Below, one piece after another: positions 1-64,000 of a stretch of DNA of 64,000 nucleotides (position 1 is its first letter; the number at the start of each line of letters is the position of its first letter). The DNA is taken from the NCBI GenBank assembly GCA_024734495.1, contig JALMQS010000612.1, positions 1,255,979-1,319,978 of the forward strand, in the 5' to 3' direction. The notes beneath the pieces are model-generated. The model made no database searches, had not been told where the DNA came from, and saw nothing but the letters and a program-made list of their open reading frames with translations. Made by a program: the position numbers and the translations under genes. This DNA comes from Forficula auricularia (lineage: Eukaryota > Arthropoda > Insecta > Dermaptera > Forficulidae).

Positions 1-337
1 TTTGAAAGGAAAGAAGGAAGGATTCCAATAAATTACACCTTATTTGATATGTGTTAATTTTTTCTTTCCTCACTACCCCTGGGCTGCCATCCATTACATT
101 CAATTAATTAACATATTTTACTATAAAATGTGCACTATGCTATGAAGGACTTTTATATTTAAAATATTTTTTTGGTAAATAATTTAATAATCAAAAATTA
201 TGCTGAATCATTTAAAAACACATAATGAATAAATTGTTAGGATTTAATTGTCAAAAAGATAAAGTTAACTATGAAAAATTCAAAATATTTAATTTGAGTC
301 AATAAAAGTGACACGTAAAAAAGAAGTAAAATATTAC

Positions 338-809
338 CGATATTTCAATCAAGGCGTTTGAGGATGATTCTTTTCTTATAGATCCATTTATTCCTTGCCA
401 AATTAAATCATAAATAGCTCTTGAAATTTCTCCTAATGGTAAATTGGTAAGTCAGGTATTAAATAAAAACAAGTAAACAAATAAAAAATTATTAATATAG
501 GCCATAATTATATTGAACTTGCTGTTACCAGATGGTGTTTTAGTCAATAAAATTGGACTTTCTTCTGTTTTCACAAGTTGTCTGCATATTTTAATACTAA
601 AAGAAAAATATTTTATATTTTAATGAAGACTCCTTTAATAATAACATTACAAAAAATTAATAAATGTTAATTAGAATTATATATATAAATATATAAAAAT
701 TACCAATAAATATATTATTATAGGTGATATATTGTTTTACTTACAATTCCATTTTTCCTTGTCTCTCCCAATTCTTCCAAATATCTGGACTTATAAAATC
801 TCCAGCCAT
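338..809 (-). CDS. THOC2: THO complex subunit 2, N-terminal exons (partial)
   Basis: Three spliced exons on the minus strand give a continuous 76-codon N-terminus. Exon 1 is 809-745 (starts MAGDFISPDIWKNWERQGK, donor GTAAGT at 744-739). Exon 2 is 596-529 (AG at 598-597, donor GTAACA). Exon 3 is 432-338 (AG at 434-433, donor GTAATA). Phases agree: 65, 68 and 95 nt. The order 'IWKNWE...EFIKICRQL' then 'RAIYDLIWQGINGSIRKE' matches the known metazoan THOC2 N-terminus (IKNWEKSGRGEFLHLCRIL, then the ALYELSYHVIKGNLKHEQ region). THOC2 is the large scaffold of the nuclear THO/TREX complex that couples transcription to mRNA export. No convincing fourth exon was found in 1-330, so the gene continues off the left edge. 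Exons are too short to show as ORFs; identification rests on remembered family sequence. Confidence 0.8.
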
Positions 810-1364
810 TTTGAAAATTAGAAGAAACAAAAATATAAACGAAAGATAAAATTCATAAAATAATGATGTTTATTTAATTAATGTGAAAATATTTTTTTTA
901 AAACTTAAGCAATCATCTCTATGTATTTATTAGCTATTAATATATACTTTTAATTATGTATTCGACTTTGATAAAATGAAACAAATTCGTTATTATGAAA
1001 TATGGAAATGTTTTACTGTCTAAGATTTGATATGAAGATAGAAGACTTCTTGAATAGAGTTAGAAATTATCAAAGTCAAAAGTTTAAAATTAATTTACTA
1101 ATATTCAAAAATCATAAATTATATCATATCATTTTTTAATTTTAAAATATTATAAATTTAGAATAATTTTCAAATTATCTGATTTTTGTTGCCAGTTTGC
1201 TTATATATTCTACGGATAGGTGGCTCTTAGAACTTTTTAAGTATTGAAATGACTTCTCTTTGACTAACTCTTTTTTCATTTAAATTATTTGTTTTAACCT
1301 TAAATATATGCTTTTGAAATCAACAAAGTAATACTTGTATTTACATTAAAATAAATAAATAATA
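810..1364. promoter_or_regulatory. Shared intergenic region of divergent THOC2 and eIF3f
   Basis: About 555 bp separates the two divergent start codons (THOC2 at 809, minus; eIF3f at 1365, plus). It is very AT-rich, contains no recognisable transposon and no open frame, and therefore probably holds both 5' UTRs and both promoters. I do not see an unambiguous TATA box that can be told apart from the AT background. The bidirectional-promoter role is inferred from the layout alone. Confidence 0.55.
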
Positions 1365-2062
1365 ATGGCTTTAAATGCAATAGTGAAAGTACACCCTGTT
1401 GTACTCTTTCAAATCGTAGATGCTTATGAAAGACGAAATGCAGATGCTCATCGAGTTATTGGAACTTTATTAGGTTTAAAAAACAACGTGGATTTAACTC
1501 CATATGTCAATTTATCAATATATATATATATATATTTGTTTCTTATATTTAAATTTTCAAAACAATTTTTAGGTAATGAAGAGAAGGGTACGATTGAAGT
1601 TACTAATTGTTTTTGTGTTCCTCACAAAGAATATGAAGATCAGGTTAGTTTTAATTGATAAATAACTGAATTCTCATTATTTACGGATTCTGATTTTTAG
1701 TCCCTTGCATTAAAACAAATATTGCAGCCTCTATATTTATAAAAAACTAGCTGCAAGGCCCGCCTTCGGCGGCCCTCTTGCTAGCCAGGGGGCACGCCCT
1801 GGACCCCAGCCCTCGAATTTGCCGTAGGGTTAATAGTTTAGGAGTTATTTGATCATTTTCATTCATGCGGCCCCCAAACCTTCTGGGGTCAAAATATCAA
1901 AACGTTATATAGCTAAAAACCTAAGTTAGAAGACATCTGATGTAAATATGAAATTTCATAATAATCCCTTCAGCCGTTTTTACGGGAATCGTGAGCAAAT
2001 TTTCGGAAACCACTGAAACAGACATACATGCATACAGACAGACAGACAGGAATTTTGTTGAG

Positions 2063-2115
<53 letters not shown>

Positions 2116-5100
2116 CTTAACTTTCATTATATCGTCGGCTTAGAGAGTAAACCTGGTAACTCACAAAAAGGCAATTTTACAAGGCAGAGAAAAAACAAAC
2201 AAAATTTAATATTGTTGTTATGGAAAAAACTATTTTTCACATTTTTTTCTACAACCTACGATCGTAATTTTAAGTAGAAGTTTTACTTGGACGATGGTGC
2301 ATCTCTTTTTCTTTCGAACGGTATTAATATCTCATATATGACAAAAAATGAAGTTAGCAGCTTTACACTCTAAGCCAACGATATATCAGATCAATGTATA
2401 TAAATATAACAAAATTTTTTATACTGATACTTAATGAGATAATGAATATAAAAACTTGCCATAGCAGAGCAGTTTTGCCCCTCCCGGCCCAAAAGTCTGG
2501 CTACGCCAGTGAGGACCATAGGTGGACGTATATATATGAGTTTTCAAATTTCAGCACACTATTTTTCAATTTAAAAGGGCCCCTAGAAATTCCCCCTCCC
2601 CCCTCCTTTCACCAGAGCTGCTCTTGATTATAAAAGCTATCATATATCTGCGAATAGCATTCAAAAATCGAAAATCACTCTGATTTATTGCAATTAAAGG
2701 CGTCAGGCTATCTGGGCCTAGGGACTACTGGACCATAGGAAATCTTTCTGCTTCACCTTTTGGAATTTCCCGCATTTTACTTTCAGTTGATAACAATTCT
2801 AGTTCTAGCAAACAACAAACGTATGGTTTTTCCGGGACTTGCCTGAATCGCCGGACATTCATAATTATTTCCAATAATCAGAACAAATAATTCTAATCTA
2901 AAAATACAGACTACTAGTAGCACAATGTTTCAAACTATATAGTAACTATATTGTCCCTATATATCATCATCATCGAGTATACAAGACTCAATATTGTCTA
3001 ATTTCTATGCGAGAAAATAAAGATTTCCCTGATATTCACTTCGATTCGAATACCCTAAAAATGTGTGACAGCCTATCCATGCTTGGCGTCTCTGTCGCAT
3101 CTGACCTGTCTTGGAATGAACACATCTCCTCTGTGGCGAAATCTGCAGCAAGGAAGATTGGCTTCTTATTCAGGTCCAAGCGATTTTACAAACCCCCACA
3201 ACTTCTCACCATCTACAAGGCCCAGATCCGCCCCTGTCTCGAATACGGCTCTCATCTGTGGAGAGGGGCCTCAAAATACTCTCTTGCTACCCTGGATGCA
3301 ATTCAGAAACGAGCCGTCAGGCTAATTGACGATTCTACCCTCACTGACTCCCTCGACTCGCTGGCTCATCGAAGAGATGTCTCTGCCCTTTCCCTTTTCT
3401 ATAGATACTATCACGGCAGGTGCTCTGATGAGATAAAATCAATAATTCCCCCCAAAGCATGCTTTGCACGCAGCACACGTTTTGCCGACTCCCAACACTC
3501 TCTCGCGGTCAAACTAGAAAAGTGCCGGACCACTTCATTCGCCAATACATATATCCCCATGACTTCAAGGAACTGGAACTCTCTCCCAGCCTCTATCTTT
3601 CCCAGCACCTATAATCTTCAAACCTTCAAAACCGGAGTGCATAGACACCTAAGTCTACACCCTCTCACTTAATCAACTTTCTCTTCTCTTCGGTAATGCA
3701 AGGGTCTTTCGAGATCCATAGGGGCTGCATCTTTACTGGTGCACCCCTTCTTGCATTCGATTGCATTAAAAAAAAAAAAAAAAAAAAAATACAGTCCTAA
3801 GACTGGTTTGATGCAACAATCCGTCTCCACTCGACTCTGTCCCCCGCCAGCTGTTTGACCTCTCTAAATGTCTGGCATCCCATATCCCCAATTATTTGGT
3901 TGAAATATTCTAATCTGGGTCTTCCTCTTCCCCTTTTCTTTCCCACCTCCCCCTCCAAGATATCCCTAAGCAGTCCCCCATGTCACAGTGTGTGCCCCAT
4001 CATCTGACCTCTTCTCTTCTTCAGACTCTTCCACAAGGTTCTTTTTTCTCCGATTCTTCCAAGAACTTCTTCATTTGTAATTTTATCCATCCATTTGATA
4101 TTCATCATTCTTCTGTAGCACCACATTTCGAAAGCCTCTAATCTCTTTCTCTCCGCTTTTCTAATTGTCCAGGTTTCACACCGGTACATGGCTATGCTCC
4201 ATACATATGTCTTCAATAGCAACTTCCTGTTTTCTAAGCTGATTGAGGAGGAGCATAGTAGTTTTTGTTTTGAATTAAACCCCATTTTTGCTTGGGCAAT
4301 TCTTGATTTAATTTCGTTTTCGCTCCTCCCATCCCATGTTATTTTACTTCCTAGGTAGAGGAATTCCTTAACTCCTTCTAGGTTTTCTTGGTTAATTTTG
4401 ATGCATTCCTGTCTCGTTTGTTCTTTTTTTGTACATACTAGGACCTTGGTTTTATTCTTGTTTATTTTCATTTTGATTTCTTCTATTAGGATTTGGTTAA
4501 TTCCATTCAGGGCGTCCTCTAATTCTTTTTTATTGCTTCCTAGAAGGGCAATGTCATCGGCAAATCTTAACATAGCGATCTTTTGACCTTGGATTTCGAT
4601 ACTTGTATCAATTTTGTCTTTGAATTCTTTAATCTCTTTAATAGATTTTGAGAATCTTTATAGGCACTATATAGTTTGAAACATTGTGCTACTAGGGTAC
4701 TTATAAATATTTTCTTGCCTTAATTTGTATATTTTGCCAGTATACAATTTTCTTTCAATTTGTTCATACAAAATAACAAATAATTTTGTATTTTAACTCT
4801 ATTTTTATAAAATGTTCAAGGTCGAGGCTGAATTAAACTATGCAATGGACATGTACGATCTGAATCGTCGTGTGAATATACAAGAAGGCATCGTTGGTTG
4901 GTGGGCTACTGGAAATGAAGTTACCAGCCATTCTTCAGTTATTCATGAATATTATGCACGTGAATGCAATAATCCAATTCATTTAACTCTCGATACAACT
5001 CTTCAAACAGGAACCATGGGTATCCGAGCTTATCTTAAGTATGAAAATTTATAAATTTACAAAAATATTATTAATAATTAATAGGGATTGTGGTGTTGGT

Positions 5101-8100
5101 GCAAGGTGAAACATCTTTAATAAAGATAAAAGTAAATAAATATTATATGCAATATTCATTTACTATGAGTTAAGATTTCTAGGTCACTTGTTTCACATTA
5201 AAATTAAAAAAATAAAAGATGTAAATTTTTTCAATATATATATATATATTTTTATATTCCTAGCCTATAGATAATAACCAATGTACTTTTAATTTTCCTT
5301 TATTTATCCATAGGTCAATAGAGCCTACCCTACCCAAATTTTCACTGAACAATAGTCTATCTCAAAAACTTGAAGGAGACAATAAAGGAGTGTATCTTCT
5401 GCTGGAATTATAAATTTTATTTATTTATAACGAGACTATAGTTTCGAGGGCTTTGCTCCTCTTCATCAGTCTATCATAAATTAATTCCTGTGAATCCATT
5501 GTAATAGACTGATGAAGAGGGCAAAGCCCTCGAAACTATAGTCTCGTTATAAATAAATAAAATTTATAATTCCAGCAGAAGACACACTCTTTTATTGTCT
5601 CCTTCAATATATAAAAATTCTGCTACTCTCGGCAAAAACTTTCAATTTTTATCTCAAAAACCTATATATACCTTTGCATTCGAATTTTGTATTAGTTATA
5701 ATTCTGTACTTTCCTGAAGTTGAGCTTACAGCTCGAAATATATATATTGAAATTTTTTTTATATTTTAATGTGAAACAAGTGACCTAGAAATCTTAACTC
5801 ATAGTAAATGAATATTGCATATAATATTTATTTACTTTTATCTTTATTAAAATATTATTACTAGGGCTTCCATCAATCTCATTCGAGAGAATGTCATGAT
5901 TTTAGATAACAATCCTCATCTAAGAGTCAGAATTACTTGATGTTTTAAGGAACAATTTCTAATGAACGTATTAACAATGTCGATTATTTTATAGACTGCT
6001 TTGAACAAATTATGTCTCTTATAAAATTACCCTTGATAAATTTGCCTTGAATTTAAATTCCTAATATTGAATTCACTCCATTTTTTTTTAATTTGCATAT
6101 TCTCTTTAAAAATGTTTGAAACGTGAATAAAAAAACATTTTCAATCACGATTTTTTTATGAATATATGTCTCAGATAACTATGAAAGGCAAAGTCGTAGA
6201 AAGTTCGTTCTTGAACCAAAATGTTTGTATTTTTCACTTCGGAGAAGTGATTAGATTTTGAACTTTCTAACTTTCACTTCAAAAATGCAGCAAACAATTT
6301 TTTAGAATGCTTTATTGATATTTTAAGGTGATGTCGTAATATAGGCATAAATAAAAAATTTATATTTAAGATTTTTAATTATTACTTTGGAGACTTTGAG
6401 CATACCGAAGTTTTAATTTTTTGGGGGACTCAGAAAAAGAAAAAAAAAACAAGGATAAAGGATATGTTACAAAATGATATATACTTAGTATAATTTAAAT
6501 TTATATAAATAAACTTGAAGAAATAAAATAATAAATTAAGATTTGTTTCTTTTAACGATTCACACGCAAAACAGAAAATTATTTCTACGAAAAGAATTAA
6601 CAGAAATGTTTCAAATTTGTATTAAAATGTAACAACAAAGAAAAATTGAAATACTATAATATGTGTGTGTGTGTGAATATAGTTTTAAATATTATTTTAT
6701 ATTTCTGGTTCCCAACCTAGGAGTATTTTTTCCCCCATGGGCGTTAAATAGCTACTTGAAGGGGGTAATCAGGGTAATTAATATATGTTGACGGTAATGG
6801 ATCCAATTTTTCTGCTATGCCCCGGTGCGGGGCGAGGATGGATATTTTTTCAACAAGCGGTAAAGACACATGGCTTGCTTGGTCACAAGGGTAATGATGA
6901 AACTGAAAAGGTTAGGAACCACAGTTTTAGAAAAAATATATAATAGTACATTTAATAAAATGCTGATAGTGAAAAAATAAATAAGATTTGAACTCTAAAT
7001 ATGATAGATAAAATTTAAAAAGTCCTTTAAAAAATTATAAAAATCAAAATATATCAAATATTTATTAGAAATAAATAAAAAATACTTCTTTCTTTGGATT
7101 CGTTTAGGAGGCATTTTTAATAAATTCATTTACATACATATAAAATCGGAAATATGATAGTTGGAGCTATCAAATAGAAATGAGCTATTACAGAATAATC
7201 AACTTTAACAGAAAAAAAAGAAAAAAATCTCTGTATTTAATTGAAATTGTGGGATGCGTTCAAAAAATAGTTCCCATATGGGAACAGTGGTCCCAAATGG
7301 GTTAAGCTACTGCATATTACTTCCTATAAACACAACTTATTTTTCAACTGAAAACATACATAAGATCATCTATGAAACAAAATTAAAATTAGAACAATTA
7401 TACATACATTATTCCAATGGGTTATTTCATTTTCCATAAAACTAAATTTTCTACAAGTGGTAACAGCGTCAAAACTTCAAAGAATTAAAGGTTGCTCTGT
7501 ATCAGACTGGGATTTGTGCGACGCGATGCAGCGTAACCATAAACAAAACCCCGAGTGATTCAGAGCATTGTGCGGACCGCGCGCTCTGTACTGTACAGGG
7601 GTTTGGATATACACGTCCCGGAGCCTATAACCTACCCATTCTTGAACAAGTTTGAACAAATTCCTCCAATTTTCTGCTGAATTACTCTTGGCGGATTGTT
7701 ACCTCTATGTCTTAGGCTTATTTGACTTAATTTACCCGCACAGCATTCGTGCGAATTGATCATGCGAACTTTGAAATTTCTCAGTAAATAGTTCAAGTGA
7801 GCATGCTCAAATACCTCCGAGTGCATGAAGTCAAATACTCCATGCTTGCCACTTCAGTCACTTTTACATTTTGAGAAACTAGTTACAGTTATAAGTTACT
7901 TAAAATAGATGCGTGGCACTCGGGGACTGCCGCGGTAAAGCTATTGCATAGCATTTTTTATCAACTTATGCAATTATAATATTTATGCAATATTTTTTTT
8001 TCTTTGATATTAATTCAAGTTACACTTTTTGAGCGTGGTGACCGATAAGAAAACAATGTTTTTTCTTTTTCTTTTATTGAATAAATGAGAAGTTAATATT

Positions 8101-11100
8101 GTTTAAAATATTTTTATTATCTTACAATACATGTAGGTTATTCAGGAATTTTTATCATTGTAACTATAGGTTTATGGTAACTGAAATAAGAAACATAAGT
8201 TTGAGACTTGATATCCTCTAAATATCTGGAAAATACCGCGTCAATGGTGGTCCCATATTTTGTTGTGGATTCTTGTGGATCATTATTCATTTTCAAATTC
8301 AATTTTTCCGAAAGAAAAGTTGTCAACCGCTCTGAATTTTTATCAGTGAAGTTGATGTTGAAATCGCCAGCCAAGATAAGTGGAAATTTATTACCATTTG
8401 TACCAAGTATTTTCGACCCTTCTTCAGTGTACTCCAGTAAAGTGCGATGAATAAAATGCTCTACCTCGTCCAATTTTGGATTCGGAGAAATGTAAATTGC
8501 TACCATGACTATGTGTAGGCCATTTCTAAGTTTGCATAAGCACGCACAAATATCTCCAACAAATGAGCGCCTAACATTAACATCGCTAACGTGTGCAATA
8601 TTTATTTCAATATTCGGAGTCATAATATTAGTAACATTATTATTATTTTGGTAAATAGCTACCCCACCTTTTGGAACAGTATCTCGTTTGAATTGAACAA
8701 TACAATTGAAATGAGGTATTTCAATCGGATTATCACGCGTCATGCAAGTTTCGGTAAGAAGTAACACATTTGTTTGTCTCGTAACTGAATCTTGTAAATC
8801 GTATTTGTGACTATTTAGACTTTGGCAATTGAAAGTCATTATTGAAATGCCATTTCTATTACTAATGAAATCTAAGACACTTTGAGCTATCGTCTGAACA
8901 CTATTTAAAGACAGTCTTTTGAATTCTTGCAACAAAGATGCAGTCGATGCAGCTTGCCTTCGATTATGATAAAACTTGAATGTAGAATTATCGTTTTTTG
9001 TCGTGATATACAATTTTTCAATATTAGTCACCCCAGAGAGCGCAACATAAACGAGTTCCTGAGAATGTGCTTTACTATACTCATATACTATTTCGTCAAA
9101 AGTTCCACCTTGCGACTTATGTATAGTTAGAGCAAGAGCTGAAGTTAATGGAAAATGTTTGCGTTTGGCTATACATTTTCTATCCGATGTTATTGAAATA
9201 TTTGCTGTTCGTAATTCAATGGCAACAGCGAGATTGCCGACTCTATTTTGCACTGCTAGAGTGGCTGCTTTTTGCCTTTTTTTCTACCCACTTTATCTGA
9301 ACCACAAAATTCCAGCCAAACTCTAATCAATGTGTTACTTTCATCAAATTCTAGATGTATCAATTTCCCAACAGCACCATTGCATAAACCATCAGTAACG
9401 TCGATGTTGGTTGTAATAACATAATGCTTTCCAACAACAAAAGTAATGTGATAAGGCAGTCCTCCAGTGTCAATAACAGATTTTTTAGAGAGGAACATCT
9501 CCCCCGCCCGAGCCGCCTCTCCGCCAAGAGTCGGACGGTTCCGCTGGCCGCTTGGAGGGGACCCTGGGCTGTGCCGGTCGGAGTGGGGGGTGTTAGGTTT
9601 ATTTTCGTTACGGAATTTCTTGATTCGGTCGCCGCGCTCAAAGCCCGCGATAAAAGCTATGCAATAGCTTAAAAAATTTCGATTTATATTGTACAAACTA
9701 TGAACAGAAAATGTTCCCTAAATGACAATTTTTTCATGGAATTTAGAAGCATGAGAATTTCTTAAGCCAGTTTCTAAAATCTGTCGATGCCACCAGGGAC
9801 ACTGTGTAAATATCACATCGAAGATGTCGAGGCAATTCTAACTCATTTTTTTAAATAAATTTTTTCAAACATGAATTCATCCTCTTTAGTGATGTGTCTA
9901 TGCGAGAGATAATCTCAGTTTAATAGTGATTTTAAATTGGACACTTTTTCATACTGTCCTAACAGCTACCGTTAGGGCATAGGATTAAATCCTTAAGTCC
10001 ACTTCGCCCCATTTCATCTTTCAAGTTTGTCGCAATTATAATAAAGTTAGCAATAGTGCGAAATCTGCAGCAAGGAAGATTGGCTTCTTATTCAGGTCCA
10101 AGCGATTTTACAAACCCCCACAACTTCTCACCATCTACAAGGCCCAAATCCGCCCCTATCTCGAATACTGCTCTCATCTGTGGAGAGGAGCCTCAAAATA
10201 TTCTCTTGCTACCCTTGATGCAATTCAGAAACGAGCCGTCAGGCTAATTGACGATTCTACCCTCACCGACTCCCTCGACTCCGTTGGCTCATCGAAGAGA
10301 TGTCTCTGCCGTTTCCCTTCTCTATAGATACTATCACGGCAGGTGCTCTGATGAGATAAAGTCAATAATTCCCCCCAAAGCATACTTTGCACGCAGCACA
10401 CGTTTTGCCGACTCCCAACACTCTTTTGCGGTCAAATTGGAAAAGTGCCGGACCACTTCATTCGCGAATACATATATCCCCATGACTTCAAGGAACTGGA
10501 ACTCTCTCCCAGCCTCTATCTTTCCCAGCACCTATGATCTTCAAACTCTTCAAAACCAGGGTGCATAGACACCTACGTCTACACCCTCTCACTTAATCAA
10601 CTTTCCCTTCTCTTCGGTAATGCAAGGGTCTTTCGAGATCCATAGGGGCTACACCTTTACTGGTCCACCCCTTCTTGCATTCGATTGCATTAAAAAAAAA
10701 AAAAAAAAAGTTGAAAATAAAAAAAGCGTTTAACACTATATATGGTACATTAATTGGAATTTTATAATCATGCTCATGCAAAAACTAATTTATTTATTAA
10801 AAAAAAAACTATATAAAAAAATATAGGAAAATTATAAATAATGCATAAATTAAGTGCTACTAAAATGGTTATTAATTATATTTTTATTTCTTTTTAATGT
10901 GCCAATTGGAGTTCCAGGAAAAAAATCTGGATCCATGTTTACACCCGTGCCTGTTGAAATCACTTGTTATGAGCCTGAAGTTGTCGGAGGTAAGATGTTT
11001 ATGAAGTTTTTATTAATTAAAATTAAAGACATGTTTATATTTAATAATAACTTAAAAATCTAACATTTCTAAATTAGTTAAGTCATCAAATAATTGATGG

Positions 11101-13356
11101 AATGTGACTGAGTTGCATTTACCAAATCGCTAAGTCTTTGCAAAAAAATTACCCTCAAAACAAAAAGATCGAAAGTTGGCTGGGGTCTTGCATCATGGAG
11201 AGCGTGCTTTTTTTCTCTCTATTTAAGACACTCAATAGAAATTTCGTATCCTCCTCGTTTCCACCTCTCTTGCAGCCATGAGCCTCCCTGGAAAAGCTGA
11301 ATCATTCGCCTATTTTTCGCTACTAATTTCACTTTACGTGACAAAGGACTTAACCCACCATTTTATTCCCCTCAAACTAAACTCATGACTAAAATTATTT
11401 GCAGACCCCATGTAATAAAAAAGAACTATCAATAAATTGAAATCTGATTCGACCGCCCCGATAACATCCCTCAAATTATTATCAAAAAATGCGGCCCCGA
11501 AGTTTCACGTATCTAAGGTATTTCAACTTTCCTATGATTTGGGCATATTCCCCACTAGAAATTAACCAGAGTTACACTTATACCCAAATAAGGCGACCCA
11601 TTTCAAATTATTAGTAATCACTTCCGTTTTCTCTAAAATAATGAAAATGGTAATTAACCAGCATGTCCTCCGTCACTTAGAAAGCAATAAAATAATTTAT
11701 TCACGATAGGCAATATGAATTTAAACAGTACCGCTCCACATGCGACATTCCTAAGTTCTTCTTACCTGGAACAAAACTCTTGAGACCCTGGCAGTAGCCC
11801 TGCATATTTCAAAGGCCTTTGACCAAGTTTGGCACAAACATCTTTTGCCAAACTGCCGGCCTTTGGCTTCACACAAACATTTTGCAAATGGTTGAAAAGT
11901 TTTATCGCAAATCGTAGTATTAAAGTTATGTTTGATATAACATCATCCACATCTTTTTCTTCAAATGCCAGAATTCCCCAAGGCTAGCTCCTCCACTTCT
12001 TAATATATTTATAAACTACCTAATTAACCAAACTTCCAATCTTACTCCTCTTACGCCGACGATACCACTCTTCACTACGCCCCCTCACTCCCGAATAATC
12101 GAACCAATGGTGCTAATAATTTACAACCTGAATACTTGAGAAAATTGGGCTCTCAAAATTTAATTAGCTTTAAGGCAAACAAGACTCAATGTTATCTAAT
12201 TTATAGGCGCGAAAACAAACATTTCCCCGATATCTTCTTTGGTTTAAAAACCCTTAAGATTAGCCTTAAAAAAACCCTTAGATTGTGATAACTTGTCTTG
12301 CCCAGTCTCAGTCGCATCCGACCTATCTTGGAATGAACACATTTCCTCTATAGCGAAATATGCAGCAAAGGAAATTGGGTTTTTTATTCAGGTCTAGACG
12401 ATTTTTAACGCCCTTGCAACTTTTCACCCTTTATAAGGCCCAAATCCGCCCCTGTCTCGAATGCGGTTCGCATCTGTGGAGAGGGTCCTCCAACCATTCT
12501 ATTCCCACCCTGGATGCAATTCAAAAACGCCCTATCAGATTAATATAAGATCCTATCCTTACCGCCTTCCTCGACTTGCTAGCCCATCGAAGAAGAGTTT
12601 CCGCGCTTTCTCTATTTTATATATACTATCACGGCATGCGCTCTGGTTAGTTGAAGTCAGTAGTTTTCCCCAAAGCCTGCTTTCACGTAACACTCTATTT
12701 TCCGACTCCAACTTTCGCCGTTAAATTGGAAAGTGTCGGGCCTCTTCGTTCGCTAATACTTTTGTGCCCATGGCTTCAAGGAACTGGACTCTCTCCCGGC
12801 CTCCGCTTTCCCGACATTATAACCTTCATGATCCGGGTGCACAGACAACATTACTCCATCCTTTCTCTTGATCAATTTCCCCTTCTCTTGGGCAATGCAA
12901 AGGTCTTTCGAGATACATAAAGGCTGCATCCTCTTGGTGCGCCCTTTCTTCCATTCAATCTCATTAAAAAAAAATAATAATAATAATAAATAACAACCTG
13001 CTTTATTTGAAAAATTGAAAAGTTTTTATTTTGCCGAGAGTAGCAGAGTTGTTGATTCATAGAGAGAAACAAAGATGTTGTCCTCTGCTTAATGGTCAAC
13101 CTCTTTGTTTCTCTCAATGAACCTGCTTTATATTTACATTTAATTACATATTATACTCATCAATTTCTGCCTATACTTGAGAAAATAGAGGGTCTCCCTT
13201 TAAGCCTTCCCAATGAATTACAATGTGTGTTGAGAATGCGCTCAATACGACTTTGATTGGAAATGCTGTAAACATGTCAAGAGCACTTGATGTAGACTGT
13301 GAGAGTATCACAAAGAGAAACAAAGAGGTTGTCCTCTCCTTAATGAAAATAAACAT

Positions 13357-13387
<31 letters not shown>

Positions 13388-15154
13388 ACTTGGTGATCCT
13401 TTGGAAAATGGCGCTTTGATCTAGTAAAGATCCACTAAAAATAAAACGATGTAGCCATTCACTTGATAATAACTCCAATCACTATAATTTGTAATTTAAA
13501 TACTTCACTATAAATAGAAACACGACTTTCTATTTAAAAATTAAAAATATATTGTATTTGTGCAAAATTCGATGGTTAGTTTTTTATTGATTTAATGGCA
13601 AGATCGTTCATCAATATTCATGAAATTTTTAATATAGAGGCTTAGACTAATTTCGGAGATCTTGACATGCATTATTATTAAATTTTTAATAGCACTATAT
13701 ATAATATATTATTATATATTTATATGGTATAATGGTATAATATTATATAAAATAACAAATTTCGGCTAGAACTTAAAGTTTTGTTGCAATAATTAATTAT
13801 TCTAAATATGTATACTGTATATAATATATGGTATATATGTGATTTATTTTGTATAATAGTATATAACAGGGGTGGCCACAATGTGGCTCGCGAGCCCCAT
13901 GCGGCTCTTCAGTCAATTCTCGTGCGGCTCTTGAACCCTCTTTGAATAATACTGATTTTAAAATGTATAATAATTAAATTAAAAAATTCAAACGAAATGG
14001 CGTTTCGGCCATAGTGTTTTGGAAGAAGGTCCCAGAAGAAAAAATACCCACTAACAAAAGATTGTGCTAAGAGACTAATCTCAATATTTGGAACTACTTA
14101 TCTGTGTAAATAACTGTACTCAACGCTTCTTAAGTTCATTAAATCAAAATATCGATCCGAACTGACTGATTATGCACATTTAAGTGAACTCGTGTGAACT
14201 TCGCTTAGCAATTATCAGCCAGATTTCAATCAACTAACAAGCAACATGAACACTCGTAAAAGCACTTCTCAAAAGGAAAATGTTATTTCTTTTTTTTATT
14301 GTAATTGAACACTAATGTTATAAGTAAGTAGACCAAAAAATAAATGTTACTTCATTTATATTTTATAAAAAAAAATTGTGCCTTAATTAATTAATCTCCA
14401 AACAATGTGGCTCGCTTTGAAACCGTTTTATAAATTTCCGGCTCCCAAAGTTAAGGTTAAAAGCCACCCCTGGTATATAAAGAAAAAAATAAAGAAAATA
14501 AAACCTATTTTCAAAAAGAACCCCCACTTTCATTTCAAAACACCATTTGGTTATCATTATCAATACTTTTTTTTTATTTATTTATTTCTATAGTTCAACT
14601 GTGCCAGAAAACGATGTCTTCTTCTAAAAAATCAGTAGAGCCATTGCTGGATCTTGCTCAAGTAGCTGAAGCTTCTGAACGCCTAACTGGACTCTTGGAG
14701 GGTGTATTGAGTTATGTAGATGACGTTATTGCTGGAAAAATAACACCAGATAATGCTGTAGGACGTGCTCTTCTTGATATGGTTAACTCAGTTCCGCAAA
14801 TGACCTCCGAAGAATTTGAGCAAATGTTTAATTCCAATATCAAGGTAAATTTATTACATTTTTACACTTAAGATTATTTTTCTTTTCTTTATTATTTCTC
14901 GTTAATTTAACTCCCCAAGCCGTTGCCATTATATATTAGGGAATGGTTTTACATGTTAATTTTATATATCTTGAAGAGATTTCACGTCTATTGTGATCTT
15001 CGCCAATAGTATATAATATATTTGAAAATAACTCTAACGCCCTTAAATTTTTTTTCAGGATCTCTTGATGGTTATTACTCTCTCCCAGTTGACCAAAACC
15101 CAACTACAACTTAATGAAAAATTAACTTTACTTACAACAACTACTCAAGTTTAA
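1365..15154 (+). CDS. eIF3f: Eukaryotic translation initiation factor 3 subunit F (six exons)
   Basis: Exons: 1365-1473, 1573-1643, 4821-5038, about 10898-10989, 14594-14844, 15059-15154; 837 nt, 278 codons plus stop, close to the insect family length. Non-catalytic MPN-domain subunit of the eIF3 complex that binds the 40S ribosome. Residues 1-36 read [20 protein letters not shown]...; GWWATG sits at residues 86-91, where active JAMM proteases have a metal-binding HxH, so a peptidase role is not supported by this motif. The GVPGKKSG / MFTPVPVEI block and the helical C-terminus ([10 protein letters not shown]...[15 protein letters not shown]) are typical. Splice phases fit throughout and GT donors are present. 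The 3' splice site of intron 3 lacks AG (see findings). Introns 2, 3 and 4 (3.2, 5.9, 3.6 kb) are filled with transposons; introns 1 and 5 are 99 and 214 bp. Confidence 0.93.
1747..2112 (-). mobile_element. Helitron family A, 5'-incomplete copy in eIF3f intron 2
   Basis: Read on the minus strand it ends with a GC hairpin (GGCCGCCGAAGGCGGGCC), then TTGCAGCTAG followed by host T, the classical Helitron 3' terminus. The body shares the segment with CAGACAGACAGACAGG and 'CGTAAAAACGGCTGAAGGG-like' sequence with copies at 18.2 and 22.3 kb. The 5' side dissolves into a (TA)n run at about 2063-2112, so the TC start is lost. Confidence 0.7.
2131..2383 (+). mobile_element. MITE family X, intact copy
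   Basis: About 250 bp with imperfect terminal inverted repeats: TCGTCGGCTTAGAG at the left and CTCTAAGCCAACGA at the right. Related copies are at 41814-42622 (carrying two later insertions) and 59792-60041 (opposite orientation). No coding capacity. Superfamily not recognised. Confidence 0.65.
2977..3789 (+). mobile_element. 5'-truncated CR1/Jockey-type LINE (copy L1), RT C-terminus
   Basis: An open frame at 3007-3672 encodes the C-terminal part of a non-LTR reverse transcriptase protein: '[15 protein letters not shown]', '[17 protein letters not shown]', '[12 protein letters not shown]', '[15 protein letters not shown]'. The palm catalytic motifs lie upstream and are missing, so it is truncated. 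The 3' UTR contains the characteristic GGTGCACCCCTTCTTGC and ends ATTGCATT plus a poly(A) of about 20 at 3769-3789. Four more copies of this family lie at 10053, 11100, 26985 (minus) and 63150. It is the best preserved and probably among the youngest here. Confidence 0.85.
3797..4640 (-). pseudogene. RTE-type LINE reverse transcriptase C-terminus, one stop
   Basis: Minus-strand frame reads from '...[20 protein letters not shown]' (FADD is the RT catalytic motif) through '[13 protein letters not shown]', '[16 protein letters not shown]', '[10 protein letters not shown]' to '[10 protein letters not shown]'. A TGA at 3983-3985 then interrupts, but the same frame continues '[20 protein letters not shown]' and '[15 protein letters not shown]' to a stop at 3797-3799. 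The single in-frame stop sits where the family usually has Arg (CGA to TGA). Truncated 5'. It lies directly against the poly(A) of the LINE at 2977-3789, in opposite orientation. Confidence 0.85.
5425..5479 (-). ncRNA. Hammerhead ribozyme motif (left arm of P1 copy A)
   Basis: On the minus strand: CTGATGA (5469-5463), stem II weaker than in the right arm (GAGG/CCTC with a larger loop), GAAAC (5445-5441), TATA, GTC (5436-5434). Core bases intact. Confidence 0.65.
5499..5552 (+). ncRNA. Hammerhead ribozyme motif (right arm of P1 copy A)
   Basis: CTGATGA at 5509-5515; stem II GAGGGC/GCCCTC (5517-5522 with 5526-5531, loop AAA); GAAAC at 5532-5536; then TATA and cleavage triplet GTC at 5541-5543. 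ACUAUAGU around stem III is self-complementary. Stem I forms between 5499-5508 and 5544-5552: 2 bp, a small internal loop, then 6 bp with one G-U. All conserved core bases are present. Predicted cleavage follows C5543. Confidence 0.8.
5662..7449. other. AT-rich eIF3f intron 3 segment without gene
   Basis: Nothing coding recognised. Holds a short (GT)n at about 6661-6675 and the hAT-like MITE listed separately at 6703-6923. The segments at 5110-5280 and 5750-5860 are inverted relatives (shared TAAGATTTCTAGGTCACTTG and its complement), so copy A of P1 lies inside an older palindrome. Confidence 0.5.
6703..6923. mobile_element. Short hAT-like MITE
   Basis: Starts CTGGTTCCCAACCT and ends AGGTTAGGAACCAC, imperfect inverted termini of the 'gtggttcccaacct' type common in hAT MITEs. 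About 220 bp, non-coding. A related left part is at 15474-15560 and a related right part at 17820-17882. Confidence 0.5.
7450..7894. other. Unassigned GC-richer segment
   Basis: Less AT-rich than its surroundings (e.g. GCGGACCGCGCGCTC near 7575). No open frame of interest, no inverted ends found. It abuts the 3' end of the Helentron remnant and could be part of it or an older element. Confidence 0.3.
7895..9680 (-). mobile_element. Helentron (Helitron-2 type), internally deleted copy
   Basis: Minus-strand element with related inverted end regions. The palindrome GCTATTGCATAGC (7940-7952) pairs with AGCTATGCAATAGCT (9655-9669). Farther in, GAGCGTGGTGACCGA (8031-8045) matches the complement of TCGGTCGCCGCGCTC (9625-9639). 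Such subterminal inverted repeats with a terminal palindrome fit Helentrons. The 5' end (GC-rich, 9487-9669) is joined directly to the last third of the RepHel-endonuclease gene, so the Rep and most helicase motifs are deleted. Outer limits are approximate. Confidence 0.75.
8138..9486 (-). pseudogene. Helentron helicase C-terminus fused to an endonuclease domain
   Basis: Upstream part (9486-9256) carries '[20 protein letters not shown]' of Pif1-type helicase. A run of A near 9275 shifts the frame; the frame from 9253 continues with '[20 protein letters not shown]' and '[18 protein letters not shown]', helicase motifs V-VI. Then follows an endonuclease/exonuclease/phosphatase domain: '[18 protein letters not shown]', 'LLLTET', 'GGVAIY', 'VAIYISPN', '[10 protein letters not shown]', 'TTIDAVF', 'SYHKPIV'. 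The usual SDH triad is SYH here. Helicase-endonuclease fusion is the known Helentron signature. Stop at about 8138. Non-functional: truncated and frameshifted. Confidence 0.85.
10053..10709 (+). mobile_element. CR1/Jockey-type LINE copy L2, 5'-truncated
   Basis: Nearly identical to the 3' 650 bp of the copy at 2977-3789. Starts inside 'KSAARKIG', has an extra base near 10280 that breaks the frame, and ends with the same 3' UTR and an ~18-base poly(A) at 10692-10709. Lies in eIF3f intron 3 just upstream of exon 4. Confidence 0.85.
11100..12978 (+). mobile_element. CR1/Jockey-type LINE copy L3, old and longer
   Basis: Degraded by many stops and shifts but retains more of the reverse transcriptase. 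Visible blocks: '[20 protein letters not shown]', '[17 protein letters not shown]', '[11 protein letters not shown]', 'SYADDTT' (palm motif, near 12050), then the C-terminal block shared with L1. 3' end ATCTCATT plus A-rich AATAAT tail. More diverged than L1 and L2, hence older. Confidence 0.8.
13007..13119. mobile_element. Hammerhead element family P2, short collapsed copy
   Basis: Flanked by AACCTGCTTTAT at 12995-13006 and 13120-13131 (12-bp target duplication), 113 bp. Begins with the tail TTTTGCCGAGAGTAGCAG (13029-13046), then an arm (GAGAAACAAAGATGTTGTCC) and its reverse complement. The ribozyme-bearing centre is deleted. Confidence 0.7.
13305..13388. repeat. P2 outer-arm fragment and (TA)n
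   Basis: CACAAAGAGAAACAAAGAGG near 13309 matches the outer arm of the 54877-55754 element. It is followed by AATAAACATACACACATA and a (TA) run at about 13362-13387. Confidence 0.55.
13867..14472. mobile_element. Non-autonomous hAT element in eIF3f intron 4
   Basis: 606 bp bounded by CAGGGGTGGCCAC and a complementary GCCACCCCTG end, with a perfect 8-bp duplication GTATATAA at 13859-13866 and 14473-14480. The 8-bp duplication and CAGGG-type termini assign it to hAT. Non-coding. A second, 5'-truncated copy (58704-59649) is split by a mariner-type element. Confidence 0.88.
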
Positions 15155-15272
15155 AATAAGTAATTAATCCACTATTTTTAAAAATTGATTATTACAAATG
15201 TAAAAATTTAATAATTTTCCATTTCAAAAGTAATTTTTGAATTTTTATGTATTTAGACACTTGAGCTTTAAA

Positions 15273-15278
15273 AATAAA
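15273..15278 (+). terminator. Likely eIF3f polyadenylation signal
   Basis: AATAAA lies about 120 bp after the eIF3f stop codon, within an AT-rich 3' UTR. A second AATAAA occurs near 15367, so the exact cleavage site is uncertain. Confidence 0.4.
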
Positions 15279-15473
15279 ACAAAAAACTTTGTTTCACATT
15301 AAAAAAGTGAAAATTACCATTTAATGTTTTTAAAGGATATGCTTCCATTTTACATAAATGAAATTCAATAAATTATCTCATACTTTTTATTCAACATAAT
15401 TCTTAATAATCTAAATAAAAAATCTTTTAAATAATTTAATTCCCAATTATATTAAGTAATAAATACTCTATGG

Positions 15474-15680
15474 CCACGGTTCTTAATCAAGGGGTAATTA
15501 CTCTATAGTTGGAGTATAATAGCTATTTAAATGGGTTAATCAGTCTAAATAATATTATTTTTTTCACAAAGTATATCTAATTGTTTTCTATTTATTTTTT
15601 ATAGGTTTATCTAGGGGTTCCTAAACTTTTCCGAATCGCGACACCTTTTTCAATTAAAATTTTTCCATGGCGCCCTATTA
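15474..15680. repeat. hAT-like terminal fragments
   Basis: CCACGGTTCTTAATCAAGG near 15474 matches the left end of the 6703 MITE. GGGGTTCCTAAACTTTTCCG near 15612 looks like a different hAT terminus. Neither has a partner end close by. Confidence 0.4.
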
Positions 15681-15992
15681 TTATTATTTATTTTGGCTGC
15701 GCAGGGGGGGGGGGGAGGCTCCTCTTACAGCAGATTATAATTATTCACAAAATTGGGTCTATAATTTGTGGTGGTTTACATCTCTCTCTCTCTTTATTTA
15801 CAGTATTTTTAATAGGTTAATGGGCTATTAATAGGGTTTATTAGATGTTTGAGATATTTTGATGGTAAGAAATACTTACTTGTTTATTTATTTTAATCTG
15901 CTTCGCGGTGGTGTAATTCAGTGGAAATCTCTTTGTCTTAAATTTGCTATAATTATTTTACTGATTTTAACTTTGATACTTTACTTTACTTT

Positions 15993-16032
<40 letters not shown>

Positions 16033-17589
16033 AAAAAATAAATAAAAGAATGAATAATAAAAATAATTAATTATAATAAAAGGGTTGGATTGATATCGGG
16101 AACGGTAGGTGAGGGGATTCAAATACTAAAGGTAATGAATTAAATTTTTTAGGTTTTAACTCGATAAGAATGATAGAACAAGAAATTATATAGATATATA
16201 CCAATTTATTGCCGACGGAAAGAAAAAAAAAAATCAATATAAAATAAATAAATATGGCAAAATTGGAAATATTTCAATGACAATCAGAGTTACTCATGGA
16301 TCAATATTATAATCATTTAATATTCGCAGTGAGCGCAAAATCAAATCAGGAGCAGATAAAAGATGGGCTTTGTAGATTGCAACAATTGAGAAAACAAGAT
16401 GAGATTACGTATATGTTTATCCCGTTGTCCAGCAGTAATTATAGGCCTTTTTCAATGTGCCGTTGTCGAGACGTGCCTGTTGTTCCCCGTCCGTGATCTC
16501 GGTTCCGTATTTTTGAGTTGTGCTCGCACTTTCAAGTTTTCTCTCGAATTATAGCGAAGAAATCGTTGGAGCGTTCGATTTATATGTAAAAGGCGCCACC
16601 AAGATAACTATACAGTGGTATTGATATCCTTAGATATATTGTATAGGAGAGATATAATTGAAGGAAGTATATAAATATATTGAATGTGATGGAGAAGGCT
16701 TTAAAATTGAATGGAGAGTGAATAGATGGAAGTATATATATTTTATAGGAATATTTTTGAATGTGGAAGTATATCGATATATATATATTTATAATGTGTA
16801 ATGTATAATTTATAATGTATAATGTATAATTTATAATGTGTAATGTATGCGCCGTGTTCCGCCTTTTACGAGACAATCTCTCCTTCTTCCATTCATACTC
16901 CTCATCTGAGACCATGTGTTGTAATATTCTATTCTTGATTGGCTACTTGATTTTTTCTCCTTTTTTTGCATGTGATGGGTATGTTGTTCTAGGTATCTCT
17001 TTATGTCCCTGTTCTCGCTCATTGACCACCTGCTCTGCTTAAATTTTAATCTATGCTAATTGCCATTTCTTTGAAACTTTTCCCTAAATACATACATACA
17101 TTATATTGAATATAAATGAAAAAAATTAAATTTTACTAATAATAATATCAATTTGCTTTATTATGGACTAAAAAAATTATTAAATTAGAATTTTTGAATT
17201 TAAATCTCTAAAAGAATCTCGCTAATGAATTTGTGTTTCCTTTTTATATTTAACTTTCCATACAATGTAGGATACATTGTATAGTATCATGTTATTTTAG
17301 TAAAAGTACATATATCAAAACAAATACCGTATTTGGTCTCTCTAATTACTCTTGTATTAAAATCGATAAAAATATCTTGAGAATTAATAGATTATTTTTC
17401 TATCAAAATCAAAAATTCATACCACAGGGGGGACCCTTTGTATACATTTCAGATTTTTTCGAGGGTGTCAAAATTAAATTTTTTCTTTTTATGTATGTCT
17501 AATCGTAATTAAGAGATAAAAATGAATAATAAATAAATTTTTAGCTTCTCCCTTTGTTTTTTTGTCTAGTTAGGCCAAATGTCTTGCTT
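15681..17589. other. Gene-free stretch with low-complexity DNA
   Basis: Contains a G run near 15706, (TC)n near 15780, (TA)n at about 15999-16027 and an AT-rich array of TATAATGTGTAATGTATAAT-type units near 16790-16850. Short frames at 16296-16496 (plus) and 16831-17022 (minus; MSENRDIKRYLEQHTHHMQK) match nothing I recognise. Minus-strand TTGGTGGCGCC near 16600 could be a retrotransposon primer-binding site, but no LTR was found. Confidence 0.3.
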
Positions 17590-17882
17590 CAATTAATTAT
17601 TAAGCTTCGATGCGCACATGTGAAGAGCTCTGGGGCTCCGCGGCGCACAGTTTGGAAGCCTCTGGGTCTATCTAATTTTCATATTTAATATGTAATTACA
17701 CCATCAAATTTTTACAAATTCAAACTGAAAGAACATTGAAAATTTTTAGTAGACAAATGGCAAACAGTCAATAATCCTAAAACTTTTTAGATTTATTTTC
17801 TCATTTTTCTTAACAAGAAATAAGTACACATGGTTTGCTTGGTCATAGGGGTTAAAAACTGAAAATGTTAGGAATCATGGCT
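17590..17882. repeat. Solitary hAT-type ends
   Basis: Minus strand shows CAGAGGCTTCCAAACTGTGC followed by GCCGCGGAGCCCC (17640-17662), a typical hAT terminus with no partner. 17820-17882 resembles the right end of the 6703 MITE (GTTAGGAATCATGG). Confidence 0.4.
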
Positions 17883-17892
17883 ATATAGGATA

Positions 17893-18130
17893 CTAGCTGC
17901 AAGGCCCGCCTTCGGCGGCCCTCTTGCTAGCCAGGGGTCACGCCTCCTGGACCCCCAGCCCAAGAGAAAGAATTTTCATTTTTTGACCCCCCCCCTCCCC
18001 ATTTTGGGTGGTTAGTTTTTGCATTTCTAGCTCTCTAGAGGCCCAGAGATTATGTATACAAATTTTGGTTTAGTTTGCTCCAAGGGCAAGAATTTACATT
18101 TTTTCACCAATTTTAATTATTTTCACAGAA
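17893..18130 (-). mobile_element. Helitron family A, 3' part (minus), cut by another Helitron
   Basis: Minus-strand 3' terminus: hairpin plus CTAG at 17896-17893. The body ends abruptly at 18130 where an oppositely oriented copy begins with TC. Its interior is the reverse complement of part of that copy. Confidence 0.75.
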
Positions 18131-19019
18131 TCTATATATAAAAAATTAAGGTTTTGTCTGTACATTGCTCCAAATCACGCCAAATTTTGGTTGCACACGT
18201 TTCAAGCAAAGTTATGTACGAAAACACTCTCAACAAAATTCCTGTCTGTCTGTATGTCTGTTTCAATGGTTTCCGAAAAGTTGCTCACGATTCACGTAAA
18301 AACGGCTGAAGGGATTATTATGAAATTTCATATTTACATCAGATGTCTTCTAACTTACGTTTTTAGCTATATAACGTTTTGATATTTTGACCCCAGAAGG
18401 GGGTTTGGGGGGGGGGGGGGCGCACGAATGAAAATTATCAAATAACTCCTAAACTATTAACCCTACGGCAAATTTTATGATAAACAAAGTTGTTGTAGTG
18501 ATTTCTAACTTTTGTTTAAAAAAATCACCCAAAAAGGGGGGGAGGGTGAAAAAATGTAAATTCTTGCCCTTGGAGCAAACTCAACCAAATTGTGTATACA
18601 TAATCTCTGGGCCTCTAGAGAGCTAGAAATGCAAAAACTAACCACCCAAATGGGGGGTATCAAAAATGAAAATTCTTTCTCTTGGGCCAAACTCAACCAA
18701 ATTTTGTATACGTAATCTGTGGGTCACTAGAAGGCTAGAAATGCAAAAACTGGGTGCGGGGGTGGAATGGAAGTGGGGTGAGGAGTGAGGCGGAGTAGGG
18801 TGCGGGTGTGGTGCGCAGGGTTGGAGGGCACGGGGTGGAGGGGTGCGGGTGGTTGTGTGGGGGCAGGGGTTGGGATCGGGTGCAGGGTGCTGGAGGGGTT
18901 TTGGGGTGGGGTTAGTGGGCGGAATGGAGTGTTGGGGTGGGGGTGGGGTTCGAGGGCTGGAGGTCCAGGGGTGTCTCCGGGCTAGCAAGAGGGCCGCCGA
19001 AGGCGGGCCTTGCAGCTAG
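18131..19019 (+). mobile_element. Helitron family A, complete non-autonomous copy (889 bp)
   Basis: Begins TCTATATATAAAAAATTAAG at 18131 after host A and ends hairpin GGGCCGCCGAAGGCGGGCC, then TTGCAGCTAG at 19019 before host T. TC start, 3' hairpin, CTAG end and A/T target are all Helitron hallmarks. No open frame. Interior has the ~120-bp 'GTATACATAATCTCTGGGCC' repeat and a strongly G-rich 3' third (18750-18970). Confidence 0.85.
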
Positions 19020-19020
19020 T

Positions 19021-19648
19021 AATAAATAAAAATTTAATCTTGAATTAATATTGTCTCTTTGTCCGCCCGCCCGTTAGAGCAATGTATCTCGTAAATTAAA
19101 TAAGATTTAAAATTGACAAATTATTTATTTGCATCCAAATTAAATTTTCATTTAATTATTTGTTGAATATATACAATTTTAGTACATTTAATTATTCAAT
19201 CATTATCGAGTATACTAGTATACATTTCTAAGACTGCTATGACACAAATTATTGAATATATAAAATAATGATAAATTTGTTTATTGAGAATAAAAATAAT
19301 AGTTTAATGAATTTTCTTCTTGAAACTTTCGTGGATTAAGTGAAAAATTGAAGATTCTTGCCGGCTGGACCAACCCTTAGTGAAAAAAGAAAAGTAATTC
19401 CTAATTTTTCTACTATTGACCATATTTTTTCACATTTCAATTCTGAAGTAATCGATCTGTAATGCTAACGTTTAGTTAACTCTAACTTACTATATCTATT
19501 ATTGCCTGAAATCGAATGCAAATTTAGGATCTTAAAATGTCTTCTAAAACATTAGAAAAATTGTGAATTTAATCACTTATTTTACCAAAAAATTGGGTAG
19601 TTGCACCTGGATAATCAATTCTTTAATAATTTTGTATTTTCATATATA
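19021..19648. other. AT-rich stretch, nothing recognised
   Basis: No open frame, inverted ends or repeat partner seen. Confidence 0.4.
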
Positions 19649-20063
19649 CCGGGTGAGTTTTTTATCTTGAGACAGTCTTATAACTCAAAAACAGTGCATT
19701 ATATGAAATAAAGTTTCAAATAAAAGATTATTTATATCAGGGAGGATACTAAACTACGCTATTGTTTGTCGACCTAGAACAAGCTTTCAAGGGTATTTTG
19801 AGTTCAAGCTCTGTTTTTTAAATAGAAACCTATATGATTTTGTAGATATTCTGAATCTACAAAAAAAAAACTGAACAACTTTTATTAGAACTATTTTTTT
19901 ATACGACATCAAATAATTTATTTTTTTATTTATTTATTTAAGCCTTTTTTTGGTACATTTTGTATATTTATACAGTATTTAGAAAATAAAAGATAACTAA
20001 CAAGTTACAAAAAAGATTTTAGTATTGTTACATGTATAGTATAATATATTATTTAAGTATTGT

Positions 20064-20276
20064 TCATTCGTTTTGCACCAGGCCCGTTTGGGCGTAGGCC
20101 TCTCCCTTTTCTTTCCATATCGGTCTTCGTATGGCAGTTCTGCTCCATTCATTTCCCGCTATCTTCCTAATATCGTCACACCATCTCTTGTGTTGTCTTC
20201 CCCGTCTTCTTTTTCCTTCGATAGGCCACCATTCTGTTACGATCTTGGTCCATCTTTCGTCGCTAAGTCTGACATC
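20064..20276 (-). pseudogene. RTE-type LINE C-terminal fragment
   Basis: Minus strand reads 'LSDERWTKIVTEWWPIEGK', 'RRRGRQHKRWCDDIRKIAG', 'WSRTAIRRPIWKEKGEAYAQ' then stop at 20066-20064. This is the typical tail of RTE-clade endonuclease-reverse transcriptases. It is a different subfamily from the 3797-4640 fragment and lies inside element M1. Confidence 0.75.
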
Positions 20277-20491
20277 AAATAATAAAAAATATTAAATCAA
20301 TTAGATCTCAAAAAAATTCTAATAATTATTTTTAATAATAATTCAACTTAATTATCAAAGAATAATGATCAAATATATAATTATTAAATAAATAATTTTA
20401 ATAATAATTAATAATTTTTCGACACTGTTCTGAAACATTCCAAAGTGTTATCTAAAGCCTTCTGGATGAATTCCAGTACCAATTTCGTTAT

Positions 20492-20688
20492 TTATGCCTG
20501 TTCCAGTTTCTTAGTAGCCTTTTCTTTACATTTCTTGTTTACAACACGATAAAATGAAGCTTGTGAGGGTGTATCCCTGTCAGGAAAACGCTCGCCATCC
20601 ATTTCAATGGCACCCCCAAACACTTCTTCCACATTCACCGCATAAATTAAGACCATTTCAATTCTGTCTTCAACAAAAAAAATGCTCC
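20492..20688 (-). pseudogene. Mariner-type transposase N-terminus, HTH region
   Basis: Minus strand: 'FFVEDRIEMVLIYAVNVEEV' and 'ERFPDRDTPSQASFYRVVNK', stop at 20494-20492. The pattern 'ERIEMVLIYGE...FPDR..PS...F.RVV..F' is the DUF4817 helix-turn-helix found at the N-terminus of many arthropod mariner/Tc-type transposases. The catalytic DDE part is absent. Confidence 0.6.
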
Positions 20689-21399
20689 ATTTTTATTATG
20701 GTAATAATACAATATAACTATCTACTGGATTGACACGAGAAATATACTTTTTTAAACTCGAGAATTTTAAATAGATCTATTAATTAGAAAATAATCTCTT
20801 AAATCTGAGTATAACGAAGTTCTAAGATCATTATAAACACTTATTTTCATTGTTATGACTTCGATTTAATGGTTATTTATTTAATAATTAATTATTTGAT
20901 CATTATTATTTGATAATTAAGTTAAATAATTGTTAAAAATAATTATTAAGATTTTATTGAGATCTAATTGATTCATATATTTTGTTTATTTGATGTCTTA
21001 TAAAAAATAGTTATTATGAAAGTTGTTCAGTTTTTTTTTGTAGATTAAGTAGACGTATAGAAAAATATAAAGTTCTATTTAAAAAACAGAGCTTGACATT
21101 GAAATACCCTTGAAAGCTTGTTCTAGTTCGACAAACAATTGCATAGTTTGGTTTCCCCCTCGATATAAATAAACTTTTACTTGAAACTTTTTTTCATATA
21201 ATGCACTGTTTTTGAGTTATAAGACTGTCCCAAGATAAAAAAAAAAAAAAAACTCACCCTGTATAATGTGAAGTATTGCTATCGCCCGTCGGGGTACTGT
21301 CACTTTTAAAGCTTCTATCTCCAAGTTGAAAAAATTTAATTTCACTTTGTGACTTCTAAGTGGAAGGAATCAATGCCCTTAATAGTTTGAAACCGGATT

Positions 21400-21498
21400 T
21401 AGAACACAAAACCAGATATTAGAGAAGACGTACAGCAAGCTTTTGGTTGAAATCGAAACACCAGAACTTGACATTTACATTAAATATTTTATATGTTA
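21400..21498 (+). repeat. Left part of the ~425-bp dispersed repeat (split by Helitron)
   Basis: GTACAGCAAGCTTTTGG and TTGACATTTACATTAAATAT match the unit tandemly repeated at 50401-51490. The match resumes at 22487 after the Helitron. Confidence 0.65.
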
Positions 21499-22486
21499 CT
21501 ATCTGCAAGGCCCGCCTTCGGTGGCCCTCTTGCTAGCCAAGGAGCATGCCCCCTGGACCCCAACCCACGAACCCCCCCCCCTGTACCATCCATCCGTGTC
21601 CCCCCCCCCCCACACACACACACACAACACCACCCCAACACTCCATCCGGCACCTTACCCACCTCGCCCCCTCCCCCGCACCATGCACCCGTGCCCAACC
21701 TCGCCCCCACACCACCATCCCAACACTCCATCCCGCACCCCATCCACCTCGGACCTCCACCCCCGTACCACCCCACTACGTCTCTGGACCCTCACCTGAA
21801 TCCCCCGCACCCCATCCATCTCGGACCCCACCCCCGCTACGCCCTCTGGACTCCACCCGCGCCACACCTGCACCCCCACCCTACTCCGCCTTACCTCCCC
21901 ATTCCACCCTGCGCACTCCATACCCTAACCCATCCCTACTCCATTCCACCCCACCCTCGCACCCACTTTTTGCATTTCTAGCCTTCTAGTGACCCACAGA
22001 TTATGTATACAAAATTTAGTTGAGTTTGCTCCAAGGGCAAAAATTTACATTTTTTCACCCTCCCCCCTTTTTTGGGTGGTTTTTGGGGGAAATTTTTTTA
22101 AACAAAAGTCGTCAGAAATCACATCCCCTACAACTTTGTTTATAATAAAATTTGCCGTAGGGTTAATAGTTTAGGAGTTATTTGATTATTTTCATTCATG
22201 CGGCCCCCAAACCACCTTCTGGGGTCAAAATATCAAAACGTTATATAGCTAAAAACGCAAGTTAGAATACATCTGATGTAAATATGAAATTTCATAATAA
22301 TCCCTTCAGCCGTTTTTACGTGAATCGTGAGCAACTTTTCGCGGAAACCATGCAAACATACAGACAGACATGCAGGAATTTTGTTGAGGGTGTTTTCGTT
22401 CATAACTTTGCTTGAAACGTTTGCAACCGAAATTTGGCGTGATTTGGACCAATGTACAGACAAAACCTTAATTTTATATATATAGA
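21499..22486 (-). mobile_element. Helitron family A, complete copy (988 bp)
   Basis: On the minus strand it starts TCTATATATATAAAATTAAG at 22486 and ends with the GC hairpin plus GCAGATAG at 21499 (CTAG mutated to ATAG), between host A21498 and T22487. Interior: C-rich block 21560-21960 (G-rich on the element strand) and the ~120-bp internal repeat near 21970-22080. The long frames there are only base-composition artefacts. Confidence 0.85.
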
Positions 22487-23190
22487 TTAGTCGTGTATAA
22501 ATTTTAAGCCGATTGAAATAAAGGAAGAGGGTGTAAATTAGGAGTGTTGCAAAATAAATATTTTAATCTTTCATATCTTGTATACGGTCGCAGAGCGTTG
22601 GTATTTGAAACTTATGCTATCTAGAGGCTAGAAGAAGTACCTCAAGATTGGGTAAAATCGAAGAACCCCAAATACATAGGTATTTACTTGTAGATTTCTG
22701 GTATTTTGCAATTTCATCTTTTTTCTGGTTTTCTTTAAATGGCTTGGGTGAAACCCATATTGAAGTGAGTTGAATGAAAGAAATCGGTATGATGATTTCA
22801 AATAAGGGAAAAACTAATGTGAAAGTCGTGTGGTGCCCACACCAGTTGATTTAATATAAGGTATAAATTATTTTGAACAGTATTAAAACATATGAAAATA
22901 ATCTCTTAGTTAAAAGTTGTTCAATGGAAATTTTTACCGTCATGTTCATTTTTAATTTGATTTGATGTAACTAAATTTATATATTTCTGATTATAATAGA
23001 AAAGCTAAATTTCTTGATCTTGAGTCAAGTCCTCGTCATATTGTATATACATAAGGAGATATCAAGGAGAGTGACCTCTTCTTGATACTACTAAATCACT
23101 CTTCAATTAAATTCATAAAATATATTCTTCCTACATAAAAAAAAAATAATTAAAAAATATACAATTTTTTTTTAGAATTGTAAAGTAATT
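22487..23190. other. Right part of dispersed repeat, then unassigned DNA
   Basis: TTAGTCGTGTATAAATTTTA at 22487 continues the split ~425-bp repeat to about 22720. The remainder shows no gene; it may contain the last exon (EEYIL stop near 23110) of the candidate gene that follows. Confidence 0.45.
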
Positions 23191-23208
23191 CAGTATAATT
23201 CTACTTAC

Positions 23209-23967
23209 ATTTTTGTTTACTTTCACTATTTTATTTTTTAATGATTTTTAAGAAAATTATTATCATCAGTCATCTAATTAGACAATAAATAAATAAATAT
23301 GTAAATAAAAAATATTAGAAATAAATAGTAAACTTACATTTTTTTTAAAGATTAATATTTTATTTTCTATTGATTTTAAAGGCATTTTAATTTAATTATT
23401 ATTCTAAATTATCGGTTTAAATGAATAATGAAAAAAGTTAAAATAATAGAGAAGATCAACCTTTTATTGAATATCAAAATTTTATCTTCTATTGATTTCA
23501 TTTCCATTTTAATTGATTTGTTATTAACAGTCATCTGGATAAATAAATAATTTATTGAATTAACATTAAAAAAAAGATTAACAATTCATTTGAATAGATA
23601 AAGAAACTTACAATTTTATATAAAATTTCAAGTCTTTTTTCTAGATTACTCATAAATTGATTTATTTCTATTTTCTCGTTACAAATCTAAATAAATAAAT
23701 AAATGTGAAATTGATTATTGATTAATTGATTGAGTCATTACTTTTTATCTACAATAAATAGCTACATGCATTTAGAGTTAAACGTCCGATTCCTTGATTT
23801 ATCATATTTAGAATTTCAATTTGCTTTTCCACATTTTCTTCTGTCATTATAATAATCTTTAAATCAATATATAATTAATAATATTATAAACATTTAATTA
23901 TTACCATTTTAAATACCTGTAAATGATTAAATAATTTTTCACAAATTTGTCGAAAATTTGAATCCAT
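23209..23967 (-). CDS. Candidate small coiled-coil gene with repeated exons (unidentified)
   Basis: Minus-strand blocks with matching splice signals. Exon 1 23967-23917 (MDSNFRQICEKLFNHLQ, donor GTATTT). Exon 2 from 23856 (TTTAAAG acceptor; MTEENVEKQIEILNMINQ...), stop TAG at 23751-23749. Exon 3 23686-23612 (ICNEKIEINQFMSNLEKRLE..., donor GTAAGT). Exon 4 23534-23461 (MTVNNKSIKMEMKSIEDKI...). Exons 5 (23403-23338) and 6 (23273-23209) both have GTAAGT donors and resemble exon 4 (KSIENKILIFKK). Exons 1, 3 and 4 join in phase; exon 2 does not join to exon 3 cleanly and exon 6 contains stops. I do not recognise the protein; heptad-like spacing suggests coiled coil. It may be a short real gene, or a decaying one. 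Confidence 0.35.
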
Positions 23968-23999
23968 TTTTTAAAGAAGAAAAACTAACACAAGGCAAA

Positions 24000-24245
24000 A
24001 TAAATTTAGGAAGGGCGAGGCATTGGCCAAAGTGCAATGTCTAAATAAAAGCCTTTTACTAAGAAAGAAATATAAATATTTATGTCAATGCTTTTCCTAT
24101 TTTACATTTCATTTAATAAATATAAAAATGGCATTCGTCTTATTTTTGCTCGTTTAATAAGAGTAGATAAGATACACTGGCCTTTAGGGGATCCACCTTC
24201 TGGTGTATCTCCTTCTCACATCAATATCATTAAAAAAAATAAAAA
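24000..24245 (+). mobile_element. 3' end of another LINE family
   Basis: The last ~80 bp (GGGGATCCACCTTCTGGTG ... ATCAATATCATT then A-rich) recurs in reverse complement near 37935-38000, both ending in poly(A). This fits 5'-truncated non-LTR elements; no coding part remains. The first part of this interval is unassigned. Confidence 0.5.
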
Positions 24246-24444
24246 AAGATAATTTCTTTTTCATTTTTTTTATTTATTTATTTTTTTGTTAAAACCAAAT
24301 TTAGTAATAAGTTTTAATTCAATAGAATAGGGAAAGAGAGATCACAACCGAGTTAAGACCACCCGGAGAATAAGAGATGTTTTTACCTTGAGATTTCCAC
24401 CATCCCTAATTTGACCCACCCTTCCATTTTATCCTTCATTTTTA

Positions 24445-25166
24445 ACCGACTTCAAAAAAAGAGGAGGTTCTCTATTCGACTGAATTTTTTTTTTTTTTTT
24501 TTTTTTTTGTGCCTATGTTACCTCATATCTCCGCCAATTGTCAACCGATTTTGAAAATTTTTTTTGCATTGGGTCCAGTCTAGCTTCCGATTGGTCCCAT
24601 TTTTTTTCCGATTTTTTTTCATAGGTATTAGACCTTTTTTATTAGGTTTGTTTAGACCTAACCTCTTTGTTTATGAACCGATTTCGATGGTTCTTTTTTT
24701 ATCCGAAAGGGGGTGTCTTAGGGATGGTGTCATATTAATTTGGTCAAGTTCTGATGATATAATCACTATTAATAACATCACTAAAAGAGAAAAATAAAAA
24801 TTTTTTAAGAAAAAAATAAAAACCGACTTCAAAAAATTAAATGCAACAAATAAAATACACTAAAAGGTATAAAATAATTATTATCTTATTTAGTTACAAC
24901 TAAACGACGAAATATTAACGACGAAATTACTTTTTGAAGTTGGTGCCAAACATATACCTTTTATGAATCGCACTCGACGGATCTTACTTAGTATGTTTGG
25001 CGGGTACGCTCGCTTATAGGTATAGTTTGTTTGGCACCGACTTTAAAAGGTAATTTCGTGTTAATGTTTCGTCGTTTAGTTGTAACTAAGTGAGATAATA
25101 ATTATTTTATACCTTTTAGTGTATTTTATTTGTTGCATTTAATTTTTGAAGTCGGTTTTTATTTTT
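24445..25166. mobile_element. Foldback element bounded by ACCGACTTCAAAAA
   Basis: ACCGACTTCAAAAA occurs near 24446 and 24824 and its complement TTTTTGAAGTCGG near 25143. The right half is a strong inverted repeat: 24822-24980 pairs with 25020-25166 (ATGCAACAAATAAAATACAC and complement) around a short loop. A poly(T) run is at 24487-24509. Sequences beginning this way are common in arthropod genomes; class not assigned. Confidence 0.6.
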
Positions 25167-25452
25167 TTCTTAAAAATTTTTATCATTCCACAAAGTCACA
25201 ATAATCATTGTAATGTGATAAGAAAAAAATGAAACATTTTGTCATTTCTAGTCTACTCGCTGCCTTAGAAAAGAAACTGGATATTTTTATAAATAAAATT
25301 TCAATTAGAATTAAAATATAAATTCCTCAAATGAAATTCTATTTTATAATATTATATAAGAAAAGTGATGTGAAGATCTAGATTTATAAAATAAGATCGC
25401 TTTCTTTCTTATTTATAATTCTTTTGGTAGGTATGTATTATCGAGAGGCTAA

Positions 25453-25612
25453 GGGCCGGTTAGTGTCGCAGAGTAAATGCTTTTACCACTAACAAACGGT
25501 AGATGGTAAACTTAAAGTGCCTGGCATCTGATTGGCCATCCCAGTCCCTCCAATTACCATCTACCCTGTGTTAGTGGTAAAAAGCATTTACTTTGCGACA
25601 TTCAACCGTCCC
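25453..25612. mobile_element. PIF/Harbinger-like MITE (160 bp)
   Basis: Terminal inverted repeats of about 55 bp: GGGCCGGTTAGTGTCGCAGA at left, complement of GGGACGGTTGAATGTCGCAA at right, flanked by TAA at 25450-25452 and 25613-25615. The 3-bp TAA duplication and GGG ends fit PIF/Harbinger (Tourist-like). Centre of ~50 bp is unique. Confidence 0.8.
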
Positions 25613-25615
25613 TAA

Positions 25616-26114
25616 GACGTCTCTAGCCATAGGAGACTGTCAGAGGGAACCTCAAACATTTTTTATAGATATTTTTTCTATTTATAATCTTATACTAATA
25701 ATATATTATTTCACATAATCAATTTAATAGATTTATTTATACGATTATATAAATAACAAAATAAATAAATAAAATGATTATATTATATACTTACTAAAAG
25801 CGATGACCCTGGCTGGCCATAGGGACTCGCGCAACGGACCCAACCCACTGCACATCAAATCATTATATTACTATTGAATAAATAATTTTATTATGAAATA
25901 AATAAAATTTAAGTTAGATGATATCAATGTGATGCTCGGTAATGCGTGTGTTTGTTTTTGATTTAATCTACCATTTGTTTTATTTTGATTCAACCACCTG
26001 TTAATAATTAGTTTCATTAAAAAACTTATCAAAATTTTTTTTCCCAAAAGTGAGATCTGGTATTAAATCGATTCTTCCATGTCTTCTTCAATTGTTACTC
26101 TATCATTTTTTATA
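25616..26114. other. AT-rich stretch without gene
   Basis: No recognisable frame or inverted ends. A GC-richer patch lies near 25805-25850. Confidence 0.4.
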
Positions 26115-26700
26115 CTTTATCCAATGCGAAGCATGGGGAAAGTATTGTAATCGGTCTCGCGGCAGGCACGACTTCAAAGGGTCCTCAGGTAAAGACTACG
26201 GAACCCATGGACTCAATTAAAGTCACAAATTGTAGTATTCAATTAGGTTGAATTTTAGCACGTGACGGTTTTGCCAAAAATTACACGGAGTCTAGTCGAG
26301 AGGCCAAAAAGTGCGATTTTTTCATTTAGTGCGTGCGGATGTATGTGTGTATGTATGTATGTATGGATGGATGGATGTATGGATGTTACCGTTTTTTTGG
26401 CCTACGATTTTTTCCACACCATAGCACCGATTGAAATGAAATTGAAAACCTACCATTAGTTGAACAAAATGAAGTGATTAGTTTTTGGTACATATCGGCC
26501 CACAAACATTAGTACTTTATTTCAGTACTTTTTTAGTTTTTTCTAAATATCTTGAAAATGACTCAACCAATTTTGATGAAATTTAATATCCTAAATAAGT
26601 AACTGGGGGACCACAAAAAGGTTGAATACATTTTTTAGTAAAATTATATTTTAAAGTACTTTACTCTCGATTAAGATAGTACTTTTTTTAAATTCTTTAA
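26115..26700 (+). repeat. Dispersed repeat family T, copy A
   Basis: Begins ACTTTATCCAATGCGAAGCA and shares several hundred bp with 28359-29095, including GGGTCCTCAGGTAAAGACTA and a variable (TGTA/TGGA)n block at 26340-26385. A weaker relative begins near 43680. No coding potential; autonomous parent unknown. Confidence 0.7.
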
Positions 26701-26984
26701 AAGTTATTCATTTGATCGTTTTATATATAGCTCATTTAACCTAACTTAAGTAAGAGTGGATAGGCTTTCTCTGTGAAATTCTAAAAATTTGGGAGGAAAT
26801 TTTATAAGTAACCATAGCAACATCGTTGTTTTCTTATCCGTTACCTTTGCTGAGACATAGAGGAATCGACTTTTTTTTTTTTTTTTTTTTTTGCTTTTCG
26901 ACCTTTCTAGCCATAAGCCTAATTACGATACTAGTTATATTTTTTTTTAAATTTGTCTCTACCCCCGAGGGTCAGATTTTAGCT

Positions 26985-27190
26985 CAATCTTGAGTAAGAG
27001 TGTGATAAGAGAATGCTTGGTGGCCCTCTCCACAGATGAGAGCCATATTCGAGACAGGGACGAATTTGAGCCTTATACAGTGTAAGAAGTTGACTGGGAG
27101 TATAATAGCCTCTATACCTAAATAGAAGACCAAGCTTGCGCGCTGCAGATTTAGCAGTGGTTGAGATATGGACATTCCAAGAAAGGCAGA
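26985..27190 (-). mobile_element. CR1/Jockey-type LINE copy L4, internal fragment
   Basis: Minus strand encodes remnants of the L1 protein region (LSWN..IS, 'KSAARK', 'LYKAQI..CLEY.SHLW'), with frameshifts. Both ends truncated. Confidence 0.7.
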
Positions 27191-27234
27191 CCCTAAAATA
27201 ACCCTAGATTGAAATTTTATCACTGAATTCCAGT

Positions 27235-27381
27235 GAATTCCTGGGGTGGGGGTGCAGTGGTGGGAGCGAAGTTCGTGGTTTCGGGGGGGGGGGATCCAGG
27301 GGGCGTGTACTATATATTTGTATTTTTTTTAATTTGGTTACGGTGCGGTGCTTTGCTCAGTGGCTCCAGGTACTATATATA
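27235..27381 (+). repeat. G-rich Helitron-like 3' fragment
   Basis: GGGTGGGGGTGCAGTGGTGG and the end GTGGCTCCAGGTACTATATA match 40410-40650, which ends in the hairpin ACCGAGCATCGCTCGGT plus CCTCCAGGTACTA. Here the hairpin is decayed. Confidence 0.45.
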
Positions 27382-27919
27382 CCGGGTGGTGACTTGGCAG
27401 AGGCAGCATAGCGATTACAATGTTAATTTTTGAATGTGCATTTATTTGCTCCCCTAATTATTTTAGAGTTAAAGTTCTTATAGGTTTTTTGTAGAGAAAA
27501 AAATACTGAATCCGAACATATTTTTGTTTTCAAATTTTGAAATTTCAGAACCGTAATAATCAACATTATAAATAATTGTATTTTTACAAAAATCACTGAG
27601 GCCATGGAATTATTAAAACAAACAAGGCATTTTCATTTGTTGTTTCTATTTGACGTTTGTTATATTTGAACTTTTTAAAATCAGTTCTTATTAGAATTTA
27701 TTGATTACCATAATGAGAAACTCGTTAAATTTGAATGGGCTGAGTTTTGTATTCGTCATTGATAAATAAAAATAGTAGATTCGACGAAGTTTAGAACGAG
27801 CTTTTATATTTTCACAAAAATAATCAACGAAATTATAAGTAATATTTTTAAACGTAAACAAAAGATTAGTAAGGTAAACAGAATTTAATTCTAATTAAGT
27901 TTATTATTTAATTTCTTAA

Positions 27920-28279
27920 TTAAGGATCTTCCGTTACTGCAGCCAAAACATTGAAGGTGTTCTCATTTTCCTCGTTTTCACGTAAATTCTGTGCGTCTTT
28001 ATTACACTTACAATTATTTAGTACAGTGCCTGTAGTTTCAAATTTTTGAACTATTCTGTCAACCGTTGTACCAGCTGGAATTGGCCGATTCAGATATTTA
28101 ACGCTAAACAAGGAATTCACTTGCCGAGCACTATTTCCAGCATAAAAATACTTAATTATTTCAACTTTTTCTTGTAATGAACACATTGTAATAAGAACTG
28201 ACTTTAAAAAGTTAAGTTTTGTTTTATAATCATAGATTTGTTCACCAGTATGAATCCATTTTGAGACTAGTATAAACAA
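27920..28279 (-). pseudogene. DUF4817-type transposase N-terminus of M2
   Basis: Minus-strand frame of 119 codons with 'SLQEKVEIIKYFYAGNSARQ', 'RPIPAGTTVDRIVQKFETTG', then a short polar tail (NENTFNVLAAVTEDP). This is the helix-turn-helix, DNA-binding part of arthropod mariner/Tc-like transposases; the usual continuation into a DDE catalytic domain is missing because the frame starts the catalytic linker and then meets non-coding DNA. It lies 260 bp inside the left inverted repeat, as expected for the transposase. Confidence 0.7.
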
Positions 28280-28358
28280 TAAAACTTAAACAATCGATAA
28301 CAATAAAAGTTTTGAATTTAAATTTTTTAAATAAATATCTACATTTTTAAAATCGTTT

Positions 28359-29095
28359 TTACTTTATCCAATGCAAAGCATGGGTAAAGTATTGTAATCG
28401 CTCTCGGGGCAAGCGTGGCTTCAAAGGGTCCTCAGGTAAAGACTACGGAACCCATGGACTCAATTAAAGTCACAAATTGTAGTATTCAATTAGGTTGAAT
28501 TTTAGCACGTGACGGTTTTGCCAAAAATTACATGGGGTCTCGTCGAGAGGCCAAAAAGTGCCATTTTTTCATTTAGTGCGTGCGGATGGATGGATTGATG
28601 GATGGATGGATGTATGGATGTATGTTATCGTTTTTTTGGCCCACGATTTTGTCCACAGCGTTGCACCGATTGAAATGAAATTGAAAACCTAGCATTCTTT
28701 TAACAAAATGAAGCGCTGATTAGTTTTTGGTACATATCGACCCACAAACATTAGTACTTTATTTCAGTACTTTTTTAGTTTTTTCTAAATATCTTGAAAA
28801 TGACTTAACCAATTTTGATGAAATTTAATATCCTAATTAAGTACCTTGGGAACCACAAAAAAGGATAAATAAAGTTTTTAGTAAAATTATATTTTAAAGT
28901 ACTTTACTCTAGAGTAAGAGAGTACTTTTTTAATTTTTTAAATTCTTTAAAATTTATTCATTTGAACCTTTTAATATAGCTCATTTAGCCTTGCTTAAAT
29001 AAGAATGGATAGGCTTCTCTCTGTGAAATGCTAAAAATTTGGGAGGAAATTTTATAAGTAACCATAGCAACTGCGTTGTTTTCTTATCCCTTACC
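28359..29095 (+). repeat. Dispersed repeat family T, copy B
   Basis: Homologous to 26115-26700 over most of its length, with its own (TGGA/TGTA)n block at 28582-28625. It lies inside element M2 and runs into the 119-bp array. Confidence 0.7.
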
Positions 29096-29101
29096 TTTGC
29101 A

Positions 29102-29880
29102 GAAGACATAGAGGAATCGACTTTAAACCAAAAATAGCGATTGATTCTCATAAAATACTTGAGGAATAACCATTCTATATTGGATTTTTGACGTTTCGGT
29201 TTTTATTGGTAACCATTGCTGAAGACATAGAGGAATCGACTTTAAACCAAAAATAGCGATTGATTCTCATCAAATACTTGAGAAATAACCATTCTATATT
29301 GGATTTTTGACGTTTCGGTTTTTATTGGTAACCATTGCTGAAGACATAGAGGAATCGACTTTAAACCAAAAATAGCGATTGATTCTCATCTAGTACTTGA
29401 GGAATAACCATTCAATATTGGATTTTTGACGTTTCGATTATTATTGGTAACCATTGCTGAAGACATGGAGGAATCGACTTTAAACCAATAATAGCGATTG
29501 ATTCTCATCAAATACTTGAGTAATAACCATTCTATATTGGATTTTTGACGTTTCGGTTTTTATTGGTAACCATTGCTGAAGACATAGAGGTATCGACTTT
29601 AAACCAAAAATAGCGATTGATTCTCATCTAGTACATGAGGAATAACCATTCTATATTGGATTTTTGACGTTTCGGTTTTTATTGGTAACCATTGCTGAAG
29701 ACATGGAGGAATCGACTTAAAATCAAAAATAGCCATCGATTCTCATCTAATACTTGAGGAATAACAATTCTACATTAGGTTTTGACGTTTCGATTATTAT
29801 TGGTAACCATTGCTGAGGACATGGAGGAATCGACTTAAAATTGATTTTAAGTCGATTCCTCCATGTCTTCAGCAATGGTT
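29102..29880. repeat. 119-bp tandem repeat array
   Basis: GAAGACATAGAGGAATCGAC recurs at 29102, 29221, 29340, 29459, 29578, 29697 and 29815 (variants GAAGACATGG, GAGGACATGG), a steady 118-119 bp spacing. At about 29840-29935 a copy follows in inverted orientation, making a hairpin at the array end. A diverged two-unit relative is at 60112-60280. Confidence 0.85.
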
Positions 29881-30524
29881 ACAATAATAACCGAAATGTC
29901 AAAAATCAAATGTAGAATGGTTATTCCTCGACTATTAAATGAGGATTATTTTTGAATTAATGTCAATATGAACTACAAATTGCAAGTGATATCTGATTAA
30001 TAATAAAGGAACAAACATATTAATATTTCAAATGAATTTGGATAAAGTTTAGCAACGATCCGTTGCAGTTTATTTTGGACTTTAAATTATGAATTAGACA
30101 AAATCTGTATATTTATCTTTTAGAATTTTGATTCTCCTCAGTTTTTTGTATTCTAATTATGCTCTAAAATAATCACTAAAGACATCACTATTAAACATCA
30201 AATAGAAACAACAAAATGAAAATGCCTTGTTTGTTTTAATAGTTCCATGGCCTCAGTGATTTTTGTAAAAATACAATTATTTATAATGTTGATTATTACG
30301 GTTCTGAAATTTCAAAATTTGAAAACAAAAATATGTTCGGATTCGGTATTTTTTTCTCTACAAAAAACCTATAAGAACTTTAACTCTAAAATAATTAGGG
30401 GAGCAAATAAATGCACATTCAAAAATTAACATTGTAATCGCTATGCTGCTTCGGCCAAGTCACCACCCTGTATATACAAGAATTGCTCATTTAATAATAA
30501 AAGATATATTAAAGTCGGATTGCC

Positions 30525-31030
30525 GCGAGTCGGGATTGAACCCGGGCTAGCTTGATTACGAGGCATAATAATAAATAAATAAATTTTATTGAACCAATTA
30601 TTTTACATGAATTAATGTATACTAGTAAATTGTATTTGAGCTACGAGATACTTCCCCACCATCGACTGTTCTTGATCTTTTCGGGCTTGCGATAATGTTT
30701 TTAGTCCGTGTTTTTAACAAGAGGAAAAAGTGACGAAATCAAAAACCTCTTTGCCGATTAGGAGGCATTTTTTTTTTATAAATTTTATTAAACCAATTAT
30801 TTTACATTAATTAATGTATACATTGTATTTTTTGCTTCGATTCCGGAGATTACTTCTCCACCATCGAGTGTCCTTATTCATCTTTAGTCCTTGTTTTTAA
30901 TAAGAGGAAAAATCTAATTAGATAAAAAAACCTCTTTTCCGATAATTATTTCAATTCCATTATTCCCCAATCAAGTCGATTGGTCTTTCCCCCCGCTCCA
31001 TAATCCTTTTCGATTAGGAGGCATGTACCC
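30525..31030 (-). mobile_element. tRNA-like segment followed by a tandem duplication
   Basis: Minus strand at 30542-30532 has GGTTCAATCCC, a good pol III B box, in CCCGGGTTCAATCCCGACTC. Downstream (30560-31030) two ~230-bp units repeat (AATTTTATT..ACCAATTATTTTACAT, ACTTC.CCACCATCGA.TG, CTTTAGTCC). Probably a tRNA-derived SINE or relic; no A box identified. Confidence 0.45.
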
Positions 31031-31561
31031 CTAATTTTAATATATAATAATATTTGTAATGATTTATTAGTGGGATTTGAAATTTAAAACCCAATTAATT
31101 ATTAAAAAGAAATTGAGTAAAAATGTAATTATACATTTTTATCGAGACAACTACCTGTGAATAATTATTTCAATTAACAAAAAACCCATTAAAAAAAAAC
31201 TTATTCGAAGATGAGAACATGACAGATCGAATTGTCAACCCAAAAACGCCATAACCCAAATCTTTAAAGCCGTTTTCGTTCAAAATTTCAGTAATAAAAT
31301 TAAAATATAATAAAAATCAAATATAATAAAAATATATTTACTAATAAAATGTATAATAAACATAAAATTTAAAATTTTATTAATTTTAAAATGATTTTTA
31401 ACATTTACCCCTGCGGATGCAGCTCCGCCACCAGAGCGTTCTATTTGAATGCATATCTTACCATTCTGCAGGCGTCTCTTGAATCTTTTCAATCAGTCTA
31501 GCGTACACAGACGATCGATATAAGATAATATTTAATCAAAGTTTTAAAATTTGGCGTAAAA
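31031..31561. other. AT-rich stretch without gene
   Basis: Only a short meaningless minus-strand frame near 31280-31492. No repeats with clear partners. Confidence 0.4.
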
Positions 31562-31986
31562 TTAGTTAAAGCTGTCTCGCAGAAATTCTATAAGATTTTG
31601 ATTGGTCAACTCTAAATGATGTTTGAACTTCACGAACGTCATTGTGGAGTACAAAGATTCACAGCAATATGTTGTATCAAAAATCGAAAATAGAAGACAA
31701 TCAGCTTTCTTTAAGTTTGGATATTTTGATTCAGTCACTAGCTTCCAAAATTCAATCATAGAAGAAGCTTTGTGCAGCATTTTCAAATCCCTGATCCTCT
31801 TTCATTTCTAATAACTCCAATTCCCCAGCCGCTTTTTCACTAAGTATTATTTTGGAAATTGGAAATCTATATTCAATAATGTCACAAATAAATGGGTTCA
31901 CAACAAATGCAAATATAAATTTCAAACTTTTCAAATCTTCAAGCCTATATTTAAAATTTGTTTGTAATTCTTTCAATTTTTTTTAT
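31562..31986 (-). pseudogene. hAT transposase C-terminus (frameshifted)
   Basis: Two overlapping minus-strand frames form one protein region: 'KYRLEDLKSLKFIFAFVVNP..CDI' upstream, then 'SSMIEFWKLVTESKYPNLKK', 'LLFSIFDTTYCCESLYSTM' and 'KHHLELTNQNLIEFLRDS'. The last part is the hAT C-terminal dimerisation region (W..V...YP.L...A...L.IF.TTY.CES.FS.M). One frameshift near 31760; no catalytic domain left. Confidence 0.75.
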
Positions 31987-32175
31987 ATTCATCTAACTTT
32001 TCTTCTTTAATATTAATTACTTTACAAAAATAAAAACTAAAATTTTGATGGGAGCTGCACTCAACGAAGTTTTACTATTGAAAAAAAAATTATTCAATTT
32101 GAATATATTTAAATACGCGATCATATAATATAATAAATAAATAAAATAATTAAAATATAAAATTATATTATATAC

Positions 32176-32582
32176 TGTTAGGGCGCTCGTGAGTGCTGAG
32201 TGCTGTGTGGTGCGTGTCCGCGCCCCCCACCAAGTTTATGGGGTCCTAACAATGTTGCGTGTGTGCTGGGGCGTTAGCTGCTGCCCTCATGGCGAGCCGG
32301 GCTGGGCGCCATCCGCTTTGTTAGCGGGGGAGGGGCTACTAGTTGGCGGTTGGCCCCTCCTTCCAATCGAATCGATTGATGCGATTGATTCCATGCGATC
32401 GATGATTCGATGATCGATGCTCGATGCGATTCGATGGATTCGATGCTCAGCCGAGATCGAGTTGCTTCACTTATAGCATGACTGATATATTATCAGTCAT
32501 GCAAAAGTGTCGCACGATCTGACTGAGTCATCTAGCGGCCGTGTCTAAAGGCTCGTCGCCAAAGCAACAGCGGGCCGCTACA
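32176..32582. mobile_element. Solo LTR
   Basis: 407 bp starting TGTTAGGGCGCTCG and ending GGGCCGCTACA, flanked by TATAC at 32171-32175 and 32583-32587 (perfect 5-bp duplication). Much more GC-rich than its surroundings. Internal features: a run of ATCGATT/GATGCGATT-like motifs near 32358-32445 and a palindrome GCATGACTGATATATTATCA near 32477. TG..CA ends and 5-bp duplication fit a Gypsy or BEL/Pao solo LTR; family not assigned. No internal region present. Confidence 0.82.
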
Positions 32583-32689
32583 TATACCTACATACAGAAC
32601 CGGGTCTGGCAATCCGGCAATATGGTTTCCTGCCATGGACAAAGAAATTATTTTATTGTTAATATTGAATAGATAATTTTATTATAAAA

Positions 32690-32844
32690 CTAGCTGCAAG
32701 GCTCGCCTTCGGCGGCCCTCTTGCAGCCAGGGGGCTCGCCCCCTGGACCCACACCCCTCGAACCCCCCCCCCCCCGAAACCCACACAGAACCCCCACCCA
32801 CACCACAACCCCAATGTACAGACAAAACCTTAAATATATATAGA
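32690..32844 (-). mobile_element. Helitron family A, minimal 155-bp copy
   Basis: Minus strand starts TCTATATATATTTAAGG at 32844 and ends with the hairpin and GCAGCTAG at 32690, inserted between A32689 and T32845. Nearly the whole interior is a C-rich low-complexity block on the plus strand. Confidence 0.85.
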
Positions 32845-33460
32845 TAATTTCATTTAAATTGGTAACCTGGACGACTGTTTTTGTTGGGGGATGGACATAG
32901 ATTCATAGATGCACAAATGCCTTTTAGTACTATGTGATATAAGTAGGTAGGTACAGATACAGAGAGAAATGCCCTTTAGAACCCCTGGACCCCCACATCC
33001 CTGACTCCCCACGCCCTGGACCCTACCTTCAACAAAAATAGATATATATATACAGGCACATATGCCCTTTAGTAGCGCACTGGATATAGATACAGACACA
33101 GAAAGAAATACCCTTTAGTACCTGCCACCCCCTCCCCCATGGGGGACGGGCATAGGTAGGTACAGAGACAGGCACAAATACGCTTTAGTAGTATAAGATA
33201 ATTAAAAGTGTAAAGAAAACTTAAGTTAAAAATAATTCATAATCATTAATTTATATTATATAAGTAATGATTTTGATTGTTTTATTTGAATATACCATAT
33301 TTAGAGGAGAATTTTCAAGGGAGCAACGAGAAATATTGGTCTGGGCTTCAATGATCGAAAATACCTAGGTATATGATAACTGTCTACAGGTTTTGTAGAT
33401 CTCAATTATAATTCATATCTGATATTTCTAATAAAAACATTATTGAATTAGAGCAACCGA
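32845..33460. other. Stretch with imperfect low-copy repeats
   Basis: Between 32910 and 33190 a motif (ACAGA..CA.AGAAAT.CCCTTTAGTA) is repeated about four times. No gene. Confidence 0.4.
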
Positions 33461-34404
33461 GACGCACACATTTTTTATCTTGAGACAGTCTTATAACTCA
33501 AAATCAGTGCATTATATGAAAAAAGTTTCAAATAAAAGTTTATTTAAATCAATTTATATTACTACACTAGTGGTCGACCTATAACAAGCTATCAAGGGTA
33601 TTTCAAGGTCAAGATATGTTTTTTAAATGGAACCCTATATTTTTCTTTACATTTCCTAAATCTAGAAAAAAAAACTGAACAACTTTCATAAAAACTATTT
33701 TTTATACGACATCAAATAAAAAAAATATTAAATCAATTAGATCTCAAAAAACTTAATTATCAAATAATAATGAACAAACATTTAATTATTAAATAAATAA
33801 TTTAATAATTTTCTGACAATGTTCTGTGACATTCCAGAGTGTATCATGCAAGTCTTCTGGATGAAACATCTTTTTTCAATAAAAATATGCTCCATTTTTA
33901 TTATGGTAATAATACAATATAACTATCTACTGGATTGACACGAGAAATATACTTTTTTAAGCTCAAGAATTTTAAATAGATCTATTAAGTAGAAAATAAT
34001 CTCTTAAATCTGTGTACAATGAAGTTTTAAGATCATTATAAACACTTATTTTCATTGTTGTGACTTTTCAATTTAATAATTATTTATTTAATAATTAAAT
34101 ATTTGATTTTTTTGAGATCTAATTGTATTAATATTTTTTTTTATTTGATGTCGTATAAAAACTAGTTCTAATGAAAGTTGTTCAGTTTTTTTTCTAGATT
34201 AAGAATATCTACAGAAACATATAGGATTCTATTTATAAAACAGAACTTGACCTCAAAATACCCTTGAAAGCTTGTTCTAGGTCAACAAACAATAGTGTAG
34301 TTTAGTTTTCCCTTGATATAAACAAACTTTTATTTGAAACTTTTTTCCATATAATGCACTGTTTTAGAGTTATAAGACTGTCTCAAGATAAAAAACTCAC
34401 CTGG
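33461..34404. mobile_element. Mariner-type element M1, internally deleted copy 2
   Basis: Shares both ~270-bp inverted ends with 19649-21261 (TTTTTTATCTTGAGACAGTC and complement). The right end keeps ACTCACCTGG next to TA; the left terminus is decayed. A deletion near 33865 joins the flanks of the transposase region seen in copy 1, so this copy is non-coding. Confidence 0.75.
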
Positions 34405-35007
34405 TATATATTCCCTACCCTAGATTTTTGAGACCATGGTTTAATATGAAATTAACTTTCTTTTTTCAAAATAAGAACATTTTATTCTACGACCCATGAC
34501 GCCCTCGTAAAACTCTTCTTCTTTGTCCCAATTTTACCCCGCGAAGTCGGCCAACTTTGGGACAGCACTGTTTATGCATTGAAACTCTAGGAAAAATTTG
34601 ATCTGTCTCTATGCTATCTGAAAGTATTTGACTAAAGAACCTGACAAAGTTATTAGACCATTAATTTATTTTTTTATTACATATTTTTTATTTTTAAAAA
34701 TTTGAAAATATTGGGACTCACAAACCGTCTAAAAATCAGCCCGGAATTCAAGTAAATGAACCGAAGAACCGAGTCGAACTGAATATATCCTAACCGAACC
34801 GAACCTTACGAGGTTTAGTCTAGGCTGGGTGTGTTTCGAGGCCACATTTTTTTTCTAATCAACCAGACATTAAAAAACCGAAAACCCTCGGGTGGCACTA
34901 ATAGTTCTACAAACTCACTTGCAGCCCGACCAATTCAAGTCCGGCAATAAAAGTTTGACATTTGGCTACGCTTCTGCAAATCAGCAGTGATTTTTATTAT
35001 AAGTGAA
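34405..35007. other. Unassigned stretch
   Basis: No open frames; includes CG-richer patches near 34500-34570 and 34860-34980, probably element relics. Confidence 0.35.
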
Positions 35008-35338
35008 CAATTTGAAATAACATCCAATTGTGTTAGCGGCCGAAACCATGAAAGTATTCATTCAGTGTAAATGGGAAATCTGTTTATTAGATTGAAACGT
35101 ATTTTTAAATGAAAATTTAAAAATCACAAATACAATTATCTTAGTACGGGCAAAAATTTTTCCAGAACGAGCACTGCCCGACCTGGTCACCTCTGTGTGG
35201 CTACGGGCCTGGGTAGAATGTTATCGACTTGTTGGCTGGCCTCACAATCACGTTAAAGGGTGAAAGGGTTTCATGGAATCTCAATTACAAAACGTTCTGA
35301 TTCCGGTCGCTAACACAATTGGATGTTATTTCAAATTG
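35008..35338. mobile_element. MITE with ~38-bp inverted repeats
   Basis: CAATTTGAAATAACATCCAA...GTTAGCGGCCG at 35008-35045 is the complement of 35301-35338 with two or three mismatches. Interior is non-coding. Target duplication not clear. Confidence 0.65.
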
Positions 35339-35689
35339 ATTGAATTTACAAGGACACAGTATTTCGATTTTGTCTTCAATAGAAAATTAAAAATATTTAT
35401 GTTTTAAATTTATCACATTAAAATAAAATGTAGCGTTAAATTATCTTTGTTTTAGTCAGAGTATAATATAAATGCTTGTATATTCAGAATATATCTCTTT
35501 TCCTCTTTGTTAATTTTACGACATCACAGGTGCACAGGTCTTCTATTCATGGCTTTTGACAACCAACGAAGCAACCACATAAAAAATAAAAATAAATATA
35601 CATTTTTAATCTAAACTTTCTTTTAAACAAGAAAAAAATAAAAAATAAATAATAAAAACATTTTAAGTGTCATTATATTATTACGAGCG

Positions 35690-35740
35690 GTGCCGGGCGT
35701 GCCGCTGGTAGTTCTGGCGGGCAGCGTCTCGAGATGTGAT
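35690..35740 (-). repeat. Helitron-like family H3, 3' end fragment
   Basis: Minus strand GAGACGCTGCCCGCCAG followed by GGCACGCCCGGCACCGCTCG matches the 3' ends of the H3 copies at 46979, 56403 and 62385. Confidence 0.5.
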
Positions 35741-36109
35741 TATTAGCTGTCCGTAATTATATGTTTTGAAAAAAATATTTTTTTGAATAATGAATATTGA
35801 TCAAAGAAAGATGAAAAATATCATTAAATGCTTTATAAATACTTTATTAGAGCATGCAACCATTTCTTTCGAAATTCCCGATCGGTTGGAAACCTATTTC
35901 TTTTTTAATAATACATTTCAATATTTAAATTTATCTAAAAAATGTCTCTAAATTAATTATATATAATAATTTTTAAAATTAATTTATCTACTAAAATTTC
36001 AAATGACCCTGCTGTAATAAATTAAGAATTAATCTCATTATCCCATTAAATCATATCTCATTAAAACTTATATTATAAATTAAATATATATAATATATAT
36101 ATTTTAAAA
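35741..36109. other. AT-rich stretch without gene
   Basis: Nothing recognised. Confidence 0.4.
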
Positions 36110-36475
36110 TTAATTTGTCTACTAAAATTTTAAGAATTTATATTTTTCTTAAATTCAAAAAAAAAAATAATTTTCGCGGTATGAATTATTTCCAAAAAAT
36201 TAAATTTATATTAATATATTTAAAATTAATAAATTTGTCTACTAAAATTTCAAATGAGACACGCCGTAAATCTAATATTCTAAGCTATATAGAGGAATAT
36301 ATTAATATATAGAGATATTAAATATATAATGTATATAGAGAATAGAGATGTTTTATTTGAAAAATTTGACAATCTAGCAACTGTCATTGAATATTAGTTG
36401 CTTTTTCTCCCACATGTTCACCTGACAGCGCCACGGGTACTGTCTGACAAGGGCTTTTATATATAAGATTATTAT
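36110..36475 (-). mobile_element. Helitron-like family D, copy 1
   Basis: Homologous to 40970-41217 (ACACGCCGTAAATCTAATAT, CAGGTACTGTCTGACAA-like). On the minus strand the shared right edge reads TAATC(T)TATATATAAAAG followed by CCCTTGTCAGACAGTACC, similar to Helitron 5' ends (TCTATATATA). No hairpin 3' end located. Confidence 0.45.
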
Positions 36476-37156
36476 GTTTATTCGTTATTGTTTTTCCACT
36501 GTACGTGTCAAGTGTAAAAATAACAAAGCAATTTTGTAAGCTTTGGCTAATAAAACAGACTAAATAAATTCAAATTAATTAAAAATATTAGAAAAACATC
36601 GGCTAATGGAACTCAATTTTCAATAATAATTTTTATAAGTATAAATACAGGGACGTGACATACAAGATACAGGAAGCAGCCGCATCAGGCGGCACCGTAA
36701 GGAGCTGCATAAGCTGCGAAATCAAAATACAATTTGCACTATTCAATTATTAAAAATCTTTACGGAACGCTTTTCTATTTAGGTCTATTTTATTCTGATA
36801 TTGATGTATACGATTTATGATTTATCTCACGGTTCTGCCTAATCTCATGTAATTTTAATGAGGTTCGGGACTGTTATAATTTTTACCGTCGAATTATTGA
36901 TGCATTAAATATTTATTCCCGAAATTTGAAGTTAATCGTCTGTCTAATTACCGAGAAATAAATTATTGAAAATTGTTCTTTTAACATGGAAGTAAATGGA
37001 TCGATTTTTTAAAAGGGCTATAACTTCTATACAAATTATACCATTTTCAACAAATTCATACAGATCAATAATTCAACTTTTATGAATCGAATGATACATT
37101 TTTCAATAGAATTGACAGTCTAGTTAATTAATTATTCATAAATGTAAAAATATCTT
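36476..37156. other. Stretch without gene
   Basis: Short GC patch near 36680-36720, otherwise AT-rich; nothing recognised. Confidence 0.35.
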
Positions 37157-37445
37157 AGACCAGAAATATGCAGACACGTCCTGGTGTCAATTTGGTGAGG
37201 CCAACATCAACTAGGGAATGTGACGTCATCTGTAGTTAGGAACACCCAGAAATAGCATGTCCACTATAGGAATTATTATACATTGAGATAAATTTATCGT
37301 AGTTTAGATTCCTTTAATCGCAAATTAATATTATATTAATATTACCAAAATATTTATGCGAGAACGTGACGTCATCTGTAGGCGGTGTTGACCTCACTTC
37401 CTCGTGTGGAGAGTAGCGAGGGCGTGTCTATATATTTCATGGCCT
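37157..37445. mobile_element. Small inverted-repeat element with paired TGACGTCA sites
   Basis: CCAGAAATATGCAGACACG near 37161 and the complement of CGTGTCTATATATTTCATGG near 37424-37443 form imperfect inverted ends. TGACGTCATCTGTAG occurs twice inside (about 37221 and 37368). Confidence 0.5.
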
Positions 37446-37932
37446 AAGAAAAATATAAAGTTATATGCTGCCTAACAGAATATGACCAAAAGCACTAGTG
37501 TAGAATTCCAACTCCTATTTGTGTGAAATCGATTTTGTTTCAAATAAATGTTTTTATAATGAAAAAAAAATATCTCAATATTCTTTTTATTATCAAAACA
37601 TTTTTTTCGAAAATTAACCTCATTATTAACAATTTTTTTTATTAAAAAATTTGGTATGAGGACGTTGTCACTCTGGAGAAATACAAAATATTTTTCGAAG
37701 TTCAAACAGATAGATAAGCAGTCTCGAACGCCCTTAAGCAAAATTTTCGAAGTAACAAAAATTGCTAGATATTTTTCGATTATCGCCGATTGTTACCCCT
37801 GACGTAAATGTACAGTTTTCTTAACAATAAGAGTTGTCGCTTATAACCACCATTCAATAAAAATATGAAATTGAAAAATTTATTATTGGTTTTTTTTGAA
37901 CCTAGTGATTCAACCGGAGAGGGTTTTTTTTT

Positions 37933-38184
37933 TTTAATGATATTGATGTGAGGAAGGAGAAGGTGGATCCCCTAAATGCCTGTATGAGCTGGCCCCTCCA
38001 TCGTGAAAAGAACAGAGCAGAAGGAAAAGAAGCCGGGATCACGAGCCAATCTCAGAAACTTAGATACAATTCAATATCCATGGGTATGACAAAACTTATT
38101 CTGACACATTTGGAAAAGTTAAGTTTTGAGTTAAAGTGTTTAGAAGACAAGGCTGTGCTAATTAATATTGTTCAAAAGAAATAA
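37933..38184 (+). other. LINE 3' end (minus) and short unassigned open frame
   Basis: 37935-38000 is the complement of the LINE tail at about 24170-24240. An open frame overlaps and continues to 38184; its second half (SMGMTKLILTHLEKLSFELK, then CLEDKAVLINIVQKK) looks protein-like and is preceded by CAATCTCAG, a possible acceptor. I do not recognise it; it may be an exon remnant. Confidence 0.25.
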
Positions 38185-38509
38185 GAAAGGCGTACAAAAA
38201 GAATAGGTACTTGGAAAATATCGGAGAGTGTTTTATGTGACCTGAGCATGTCATTCTGTGTATGATGCATCTTCTTCTTCTACAGAAACAACTTTTTTTC
38301 TATGTATTATACAAGAAATTTACACGTTTTTCTGGTTCTACAAAGTGATAAAAAATATATTTCACAATTAACTCTAAAACCATTGAGTCCACTCAGGTAG
38401 TCAAGCATAGGAGATGCGTTAAAATCTTTACGATTTCAACTTTGCGAAATCTATGATGCATTATTCCAAATAATTGAAGATGCTATTAGAGATGCACGAT
38501 TCCGCGACA

Positions 38510-38625
38510 TTTCATCCCCCGACAAAACATCCCCCGACAAAATATCCCAAGGACAAAATATCTCCCGACAAAATATCGCCGGACAAAATATCCCCGACAA
38601 AATATCTCATGACAAAATAACCCTT
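38510..38625 (+). repeat. Minisatellite of CCCCGACAAAATAT units
   Basis: About eight imperfect 13-16 bp units (ATCCCCCGACAAAAC/T) in a row. Non-coding. Confidence 0.85.
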
Positions 38626-38639
38626 CCCCGCGTGAATCT

Positions 38640-39149
38640 TATGAGTAATGCAAATCGACTCCGGTTCGGTTAATATATATTCAAGAATTGTAAAAAAGGT
38701 AGTGAAGGAAAAAATTTATTTTTTATTTTTATTTTTATATATTGTCATTTTGAATTCGAATTTTGTTATTCTTAATGTTTGTTAATTATTTTGAGAAATC
38801 TTTTTAATTAAGAGATGTTTGTGAAGGGTCAATGATCCTAATTAGATCAATGTCCTCATAATTATTATTATTATTAATTGAATGAAATTGAAATTTGCTA
38901 TATTTGTACTTGAGACGTTGCCCATATCAAGTGAGAGCACACCAAGATTTATGTACCATTTTGTAATTCATATAATTTTGTATATATTATGATAAAGTCC
39001 ACAACAACTCTGCCTGCGGACAATTTATTTATAAAATTAATTGTGTCGCTAATACTGTAAGATATAATTTTGTAATTAACAAGTTTGGATTTTTTTGTAA
39101 AAAAATTTTATTGTAATTTTACATGTGTGCTCTATCGCTTTTTTCAGCT
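38640..39149. other. AT-rich stretch, possible 5' part of the following hammerhead element
   Basis: No gene. It may contain the 5' portion of the element whose ribozyme and 3' end lie at 39150-39265, but no second copy is available to define it. Confidence 0.3.
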
Positions 39150-39265
39150 CTTAGGAACTGATGATGGCATTATTTAATTAAAGCCGAAACGTTTTCTATA
39201 ATTGGGAGTTTTTTATTCAGCAGAGGCTACCCATTGGCTGAATCCCTCTCCATTACTTAATTATA
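39150..39265 (+). mobile_element. Hammerhead element family P4, 3' end
   Basis: Ribozyme-like core followed by AATTGGGAGTTTTTTATTCA, GCAGAGGCTACCCATTGGCT and CTCCATTACTTAATTA. The last ~90 bp recur in reverse complement at 42410-42502, where they are a discrete insertion with a 14-bp duplication; this fixes the 3' terminus. Confidence 0.65.
39153..39200 (+). ncRNA. Hammerhead ribozyme motif (P4)
   Basis: CTGATGA at 39158-39164; stem II GGC/GCC with a long AT loop (39166-39185); GAAAC at 39186-39190; then GU and U39193 as the possible cleavage base, with self-complementary ACGU. Stem I AAGG (39154-39157) pairs with TTCT (39194-39197), including one G-U. Confidence 0.6.
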
Positions 39266-39859
39266 TACATATACAGCCATCAAATTGTATCAATAATATT
39301 TATTCAGTTCTGCTCGGTTGGGTTCGTATAGCTCCTTATTAGTAGAGATCACAAATATAAAAATCATCCAACTTTCTATCTTTGTAGCTCTGTCTGAGTA
39401 CTTTTAATAAATATTTTTTTAGTTGTTATAAAATAATTAGTTTGTAATGTAATATGTAATCAGTGTAGTTTAAGAGTTTAAAAATTCAAGCGCGATGAAT
39501 TGACCAGGCAATTTTTTGAATCAAAAAATATGGAATTTGCTTGATGACACGGATTTCAATAAAATTTTTCACATTCATATTAAGGGCCACCGCTTTTATT
39601 TTTGTAAAATAATGTTTACTTTTCTCACAAGAAATTATTTAATTTTGAAATTTTAATCCTCTCAAATTTAACCTAAATAGTCATCGGAACTAATTTTAGA
39701 TAATTTCTTTTAGGAAATTAAAATATCAAAATGTTTCTTAATTAGAGTTTTTGTATATGTAGAATATTTAGGACGCTAGAGCAGTATTTATCTATCTTTC
39801 CACATAAATTTCACCATTACTGCCTAACCCTTGGCGGTATATCTACTCTTATTAAACGA

Positions 39860-40660
39860 GCAAAAATTGTATATTTGTATATATATTTATTTGTTTATAT
39901 ATTTGTATCTTGGTTCTATTTTGAAAACGACTCTACCGATTTTGATGAAATTCACGGGTTAGAGGGTTTTTGGGGTGACAATTCGATCTGTCACGGTCTC
40001 ATCTTCGACAAAATTGTTTTTGATGGGTTTTTTCGTAATCAAATTAATTATTCTCAGGTAGACAAATCTCATTCTTAGGGTTTTAAAAAAGGTTTCCTTT
40101 TCCTTTTATACCCAGGCAGACAATGGGTTGTTTGTTTCATTGTTCTAAAAGGCCTTGAAGAAGTATTGTGATTGTGGATTTTAACATATTTTGTTCTCCA
40201 TAAACGTTAGAAATATTAATAAACGTTTTATAATTGTTTTTATAAAGAACTTTATTTATTTAATAGAATAAAAAATAATCAAGAATTTATTTAAAAATAT
40301 ATTTCGTATAAGCAGGTCTCAATTTTCTGAAAAAACAACACATTTTGATAGGATTTATAATATTTATTAACAATTGGATGAATAAAAATGAATCATATGG
40401 TTGAATCAAAACAGGTGCAGGAGGTGGGGTGCAGTGGTGGGGAATCCGGGGGTGGGGTCAAGCGGGTGGGGGGGGGGGTACAGTGGGTGAATACTAGATA
40501 TATATTTGTATTTTTTTTTAATTTGAAAACGGCTCTCAAATAAAAGTCGACCTTTTTATCAGAATTTTAAATTAAAAATAATATTAAAATAAAGCTTTTA
40601 ACTGAAGGAAGAAGTTACCGAGCATCGCTCGGTGCCTCCAGGTACTAAGTACTTATACGC
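39860..40660 (+). repeat. Helitron-like family with ACCGAGC hairpin end
   Basis: Two pieces: a 5'-like part (39866-40070: ATATTTGTATCTTGG, TTTTGAAAACGACTC) and a G-rich part (40415-40520) ending in hairpin ACCGAGCATCGCTCGGT at 40617-40632 and GCCTCCAGGTACTAAG. The same 3' hairpin ends the tandem array at 51484. Between the pieces is AT-rich DNA without gene. Hairpin followed by a CTA-rich end resembles a Helitron terminus, but CTRR is not exact. Confidence 0.45.
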
Positions 40661-40969
40661 TCTAGCTCAAAAACTAGTGTGAATATCAAAAGAAATTTCA
40701 CGAATAAATATTTTATATAGAGATTAAGAGCTGATTAGATTGTGGTTGAAATCGAAGAAAAAATTAGACGAGAGTGGTTAAAAAATAAAAATTGTAAAAT
40801 TTTTAAAACAAAAAAGAAAAAAAACAAGAAAAATGGATTTTACAATGGAATAGTCGTATAATAAAAAAGAGTCATTTTTATTTTCGGCGACAAAAATTGG
40901 GGTAGAGGGGTCATAAGAATAGTTATTCTATCTATCAATATAAATGTCCTAGGTCCTTTAATCGATTTT

Positions 40970-41217
40970 TATTAATGTATAATATATTTAAAATTAATAA
41001 ATTTGTCTACTAAAATTTCAAATGAGACACGCCGTAAATCTAATATTCTAAGCTATATAAAGGAATATATTAATATATAGAGATTTTATAGATAGAGAAT
41101 ATAGAGATTTTTATCTGAAAAATTTGACAATCTAACTATTAGTTGCTTTTTCTCCCACATCGTACGCTAAGGCGCCACAGGTACTGTCTGACAATGGCTT
41201 TTATATATATAGATAGA
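40970..41217 (-). mobile_element. Helitron-like family D, copy 2
   Basis: See copy at 36110-36475; about 240 bp shared, same right edge GGCTTTTATATATATAGA. Confidence 0.45.
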
Positions 41218-41813
41218 TTATAGTTCCACTTATTTCTCCAAACATTTGTTTTGTCCAAGTTTTGTATAACGATGTCAATTCAATTGCGATTCAAATTGTC
41301 TATTATCGATATACAGATCTCAATTACTAACTAATCTATGAATATATTTTTGTTGAGATTAGGCCATTAAGAAGAAACTTCACACTTGTGAATTCGTCCC
41401 CACCGAATATACTGAATCGAGTTCGAAAGTATGGGAGTAGTTAGGGGAGGGGGGGGGTCAAAAGAATAAGACGGCAGTGTCCCTCTACAAAACTCATTGT
41501 CTCCCTAGAAAAATCGAAACTCCAATATTACGAGGCATCAATTATTTCCTTACTTCCAAAATTTGTCAATTTTACTAAAAATTAGTTGATCTTTAATCTG
41601 ATTTCCGAAATTGAATCCTTGTGGTGGCTAATCAGCTGGCCGGCTGCCCCCCCCTTCTACCAGGTATACTCCCTAACTTCGCCAATGGCCATCAGGTTTA
41701 AGACAATATAAGAATACATGAATTTAGAACTATTTGTAGTCTTTTGAATGATTTGCTGTCAAGAGAATTTGAAAAAATTATTTCACATTACTGAAAAAAG
41801 GGGGCTTCCAAAT
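41218..41813. other. Stretch without gene
   Basis: AT-rich with G/C homopolymers near 41445 and 41648; nothing recognised. Confidence 0.35.
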
Positions 41814-41904
41814 ATCGTCGCCTTAGAGTGTAAACCAGCTAACTCACAACAAGGAAATTTTACAGGGCAAAGAAAAAACAACAACAAAATTTACTATTGT
41901 TGTT

Positions 41905-42336
41905 AGAGTTCGTAGCTGTGATGAAACTGTATTAGATGAAGGAGGAGATATCAGCCAAAGTTGAATGCGCTGGGTTCAATAAAACACCCTGAATAAAACG
42001 TTTATGCCTAAATTTATTTGGCCATCTTCAGTTAATTGGGAGTTATACACAAAATGCGGTACACATATGTGATCGAACCAAGCCTTATCAAAAATAAAAA
42101 TTATAGCTTCATGCAAATTTATAACGTGGCATTCATTCTAAAACTTTGGGCACAGGCACGTTATAAATTTGCATGAAGCTACAATTTCTATTTTTGACAA
42201 GGCTTGGTTCGATCACATATGTGTTGTCGGATTTTGTGTATAACTCCCATTTAACTGAAGATGGCCAAATAAGTTTAGGCATAAACGTTTTAATCAGGGT
42301 GTTTTATTGAACCCAGCGCATCCAACTTTGGCTTAA
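41905..42336. mobile_element. Palindromic hammerhead-like element P5
   Basis: 432 bp with TATTGTTGTT at 41895-41904 and 42337-42346. Arms of ~190 bp are reverse complements (CAGCCAAAGTTGAATGCGCT, GATCGAACCAAGCCTT...). Each arm has CTGAAGATGGCC ... GGCATAAACG: CTGANGA is kept, but GAAAC is replaced by TAAAC and stem II is weak, so the ribozyme is probably dead. Plus-strand core at 42255-42286. Confidence 0.7.
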
Positions 42337-42409
42337 TATTGTTGTTTTGGAAATAAACTATTTTTCACATTTTTTTTCATACAACTTACGATCGAAATTT
42401 TAAGTAGTA

Positions 42410-42502
42410 TAATTAAGTAATGGAGAGGGATTCAGCCAATGGGTAGCCTCTGCTGAATAAAAAACTCCCAATTTTGGAAAACGTTTCTGCTTTAATTAAA
42501 TC
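42410..42502 (-). mobile_element. Hammerhead element P4, 5'-truncated copy
   Basis: 93 bp, complementary to 39175-39265, with AATTTTAAGTAGTA at 42396-42409 and 42503-42516. On the minus strand it begins inside stem II (TTTAATTAAAGC) and runs to the P4 3' end. GAAAC remains; CTGATGA is lost. Confidence 0.78.
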
Positions 42503-42622
42503 AATTTTAAGTAGTAGTTTTACTTGGAAGATGCTGGATCTCTTTTTCTTCCGAACGGTATTAATATGTCATATATATGATAAAAAATGAATTTATCAAG
42601 TTTACACTCTAAGGCGACGATA

Positions 42623-43994
42623 TGTTTCTCAAACTAAGTTAATAGTTATTACTAATTTTATGAGCTTTTTAATATCTATATAAGAAGTGAATATAGATAA
42701 TTAGAAAAAAACACCGTAATTCTTACATAGGAAGTTTTTAGAAAGATTTAAGCTAACGAGTCAAAATTTGGCAAAAAAGTTTGTATGAATAAGCTGCTTG
42801 TTTGAATTAAATTTCAGATTTCTAGCTTAAACCAATTGATGACGAAAAATGCCAAATTAAAAGTTCATTTTGCCAATAAGTATAGAATGCGATTTCAATG
42901 GAAAAAATTCACAAGACTATCTTTTAATGAACATGTGTATAAATTTAGAATCAATTAGCCACGTCATTGTTATGATGAATAATTAAATCTTTGACTGAAA
43001 ATTTTTACACGTAATATATGTATATTTTCACCCTTATGCCAAAACCACAAATATGCAAAAACCTTCTTTTGAGTTTTTGCTATTTGAAAATTTTCTATAA
43101 CGCCCTAATTAATTACATTTCCTAATACAGATTTTAAGTTTAATGTTCATTTAATCAAGCTATCACAGTGCTTTCTCTGTAATAAAAAGTTAAAAATTGG
43201 ATAGAAAAATAGCATAGTGAATTTTTATTTGACATATTCGTGGTTTTGTCAAAAGGAAGAAAATATCAGATTGGTTACACCTCCAAGTGCCTGTGGTTCT
43301 GACTATTTTTTGCCACTTGGGTTTAATTTCAGAGAGGGTGTATATAACATACAACCCTTCTGACACGTAATAAAAATTATACCTATCAACTCATATTAAA
43401 ATACTCTATAGTCATGGGCGTACCCAAGTAAGGCTAGGTGAAGGAAGGTGCCCCCTAGATTCAAAGTGATTTTTAAAAACTTTAATATAAATAAAAAATC
43501 TATTGTATAAAACTTTGTGAAAATTAACTAATGAAAAGAAAATGGACATGATTAATTTTCTTTCTTGTAGTTAATTGACTTTTATTATACTTGTTTTTAT
43601 GGTTATTGGATTTTTTCTTAATTTTGCCATCGGGTACTATAGCCCATTTATCAGTTCCTATGTAGTATTTTACTTTTTTTTACTTTATTATACCAGGGTA
43701 TGGTCAAGTATTGTAATCCTGCATTGAAAACGTGTTTTATTTTGCTTCGTTTTTTTAAAATATCTCAAAAATGGCTGAAACTATTTTGATTAAAAAAAAT
43801 TGGTGAAACCATGGCATTTCAGTCTACAAAAAAACCCTAAAAATTAAATTTGTCTATATAATAACTGTTTTGTTAAAATGTATGTTAGTACGTTCATTAG
43901 TACGTTAGTATGTGCGTGCATTTCCAAGTTTTTGTGGGCGCACTAGCTCAAAAACTAATGTGAATATCAAAACGAAAGAAAAATGAAATATAAT
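42623..43994. other. Stretch without gene
   Basis: AT-rich. A weak relative of repeat family T starts near 43680 (TACTTTATTATACCAGGGTA, CAAGTATTGTAATC). GCTCAAAAACTAATGTGAAT near 43930 also occurs near 40660. Confidence 0.4.
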
Positions 43995-44300
43995 GACGAA
44001 AAGATTATTATTTTTTTCTGGGGCCAAAATTGGGATGGGGTGAAGGGTAAAAAAAAAAAAGAAAATCTAGGCCCTTGGACCAAAACTCAAACAAATTTTG
44101 TATACATAATCAGTGGTCCCCCAGAAGACTAAAAATGGAAAAACTAACCAAACAAAATTGGGGGAGGGCGTACGGTCAAAAAATGAAAATCTAGGCCCTT
44201 GGACCAAACTCATCCAAATTTTGTATATATAATCAGTGATTCCCTAGAAGACTAAAAATGCTAAAACTAATCACCCAAAATGGGCGAAGGGAGGATGGTC
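43995..44300 (+). repeat. ~120-bp internal-repeat units (Helitron-associated)
   Basis: Two to three tandem units: GGCCCTTGGACCAAACTC, AAATTTTGTATACATAATC, CCAGAAGACTAAAAATG. The same unit occurs in Helitron A copies (17.95-18.7, 22.0 kb) and in element M3 (58.9-59.25 kb). Confidence 0.7.
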
Positions 44301-44344
44301 AATTGATATTAAATATAATAGAGGGGCCAGGTGTATGGTAAAGT

Positions 44345-44378
44345 TGAAAAGTTTTTGTTTTGCCGAGAGTAGCAGATA
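44345..44378 (+). repeat. Solitary P1/P2 tail
   Basis: GTTGAAAAGTTTTTGTTTTG then CCGAGAGTAGCAG: the asymmetric tail of P1/P2 elements with no arms attached. Confidence 0.6.
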
Positions 44379-44689
44379 GTCTATGCGACCTATGAATGCA
44401 AAAGATGACAAATTTCTTTCTGTCCTGCCTACTCGACTTAACTCTAGCCCTCAGCCCATGATGATGACTTAATTGCTTTTTCGAATTAGTATATTCACTT
44501 AAAAGTACGGTGACCATATTTTTAGGGGGAAAATAAAGTTTAAATCGAAGAAAATAAAAAAACTGCTTTAAAATTCATAAGTTTATAAGATTTATTACGA
44601 ATATAGTATCATACAACAAAAATATTAAACAATCTTATTTATTACACACACACACACACACATTGTAAAAATTTAAATAACATTAATTT

Positions 44690-45206
44690 TGATACTTTGA
44701 AATTGTTCAATATGTGGGCAGCACAATTAACGCCTATCAATTTATGTTTACTTGATTGTTCCATTTTAAATAAAACATTATTTTTTCTCTGGCAACCATA
44801 CCAAAATTGCTGTTAAATTGAACGTTTTTGCCGAGAGTAGCAGAATTTTATATATTGAAGGAGACAATAAAAGGGTGTGTCTTCTGCTGGAATTATAAAT
44901 TTTATTTATTTATAACTCGTTATAAATAAATAAAATTTATAATTCCAGCATAAGACACACTCTTTTATTGTCTCCTTCAAAATTGCTGTTGGTATTATCA
45001 GCACACAAAGCGAATACTTTATTAGTAATTTCAAATTTTGACAGTGATTCCTTGATGCAATTTGTTAATATATCTGAAGTTTCTCCAGAAAGATTATTTA
45101 TATTCAAAATTTTTACTTTGACACCGCAATTGGGTAAAAAATATCTGTCCAGAATTGTGCTCAATTTACTATTACCATGATTCGAATAATCCGAATAAAT
45201 AGTTAT
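44690..45206 (-). pseudogene. hAT transposase catalytic-region fragment, split by an insertion
   Basis: Minus strand 45206-44991: 'ITIYSDYSNHGNSKLSTILD', 'CGVKVKILNINNLSGETSDI', 'KVFALCADNTNSNF'. After the P1 insertion (44815-44978 plus duplication) it resumes 44814-44690: 'NFGMVARE', a one-base shift, then 'NNVLFKMEQSSKHKLIG' and 'VNCAAHILNNF'. The D..N.SNHG, CADNTN and C.AH.LNN blocks are those of the hAT RNase H-like fold (ZBED/SCAND3-like subgroup). Ends are truncated. Confidence 0.8.
44815..44978. mobile_element. Palindromic hammerhead element P1, copy B (centre deleted)
   Basis: 164 bp with AAAATTGCTGTT at 44803-44814 and 44979-44990. Tail GCCGAGAGTAGCAG at 44830-44843, then the two arms. 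Deletion of the centre removed both ribozyme cores. Inserted inside the hAT transposase codons for NF. Confidence 0.85.
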
Positions 45207-45881
45207 ATGCGTCGACTTTACAAAATAAAGGACAAAACGCCTATTTTAGAAAATACATAAAGTTAGAGGACATTGAAGTGAAATAAAGGAATGTCCTTTT
45301 AAATAGAGGACGTATGGTCACTATTTTACGATCATAAAATTTTTTTCGGGACATCCTCTCAAATTATGAGGTTGGGTAAGAAAATATTTCATACACAATT
45401 TGAGATCGATCGGGCAACCCTTTGAGGTGGCTCATCTCATTTGAAAATTTGATATTTTAAGAATTTCTCTCTATTCGGCTACTATATTTGGTATACGTCG
45501 TTAAATTGAAACAAAGAATAAAAACATCGTTGACAATGAAATTAGTAAGTATTATTTTGTGAAATCCCACCCCTACCTTTGTCATTCAGTCATTATTAAA
45601 ATACATAGAACAATAGAAAAAAAATTCAAGTGAATTCTATATGATGGCGATTTGCCTACCTCTTAGGCGTACACCGAGAAAAATATTTATTTGAGTCACA
45701 TAAGAGTAATAAAAGTAAAAAATTTATATATATAAAAGGGATTTAACATTCACATAGAAGTAAATGAATAGAAATACGATTATTGTCGCAAAATGAAGTT
45801 TACTTATCAAATATGAAGTTTTACAAATCTGCGTTCAAGGTTGATTTCATACTGTCGGATATTTTTTCCTATATTCTGAAA

Positions 45882-47991
45882 CTATTTGCAGAATACATAC
45901 TCTTCTTCGCTTCTTGAAAGGATTTTATTGTAGTCTTCCATGAGTTTCACTACTCGTTCAGCAGTGTCTTGAAGTTTTTTTACAATTTCCAGTCCAATTT
46001 GAAAACTGCTATCATCTTCCCATTCAAGAGGATCTTTTTGTAAAAAATCCACTGGGATGGAAAATCTCACAAAAGATCCTCTTGTATTTTGTGAAATGAG
46101 ATTCTCTATGCCCTTTGTTAAAAAAATTTCCACATCATTCGGAAAAATTTCGAATTTTTCCACACTGTTGTCCCCGTTGCTATCGATTTTATCCAGTGCC
46201 TCCACCATCTGTATCTTGGCGTCACACCCAATTTCATTGTCAAAAAATGCTAAAGCTGCTGTTTCTGGTGCCAGATACCACAAATGGTTACATAATTTAT
46301 GTATTGCGATATGGCTTATATTTCCTCATCAACTTAAAAATTCTAAGCCCAGTCGAGGAGCTTTTGCAGGCATTGGAGCTTGAATACAAACTTTAAGATA
46401 AAGTTTGGCAAGAAAGATGGAAATATCCCGAATCCCAAATTTTTCTTCTTTGTTCAAAGTGAACTCGCCCCGGAATAAATAAATTTTTAAGCTATGTATT
46501 GCCTTCGCCATCCATCAAGCGTGGTGATACGCTCCTGGACCTCGAAAAGAAATACCTCTGGGAGGTGTTTTGCCCAAGAAAATGATGACCAGCTCAAGGA
46601 ATTCGCGGTAATCTTCACGCAGCTGCTTCACTTCTTTTAAATAATTTAGGGTCCCCTCCGATCATTGAACCAGGGCGTCATATTTTCTTTGAGAAACCAG
46701 AAAGAGCTTATCTTCTTCAATTGTGATCATTTTTAAAACATGAGCGTGTGCGATATCAAAAAGGTCATCCAACATGTCACGAAAATCCCGCTGGCGTTTT
46801 TCTTGAAGTGTTCAGTATGGCGTTTACAATTTTTTTGTAAATTCTTCCATTCTTTCTACAACGATTCTAACTTTTCAATACTGTGTTGTAATTTTTTTGT
46901 TGGGATGCGCGCTTTCTCCAAAAAACTTCAACTTCTTTAATGACCAGATTAGTAGATTCACTTTACTCATATTATAAAACGAGCTTTTTGTGCGTGCCTT
47001 CGGCACGCCCTCGAAACTCAGCCCTCCGGGCTGATGCCCTGGCGGGCGGCGCCCCAGTCCAAAAATTTTATTCCTCTTAAAACACCACACTCCAAATGTA
47101 TACCTGTAAACTCCCGAAAATACATAGTCTCTTAAAAGTTTCGCCTCATTTTCGTTCAGACACAGCTTCAGAAATGAGGCTCTAGATATGAATCTGGAAG
47201 TATTTTTTTCTCTATAATCTACAGCATTGTGATATTTTTTGTGTGGAAATAGATTTATTTAAATAAGTGGGATTGTGTGAGGAGGAGAATTATATTATAT
47301 CATTTTTTTAAAATTCGATAATGTATATAAGGCTCCAAATATTTAAAAGAAATCACCTGTTGTTTGTATGAAATGACAGGCTGCTCCCTCCAGTATTGCC
47401 ATGAGAAACTCGGGCATGCGTGTCTTAAGTCGTTCAATTTTGTAAAAATCCAAAAATAATAATAACAAAATTTAGATTTTTAAAAAATTATAAAAAAGTT
47501 GCAAATTATTAAAAAATAAACAAATAATATATAAAATATAAATCAACTAAGATGTGATTAATTTATTTTTCTGTGCGCAAAGAAAAGCGAATTGAATATT
47601 TAATTTTTGAGTGGTGAGGCGAGGGGGGGGGGGAGGAATAATTATCAATATTTTAGGTTAAAAATAAAAACAATAAAACTTCTGTTACCATCGACAGTGA
47701 AATCTTTTATTCAACTAATATTAAAATTATCAATATATTTAATGTTTCTTAATTTAAAATCAATTGGAGTCTTTCATTTCAAATTACAATTAAAATTATA
47801 TTTCAAATTTGCCTCAAATATACCGACGGCATCAGCGCTCCCTTTTCGGCAGCATTCTCAGAGCGTTGTTACAAATTAATCTAGCCTCTTATATATAGTA
47901 TAAGAACTTGTCCGTTGGATGGCAATTTAGTACCAGTGATTTGACTTTCGTCATGATCGATCAGAAATAATTTTTGACTTCTTGTTTCCAT
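45882..47991 (-). pseudogene. Unrecognised transposon protein, ~395 codons, disrupted
   Basis: Starts with ATG at 47991: METRSQKLFLIDHDESQIT, GTKLPSNGQVL. The H3 insertion (about 46979-47905) follows. Then 'FYNM', 'ESTNLVIKEVEVFWRKARIP', 'LDDLFDIAHAHVLKMITIEE', 'YREFLELVIIFLGKTPPRGI', 'MAKAIHSLKIYLFRGEF', 'HLWYLAPETAALAFFDNEIG', 'DPLEWEDDSSFQIGLEIVKK' and 'RVVKLMEDYNKIL' to a stop at 45882. Several stops (e.g. TGA for Arg before WMAKAI) and frameshifts. I recall similar uncharacterised multicopy proteins in arthropods but know no function and see no DDE, HUH or tyrosine-recombinase motif. Its place between inverted repeats suggests a transposon gene. Confidence 0.65.
46979..47905 (-). mobile_element. 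Helitron-like family H3, long copy
   Basis: On the minus strand it begins near TATACTATATATAAGAGG, runs through AATTTGTAACAACGCTCTGA, a C-rich block (47625), and the conserved segment coding 'FGVWCFKRNKIF', and ends in stacked GC hairpins (AGCCCGGAGGGCT-type, GGGCGTGCCGAAGGCACGC) plus AAAAAGCTCGTT. Terminal hairpins resemble Helitrons; the end is CTCGT rather than CTRR. It splits the unknown transposon gene. Confidence 0.6.
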
Positions 47992-48269
47992 TTTAGATAT
48001 AAATTTTGTTTTTTAAATTTAAAAGTTATTTTTGAGGTACCTCGTCAAAAAACTCAAAATAGATTAACAATAGAATGGTTTGAACAACCCGTTAAAGGTA
48101 TATTTACAAAGAAAGCCAAGCAATCAGAGACTAGCTTAAGCTAAGTAGAGGGGGCAGATTTTGACTACTTGCTGACCTTTCAGAGAGAGAGTTTAGAGTT
48201 CAGAGAAGAGAGAAATAAACGTATTGAGAAGAAAACTTTAATATATTATTAATATAAATTGATTGATTA

Positions 48270-48274
<5 letters not shown>

Positions 48275-48302
<28 letters not shown>
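48275..48302. repeat. (TA)n microsatellite
   Basis: Uninterrupted TA dinucleotides. Confidence 0.9.
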
Positions 48303-48309
<7 letters not shown>

Positions 48310-48710
48310 GATTAATATATTTTTAATGATATTATAGAGTAGAATAGCTACATTTTAAAATTTTCTCGATATACACCTAAGAGGTAGGCAAAGCAGCCAT
48401 CATATAGAATTCACTTAATTTTTTTTTCTTTTGCTCTATGTGTTTTAATAATGACTGAATGACAAATGTAGGGGCGGGATTTCACAAAGTCATGTTTACT
48501 AATTTCACTGTCATCGATGTTTTTATTCTTTGTTTTAATTTAACGACGTATTACAAAATATAGTAGCCGAATAGACGGAAATTCTTAAAATTTCAAATTT
48601 TCAAATGATATGAGTCACCTCAAAGGGTTGTCCGATCGATCTCAAATTTTGTATGAATTATTATTTTACCCAATCTCATAATTTGAGCGGGTGCCCCGGA
48701 AACTTTTCCG

Positions 48711-49551
48711 GAAAAAAATATTTCACCAGGTATAGCTAATGGTCACCCTACTTATAAGATTAACTCCCATTTGGCTAGCTAAAGACCGTTTTTATCCCGA
48801 AAGCTATCTCTGAATATTAATTTTACTGATAGCTTCTCATTACTAACCCGGTTTAAGGTCTCCAGTCTATTAAATTTTAATTAGTGTCGTTGTCTCTATC
48901 TCTATTAATTCTCTTTTCTCAAAACGAGATGCCGATTCTTAAGAATTTTTTATTGTATTGAACTTATTCGCAGGACCACCGCACACCTGAGCGCTTCTAT
49001 ATTAGCAGAAGAAGAGACTCCCAGCAGAACCTTAAGGTTACACCATAAATTGTATTAGAATTTTTAAAATTTTAAAACAAAAAATGGCACAATTACAAAC
49101 CCTATTATTAAATTATTAGATAATTTTTGAAATAATTGAAATCGTTGATTCTATCATGAGTCAGGCTAACATGATGAAATTTTATTTAAGCATTGATTGG
49201 TTTTTTATTGATTTATTCTAAAATGACAGGAGCCACCATGCGTAATAATTTCAAAAAAATCGATAATTCATCTGCCAGTATATGTGTATGTAATTTATTA
49301 CATTAATCAGGTAGAGTGGCTTAGTGTGGGGATGAATCGTGTGTGTATGTGTGGGTGTATTAGCTCTCACCTGTTGAACAAATGGACTTGGCCCCTGGGA
49401 TTCCATCCAGCAAACAGGTGGATGCATCAAAGTTAACTGAACAAATGCAACTCACCATATGTCAAAGGCCTTCTCCATTGACATCCCTATAACAAACGCC
49501 CTTCATTCCAACATAAAATCAAAACGCAAAAATAAAATATATTAAAAAAAT

Positions 49552-49555
<4 letters not shown>
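48711..49555. other. Stretch without gene
   Basis: No protein-like frame or inverted ends; GTGTGTATGTGTGGGTGTAT near 49340. Confidence 0.35.

Positions 49556-49615
<60 letters not shown>
49556..49615. repeat. (TA)n microsatellite, ~60 bp
   Basis: Longest simple repeat of the window. Confidence 0.95.
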
Positions 49616-49618
<3 letters not shown>

Positions 49619-50400
49619 ATATAATTATATTAAATATATTATATATATTTTAAAAAGCAAGATGTTATTAAAAAATGAAAGTAAAATTAGAAAATAAAAT
49701 TTTCTATAATATCCAAACAATTTTTCTACTAAATGAATAATAATAAAACTACTAAATGAATAATAATAAAAATAAAATAATATAATTTTTCCGAAATACC
49801 TCAACACTCTTCAACAACAAGAATATACATAAACGGAAACTTTGGCTGATCACTGTGGATCCTTCCACGAGTCTCCATTAACTTATTAAAATAATTAAAT
49901 TTTAAGTTAAATTCCCCCGTCCTTTTTATTTTTAATTAATGAGTAAATTTATCGGGTATTAGAAAAAATATTTTCTACTTTTTAGTATACTACATCTATT
50001 AAAAAATATATAATATTATTTTATACGTTTTAAGTTGATCTATAGACCGTCTAATCAATAAGATTCGTTTTCGGACTAAAATGGACGCATGAAATTTGAA
50101 CTTTTCCCACCTTTAGTTAAGAAAAAGCATCACTTATTATCTTCTAGTATTAGATATAGAAAATTCTGCGTGATTTATATAATATCTTGTATGCCATAAT
50201 ATTATATTTTTTAATGTTTAAATTGTTTTCTGAAATTATTATTGTAATTACGAATATATATGTATAGTGTGAACAATGAAAACTTGTTCAAGACTTGGCC
50301 CAGTGGTTGCAGGTGGTGGGAATGAATGGAGAGTAAATATGTACCTTGAATAAAATCTTATATTATTAAATGAGAAATTCTTGTATATATATAATAGGTT
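49616..50400. other. AT-rich stretch without gene
   Basis: Nothing recognised. Confidence 0.4.
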
Positions 50401-51490
50401 TCTCGAAAACGGCTCTAATGATTTCGCTAAAAATTGGTGTACCTACTTATCAAGTCTCATGAGATATTAGTCATGTATAAATTTTAATCCTATTGAAATA
50501 AAGGAAGGGATGTAAATTAGTCATGTCGCAAAATAAATATTTTAATCGTTCATATCTCGTCTTCGATAAGTCCCAGAGCCTTGAACCTTAAGCTATATAG
50601 AGGCTACAAGAGGTACCACAAGATTTTGACTAAAATAGAAGTACCAAAAGTTGATGTTTACGTACGTAAGAATGTACCCCGTTGCATAACCATAAATCTC
50701 AGAGCTACGAAATTCGAAACTTATGCACTATAATATGCTAGAAGGAGTACAGCAATCTTTTGGCTGAAATAGGAGCACCGGAAGTTGACATTTACATGAA
50801 AGATTTTTCGTTTTTTTTTTGACTTTCTCAAAAACGGCACTAACTATTTTTTTTTTTAATTGGTGTACTTATCAAGTGTCATGAGTTATTAGTCGTGTAT
50901 AGATTTTCATCTGATTGAAATAAATGAAGGGGGTGTAAATTAGGGGTGTCGCAAAATAAATATTTTAATCGTTCATATCTCGTCTTCGGTAAGTCCCAGA
51001 GCCTTGAACCTTAAGCTATATAGAGGCTACAAGAAGTACCACAAGATTTTGACTAAAATATAAGTACCAAAAGTTGATGTTTACGTAGGTAAGAATGTAC
51101 CCCGTTGCATAACCATAAATCTCAGAGCTACGAAATTCCGAAACTTATGCACTATAATATGCTAGAAGGAGTACAGCAATCTTTTGGCTGAAATAGGAGC
51201 ACCGGAAGTTGACATTTACATGAAAGATTTTTCGTTTTTTTTGACTTTCTCAAAAACGGAACTAACTATTTTTTTTTTTTTAAATTGGTGTACTTATCAA
51301 GTGTCATGAGTTATTAGTCGTGTATAGATTTTCATCTGATTGAAATAAATGAAGGGGGTGTAAATTAGGAGTGTCGCAAAATAAATATTTTAATCTTTCA
51401 TATATCTTCTTCGCTAAGTCGCAGAGCCTTGAAATTTGAAACTTACGCTATTCAGAAGCAAAAAGTTACCGAGCATCGCTCGGTGCTCCA
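50401..51490 (+). repeat. ~425-bp unit repeated 2.5 times, hairpin end
   Basis: TTTCTC.AAAACGG starts units at 50401, 50826 and 51248. Units are nearly identical (CATATCTCGTCTTCG, GTACCCCGTTGCATAACC-like, TTTTGGCTGAAATAGGAGCA). The third, partial unit ends with hairpin ACCGAGCATCGCTCGGT at 51468-51484. A single split unit is at 21400-22720. Recent amplification is likely. Confidence 0.8.
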
Positions 51491-51789
51491 GGCACTATAT
51501 TATTAACATAATAATCCAACCAGTACCTCATAGCTTTCAAAATACTTAAATGTCAAATTCATTTTTATTTGACGTTCTTAAGGAGAGGACGAGGGTATTT
51601 ATGGAGATGTCTGTCTCTCATAGAAAGATCTAGTATTATATATTATTTAATATCACTTAATGGGGTGAGTGAATTGTGTAATCTAAGGGGAAGTTTAAAT
51701 TTAACTTATTAATTTTACTGTGGGCGGTATACTAACTAGGTGGGATCAATCAGAACCAGTAAATGAATACAAGTTGGAAAGAAGGACTT

Positions 51790-52102
51790 CCCAGGTAGCA
51801 AAAGAATAATCTATAAATATTCTGATAATATCTTCTCTGAACATTGGAATATCCTGTGAATAATCTTTCAATCTTCGTAGATATTCTGGGAATTTTCTTA
51901 GAACTAAAATATTCGTGTAGGACATTAAATTCCCTTTCCCGGAATATTCCTAGTTGCGCATTCTTGGAATATTCGTAAAAGAATATTCTCAGAAGATTAA
52001 TGCGCATACAAATATTCTGTTGATCTTCTGGAGATAATTGGAATATATATGTCCTTTAAATAACTTCTTATAATATTTTGGGTATATTGTGTGTTACCTG
52101 GG
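51790..52102. mobile_element. 313-bp element with CCCAGGTA ends and GGAATATTC motifs
   Basis: CCCAGGTAGCA at the left and TGTTACCTGGG at the right are inverted ends. The interior repeats GAATATTC/GGAATATTCC-like palindromes many times. Non-coding. Superfamily uncertain. Confidence 0.65.
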
Positions 52103-53171
52103 TAAAAGAGAATGAATATATATATTCATTCTCTTTTAATATATATAGTATATAGAGTTTATAAGCAATTTCATTCAAATTTTGTTTTGTTTGTGTTTTA
52201 GTCTGTATTACTATACCCATGATAAATCAAGACCGAAAGTTCTTTCTACTGCCAAAATGTTTGTATTTTCAAAATAAAGAACCGATTTTATTTTGTACTT
52301 CCTATCCCCAGCGGCGGGTTTCCTGGTTTCCCCTCTCTGTGGACACCTTAGGGTAAAGGGAAGGTAAAAAGAAACACGTTGTTGCAATATGATTATGAAA
52401 CATGATCATGTCTGAAACTATCCTTTGTGAGGAATAATCCACTCCGAGCAAAGGACTCGGAGTTTATTCACGTGTAGGTTAGTAAATATGACAATCGATA
52501 TCCGTTGTAATGTGATTGAGGTATAAATTCCATTATTGTTTGCTGTGATTTGTGACTGATCCAGTCATGTTTTTGAGTGACCTTTACTGGGTCGTGCGGG
52601 GTTCCATTGTTCATCGGCCCCAGGCTGGTTGGTACTGGAAGGTGGGGCTACTCTCCCCAGGAAGGTTTATCGACTTTTCAGTCTAGATCCGACACGCTTT
52701 ATTTTTAACAGGGTCATCCTGTAAAGGATGTGGTTCTTTCATGATGTGATGGAAGGTCTTTAGAAATAAAAGCGGCAGGCGTATTTGGGTATTGCCATGC
52801 CTGGTTACAGTGAAGAAAACTTAGAACTAAAAATATATCAATGACTCTTTTGAATTTTAAATATCAAAGAACATTTTTAATTATTGAACTCCCCTTCAAA
52901 AGCTAAATCTTTTTCAAGTTCGGAGCTCTTGTTACTGGATTTTAACGTTAAAAGACATTCAATGGAGTGTACAAATCTTTTTCCATCAACCTTTTTACTT
53001 TATTTTTCTTTCACTTATTTAGATATCATTCACTTATATGTAAATCCTCTCTCTCTATAAATTTGTTTCCCATTGAGAAATGGGAGTTGATTAGGCGTGA
53101 AGATGAACACATTTTTCAAATTCAGAATACTCTATGTTCCATATATTTTATCATAATCATAATCATTAGGA
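52103..53171. other. Unassigned stretch, partly GC-richer
   Basis: 52290-52800 is clearly less AT-rich (GCCCCAGGCTGGTTGGTACT near 52618; hairpin CTCCGAGCAAAGGACTCGGAG near 52441). No convincing protein. It may be the non-coding part of a retroelement. Confidence 0.3.
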
Positions 53172-53235
53172 AATATACAGCTCTAAGACTGGATTGACGT
53201 AACCACCTTCTACTCGACTCTATTCTAAGCCAACT
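53172..53235 (-). mobile_element. RTE-type LINE 3' end fragment
   Basis: ATACAGCTCTAAGACTGGAT and CTTCTACTCGACTCTATTC match the 3' end of the RTE copy at 3790-3850 (complement strand). Confidence 0.6.
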
Positions 53236-54004
53236 CTTTAAAAGTGCAAAAAAAGAATGTGGGCATCCAGGGTCCTCAAGAGCGGGTCCCTGGATTGAAT
53301 CTCATCGCCCCCCTCTATTAAATATTTGTTTAAATATAGCTATTCAAGCTGTTCAATAACCATATTCGGTAGGTACCCTGTTAAAAAATGTAAATTTACT
53401 ATATGTTTACAATACAGATAGATAGGAAATTTACAAGATTGCGATATAGTAAAAACAAAAAATACTACATATATTATATTGATAAAATCACTTAACTCAT
53501 AGCGAAAATATAAAAATAAATTGTAACTTTACTTTTTCTTGTTTTAATTAAATACGTATTACTAAAAAAATATTTTCCAAGATTACAATACTGGGTAATA
53601 TTAATATAAAGTTTTGAGGCCGTACTTCCCATTTTTTCATAGTAAAATTAAATAAGAAATTTTTAACAATGTACCTTCGATACCAACATAGCCCCTAATA
53701 ACTTTTTCTCTTTTCCTTCTTTTCATGATGAAGAATATAGGTCAGGAGTTGCCCTTCTTGAGGTAGCTGGTTCTTCTGTAATTAATTTTTGAAGGGTCCT
53801 ATGCTAGCGGTTAAATTCAAATGCCTTTATTTACAATATATTAATAAGAAGTGTATTAAAACGCCTTCTCAATTGATCACAAACCCAAAGGTTAAAAATT
53901 ATTTTTTCTTTATCCCGGAGTGCAATCACAATGAGGCAACGTCGAAAGACAATTATAAATTAAATTAAATTAGAGAGCAAAGAAAAGGTTTATTAATATA
54001 GACA
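53236..54004. other. Stretch without gene
   Basis: No recognisable feature. Confidence 0.35.
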
Positions 54005-54055
54005 AAAGGATGAGCCGGGGTTTGAACTCGGGATCTTCACGTGTCCGGTGAGATG
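54005..54055 (-). other. tRNA-like 3' half (SINE relic)
   Basis: Minus strand has CTCACCGGACACGTGAAGAT then CCCGAGTTCAAACCCCGGCT, which looks like an anticodon-to-T-arm region with a B-box-like GTTCAAACCC. No 5' half or A box. Confidence 0.45.
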
Positions 54056-54655
54056 CTTTTTTTTATAAGAGCGTAGCTCCTATATCCTTTTAGTCACTGA
54101 TCCCCGAACTCAAGCTAATACCTAATGTGTATATATATATGCGCCTGCTTAGCTATGGCCCATCAAGATCTTAAATAAAAAATTTAAGTCAATTACTTCA
54201 CCGAAAGTAGTCGTTTTTCGTTTTTGATTTCCAGTGGATCAATTATAAAAAGAAAAATTGATAGGATGATTTTAAACAAGCCTAGTCATATTATATACCT
54301 ACTAGTATTTATATAAATTGTACTAAGTTTATTTATTGTTTTTTGTATTTATATCTACTTATATTAGATTTATAATCTTGTTCTGAATTTATATTTCAAA
54401 TTTATATAATTTGTATTAAGTCTATTTATGTTTTTTTTCTTTTTTTTATATATATTTAACTAATAATCTATAATTTTTTTTTATACCTTTATCATTGGAC
54501 TTTGTTTTATAATTATAATATGTTTATGTTATCATCTATCTTTTCCTATTGTCTTTGTCATTTATACTTTATTTTTATATTATTTTTTTTCTCATACTTT
54601 ACTATTTATATACATGTACTTGTGATTTGTGAAAAAGGGTGTGACTGCCCGTTAA

Positions 54656-54686
<31 letters not shown>

Positions 54687-54867
54687 ATATATATACCTAT
54701 ATATAGAGTGATACTAAAAAAATATTTTATTTTATTTCTTGGCTTACCCTCCGAAGTGTAACTGCATTTTAGATAGAAAACGTCTAAACATTTTTACTCA
54801 AAGATTTAAATGACCCCGATATTTTTTACAAAGATAAATATTTATATTAAAAAACATTTGAAAAAAT
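54056..54867. other. AT-rich stretch with (AATA)n
   Basis: (AATA)n at about 54652-54690; otherwise nothing recognised. Confidence 0.4.
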
Positions 54868-54989
54868 ACTAATATTAATTCACAAAGAGAAATAAAGAGG
54901 TTGTCCTCTGCTTGATGCAAATAAACATATACTCACATATAAGTATATAGAAATTATATATCTGTATATATATATATATATATTATTTA

Positions 54990-55045
54990 TTTGTTTGAGA
55001 CTATAGTTTCGAAGACTTGGTCTTCATCATCAGTCTTTTTTAATT
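54990..55045 (-). ncRNA. Hammerhead ribozyme motif (P2 left arm)
   Basis: Minus strand: CTGATGA (55033-55027), stem II GAAGAC/GTCTTC with loop CAA, GAAAC (55010-55006), TATA, GTC (55001-54999). Core intact; stem I has 2 bp plus possible distal A-U pairing. Confidence 0.7.
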
Positions 55046-55284
55046 ATAAATATTATTTTTCATGGGGTAAATACTGTATGGATATTGAAAATTTCCGATC
55101 TTTACTTAGCTGGGAGCCAGTTAAAAATTAAAATCAACTTCCAGGTCACATTCATATTTAAACATTTGTATCCCTTTTTGTAACAATTCAATTTAATTTT
55201 AATTGGCTCCCAGCTAAGTAAAGATCGAAAAAAATTTCAATATCCATATGGTATTGACACCATGAAAAATAATATTATATTTAT

Positions 55285-55345
55285 AATTAAAAAAAGACTG
55301 ATGATGAAGACCAAGTCTTCGAAACTATAGTCTCAAACAAATAAA
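55285..55345 (+). ncRNA. Hammerhead ribozyme motif (P2 right arm)
   Basis: CTGATGA 55298-55304, stem II GAAGAC/GTCTTC, GAAAC 55321-55325, TATA, GTC 55330-55332. Core intact. Confidence 0.72.
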
Positions 55346-55524
55346 TAATATATACACAGATATATAATTTCGATATATATATGTGTGTATGTTTATTTGC
55401 ATCAAGCAGAGGACAACCTCTTTGTTTTAAATTGAAAGTTTTTGCCGAGAGTAGCAGAATTTTTATATATTGAAGGAGACAATAAAAGAGTGTGTCTTCT
55501 GATGGAATTATAAATTTTATTTAT

Positions 55525-55578
55525 TTATAACGAGACTATAGTTTCGAGGGCTTTGCCCCTTCATCAGTCTATTACAAT
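55525..55578 (-). ncRNA. Hammerhead ribozyme motif (P1 copy C, left arm)
   Basis: CTGATGA (55567-55561), GAAAC (55545-55541), GTC (55536-55534) on the minus strand. One base of stem II is deleted (GGGGC/GCCC pairing remains). Confidence 0.6.
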
Positions 55579-55591
55579 TCCCGCGAATACA

Positions 55592-55645
55592 TTGTAATAG
55601 ACTGATGAAGAGGGCAAAGCCCTCGAAGCTATAGTCTCGTTATAA
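55592..55645 (+). ncRNA. Hammerhead-like motif, mutated core (P1 copy C, right arm)
   Basis: CTGATGA 55602-55608 and perfect stem II GAGGGC/GCCCTC, but GAAAC is GAAGC (G at 55628), so cleavage is expected to fail. Confidence 0.6.
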
Positions 55646-55763
55646 ATAAATAAAATTTATAATTCCAGCAGAAGACACACTCTTTTATTGTCTCCTTCAA
55701 CTTCCTTGTTTCTCTTTGTGAATCAACAACTCTCGGGAAAACAAAAACTTTTCAACTAATATT

Positions 55764-56402
55764 CATACTAAGATTTCAATATAAAATCGAGTTATCTATT
55801 CGAAAGATATCAAACTTAATAAATGTTCTAATAATCTAATAACTTATTCGATATTTTTAGTCTTTTCGAGGTCGAAATCGTGAGTAGGACGTTCTAAGTT
55901 TAAATCTTTTTGAGTTTAATTGGATCCTTGTTTTTGAAAGGAACATGTCCACTTTTAAACAATTTAGGAGAGGAAACAAACTAATTTTCTAAAAAGTTTG
56001 TTTCTAATCCAAGAATAAAATCGGGGCTCATCGAGGCCCTTGTAAAATTTAAAAAAATATTATTATAAAATTAAAAAAGAAAATGTACACTACATCTGTA
56101 CATGAGATAGTTAAATTTGAAAAGTGTTTTAGTCCTAATAAAAATGTTTCGAGTCTACACAAATTATTTATAAAAAAAAACTCATTCCGAGTTGAATAAA
56201 TGTACCAGACTTAATAAAAAAAAATCCACAATAGTATTATATATTTTATTAATCCCTAAACTTCAATAGGATTGTAACGACCCCTTAGGGTATTTGGCGT
56301 AAAAAAGGGTTCTAGCTAGTCATATTTTTTGAATTTTTTTATTCAATTAAATAATAATAATAATAATAATAATAATACTATTAAAATGTAAAGACATTAT
56401 TA
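55764..56402. other. AT-rich stretch without gene
   Basis: (AAT)n at about 56350-56377; nothing else. Confidence 0.4.
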
Positions 56403-56560
56403 ATGAACGAGCTTTTCGTGCGTGCCCTGGCGGGCAGCGTCTCGGTCCAAAAATTTTATTCCTCTTAAAAAACCACACTCCAAATGTATACCGGTAAACT
56501 ACCGAAAATACATCGTCTCTTAAAAGTTTCGCCTCTTTAACTTTTGATTTATGAACTGCA
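56403..56560 (-). mobile_element. Helitron-like family H3, 3' copy
   Basis: Minus strand: 'EAKLLRDDVFSVVYRYTFGV' and 'WFFKRNKIFG' coding-like segment, GAGACGCTGCCCGCCAGGGC and the end GCACGAAAAGCTCGTT. Shorter hairpin part than other copies. Confidence 0.6.
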
Positions 56561-57559
56561 AAAAATTCGCAGGCTGAATCATGGAAATTATTCAAATTTA
56601 CGCGGTTCAATTAATTTAATTAATTATAAAAATAATGTTTTTCTTACTTCTAATAATTTCCAATAATTAATACCTTTTGTATACTATCCTTTTTCTATGA
56701 GTGAATGTCAAGGAAACATATCTTTTATCTATGAACAAAGTGACTCTCTTTGGCTACACCGGCGAATCTCGGGCAAAGCTTAGGGCAGATGGCGCCCTCG
56801 ACTTTGGTGCCAATTATTTGAAAAGAGATTATATGAAATATAGGTACATATTGTCCAGTAAAATTAGAAATAAAAACATTAATCTGTCAAGATCTGAATT
56901 TCTGTATACATGCTTATTACGGCTTCCCAATGAACATACTAAAAGTCCCTGTTAAAATCTGTTGCGCTCGTGCTGCAATCTTGAAAAAAGGTAGGCTTTT
57001 TCAGTTTTGTGCCTATATCTCGGCAAGTAAAACGGATACAAAAAATTGTTCAGATAAAAAATATAGTTTATTAATTTTACTATAAAAAGCCCATTAACAT
57101 TTCTTTTTATCTCCAATACTATAGCTGTAAACCGATAATTTTCTGAAGGTGTGAAAACAATAATGTCGATTTGAAGATCTCTAGCATGCTATTTCGAAAT
57201 ATTTCACCAATTATCATATGGACCAAAATTGATTGCATAAACATTAAAAAAAATTTGTTTTTTAATTTTTGATAGTTTTTATTTTTTCATTTTTTTTTAA
57301 ATTTTTTTATTTTTTTAAAATTTTTTTTAAGTTTTTATTTTTCTTATTTTTTTTTTCATTTTTTTAAAAATTTTTTTAAGTTTTTATTTTTCTAATTTTT
57401 TTTAAGTTTTTATTTTTCTAATTTATTTTAAAATTTTTTTAATTCAATGTAGCCACTGCAATGTTGTGCAAGGTTCGCAATGTTGCTGCAACATTGCTGC
57501 AATGTTCCCTTCTGTCTGGGTTGTCTGGGACGAACTAGCATCGTCCTTATATACTAGAT
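56561..57559. other. Stretch without identified gene
   Basis: A plus frame at 56701-56955 (MNVKETYLLSMNKVTLFGYT...) matches nothing known. T-rich tract 57250-57440. GCAATGTTGC/GCAACATTGC palindromic motifs at 57451-57505. Confidence 0.35.
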
Positions 57560-57733
57560 CAGTGATTCTCAACCAGTGTGCCGCGAAATTCTCGAAGTAT
57601 GGTATGCCGCCAAATTTTAGAAATGCAAACAATAAAAATTATTTTGTATGTACTTTTATCTAATGAGTTATTATTTTTTCCAGTTCATTCATTCAATTCA
57701 CATAATTTAATGTAAAGCTAAATAATTAAGCTT

Positions 57734-57769
<36 letters not shown>

Positions 57770-58377
57770 TTATTTCCACTTAAATTTACAATCTGTCAGT
57801 TAACATTAAGTAAATGATTTATTGAAGTCTAAAAACATGTAAGAAACAACCCAATAGTTGTAACCTATCTCTAATAATTACATTTAGCAATTATGAAATA
57901 AACTTTGATTAAGTCACTAAACCCTTGTAGGTATATCACTGGGTAAACACTTTTTAAGTCTTCTTTCACAGGGTGGGATTAACAATCCTTTAACCATATC
58001 ACTTGGGTGGTTCTCCAGCCTAAAAAATATATACATTTTTTATAATTATATATCGGCTTAGCTATTTTTTTAAAAAAAGGACTTTGTATGCGCGTTTGGG
58101 TCGATTTAGCTGCACGGGAATGTAGTTCAGTTTGCTATTTAGTTGCTTGTTTTGTGGTTGAATTTATAAATTTATATATTTTCTATGCAGTATTGTGTTC
58201 TCAAACTTAAATAAAACATATTGAAAGGTATGATTCGTCTTTTTTATATAATTTTATTTTTAATATAATAATTTTTTTGACAAAATTAGTTTTATTTTAA
58301 AATTTTATTGTTAGTGTGTCGCCAAATTCTGAAATTGTTAAAAGTGTGCCGCAACAAAAAAAGGTTGAGAATCACTG
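57560..58377. mobile_element. Non-autonomous hAT element (818 bp)
   Basis: CAGTGATTCTCAACCAGTGT at the left and complement GGTTGAGAATCACTG at the right, with TACTAGAT at 57552-57559 and 58378-58385 (perfect 8-bp duplication). GTGTGCCGC occurs just inside both ends. A (TA)n run lies at 57738-57765. No coding. Confidence 0.9.
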
Positions 58378-58385
58378 TACTAGAT

Positions 58386-58703
58386 TTTAGCTGACTGCTG
58401 AGTTTGCAGTAGTTAGCAATAGTCAGCGCTTATCCTTATATGACTCGTGTTTTTTAGTTTTTTTCAAAATATATTTTAAAACTATATTTCTAATTTAAAT
58501 TCACACGAAAAGGATGTTTAACAAAATAATCATTAACATGTATTGCAACGGGAATTTTTAATTTTTGAGCTTCGCTTACTCTTGTCAATGGAATGAATAT
58601 TATTAAAATCATTGAATAATTAATATATAATTAAGTACATTTATATTATTATTATTTATGATTTAATATATAAACACAATTGATTAATTAGTTAAAAATT
58701 AAG
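58386..58703. other. AT-rich stretch without gene
   Basis: Nothing recognised. Confidence 0.4.
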
Positions 58704-59649
58704 TCAATCTCGTGCGGCTCTTGAACCCTCTTGAATAATACTGATTTTAAAAAGTACAAGGTGGGGCATAAAGATCTACCACATTTTGAAGAGGTATAAA
58801 AAAATGAAAAAAATTAACTAGAAAGAAACTGAATATATTTTTGAAAAGAACATAAAATATATATATTTTTAAATGTATTTTAAACATTATCAGACAAAAA
58901 AAAAAAGGGGGGGGGGGTCAAAAATGAAAATTCTAGCCCTTTCGACCAAACTCAACCAAATTTTGTATACATATTCTGTGGGCCCCAAAAAGACTAGAAA
59001 TGCAAAAACTAACCATCCAAAATGGGGAGAGGTCAAAAATGAAAATTCTAGCCCTTTCGACCAAAATCAACCAAATTTTGTATACATATTCTGTGGGCCC
59101 CAGAAGGCTAGAAATTCAAAAACTAACCACCAAAAATGAAAATTCTAGCCCTTTCGACTAAACTATGTATACAAAATTTGGTTAGTTTTTGCATTTCAAG
59201 CCTTCTGGGGATCCACAGAATATGTATACAAAATTTGGTTGAGTTTGGTCAAAAGGGCTAGAATTTTCATTTTGACCCCCACCCCCTTTTTTTTTGTCTG
59301 ATAATATTTAAAATACATTTAAAAAAAATTCATTTATTTTCTTTTCAAAAATATATTTAGTTTTTTTCTAGTTAAATTTTTTCATTTTTTTATATCTCTT
59401 CAAAATGTGTTATGCCCCACCCTGTATAATAATTAAATTGAAAAAATAATAATACAAAAATTAAATTAATTTGTAATGTTATAAGTAAGTAGAGCAAAAA
59501 TATATATGTTACTTCATTTGTATTTTATAAAATAAAAAAATGTGTCTTTTTTTTAATAAACCATTAATTAATCTCCAAACAATGTGGCTCCCTTTGAAAC
59601 AGTTTTATAAATTTGCGGCTCCCAAAGTTAAGGTTAGTGGCCACCCCTG
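58704..59649. mobile_element. hAT element (second copy of 13867 family), split by M3
   Basis: CGTGCGGCTCTTGAACC at 58711 to CTGATTTTAAAAAGTA, then the M3 insertion, then TAATAATTAAATTG to the end GGCCACCCCTG at 59649. 5' terminus missing. Confidence 0.8.
58757..59424. mobile_element. Mariner-type non-autonomous element M3
   Basis: 668 bp flanked by TA (58755-58756; 59425-59426). Ends CAAGGTGGGGCATAA and complement of CAGGGTGGGGCATAA; long inverted arms (~150 bp). Centre filled with ~120-bp units (GTATACATATTCTGTGGGCC) that end in an inverted unit. No transposase. Confidence 0.78.
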
Positions 59650-59791
59650 ATATATAGAGTAACTGTGAAAAATTTATTCCGAATAGGACAAAGGGTTCAA
59701 ATTTTTAAAAACCATCTCTTCCTCTAATTATTTATTGGTCCGATTTTGATCAAAATCTAATCAACTCTTAATCTCAATATAAAAAATATAA

Positions 59792-60041
59792 ATCGTCGGC
59801 TTAGAGTGTAAAACTGCTAACTCCATTTTTTATCATATACGACATATTAATACCGTTCGAAAGAAAAAGAGATGCAGCATCGTCCAAGTAAAACTGCTAA
59901 TAAAAATTACGATCCTAAGTTGTAGATAAAAAATGTTAAAACATTTTTTTCCATATCAACAATATTAAATTTTGTTTGTTTTTCTCTCCCCTGTAAAATT
60001 TCCTTGTTGTGAGTTAGCAGGTTTACTCTCTAAGGTGACGA
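59792..60041 (-). mobile_element. MITE family X, copy 3
   Basis: ATCGTCGGCTTAGAGTG to CTCTAAGGTGACG; interior reads as the complement of copy 2131-2383. Confidence 0.65.
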
Positions 60042-60111
60042 AATATAAAATTTCGTTTTGATACATTTTTATACGTATTTATTGAGCAAGGCAGTATACA
60101 AAATTTGGTTA

Positions 60112-60280
60112 TACTTTTCGATTATTATTCGTAACCATTGTTGAAGTCATGGAGAAATTGACTTAAAATAAAAAATCGGCATCGGTTTTCATCTAATACT
60201 TGAGCGATAATCATTCTACATTGCATTTTTGACCTGTCGATTATTATTGGTAACCAGTGGCGAAGACCTGAAAGAATCCA
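60112..60280 (+). repeat. Diverged 119-bp repeat units
   Basis: GGTAACCA..G..GAAG..... and GATTATTATT.GTAACCA recur, as in the 29.1-29.9 kb array. Confidence 0.55.
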
Positions 60281-61187
60281 CTTAACCAGGATTCACTTTT
60301 GGAAAAAAATAATTTGATAGGCTTTTTAATTAAACTTATTATTAATAGATGGTTGAATAAAAATGAATCATGTGGATGAATCAAAATAAAACAAGTTGTC
60401 GATTAAATAACAAACAAACAAATTACCGAACAAAGCTCTGATAGCACCATAACTTATAATAATAATTTCACTCTCAAAAATGAAGAAAATATTTATTTTT
60501 TTGAAATTTTCTTGCGTTATCTTGAGAAATACATAAAAAAATAAACAAATGATTTTTTTCAATTTCAATTTATCGAATTAATCAATAGTTTTAACAAAAA
60601 TTACTTATTAAAATTAGAAATTGAATTTATTCCAAGTTAATAATTACATTTTAATACTTGGTTTTATCAAAAAATTATTAATACGACAAATTTAACTCGA
60701 GAGCGTATCGAGTCATGAATTTTTTCACTTTTTCTTCCAATTTTTAAATCAGTTCGCTCGCCGGGTAGACCTAGTAATTTTAGGTTAAATTCACTCGACA
60801 ATTGTCACATTTTTTTGCCTTCTTTGTCTTTAGAAATGCCTGAAACTTTGAGAAAAATAATTTTCAAGAATAGTTTTTTCCATTTGATTGTCTAGCTGCT
60901 TGTGTATATTCCCGATTACGCAAGAACGGAAGATCGTAGAAAGTTCATTAGGGTGTTAAAATGTTCGTATTTTCTAACCAAAATATTGTGTTAAGTAGTC
61001 TTCTAGCTCAAATAGTTGGATGATAAATAAATAGTTAAATCTTCGAAATTTGAGGAAAGAGTATAATGAGCCTTGAAAAAATTTTCATGCTTACCTACCA
61101 CTAAAATCATAGTCAGATTTTTTCAGATTTTTAAATTTGAATTTAATTTTATTCATTTTCTTAGAATGACGGACTGGTAAGTGAAAT
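60281..61187. other. AT-rich stretch without gene
   Basis: Nothing recognised. Confidence 0.4.
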
Positions 61188-61465
61188 AAGTAGGTTATAA
61201 TGAAAGACAGTCCATAAATTATTTAAATTTTATTCAATTTCCGACGTTTCTGAGACTTTTTCTCTCCTTATTCAGGAGTATTAGAATAGTTATCGATTAG
61301 TGAGTATAACTCGGTTCCCATTTTGTCTCTCCTTTCAGTGATAGCAACAATATTATAATACAATACCCTGAAGAAGGAGAGAAAAAGTCTCCGAAACGTC
61401 GTAAAATTGAATAAAATTTAAATAATTTATGGACGGCCTTTCATTATAACCTACTTATTAAATTT
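61188..61465. mobile_element. Palindromic hammerhead element P3
   Basis: AATAAGTAGGTTATAATGAA near 61188 and complement TTCATTATAACCTACTTATT near 61442 bound an inverted repeat (CCATAAATTATTTAAATTTT). Each arm has a ribozyme-like core. Centre ~90 bp unique. Target duplication not clear. Confidence 0.68.
61361..61409 (+). ncRNA. Hammerhead ribozyme motif (P3 right arm)
   Basis: CTGAAGA 61368-61374 (position 7 is variable in the core), stem II GGAGA/TCTCC (61376-61380 with 61388-61392), GAAAC 61393-61397, GTC 61398-61400. Stem III ACGU is self-complementary with no loop. Distal stem I CAAT (61361-61364) pairs with ATTG (61406-61409). The left arm (about 61236-61276, minus) has CTGAATA and is probably dead. 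Confidence 0.6.
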
Positions 61466-61734
61466 GAATGTTTAAGTGATTTTACTGATTGGTTTTGAGT
61501 TATTTGGAGCGTAATTTTAATTTATCGATATGGCTAGCCTAGGTATTCTTTAATTTCCATTAACCAACAAATAGAATCTGTGATTCCATTAGTAGGAATG
61601 TGTGTAAGCTGAGATTTTTCAGATCTTTTCGTTTAAAGGCCCCCTGAGTCCCTTGTTAAGAGGACCATATTTTTCTTAATTTTAGTGAATGAAGTTAAAA
61701 CTCACTTATTTGATAACATTTTTTCACTATACTA

Positions 61735-62385
61735 TATATATTTATCTAGATTAATTTGTAACAACGCTTAGAGAAATTTCTCTAAAAAAATTACCCTCTT
61801 GCCTAGAATCGAACCGACGAACTCTTGAACTATGGTCATCACCTCTAACCACTAGACCAATGTCACATTAATATTTATACCTTGATTTCTTTTACTAAAA
61901 CTATATATTTTTGATTTAGACTTTGTGTCGAGATAATATTGTATTCATTTGAACTCGAATGAAAATGAAAAAAACACCAATAGATTTTAAATTAAGAAAC
62001 ATTAAATATATATTAATTAACGAGGCAAATTTGAAATATAATTCTCAGCTCGGATTTTAAACTGATGGCTCCAATCGATTTTCATTAACCAGGCAAATTT
62101 GAAATATATATATTCGAATTTTGAAATGAAAGACTCCAATTCATTTTAAATTAAGAAACATTAAATATATTGATAATTGTTCCTCCCCCCCCTCGCCACT
62201 CAAAAATTAAAGATGCGAAGCTTTTAAGAGACGATGTATTTTCGGTAGTTTACGGGTATACATTTGGAGTGTGGTTTTTTAAGAGGAATAAAATTTTTTT
62301 GGACCGAGACGCTGCCCGCCAGGGCACCAGCCCGGAGGGCCCGAGCTTCGAGGGCATGCCGAAGGCACGCCCGAAAAGCTCGTTA
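61735..62385 (+). mobile_element. Helitron-like family H3, plus copy
   Basis: Starts near TATACTATATATATTTATCTAG, shares AATTTGTAACAACGCTTAGA, AACATTAAATATATTGATAA, a C-rich block and the 'KLLRDDVFSVVYGYTFGVWF' segment with the 46979 copy, and ends with hairpin GGCATGCCGAAGGCACGCC then AAAAGCTCGTT. Contains a tRNA-like segment. Confidence 0.6.
61801..61862 (-). other. tRNA-like segment with A and B boxes
   Basis: Minus strand: A box TGGTCTAGTGG (61859-61849) and B box GGTTCGATTCT (61815-61805), 33 bp between them. The acceptor stem does not close, so a tRNA-derived SINE head or tRNA pseudogene is more likely than a working tRNA. Confidence 0.6.
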
Positions 62386-62459
62386 TATAAAAAGAAGATT
62401 CAGCTGGTATAGAGAATTTGTTTAAAATGTACAAATGGGGAAAATAAAGGAGTTTAATG

Positions 62460-63149
62460 AGCAGGCTCGTTATTTATGACATTCCCTACTCATCCCATTT
62501 ATCAAACTCAATTGGTATGAGTTTCTCCGCAGGAGATGGAGGTTTAATCATACATTCTGTGATAATCTATATAATCTAGCCCTTCGGGCTGTTAATAATT
62601 TGAGAGCCCAAAGCGATGTTCGTCTTGTTGCGAAATAATTTCACTTTGTGGAGAACGTGCCCCGGTGGCTTCATCTTCACTCACCCCTAACGACAACCAC
62701 CCCCTTTTACCACTCGCTCTCCATATCACATGATCCCTTCTTCAATATTCGACTACAGTGGCGCCGACTCCGGGGGTGCTCTGGTGCACGAGGAGACAAA
62801 GAAAAGAGAAAATAAGAGAATTCAAAAATAACTATAAAATGGCTGATTTTTAGTCTCTCTGTTAATCTATTAGGGTTGTATTTTTATTCGAACTGCATGC
62901 AAATTAATGCTACAATATAAGAATAGTTTGGATTTTATATTTGTTTCTAACCCTATCCTGATTTTCTCAGTTCTCTATTAATAGTTAACATGTATGTAAA
63001 GGAATGCATGAGAAAGTGTATTTTTGAGTGAATGGTTCACTTGTACATCTGTGTTATTATTATCCACACTGGATAAATAAATAAAGGTTATTATTAAGTG
63101 TCAAATATTGCAGGCACTTTTTCAGGGTTGCAAGCAAAAATTATGAACA
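62460..63149. other. Possible LTR/primer-binding-site relic; no gene
   Basis: GACTACAGTGGCGCCGACTC near 62752 resembles an LTR end (..CA) followed by a TGGCGCC primer-binding site. No matching LTR start, gag or pol is visible. Confidence 0.3.
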
Positions 63150-63790
63150 TCGAGCCACGACGTGTGACAGTCTGTCCATATTGGGCGTCTCAGTCGCATC
63201 TGACCTATCTTGGAATGAACAAATGAACACATTTCCCATGTGACGAAATCTGCAGCAAGGAAAATAGGCTTCTTATTCAGGTCCAGGAGATTTTTCACGC
63301 CCCTGCAGCTTCTCACCCTCACCAAGGCCCAAATCCGCCCCTGACTTGAACACGACTCGCATCTATGGAGAGGGGCCTCCAAGTATTCTCTTGACACCCT
63401 GGGCGAGCTGTCAGGCTGATTGACGAATCAACCCTCACTGACTCCCTCGACTCACTTATCTTATAGAAGAAGTGTTTTCGTGCGTTCTCTCTTTTATAGA
63501 TACTCTCACGGCAGGTGCTATATCATGAGATAAAATCAGTAATCCCCACAAAGCATGCTTTGCTCGTAGCAGGAGTTTTGCCTATTCCCAACCCTCTTTT
63601 GTGGTTAAATTAGAAAAGTTCCGGACCACTTCATTCTACAATACATTTGTCCCCATGACTTCAAGGAACTGGAACTCTCTCCTGGCCTCCATCTTTCCCG
63701 ACACCTATAACCTGCAAAGCTTCAAAACCCAGGTGTATAAACACCTACGCCTCCACCCTTCCGTTTGATCAATTTTCTCTTTTCTTAGGT
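63150..63790 (+). mobile_element. CR1/Jockey-type LINE copy L5, decayed
   Basis: Begins at the region coding '[19 protein letters not shown]' of the L1 protein and follows it with indels to 'CTTCAAGGAACTGGAACTCT' and 'CCTCCACCCTTCCG'; ends before poly(A) near 63790. Confidence 0.8.
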
Positions 63791-64000
63791 AATACATGGA
63801 TCTTAAGTAATATGGAGTATAATACGCTTACATATGTAAAAATATGCAGTAAAAGGTGGCAAAATAAATTTTTTTATGCACTAAAAAATTAAAGTTTAGA
63901 CAAAAAGATTATAATCAGTTATTAGGTATTTCATTTGGATATTAAAAAATCAACTATTATATTTGATTTTACATCTAGTTGATTGTTGATAACATTTTCA
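63791..64000. other. AT-rich end of window
   Basis: Nothing recognised. Confidence 0.4.

Follow-up and report, generated by a model that had tools for sequence, protein, structure and literature searches.

The window (the whole 64,000-nucleotide stretch of Forficula auricularia DNA that was analysed) contains a gene for eIF3f, an intron of which houses the insertion considered here, designated copy A. This intronic setting, already put forward in the original prediction, is borne out by frames overlapping the exons, by a MitMem_reg domain detected in 14461-14871, and by protein matches, the best four of the 1145 matches to the joined exon translation being the eIF3f proteins of a termite, a mantid, a stick insect, and a cockroach (78-81%), which points to a probably polyneopteran host. 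Copy A lies in the intron placed between reading frames 4797-5051 and 10854-11060, where it fell into a foldback-like element (5116-5851), further copies of which were not found within the window.

1359-1655, 4797-5051, 10854-11060, 14461-14868, and 15047-15151, plus strand: frames overlapping eIF3f exons (exon borders are our own reading)
5116-5212, unstranded: left arm of the foldback/MITE-like element, 97 nt, 98% complementary to its partner arm
5755-5851, unstranded: right arm of the foldback/MITE-like element, partner of 5116-5212

The foldback element perhaps carries TTAA at its ends. Farther along, 8138-9717 (minus strand) holds a remnant that we read as Helitron-like, in which 8138-9283 joins a UvrD_C_2 helicase-type end (below the Pfam cut-off) to an endonuclease/exonuclease/phosphatase domain (Pfam).

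The insertion and its relatives

Copy A (5370-5649) consists of a 238-bp head-to-head palindrome (5370-5607), whose arms at 5370-5456 and 5521-5607 are 98% complementary, and a 42-nt tail on one side (5608-5649). The palindrome originally described as a 280-bp element is thus real but spans 5370-5607 only, 5608-5649 being a one-sided tail; the 12-bp target duplication described with it stands, with TATCTCAAAAAC exact on both sides and starting on the plus strand of the window solely at 5358 and 5650. The inner end of the tail-less left arm lies approximately 40 nt upstream of the predicted cut site.

5358-5369, unstranded: left target-site duplication TATCTCAAAAAC, an exact 12-mer
5370-5473, minus strand: tail-less arm (read as a second, incomplete cDNA), starting at the inner start point TTGAAGG
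5474-5649, plus strand: tailed arm (read as the first cDNA), with the recurrent 5' end TCATAAATTAATTCC..., the putative hammerhead, the inner start point, and the tail
5608-5649, plus strand: one-sided tail, 42 nt, containing CTCTCGGCAAAAACTTTCAA, on one arm only in copy A and common to copies B and C
5650-5661, unstranded: right target-site duplication TATCTCAAAAAC, an exact 12-mer

Related insertions occur elsewhere in the window, some close to copy A and others belonging to distinct families.

13007-13119, minus strand: element E, D-like, with both arms shortened, a one-sided tail, and the 12-bp duplication ATAAAGCAGGTT
44815-44978, minus strand: copy C, with the duplication AACAGCAATTTT; both arms stop at the predicted cleavage site
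54875-55427, plus strand: element D, a second related family with a longer palindrome and putative hammerheads at 54997-55035 (minus) and 55296-55334 (plus)
55429-55700, minus strand: copy B, a tailed palindrome inserted into element D and matching copy A at 93.5% over 279 nt
61185-61459, plus strand: element G, a third type of palindrome, with 96% arms and a CTGAAGA-A-...-GAAACGTC core in the right arm, decayed in the left

Element D has the stem II GAAGAC/GTCTTC in its putative hammerheads, a tail that resumes beyond copy B at about 55701-55750, and a duplication of about 9 bp (ACTAATATT). The flank test found only an 8-mer around copy B, which was scored as having no clear duplication, and by eye AAACAAGGAAG and AAACAAAGAGG stand at its edges; the flanks of element G gave no convincing duplication, only a 7-mer. 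More families with the same type of core were encountered in the flanks of genomic copies, with the stem II sequences GAAGGC/GCCTTC (locus L012) and GGAGG/CCTCC (locus L028).

Several smaller observations belong with these elements. A lone tail of the D/E type with no recognisable arms (44340-44376, minus strand) may be an extreme 5' truncation or a remnant. Positions 1-110 of the window resemble, by eye, one arm of the palindromic family at L028:2150-2480, whose candidate hammerhead, CTGAAGA-A-GGAGG/CCTCC-GAAACGTC, has a five-pair stem I. A 94-bp inverted repeat pair (39172-39265 and 42408-42501, 97%) lies beside a hammerhead-like core at 39158, referred to below as H39.

Candidate hammerhead cores in the arms

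Both arms of copy A hold CTGATGA, a stem II, GAAAC, TATA, and GTC, as had been predicted, and each arm has what is, by its sequence, a minimal type I hammerhead core.

5507-5545, plus strand: right-arm hammerhead core, CTGATGA-A-GAGGGC/GCCCTC-GAAAC-TATA-GTC, predicted cut after C5543
5432-5471, minus strand: left-arm hammerhead core with a bulged stem II, predicted cut after C5433

A chance origin of these cores was rejected: the window has six cores with a paired stem II, whereas 100 dinucleotide shuffles averaged 0.25 and never gave more than 2. All six share one unpaired extra nucleotide (A or U) between A9 and stem II. The so-called stem III comprises only A-U and C-G pairs closing a UAUA loop; on direct reading, ACUAUAGU / ACTATAGT are self-complementary, and the self-complementarity of ACTATAGT means that a dimer could extend this minimal stem.

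The search with Infernal and Rfam, which had been suggested as a check on the prediction, returned no hammerhead: there were 0 matches at the gathering score in the whole window and, at E<=10 in 5000-6000, 17 sub-threshold matches that included no hammerhead family. These sub-threshold matches were rejected, being mostly miRNA-hairpin models fitting the palindrome, together with RAGATH-17 (E 2.3), tp2, and snoRNA models. A covariance model built solely from the arms of copies A and B (R1) finds both arms of family D, which was excluded from its building, at E 3.4e-13, and responds weakly to element G and H39 (E 0.44 and 0.68, respectively).

Covariation was counted in eight aligned cores from three families (H39 having been removed beforehand owing to misalignment) and in 65 distinct rows taken from the window together with 40 genomic loci. 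Among the eight cores, 92.7% of stem II cells are paired and 8 are doubly changed, values each reached by 0 of 500 shuffles, against 51.2% and 3 for the best slid stem II; two further measures fell at shuffle level in this alignment, with 292 of 500 shuffles having at least the 3 observed pairs changed on both sides and 496 having at least the 4 observed further pair types. In the 65 rows, all five measures exceed the shuffles: 93.5% of cells are paired (0 of 500 shuffles as high), 26 cells are doubly changed (0 of 500; 12 in the best slid version), 14 pair types occur (reached by 10 of 500), and the score was reached by 0 of 500. Six pairs are changed on both sides in this set (reached by 3 of 500), a number that the structure slid by -2 also attains, but with 12 doubly changed cells. 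The 65-row alignment was fitted to the structure, and kinship among rows inflates counts of this kind.

The transcript of copy A with its duplications is predicted to form one hairpin at -177 kcal/mol, against a shuffle mean of -48.65; the minus strand of copy A and copy B are predicted at -184.9 and -179.9, respectively, and the isolated right arm (5490-5607) at -23.5. In the hairpin predicted for the transcript of either strand, the two cores pair with each other; ribozyme action, if any, would then take place in the source RNA rather than in the inserted copy. The proposal that facing ribozymes constitute an RNA-processing system at this locus accordingly loses its footing, the predicted hairpin burying both cores against each other.

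Junctions of 42 insertions

This kind of insertion is already known, and the junctions of its copies record how the element was copied. A search of the genome (1.06 Gb, 845 contigs) with copy A returned 2219 first-look candidates, which are unconfirmed; 40 copies were scored, copy A included, and the other 39 are 90-95% identical to it. The expectation that other genomic copies would share the ends of copy A is thereby amply realised. Copies B and C are absent from the 40 and were added to give a junction sample of 42 insertions. As the 40 were ranked by likeness to a full-length palindromic copy, the sample selects inverted pairs and long arms, and shorter arms are under-represented; the opposed arms found in all 40 scored copies (80 rows) are likewise those of a set selected by a query that is itself palindromic. 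L013 and L020 are probably one insertion that was duplicated, because the duplication, the centre, and the flanking frames are common to both, and at most 41 of the 42 would then be independent.

Flank matches scoring at least 10 were present in 28 of the 42 insertions compared with 2 of 574 mismatched flank pairs, and 19 of the 42 have matches 12 or 13 long; a clear target duplication by this test was absent in 14 of the 42. The tail is on one arm in 39 insertions, on both in L008 and L030, and on neither in L040.

In 40 of the 42, the end of the arm read as the first cDNA lies 70 to 64 nt upstream of the first post-cut base; the exceptions are copies B (46 nt upstream) and C (+3). For the 32 such arms that reach the reference start, the preceding base is only T or A (21 and 11, respectively), the second base out is A in 20, and the third is mixed, with the agreement of first bases arising partly from the construction of the alignment. 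Lying some 35 nt upstream of the core, this recurrent end has the appearance of an RNA 5' end, with TCATAAATT as the presumed RNA start.

In 40 of the 42, the other arm starts between -3 and +12 relative to the inner start point; it carries the tail in 2. Its far end falls at many positions, between 61 and 23 nt upstream of the cut, with copy C at -1; these ends were re-called after a first pass had over-extended through the self-complementary AATTAATT, and the re-called ends may fall short where the arms have diverged (in L024, the centre shows both arms to be long). Nine of the 42 second arms stop at one and the same base, 23 nt before the cut within the stem II region; a strong stop, bias in the sample, or an artefact of end calling may account for this.

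In this sample, selected for long arms, 41 of the 42 insertions have both arms extending past the cut site, and this agrees with parts of PMC11167929, in which no reads at the cut site are described and cleavage is not needed in vitro. Copy C stops at the site: relative to the predicted cut, one arm ends at +1 or -1 and its partner at +3 or +4 (one base is ambiguous). It is a single case drawn from the window rather than from the ranked search, and its position may be due to chance.

Class of the element and mode of integration

Several published insertions resemble copy A. Sections of PMC3846280 describe Penelope elements of Adineta with an inverted pseudo-LTR (pLTR), an optional 31-bp tail on one inverted pLTR, and 8-10-bp duplications in several copies, and sections of PMC11167929 describe a 30-40-bp tail delimited by two internal start sites, the cleavage and extension of both target strands, and a hammerhead near the ORF start. 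On these descriptions, Pen2a_Av of Adineta vaga (PMC3846280) and PAc of Anolis (PMC11167929) have in common with the present copies a head-to-head pLTR, an optional tail of 30-40 bp, a short duplication, a hammerhead motif near the start points, and 5' truncation. The copies differ from Penelope/Poseidon pseudo-LTRs in containing no coding part, and their duplications cluster at 12-13 bp (the 19 of 42 above) rather than at the 8-10 bp given for Adineta in those sections of PMC3846280. In PAc, according to the part of PMC11167929 drawn upon here, the ORF starts at stem II, with C3 and G8 lying ahead of the start codon. A frame from the ATG inside the core of copy A meets TAG within the motif on direct reading, so that no ORF runs through the core, unlike in PAc.

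Copy A is probably a pseudo-LTR insertion, solo and head-to-head, of a Penelope-like retrotransposon or one of its non-autonomous derivatives. Confidence in this assignment is good and is held one step lower than it might have been because L040 has no tail and two covariation measures lie at shuffle level. The original alternatives, a Penelope-like terminal repeat or an animal retrozyme, are hence narrowed to the former, which is favoured by the anatomy: the arms stand head to head, the one-sided tail measures about 40 bp and the duplications about 12 bp, the hammerhead is minimal, and copies are numerous. That a minimal hammerhead resides in the pseudo-LTR is suggested by the core sequence and the covariation of stem II. 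An autonomous element was sought in the flanks of the copies, where a lead at L012 was obtained and no Penelope protein could be tied to the family. The frame at L012:543-851 resembles, by eye, the end of a Penelope endonuclease, although Pfam gave 0 families at E<=1 and a protein search no homologue for it; ahead of it stands the end region in inverted form (1-201 versus 1074-1270, 95%), and CTGAAGA-T-GGCC...GGCC-GAAACGTC follows it at 1266. The L012 element is of a different family and counts as a lead rather than proof.

The minimal type I hammerheads of Penelope-like elements, reportedly characterised by Cervera and de la Pena in 2014 and by Lunse in 2017, share with the present motifs the core, a very short stem III that could be extended in a dimer, and the association with such elements; the additional A or U that the six window cores have between A9 and stem II may set them apart from those types. 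A viroid hammerhead with an extra nucleotide in its core is likewise said to have been reported by De la Pena and Flores in 2001, and the likeness lies in the additional residue, with no sequence relation claimed. Dimer action of the Penelope-like motifs and weak activity of the extra-nucleotide viroid hammerhead are mentioned in passages of PMC7761336 and PMC11014351, respectively. PAc may have the same extra core residue, judging from the placement of its ORF rather than from its sequence.

Most of the junction data are explained if two opposed cDNAs, one complete and the other usually shortened, began at different points and were then joined end to end. An endonuclease would make staggered cuts about 12 bp apart, and reverse transcription would be primed by both target 3' ends within RNA of one kind, by one of them at the outer start point, which leaves the tail, and by the other at the inner start point. 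The first cDNA would run through the uncleaved hammerhead to the RNA 5' end, the second would stop early, often inside the hammerhead, and the two cDNA ends would then be joined, with short overlaps in part of the copies. The hammerhead would belong to the source RNA, where cleavage may take place in a dimer or with protein assistance.

A Penelope-like insertion might instead become palindromic through fold-back self-priming of a single strand, as is proposed for the Adineta palindromes in sections of PMC3846280. This is unlikely: a folded-back strand should copy the tail, which the second arm carries in 2 of the 42 insertions while starting near the inner start point in 40, and the published enzyme extends both target strands (PMC11167929, in the part cited). 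Two primings are therefore preferred, as an inference. Much less probable still is a DNA foldback or MITE moved by a transposase and retaining hammerhead-like sequence by descent; a palindrome with a short target duplication would suit such an element, and the host element at 5116-5851 is itself a foldback, but this reading was rejected because the tail is at only one end in 39 of the 42, the inner junction varies while the outer starts recur, and stem II covaries as RNA (with two of five measures at shuffle level in the eight-core set). An animal non-LTR retrozyme spread via circular RNA, to which the small size, type I hammerhead, and AT-rich sequence would be suited, is highly improbable and was also rejected, given that the arms are inverted (in a set selected for inverted pairs) whereas retrozymes are described as short tandem repeats in parts of PMC7229834, that stem III is minimal whereas most invertebrate type I motifs of the retrozyme kind form a stable helix III according to parts of PMC7761336, and that the end of one arm lies not at the cut but, in most of the 42, 35 nt upstream of the core.

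With two primings of a Penelope-like RNA as the preferred course, a fuller reading is offered tentatively: the palindromes may be a fossil record of Penelope integration, in which two independently primed cDNAs were joined end to end, the first having passed through the uncleaved hammerhead to the RNA 5' end and the second having stalled in the folded ribozyme, with a minority class, represented by copy C, arising from hammerhead-cut RNA.

Penelope-like hammerheads are numerous in animal genomes and their role is unknown, as stated in sections of PMC7761336. Counts of junctions at hammerhead cut sites were not found in the Penelope and hammerhead literature surveyed, which comprises mostly open-access sources, in part as excerpts, and says little about print. 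In a genome rich in short head-to-head insertions, the role of the hammerhead becomes approachable by counting cDNA stops; if the reading offered here is true, the contribution of the ribozyme in such elements would be measurable by counting genomic junctions.
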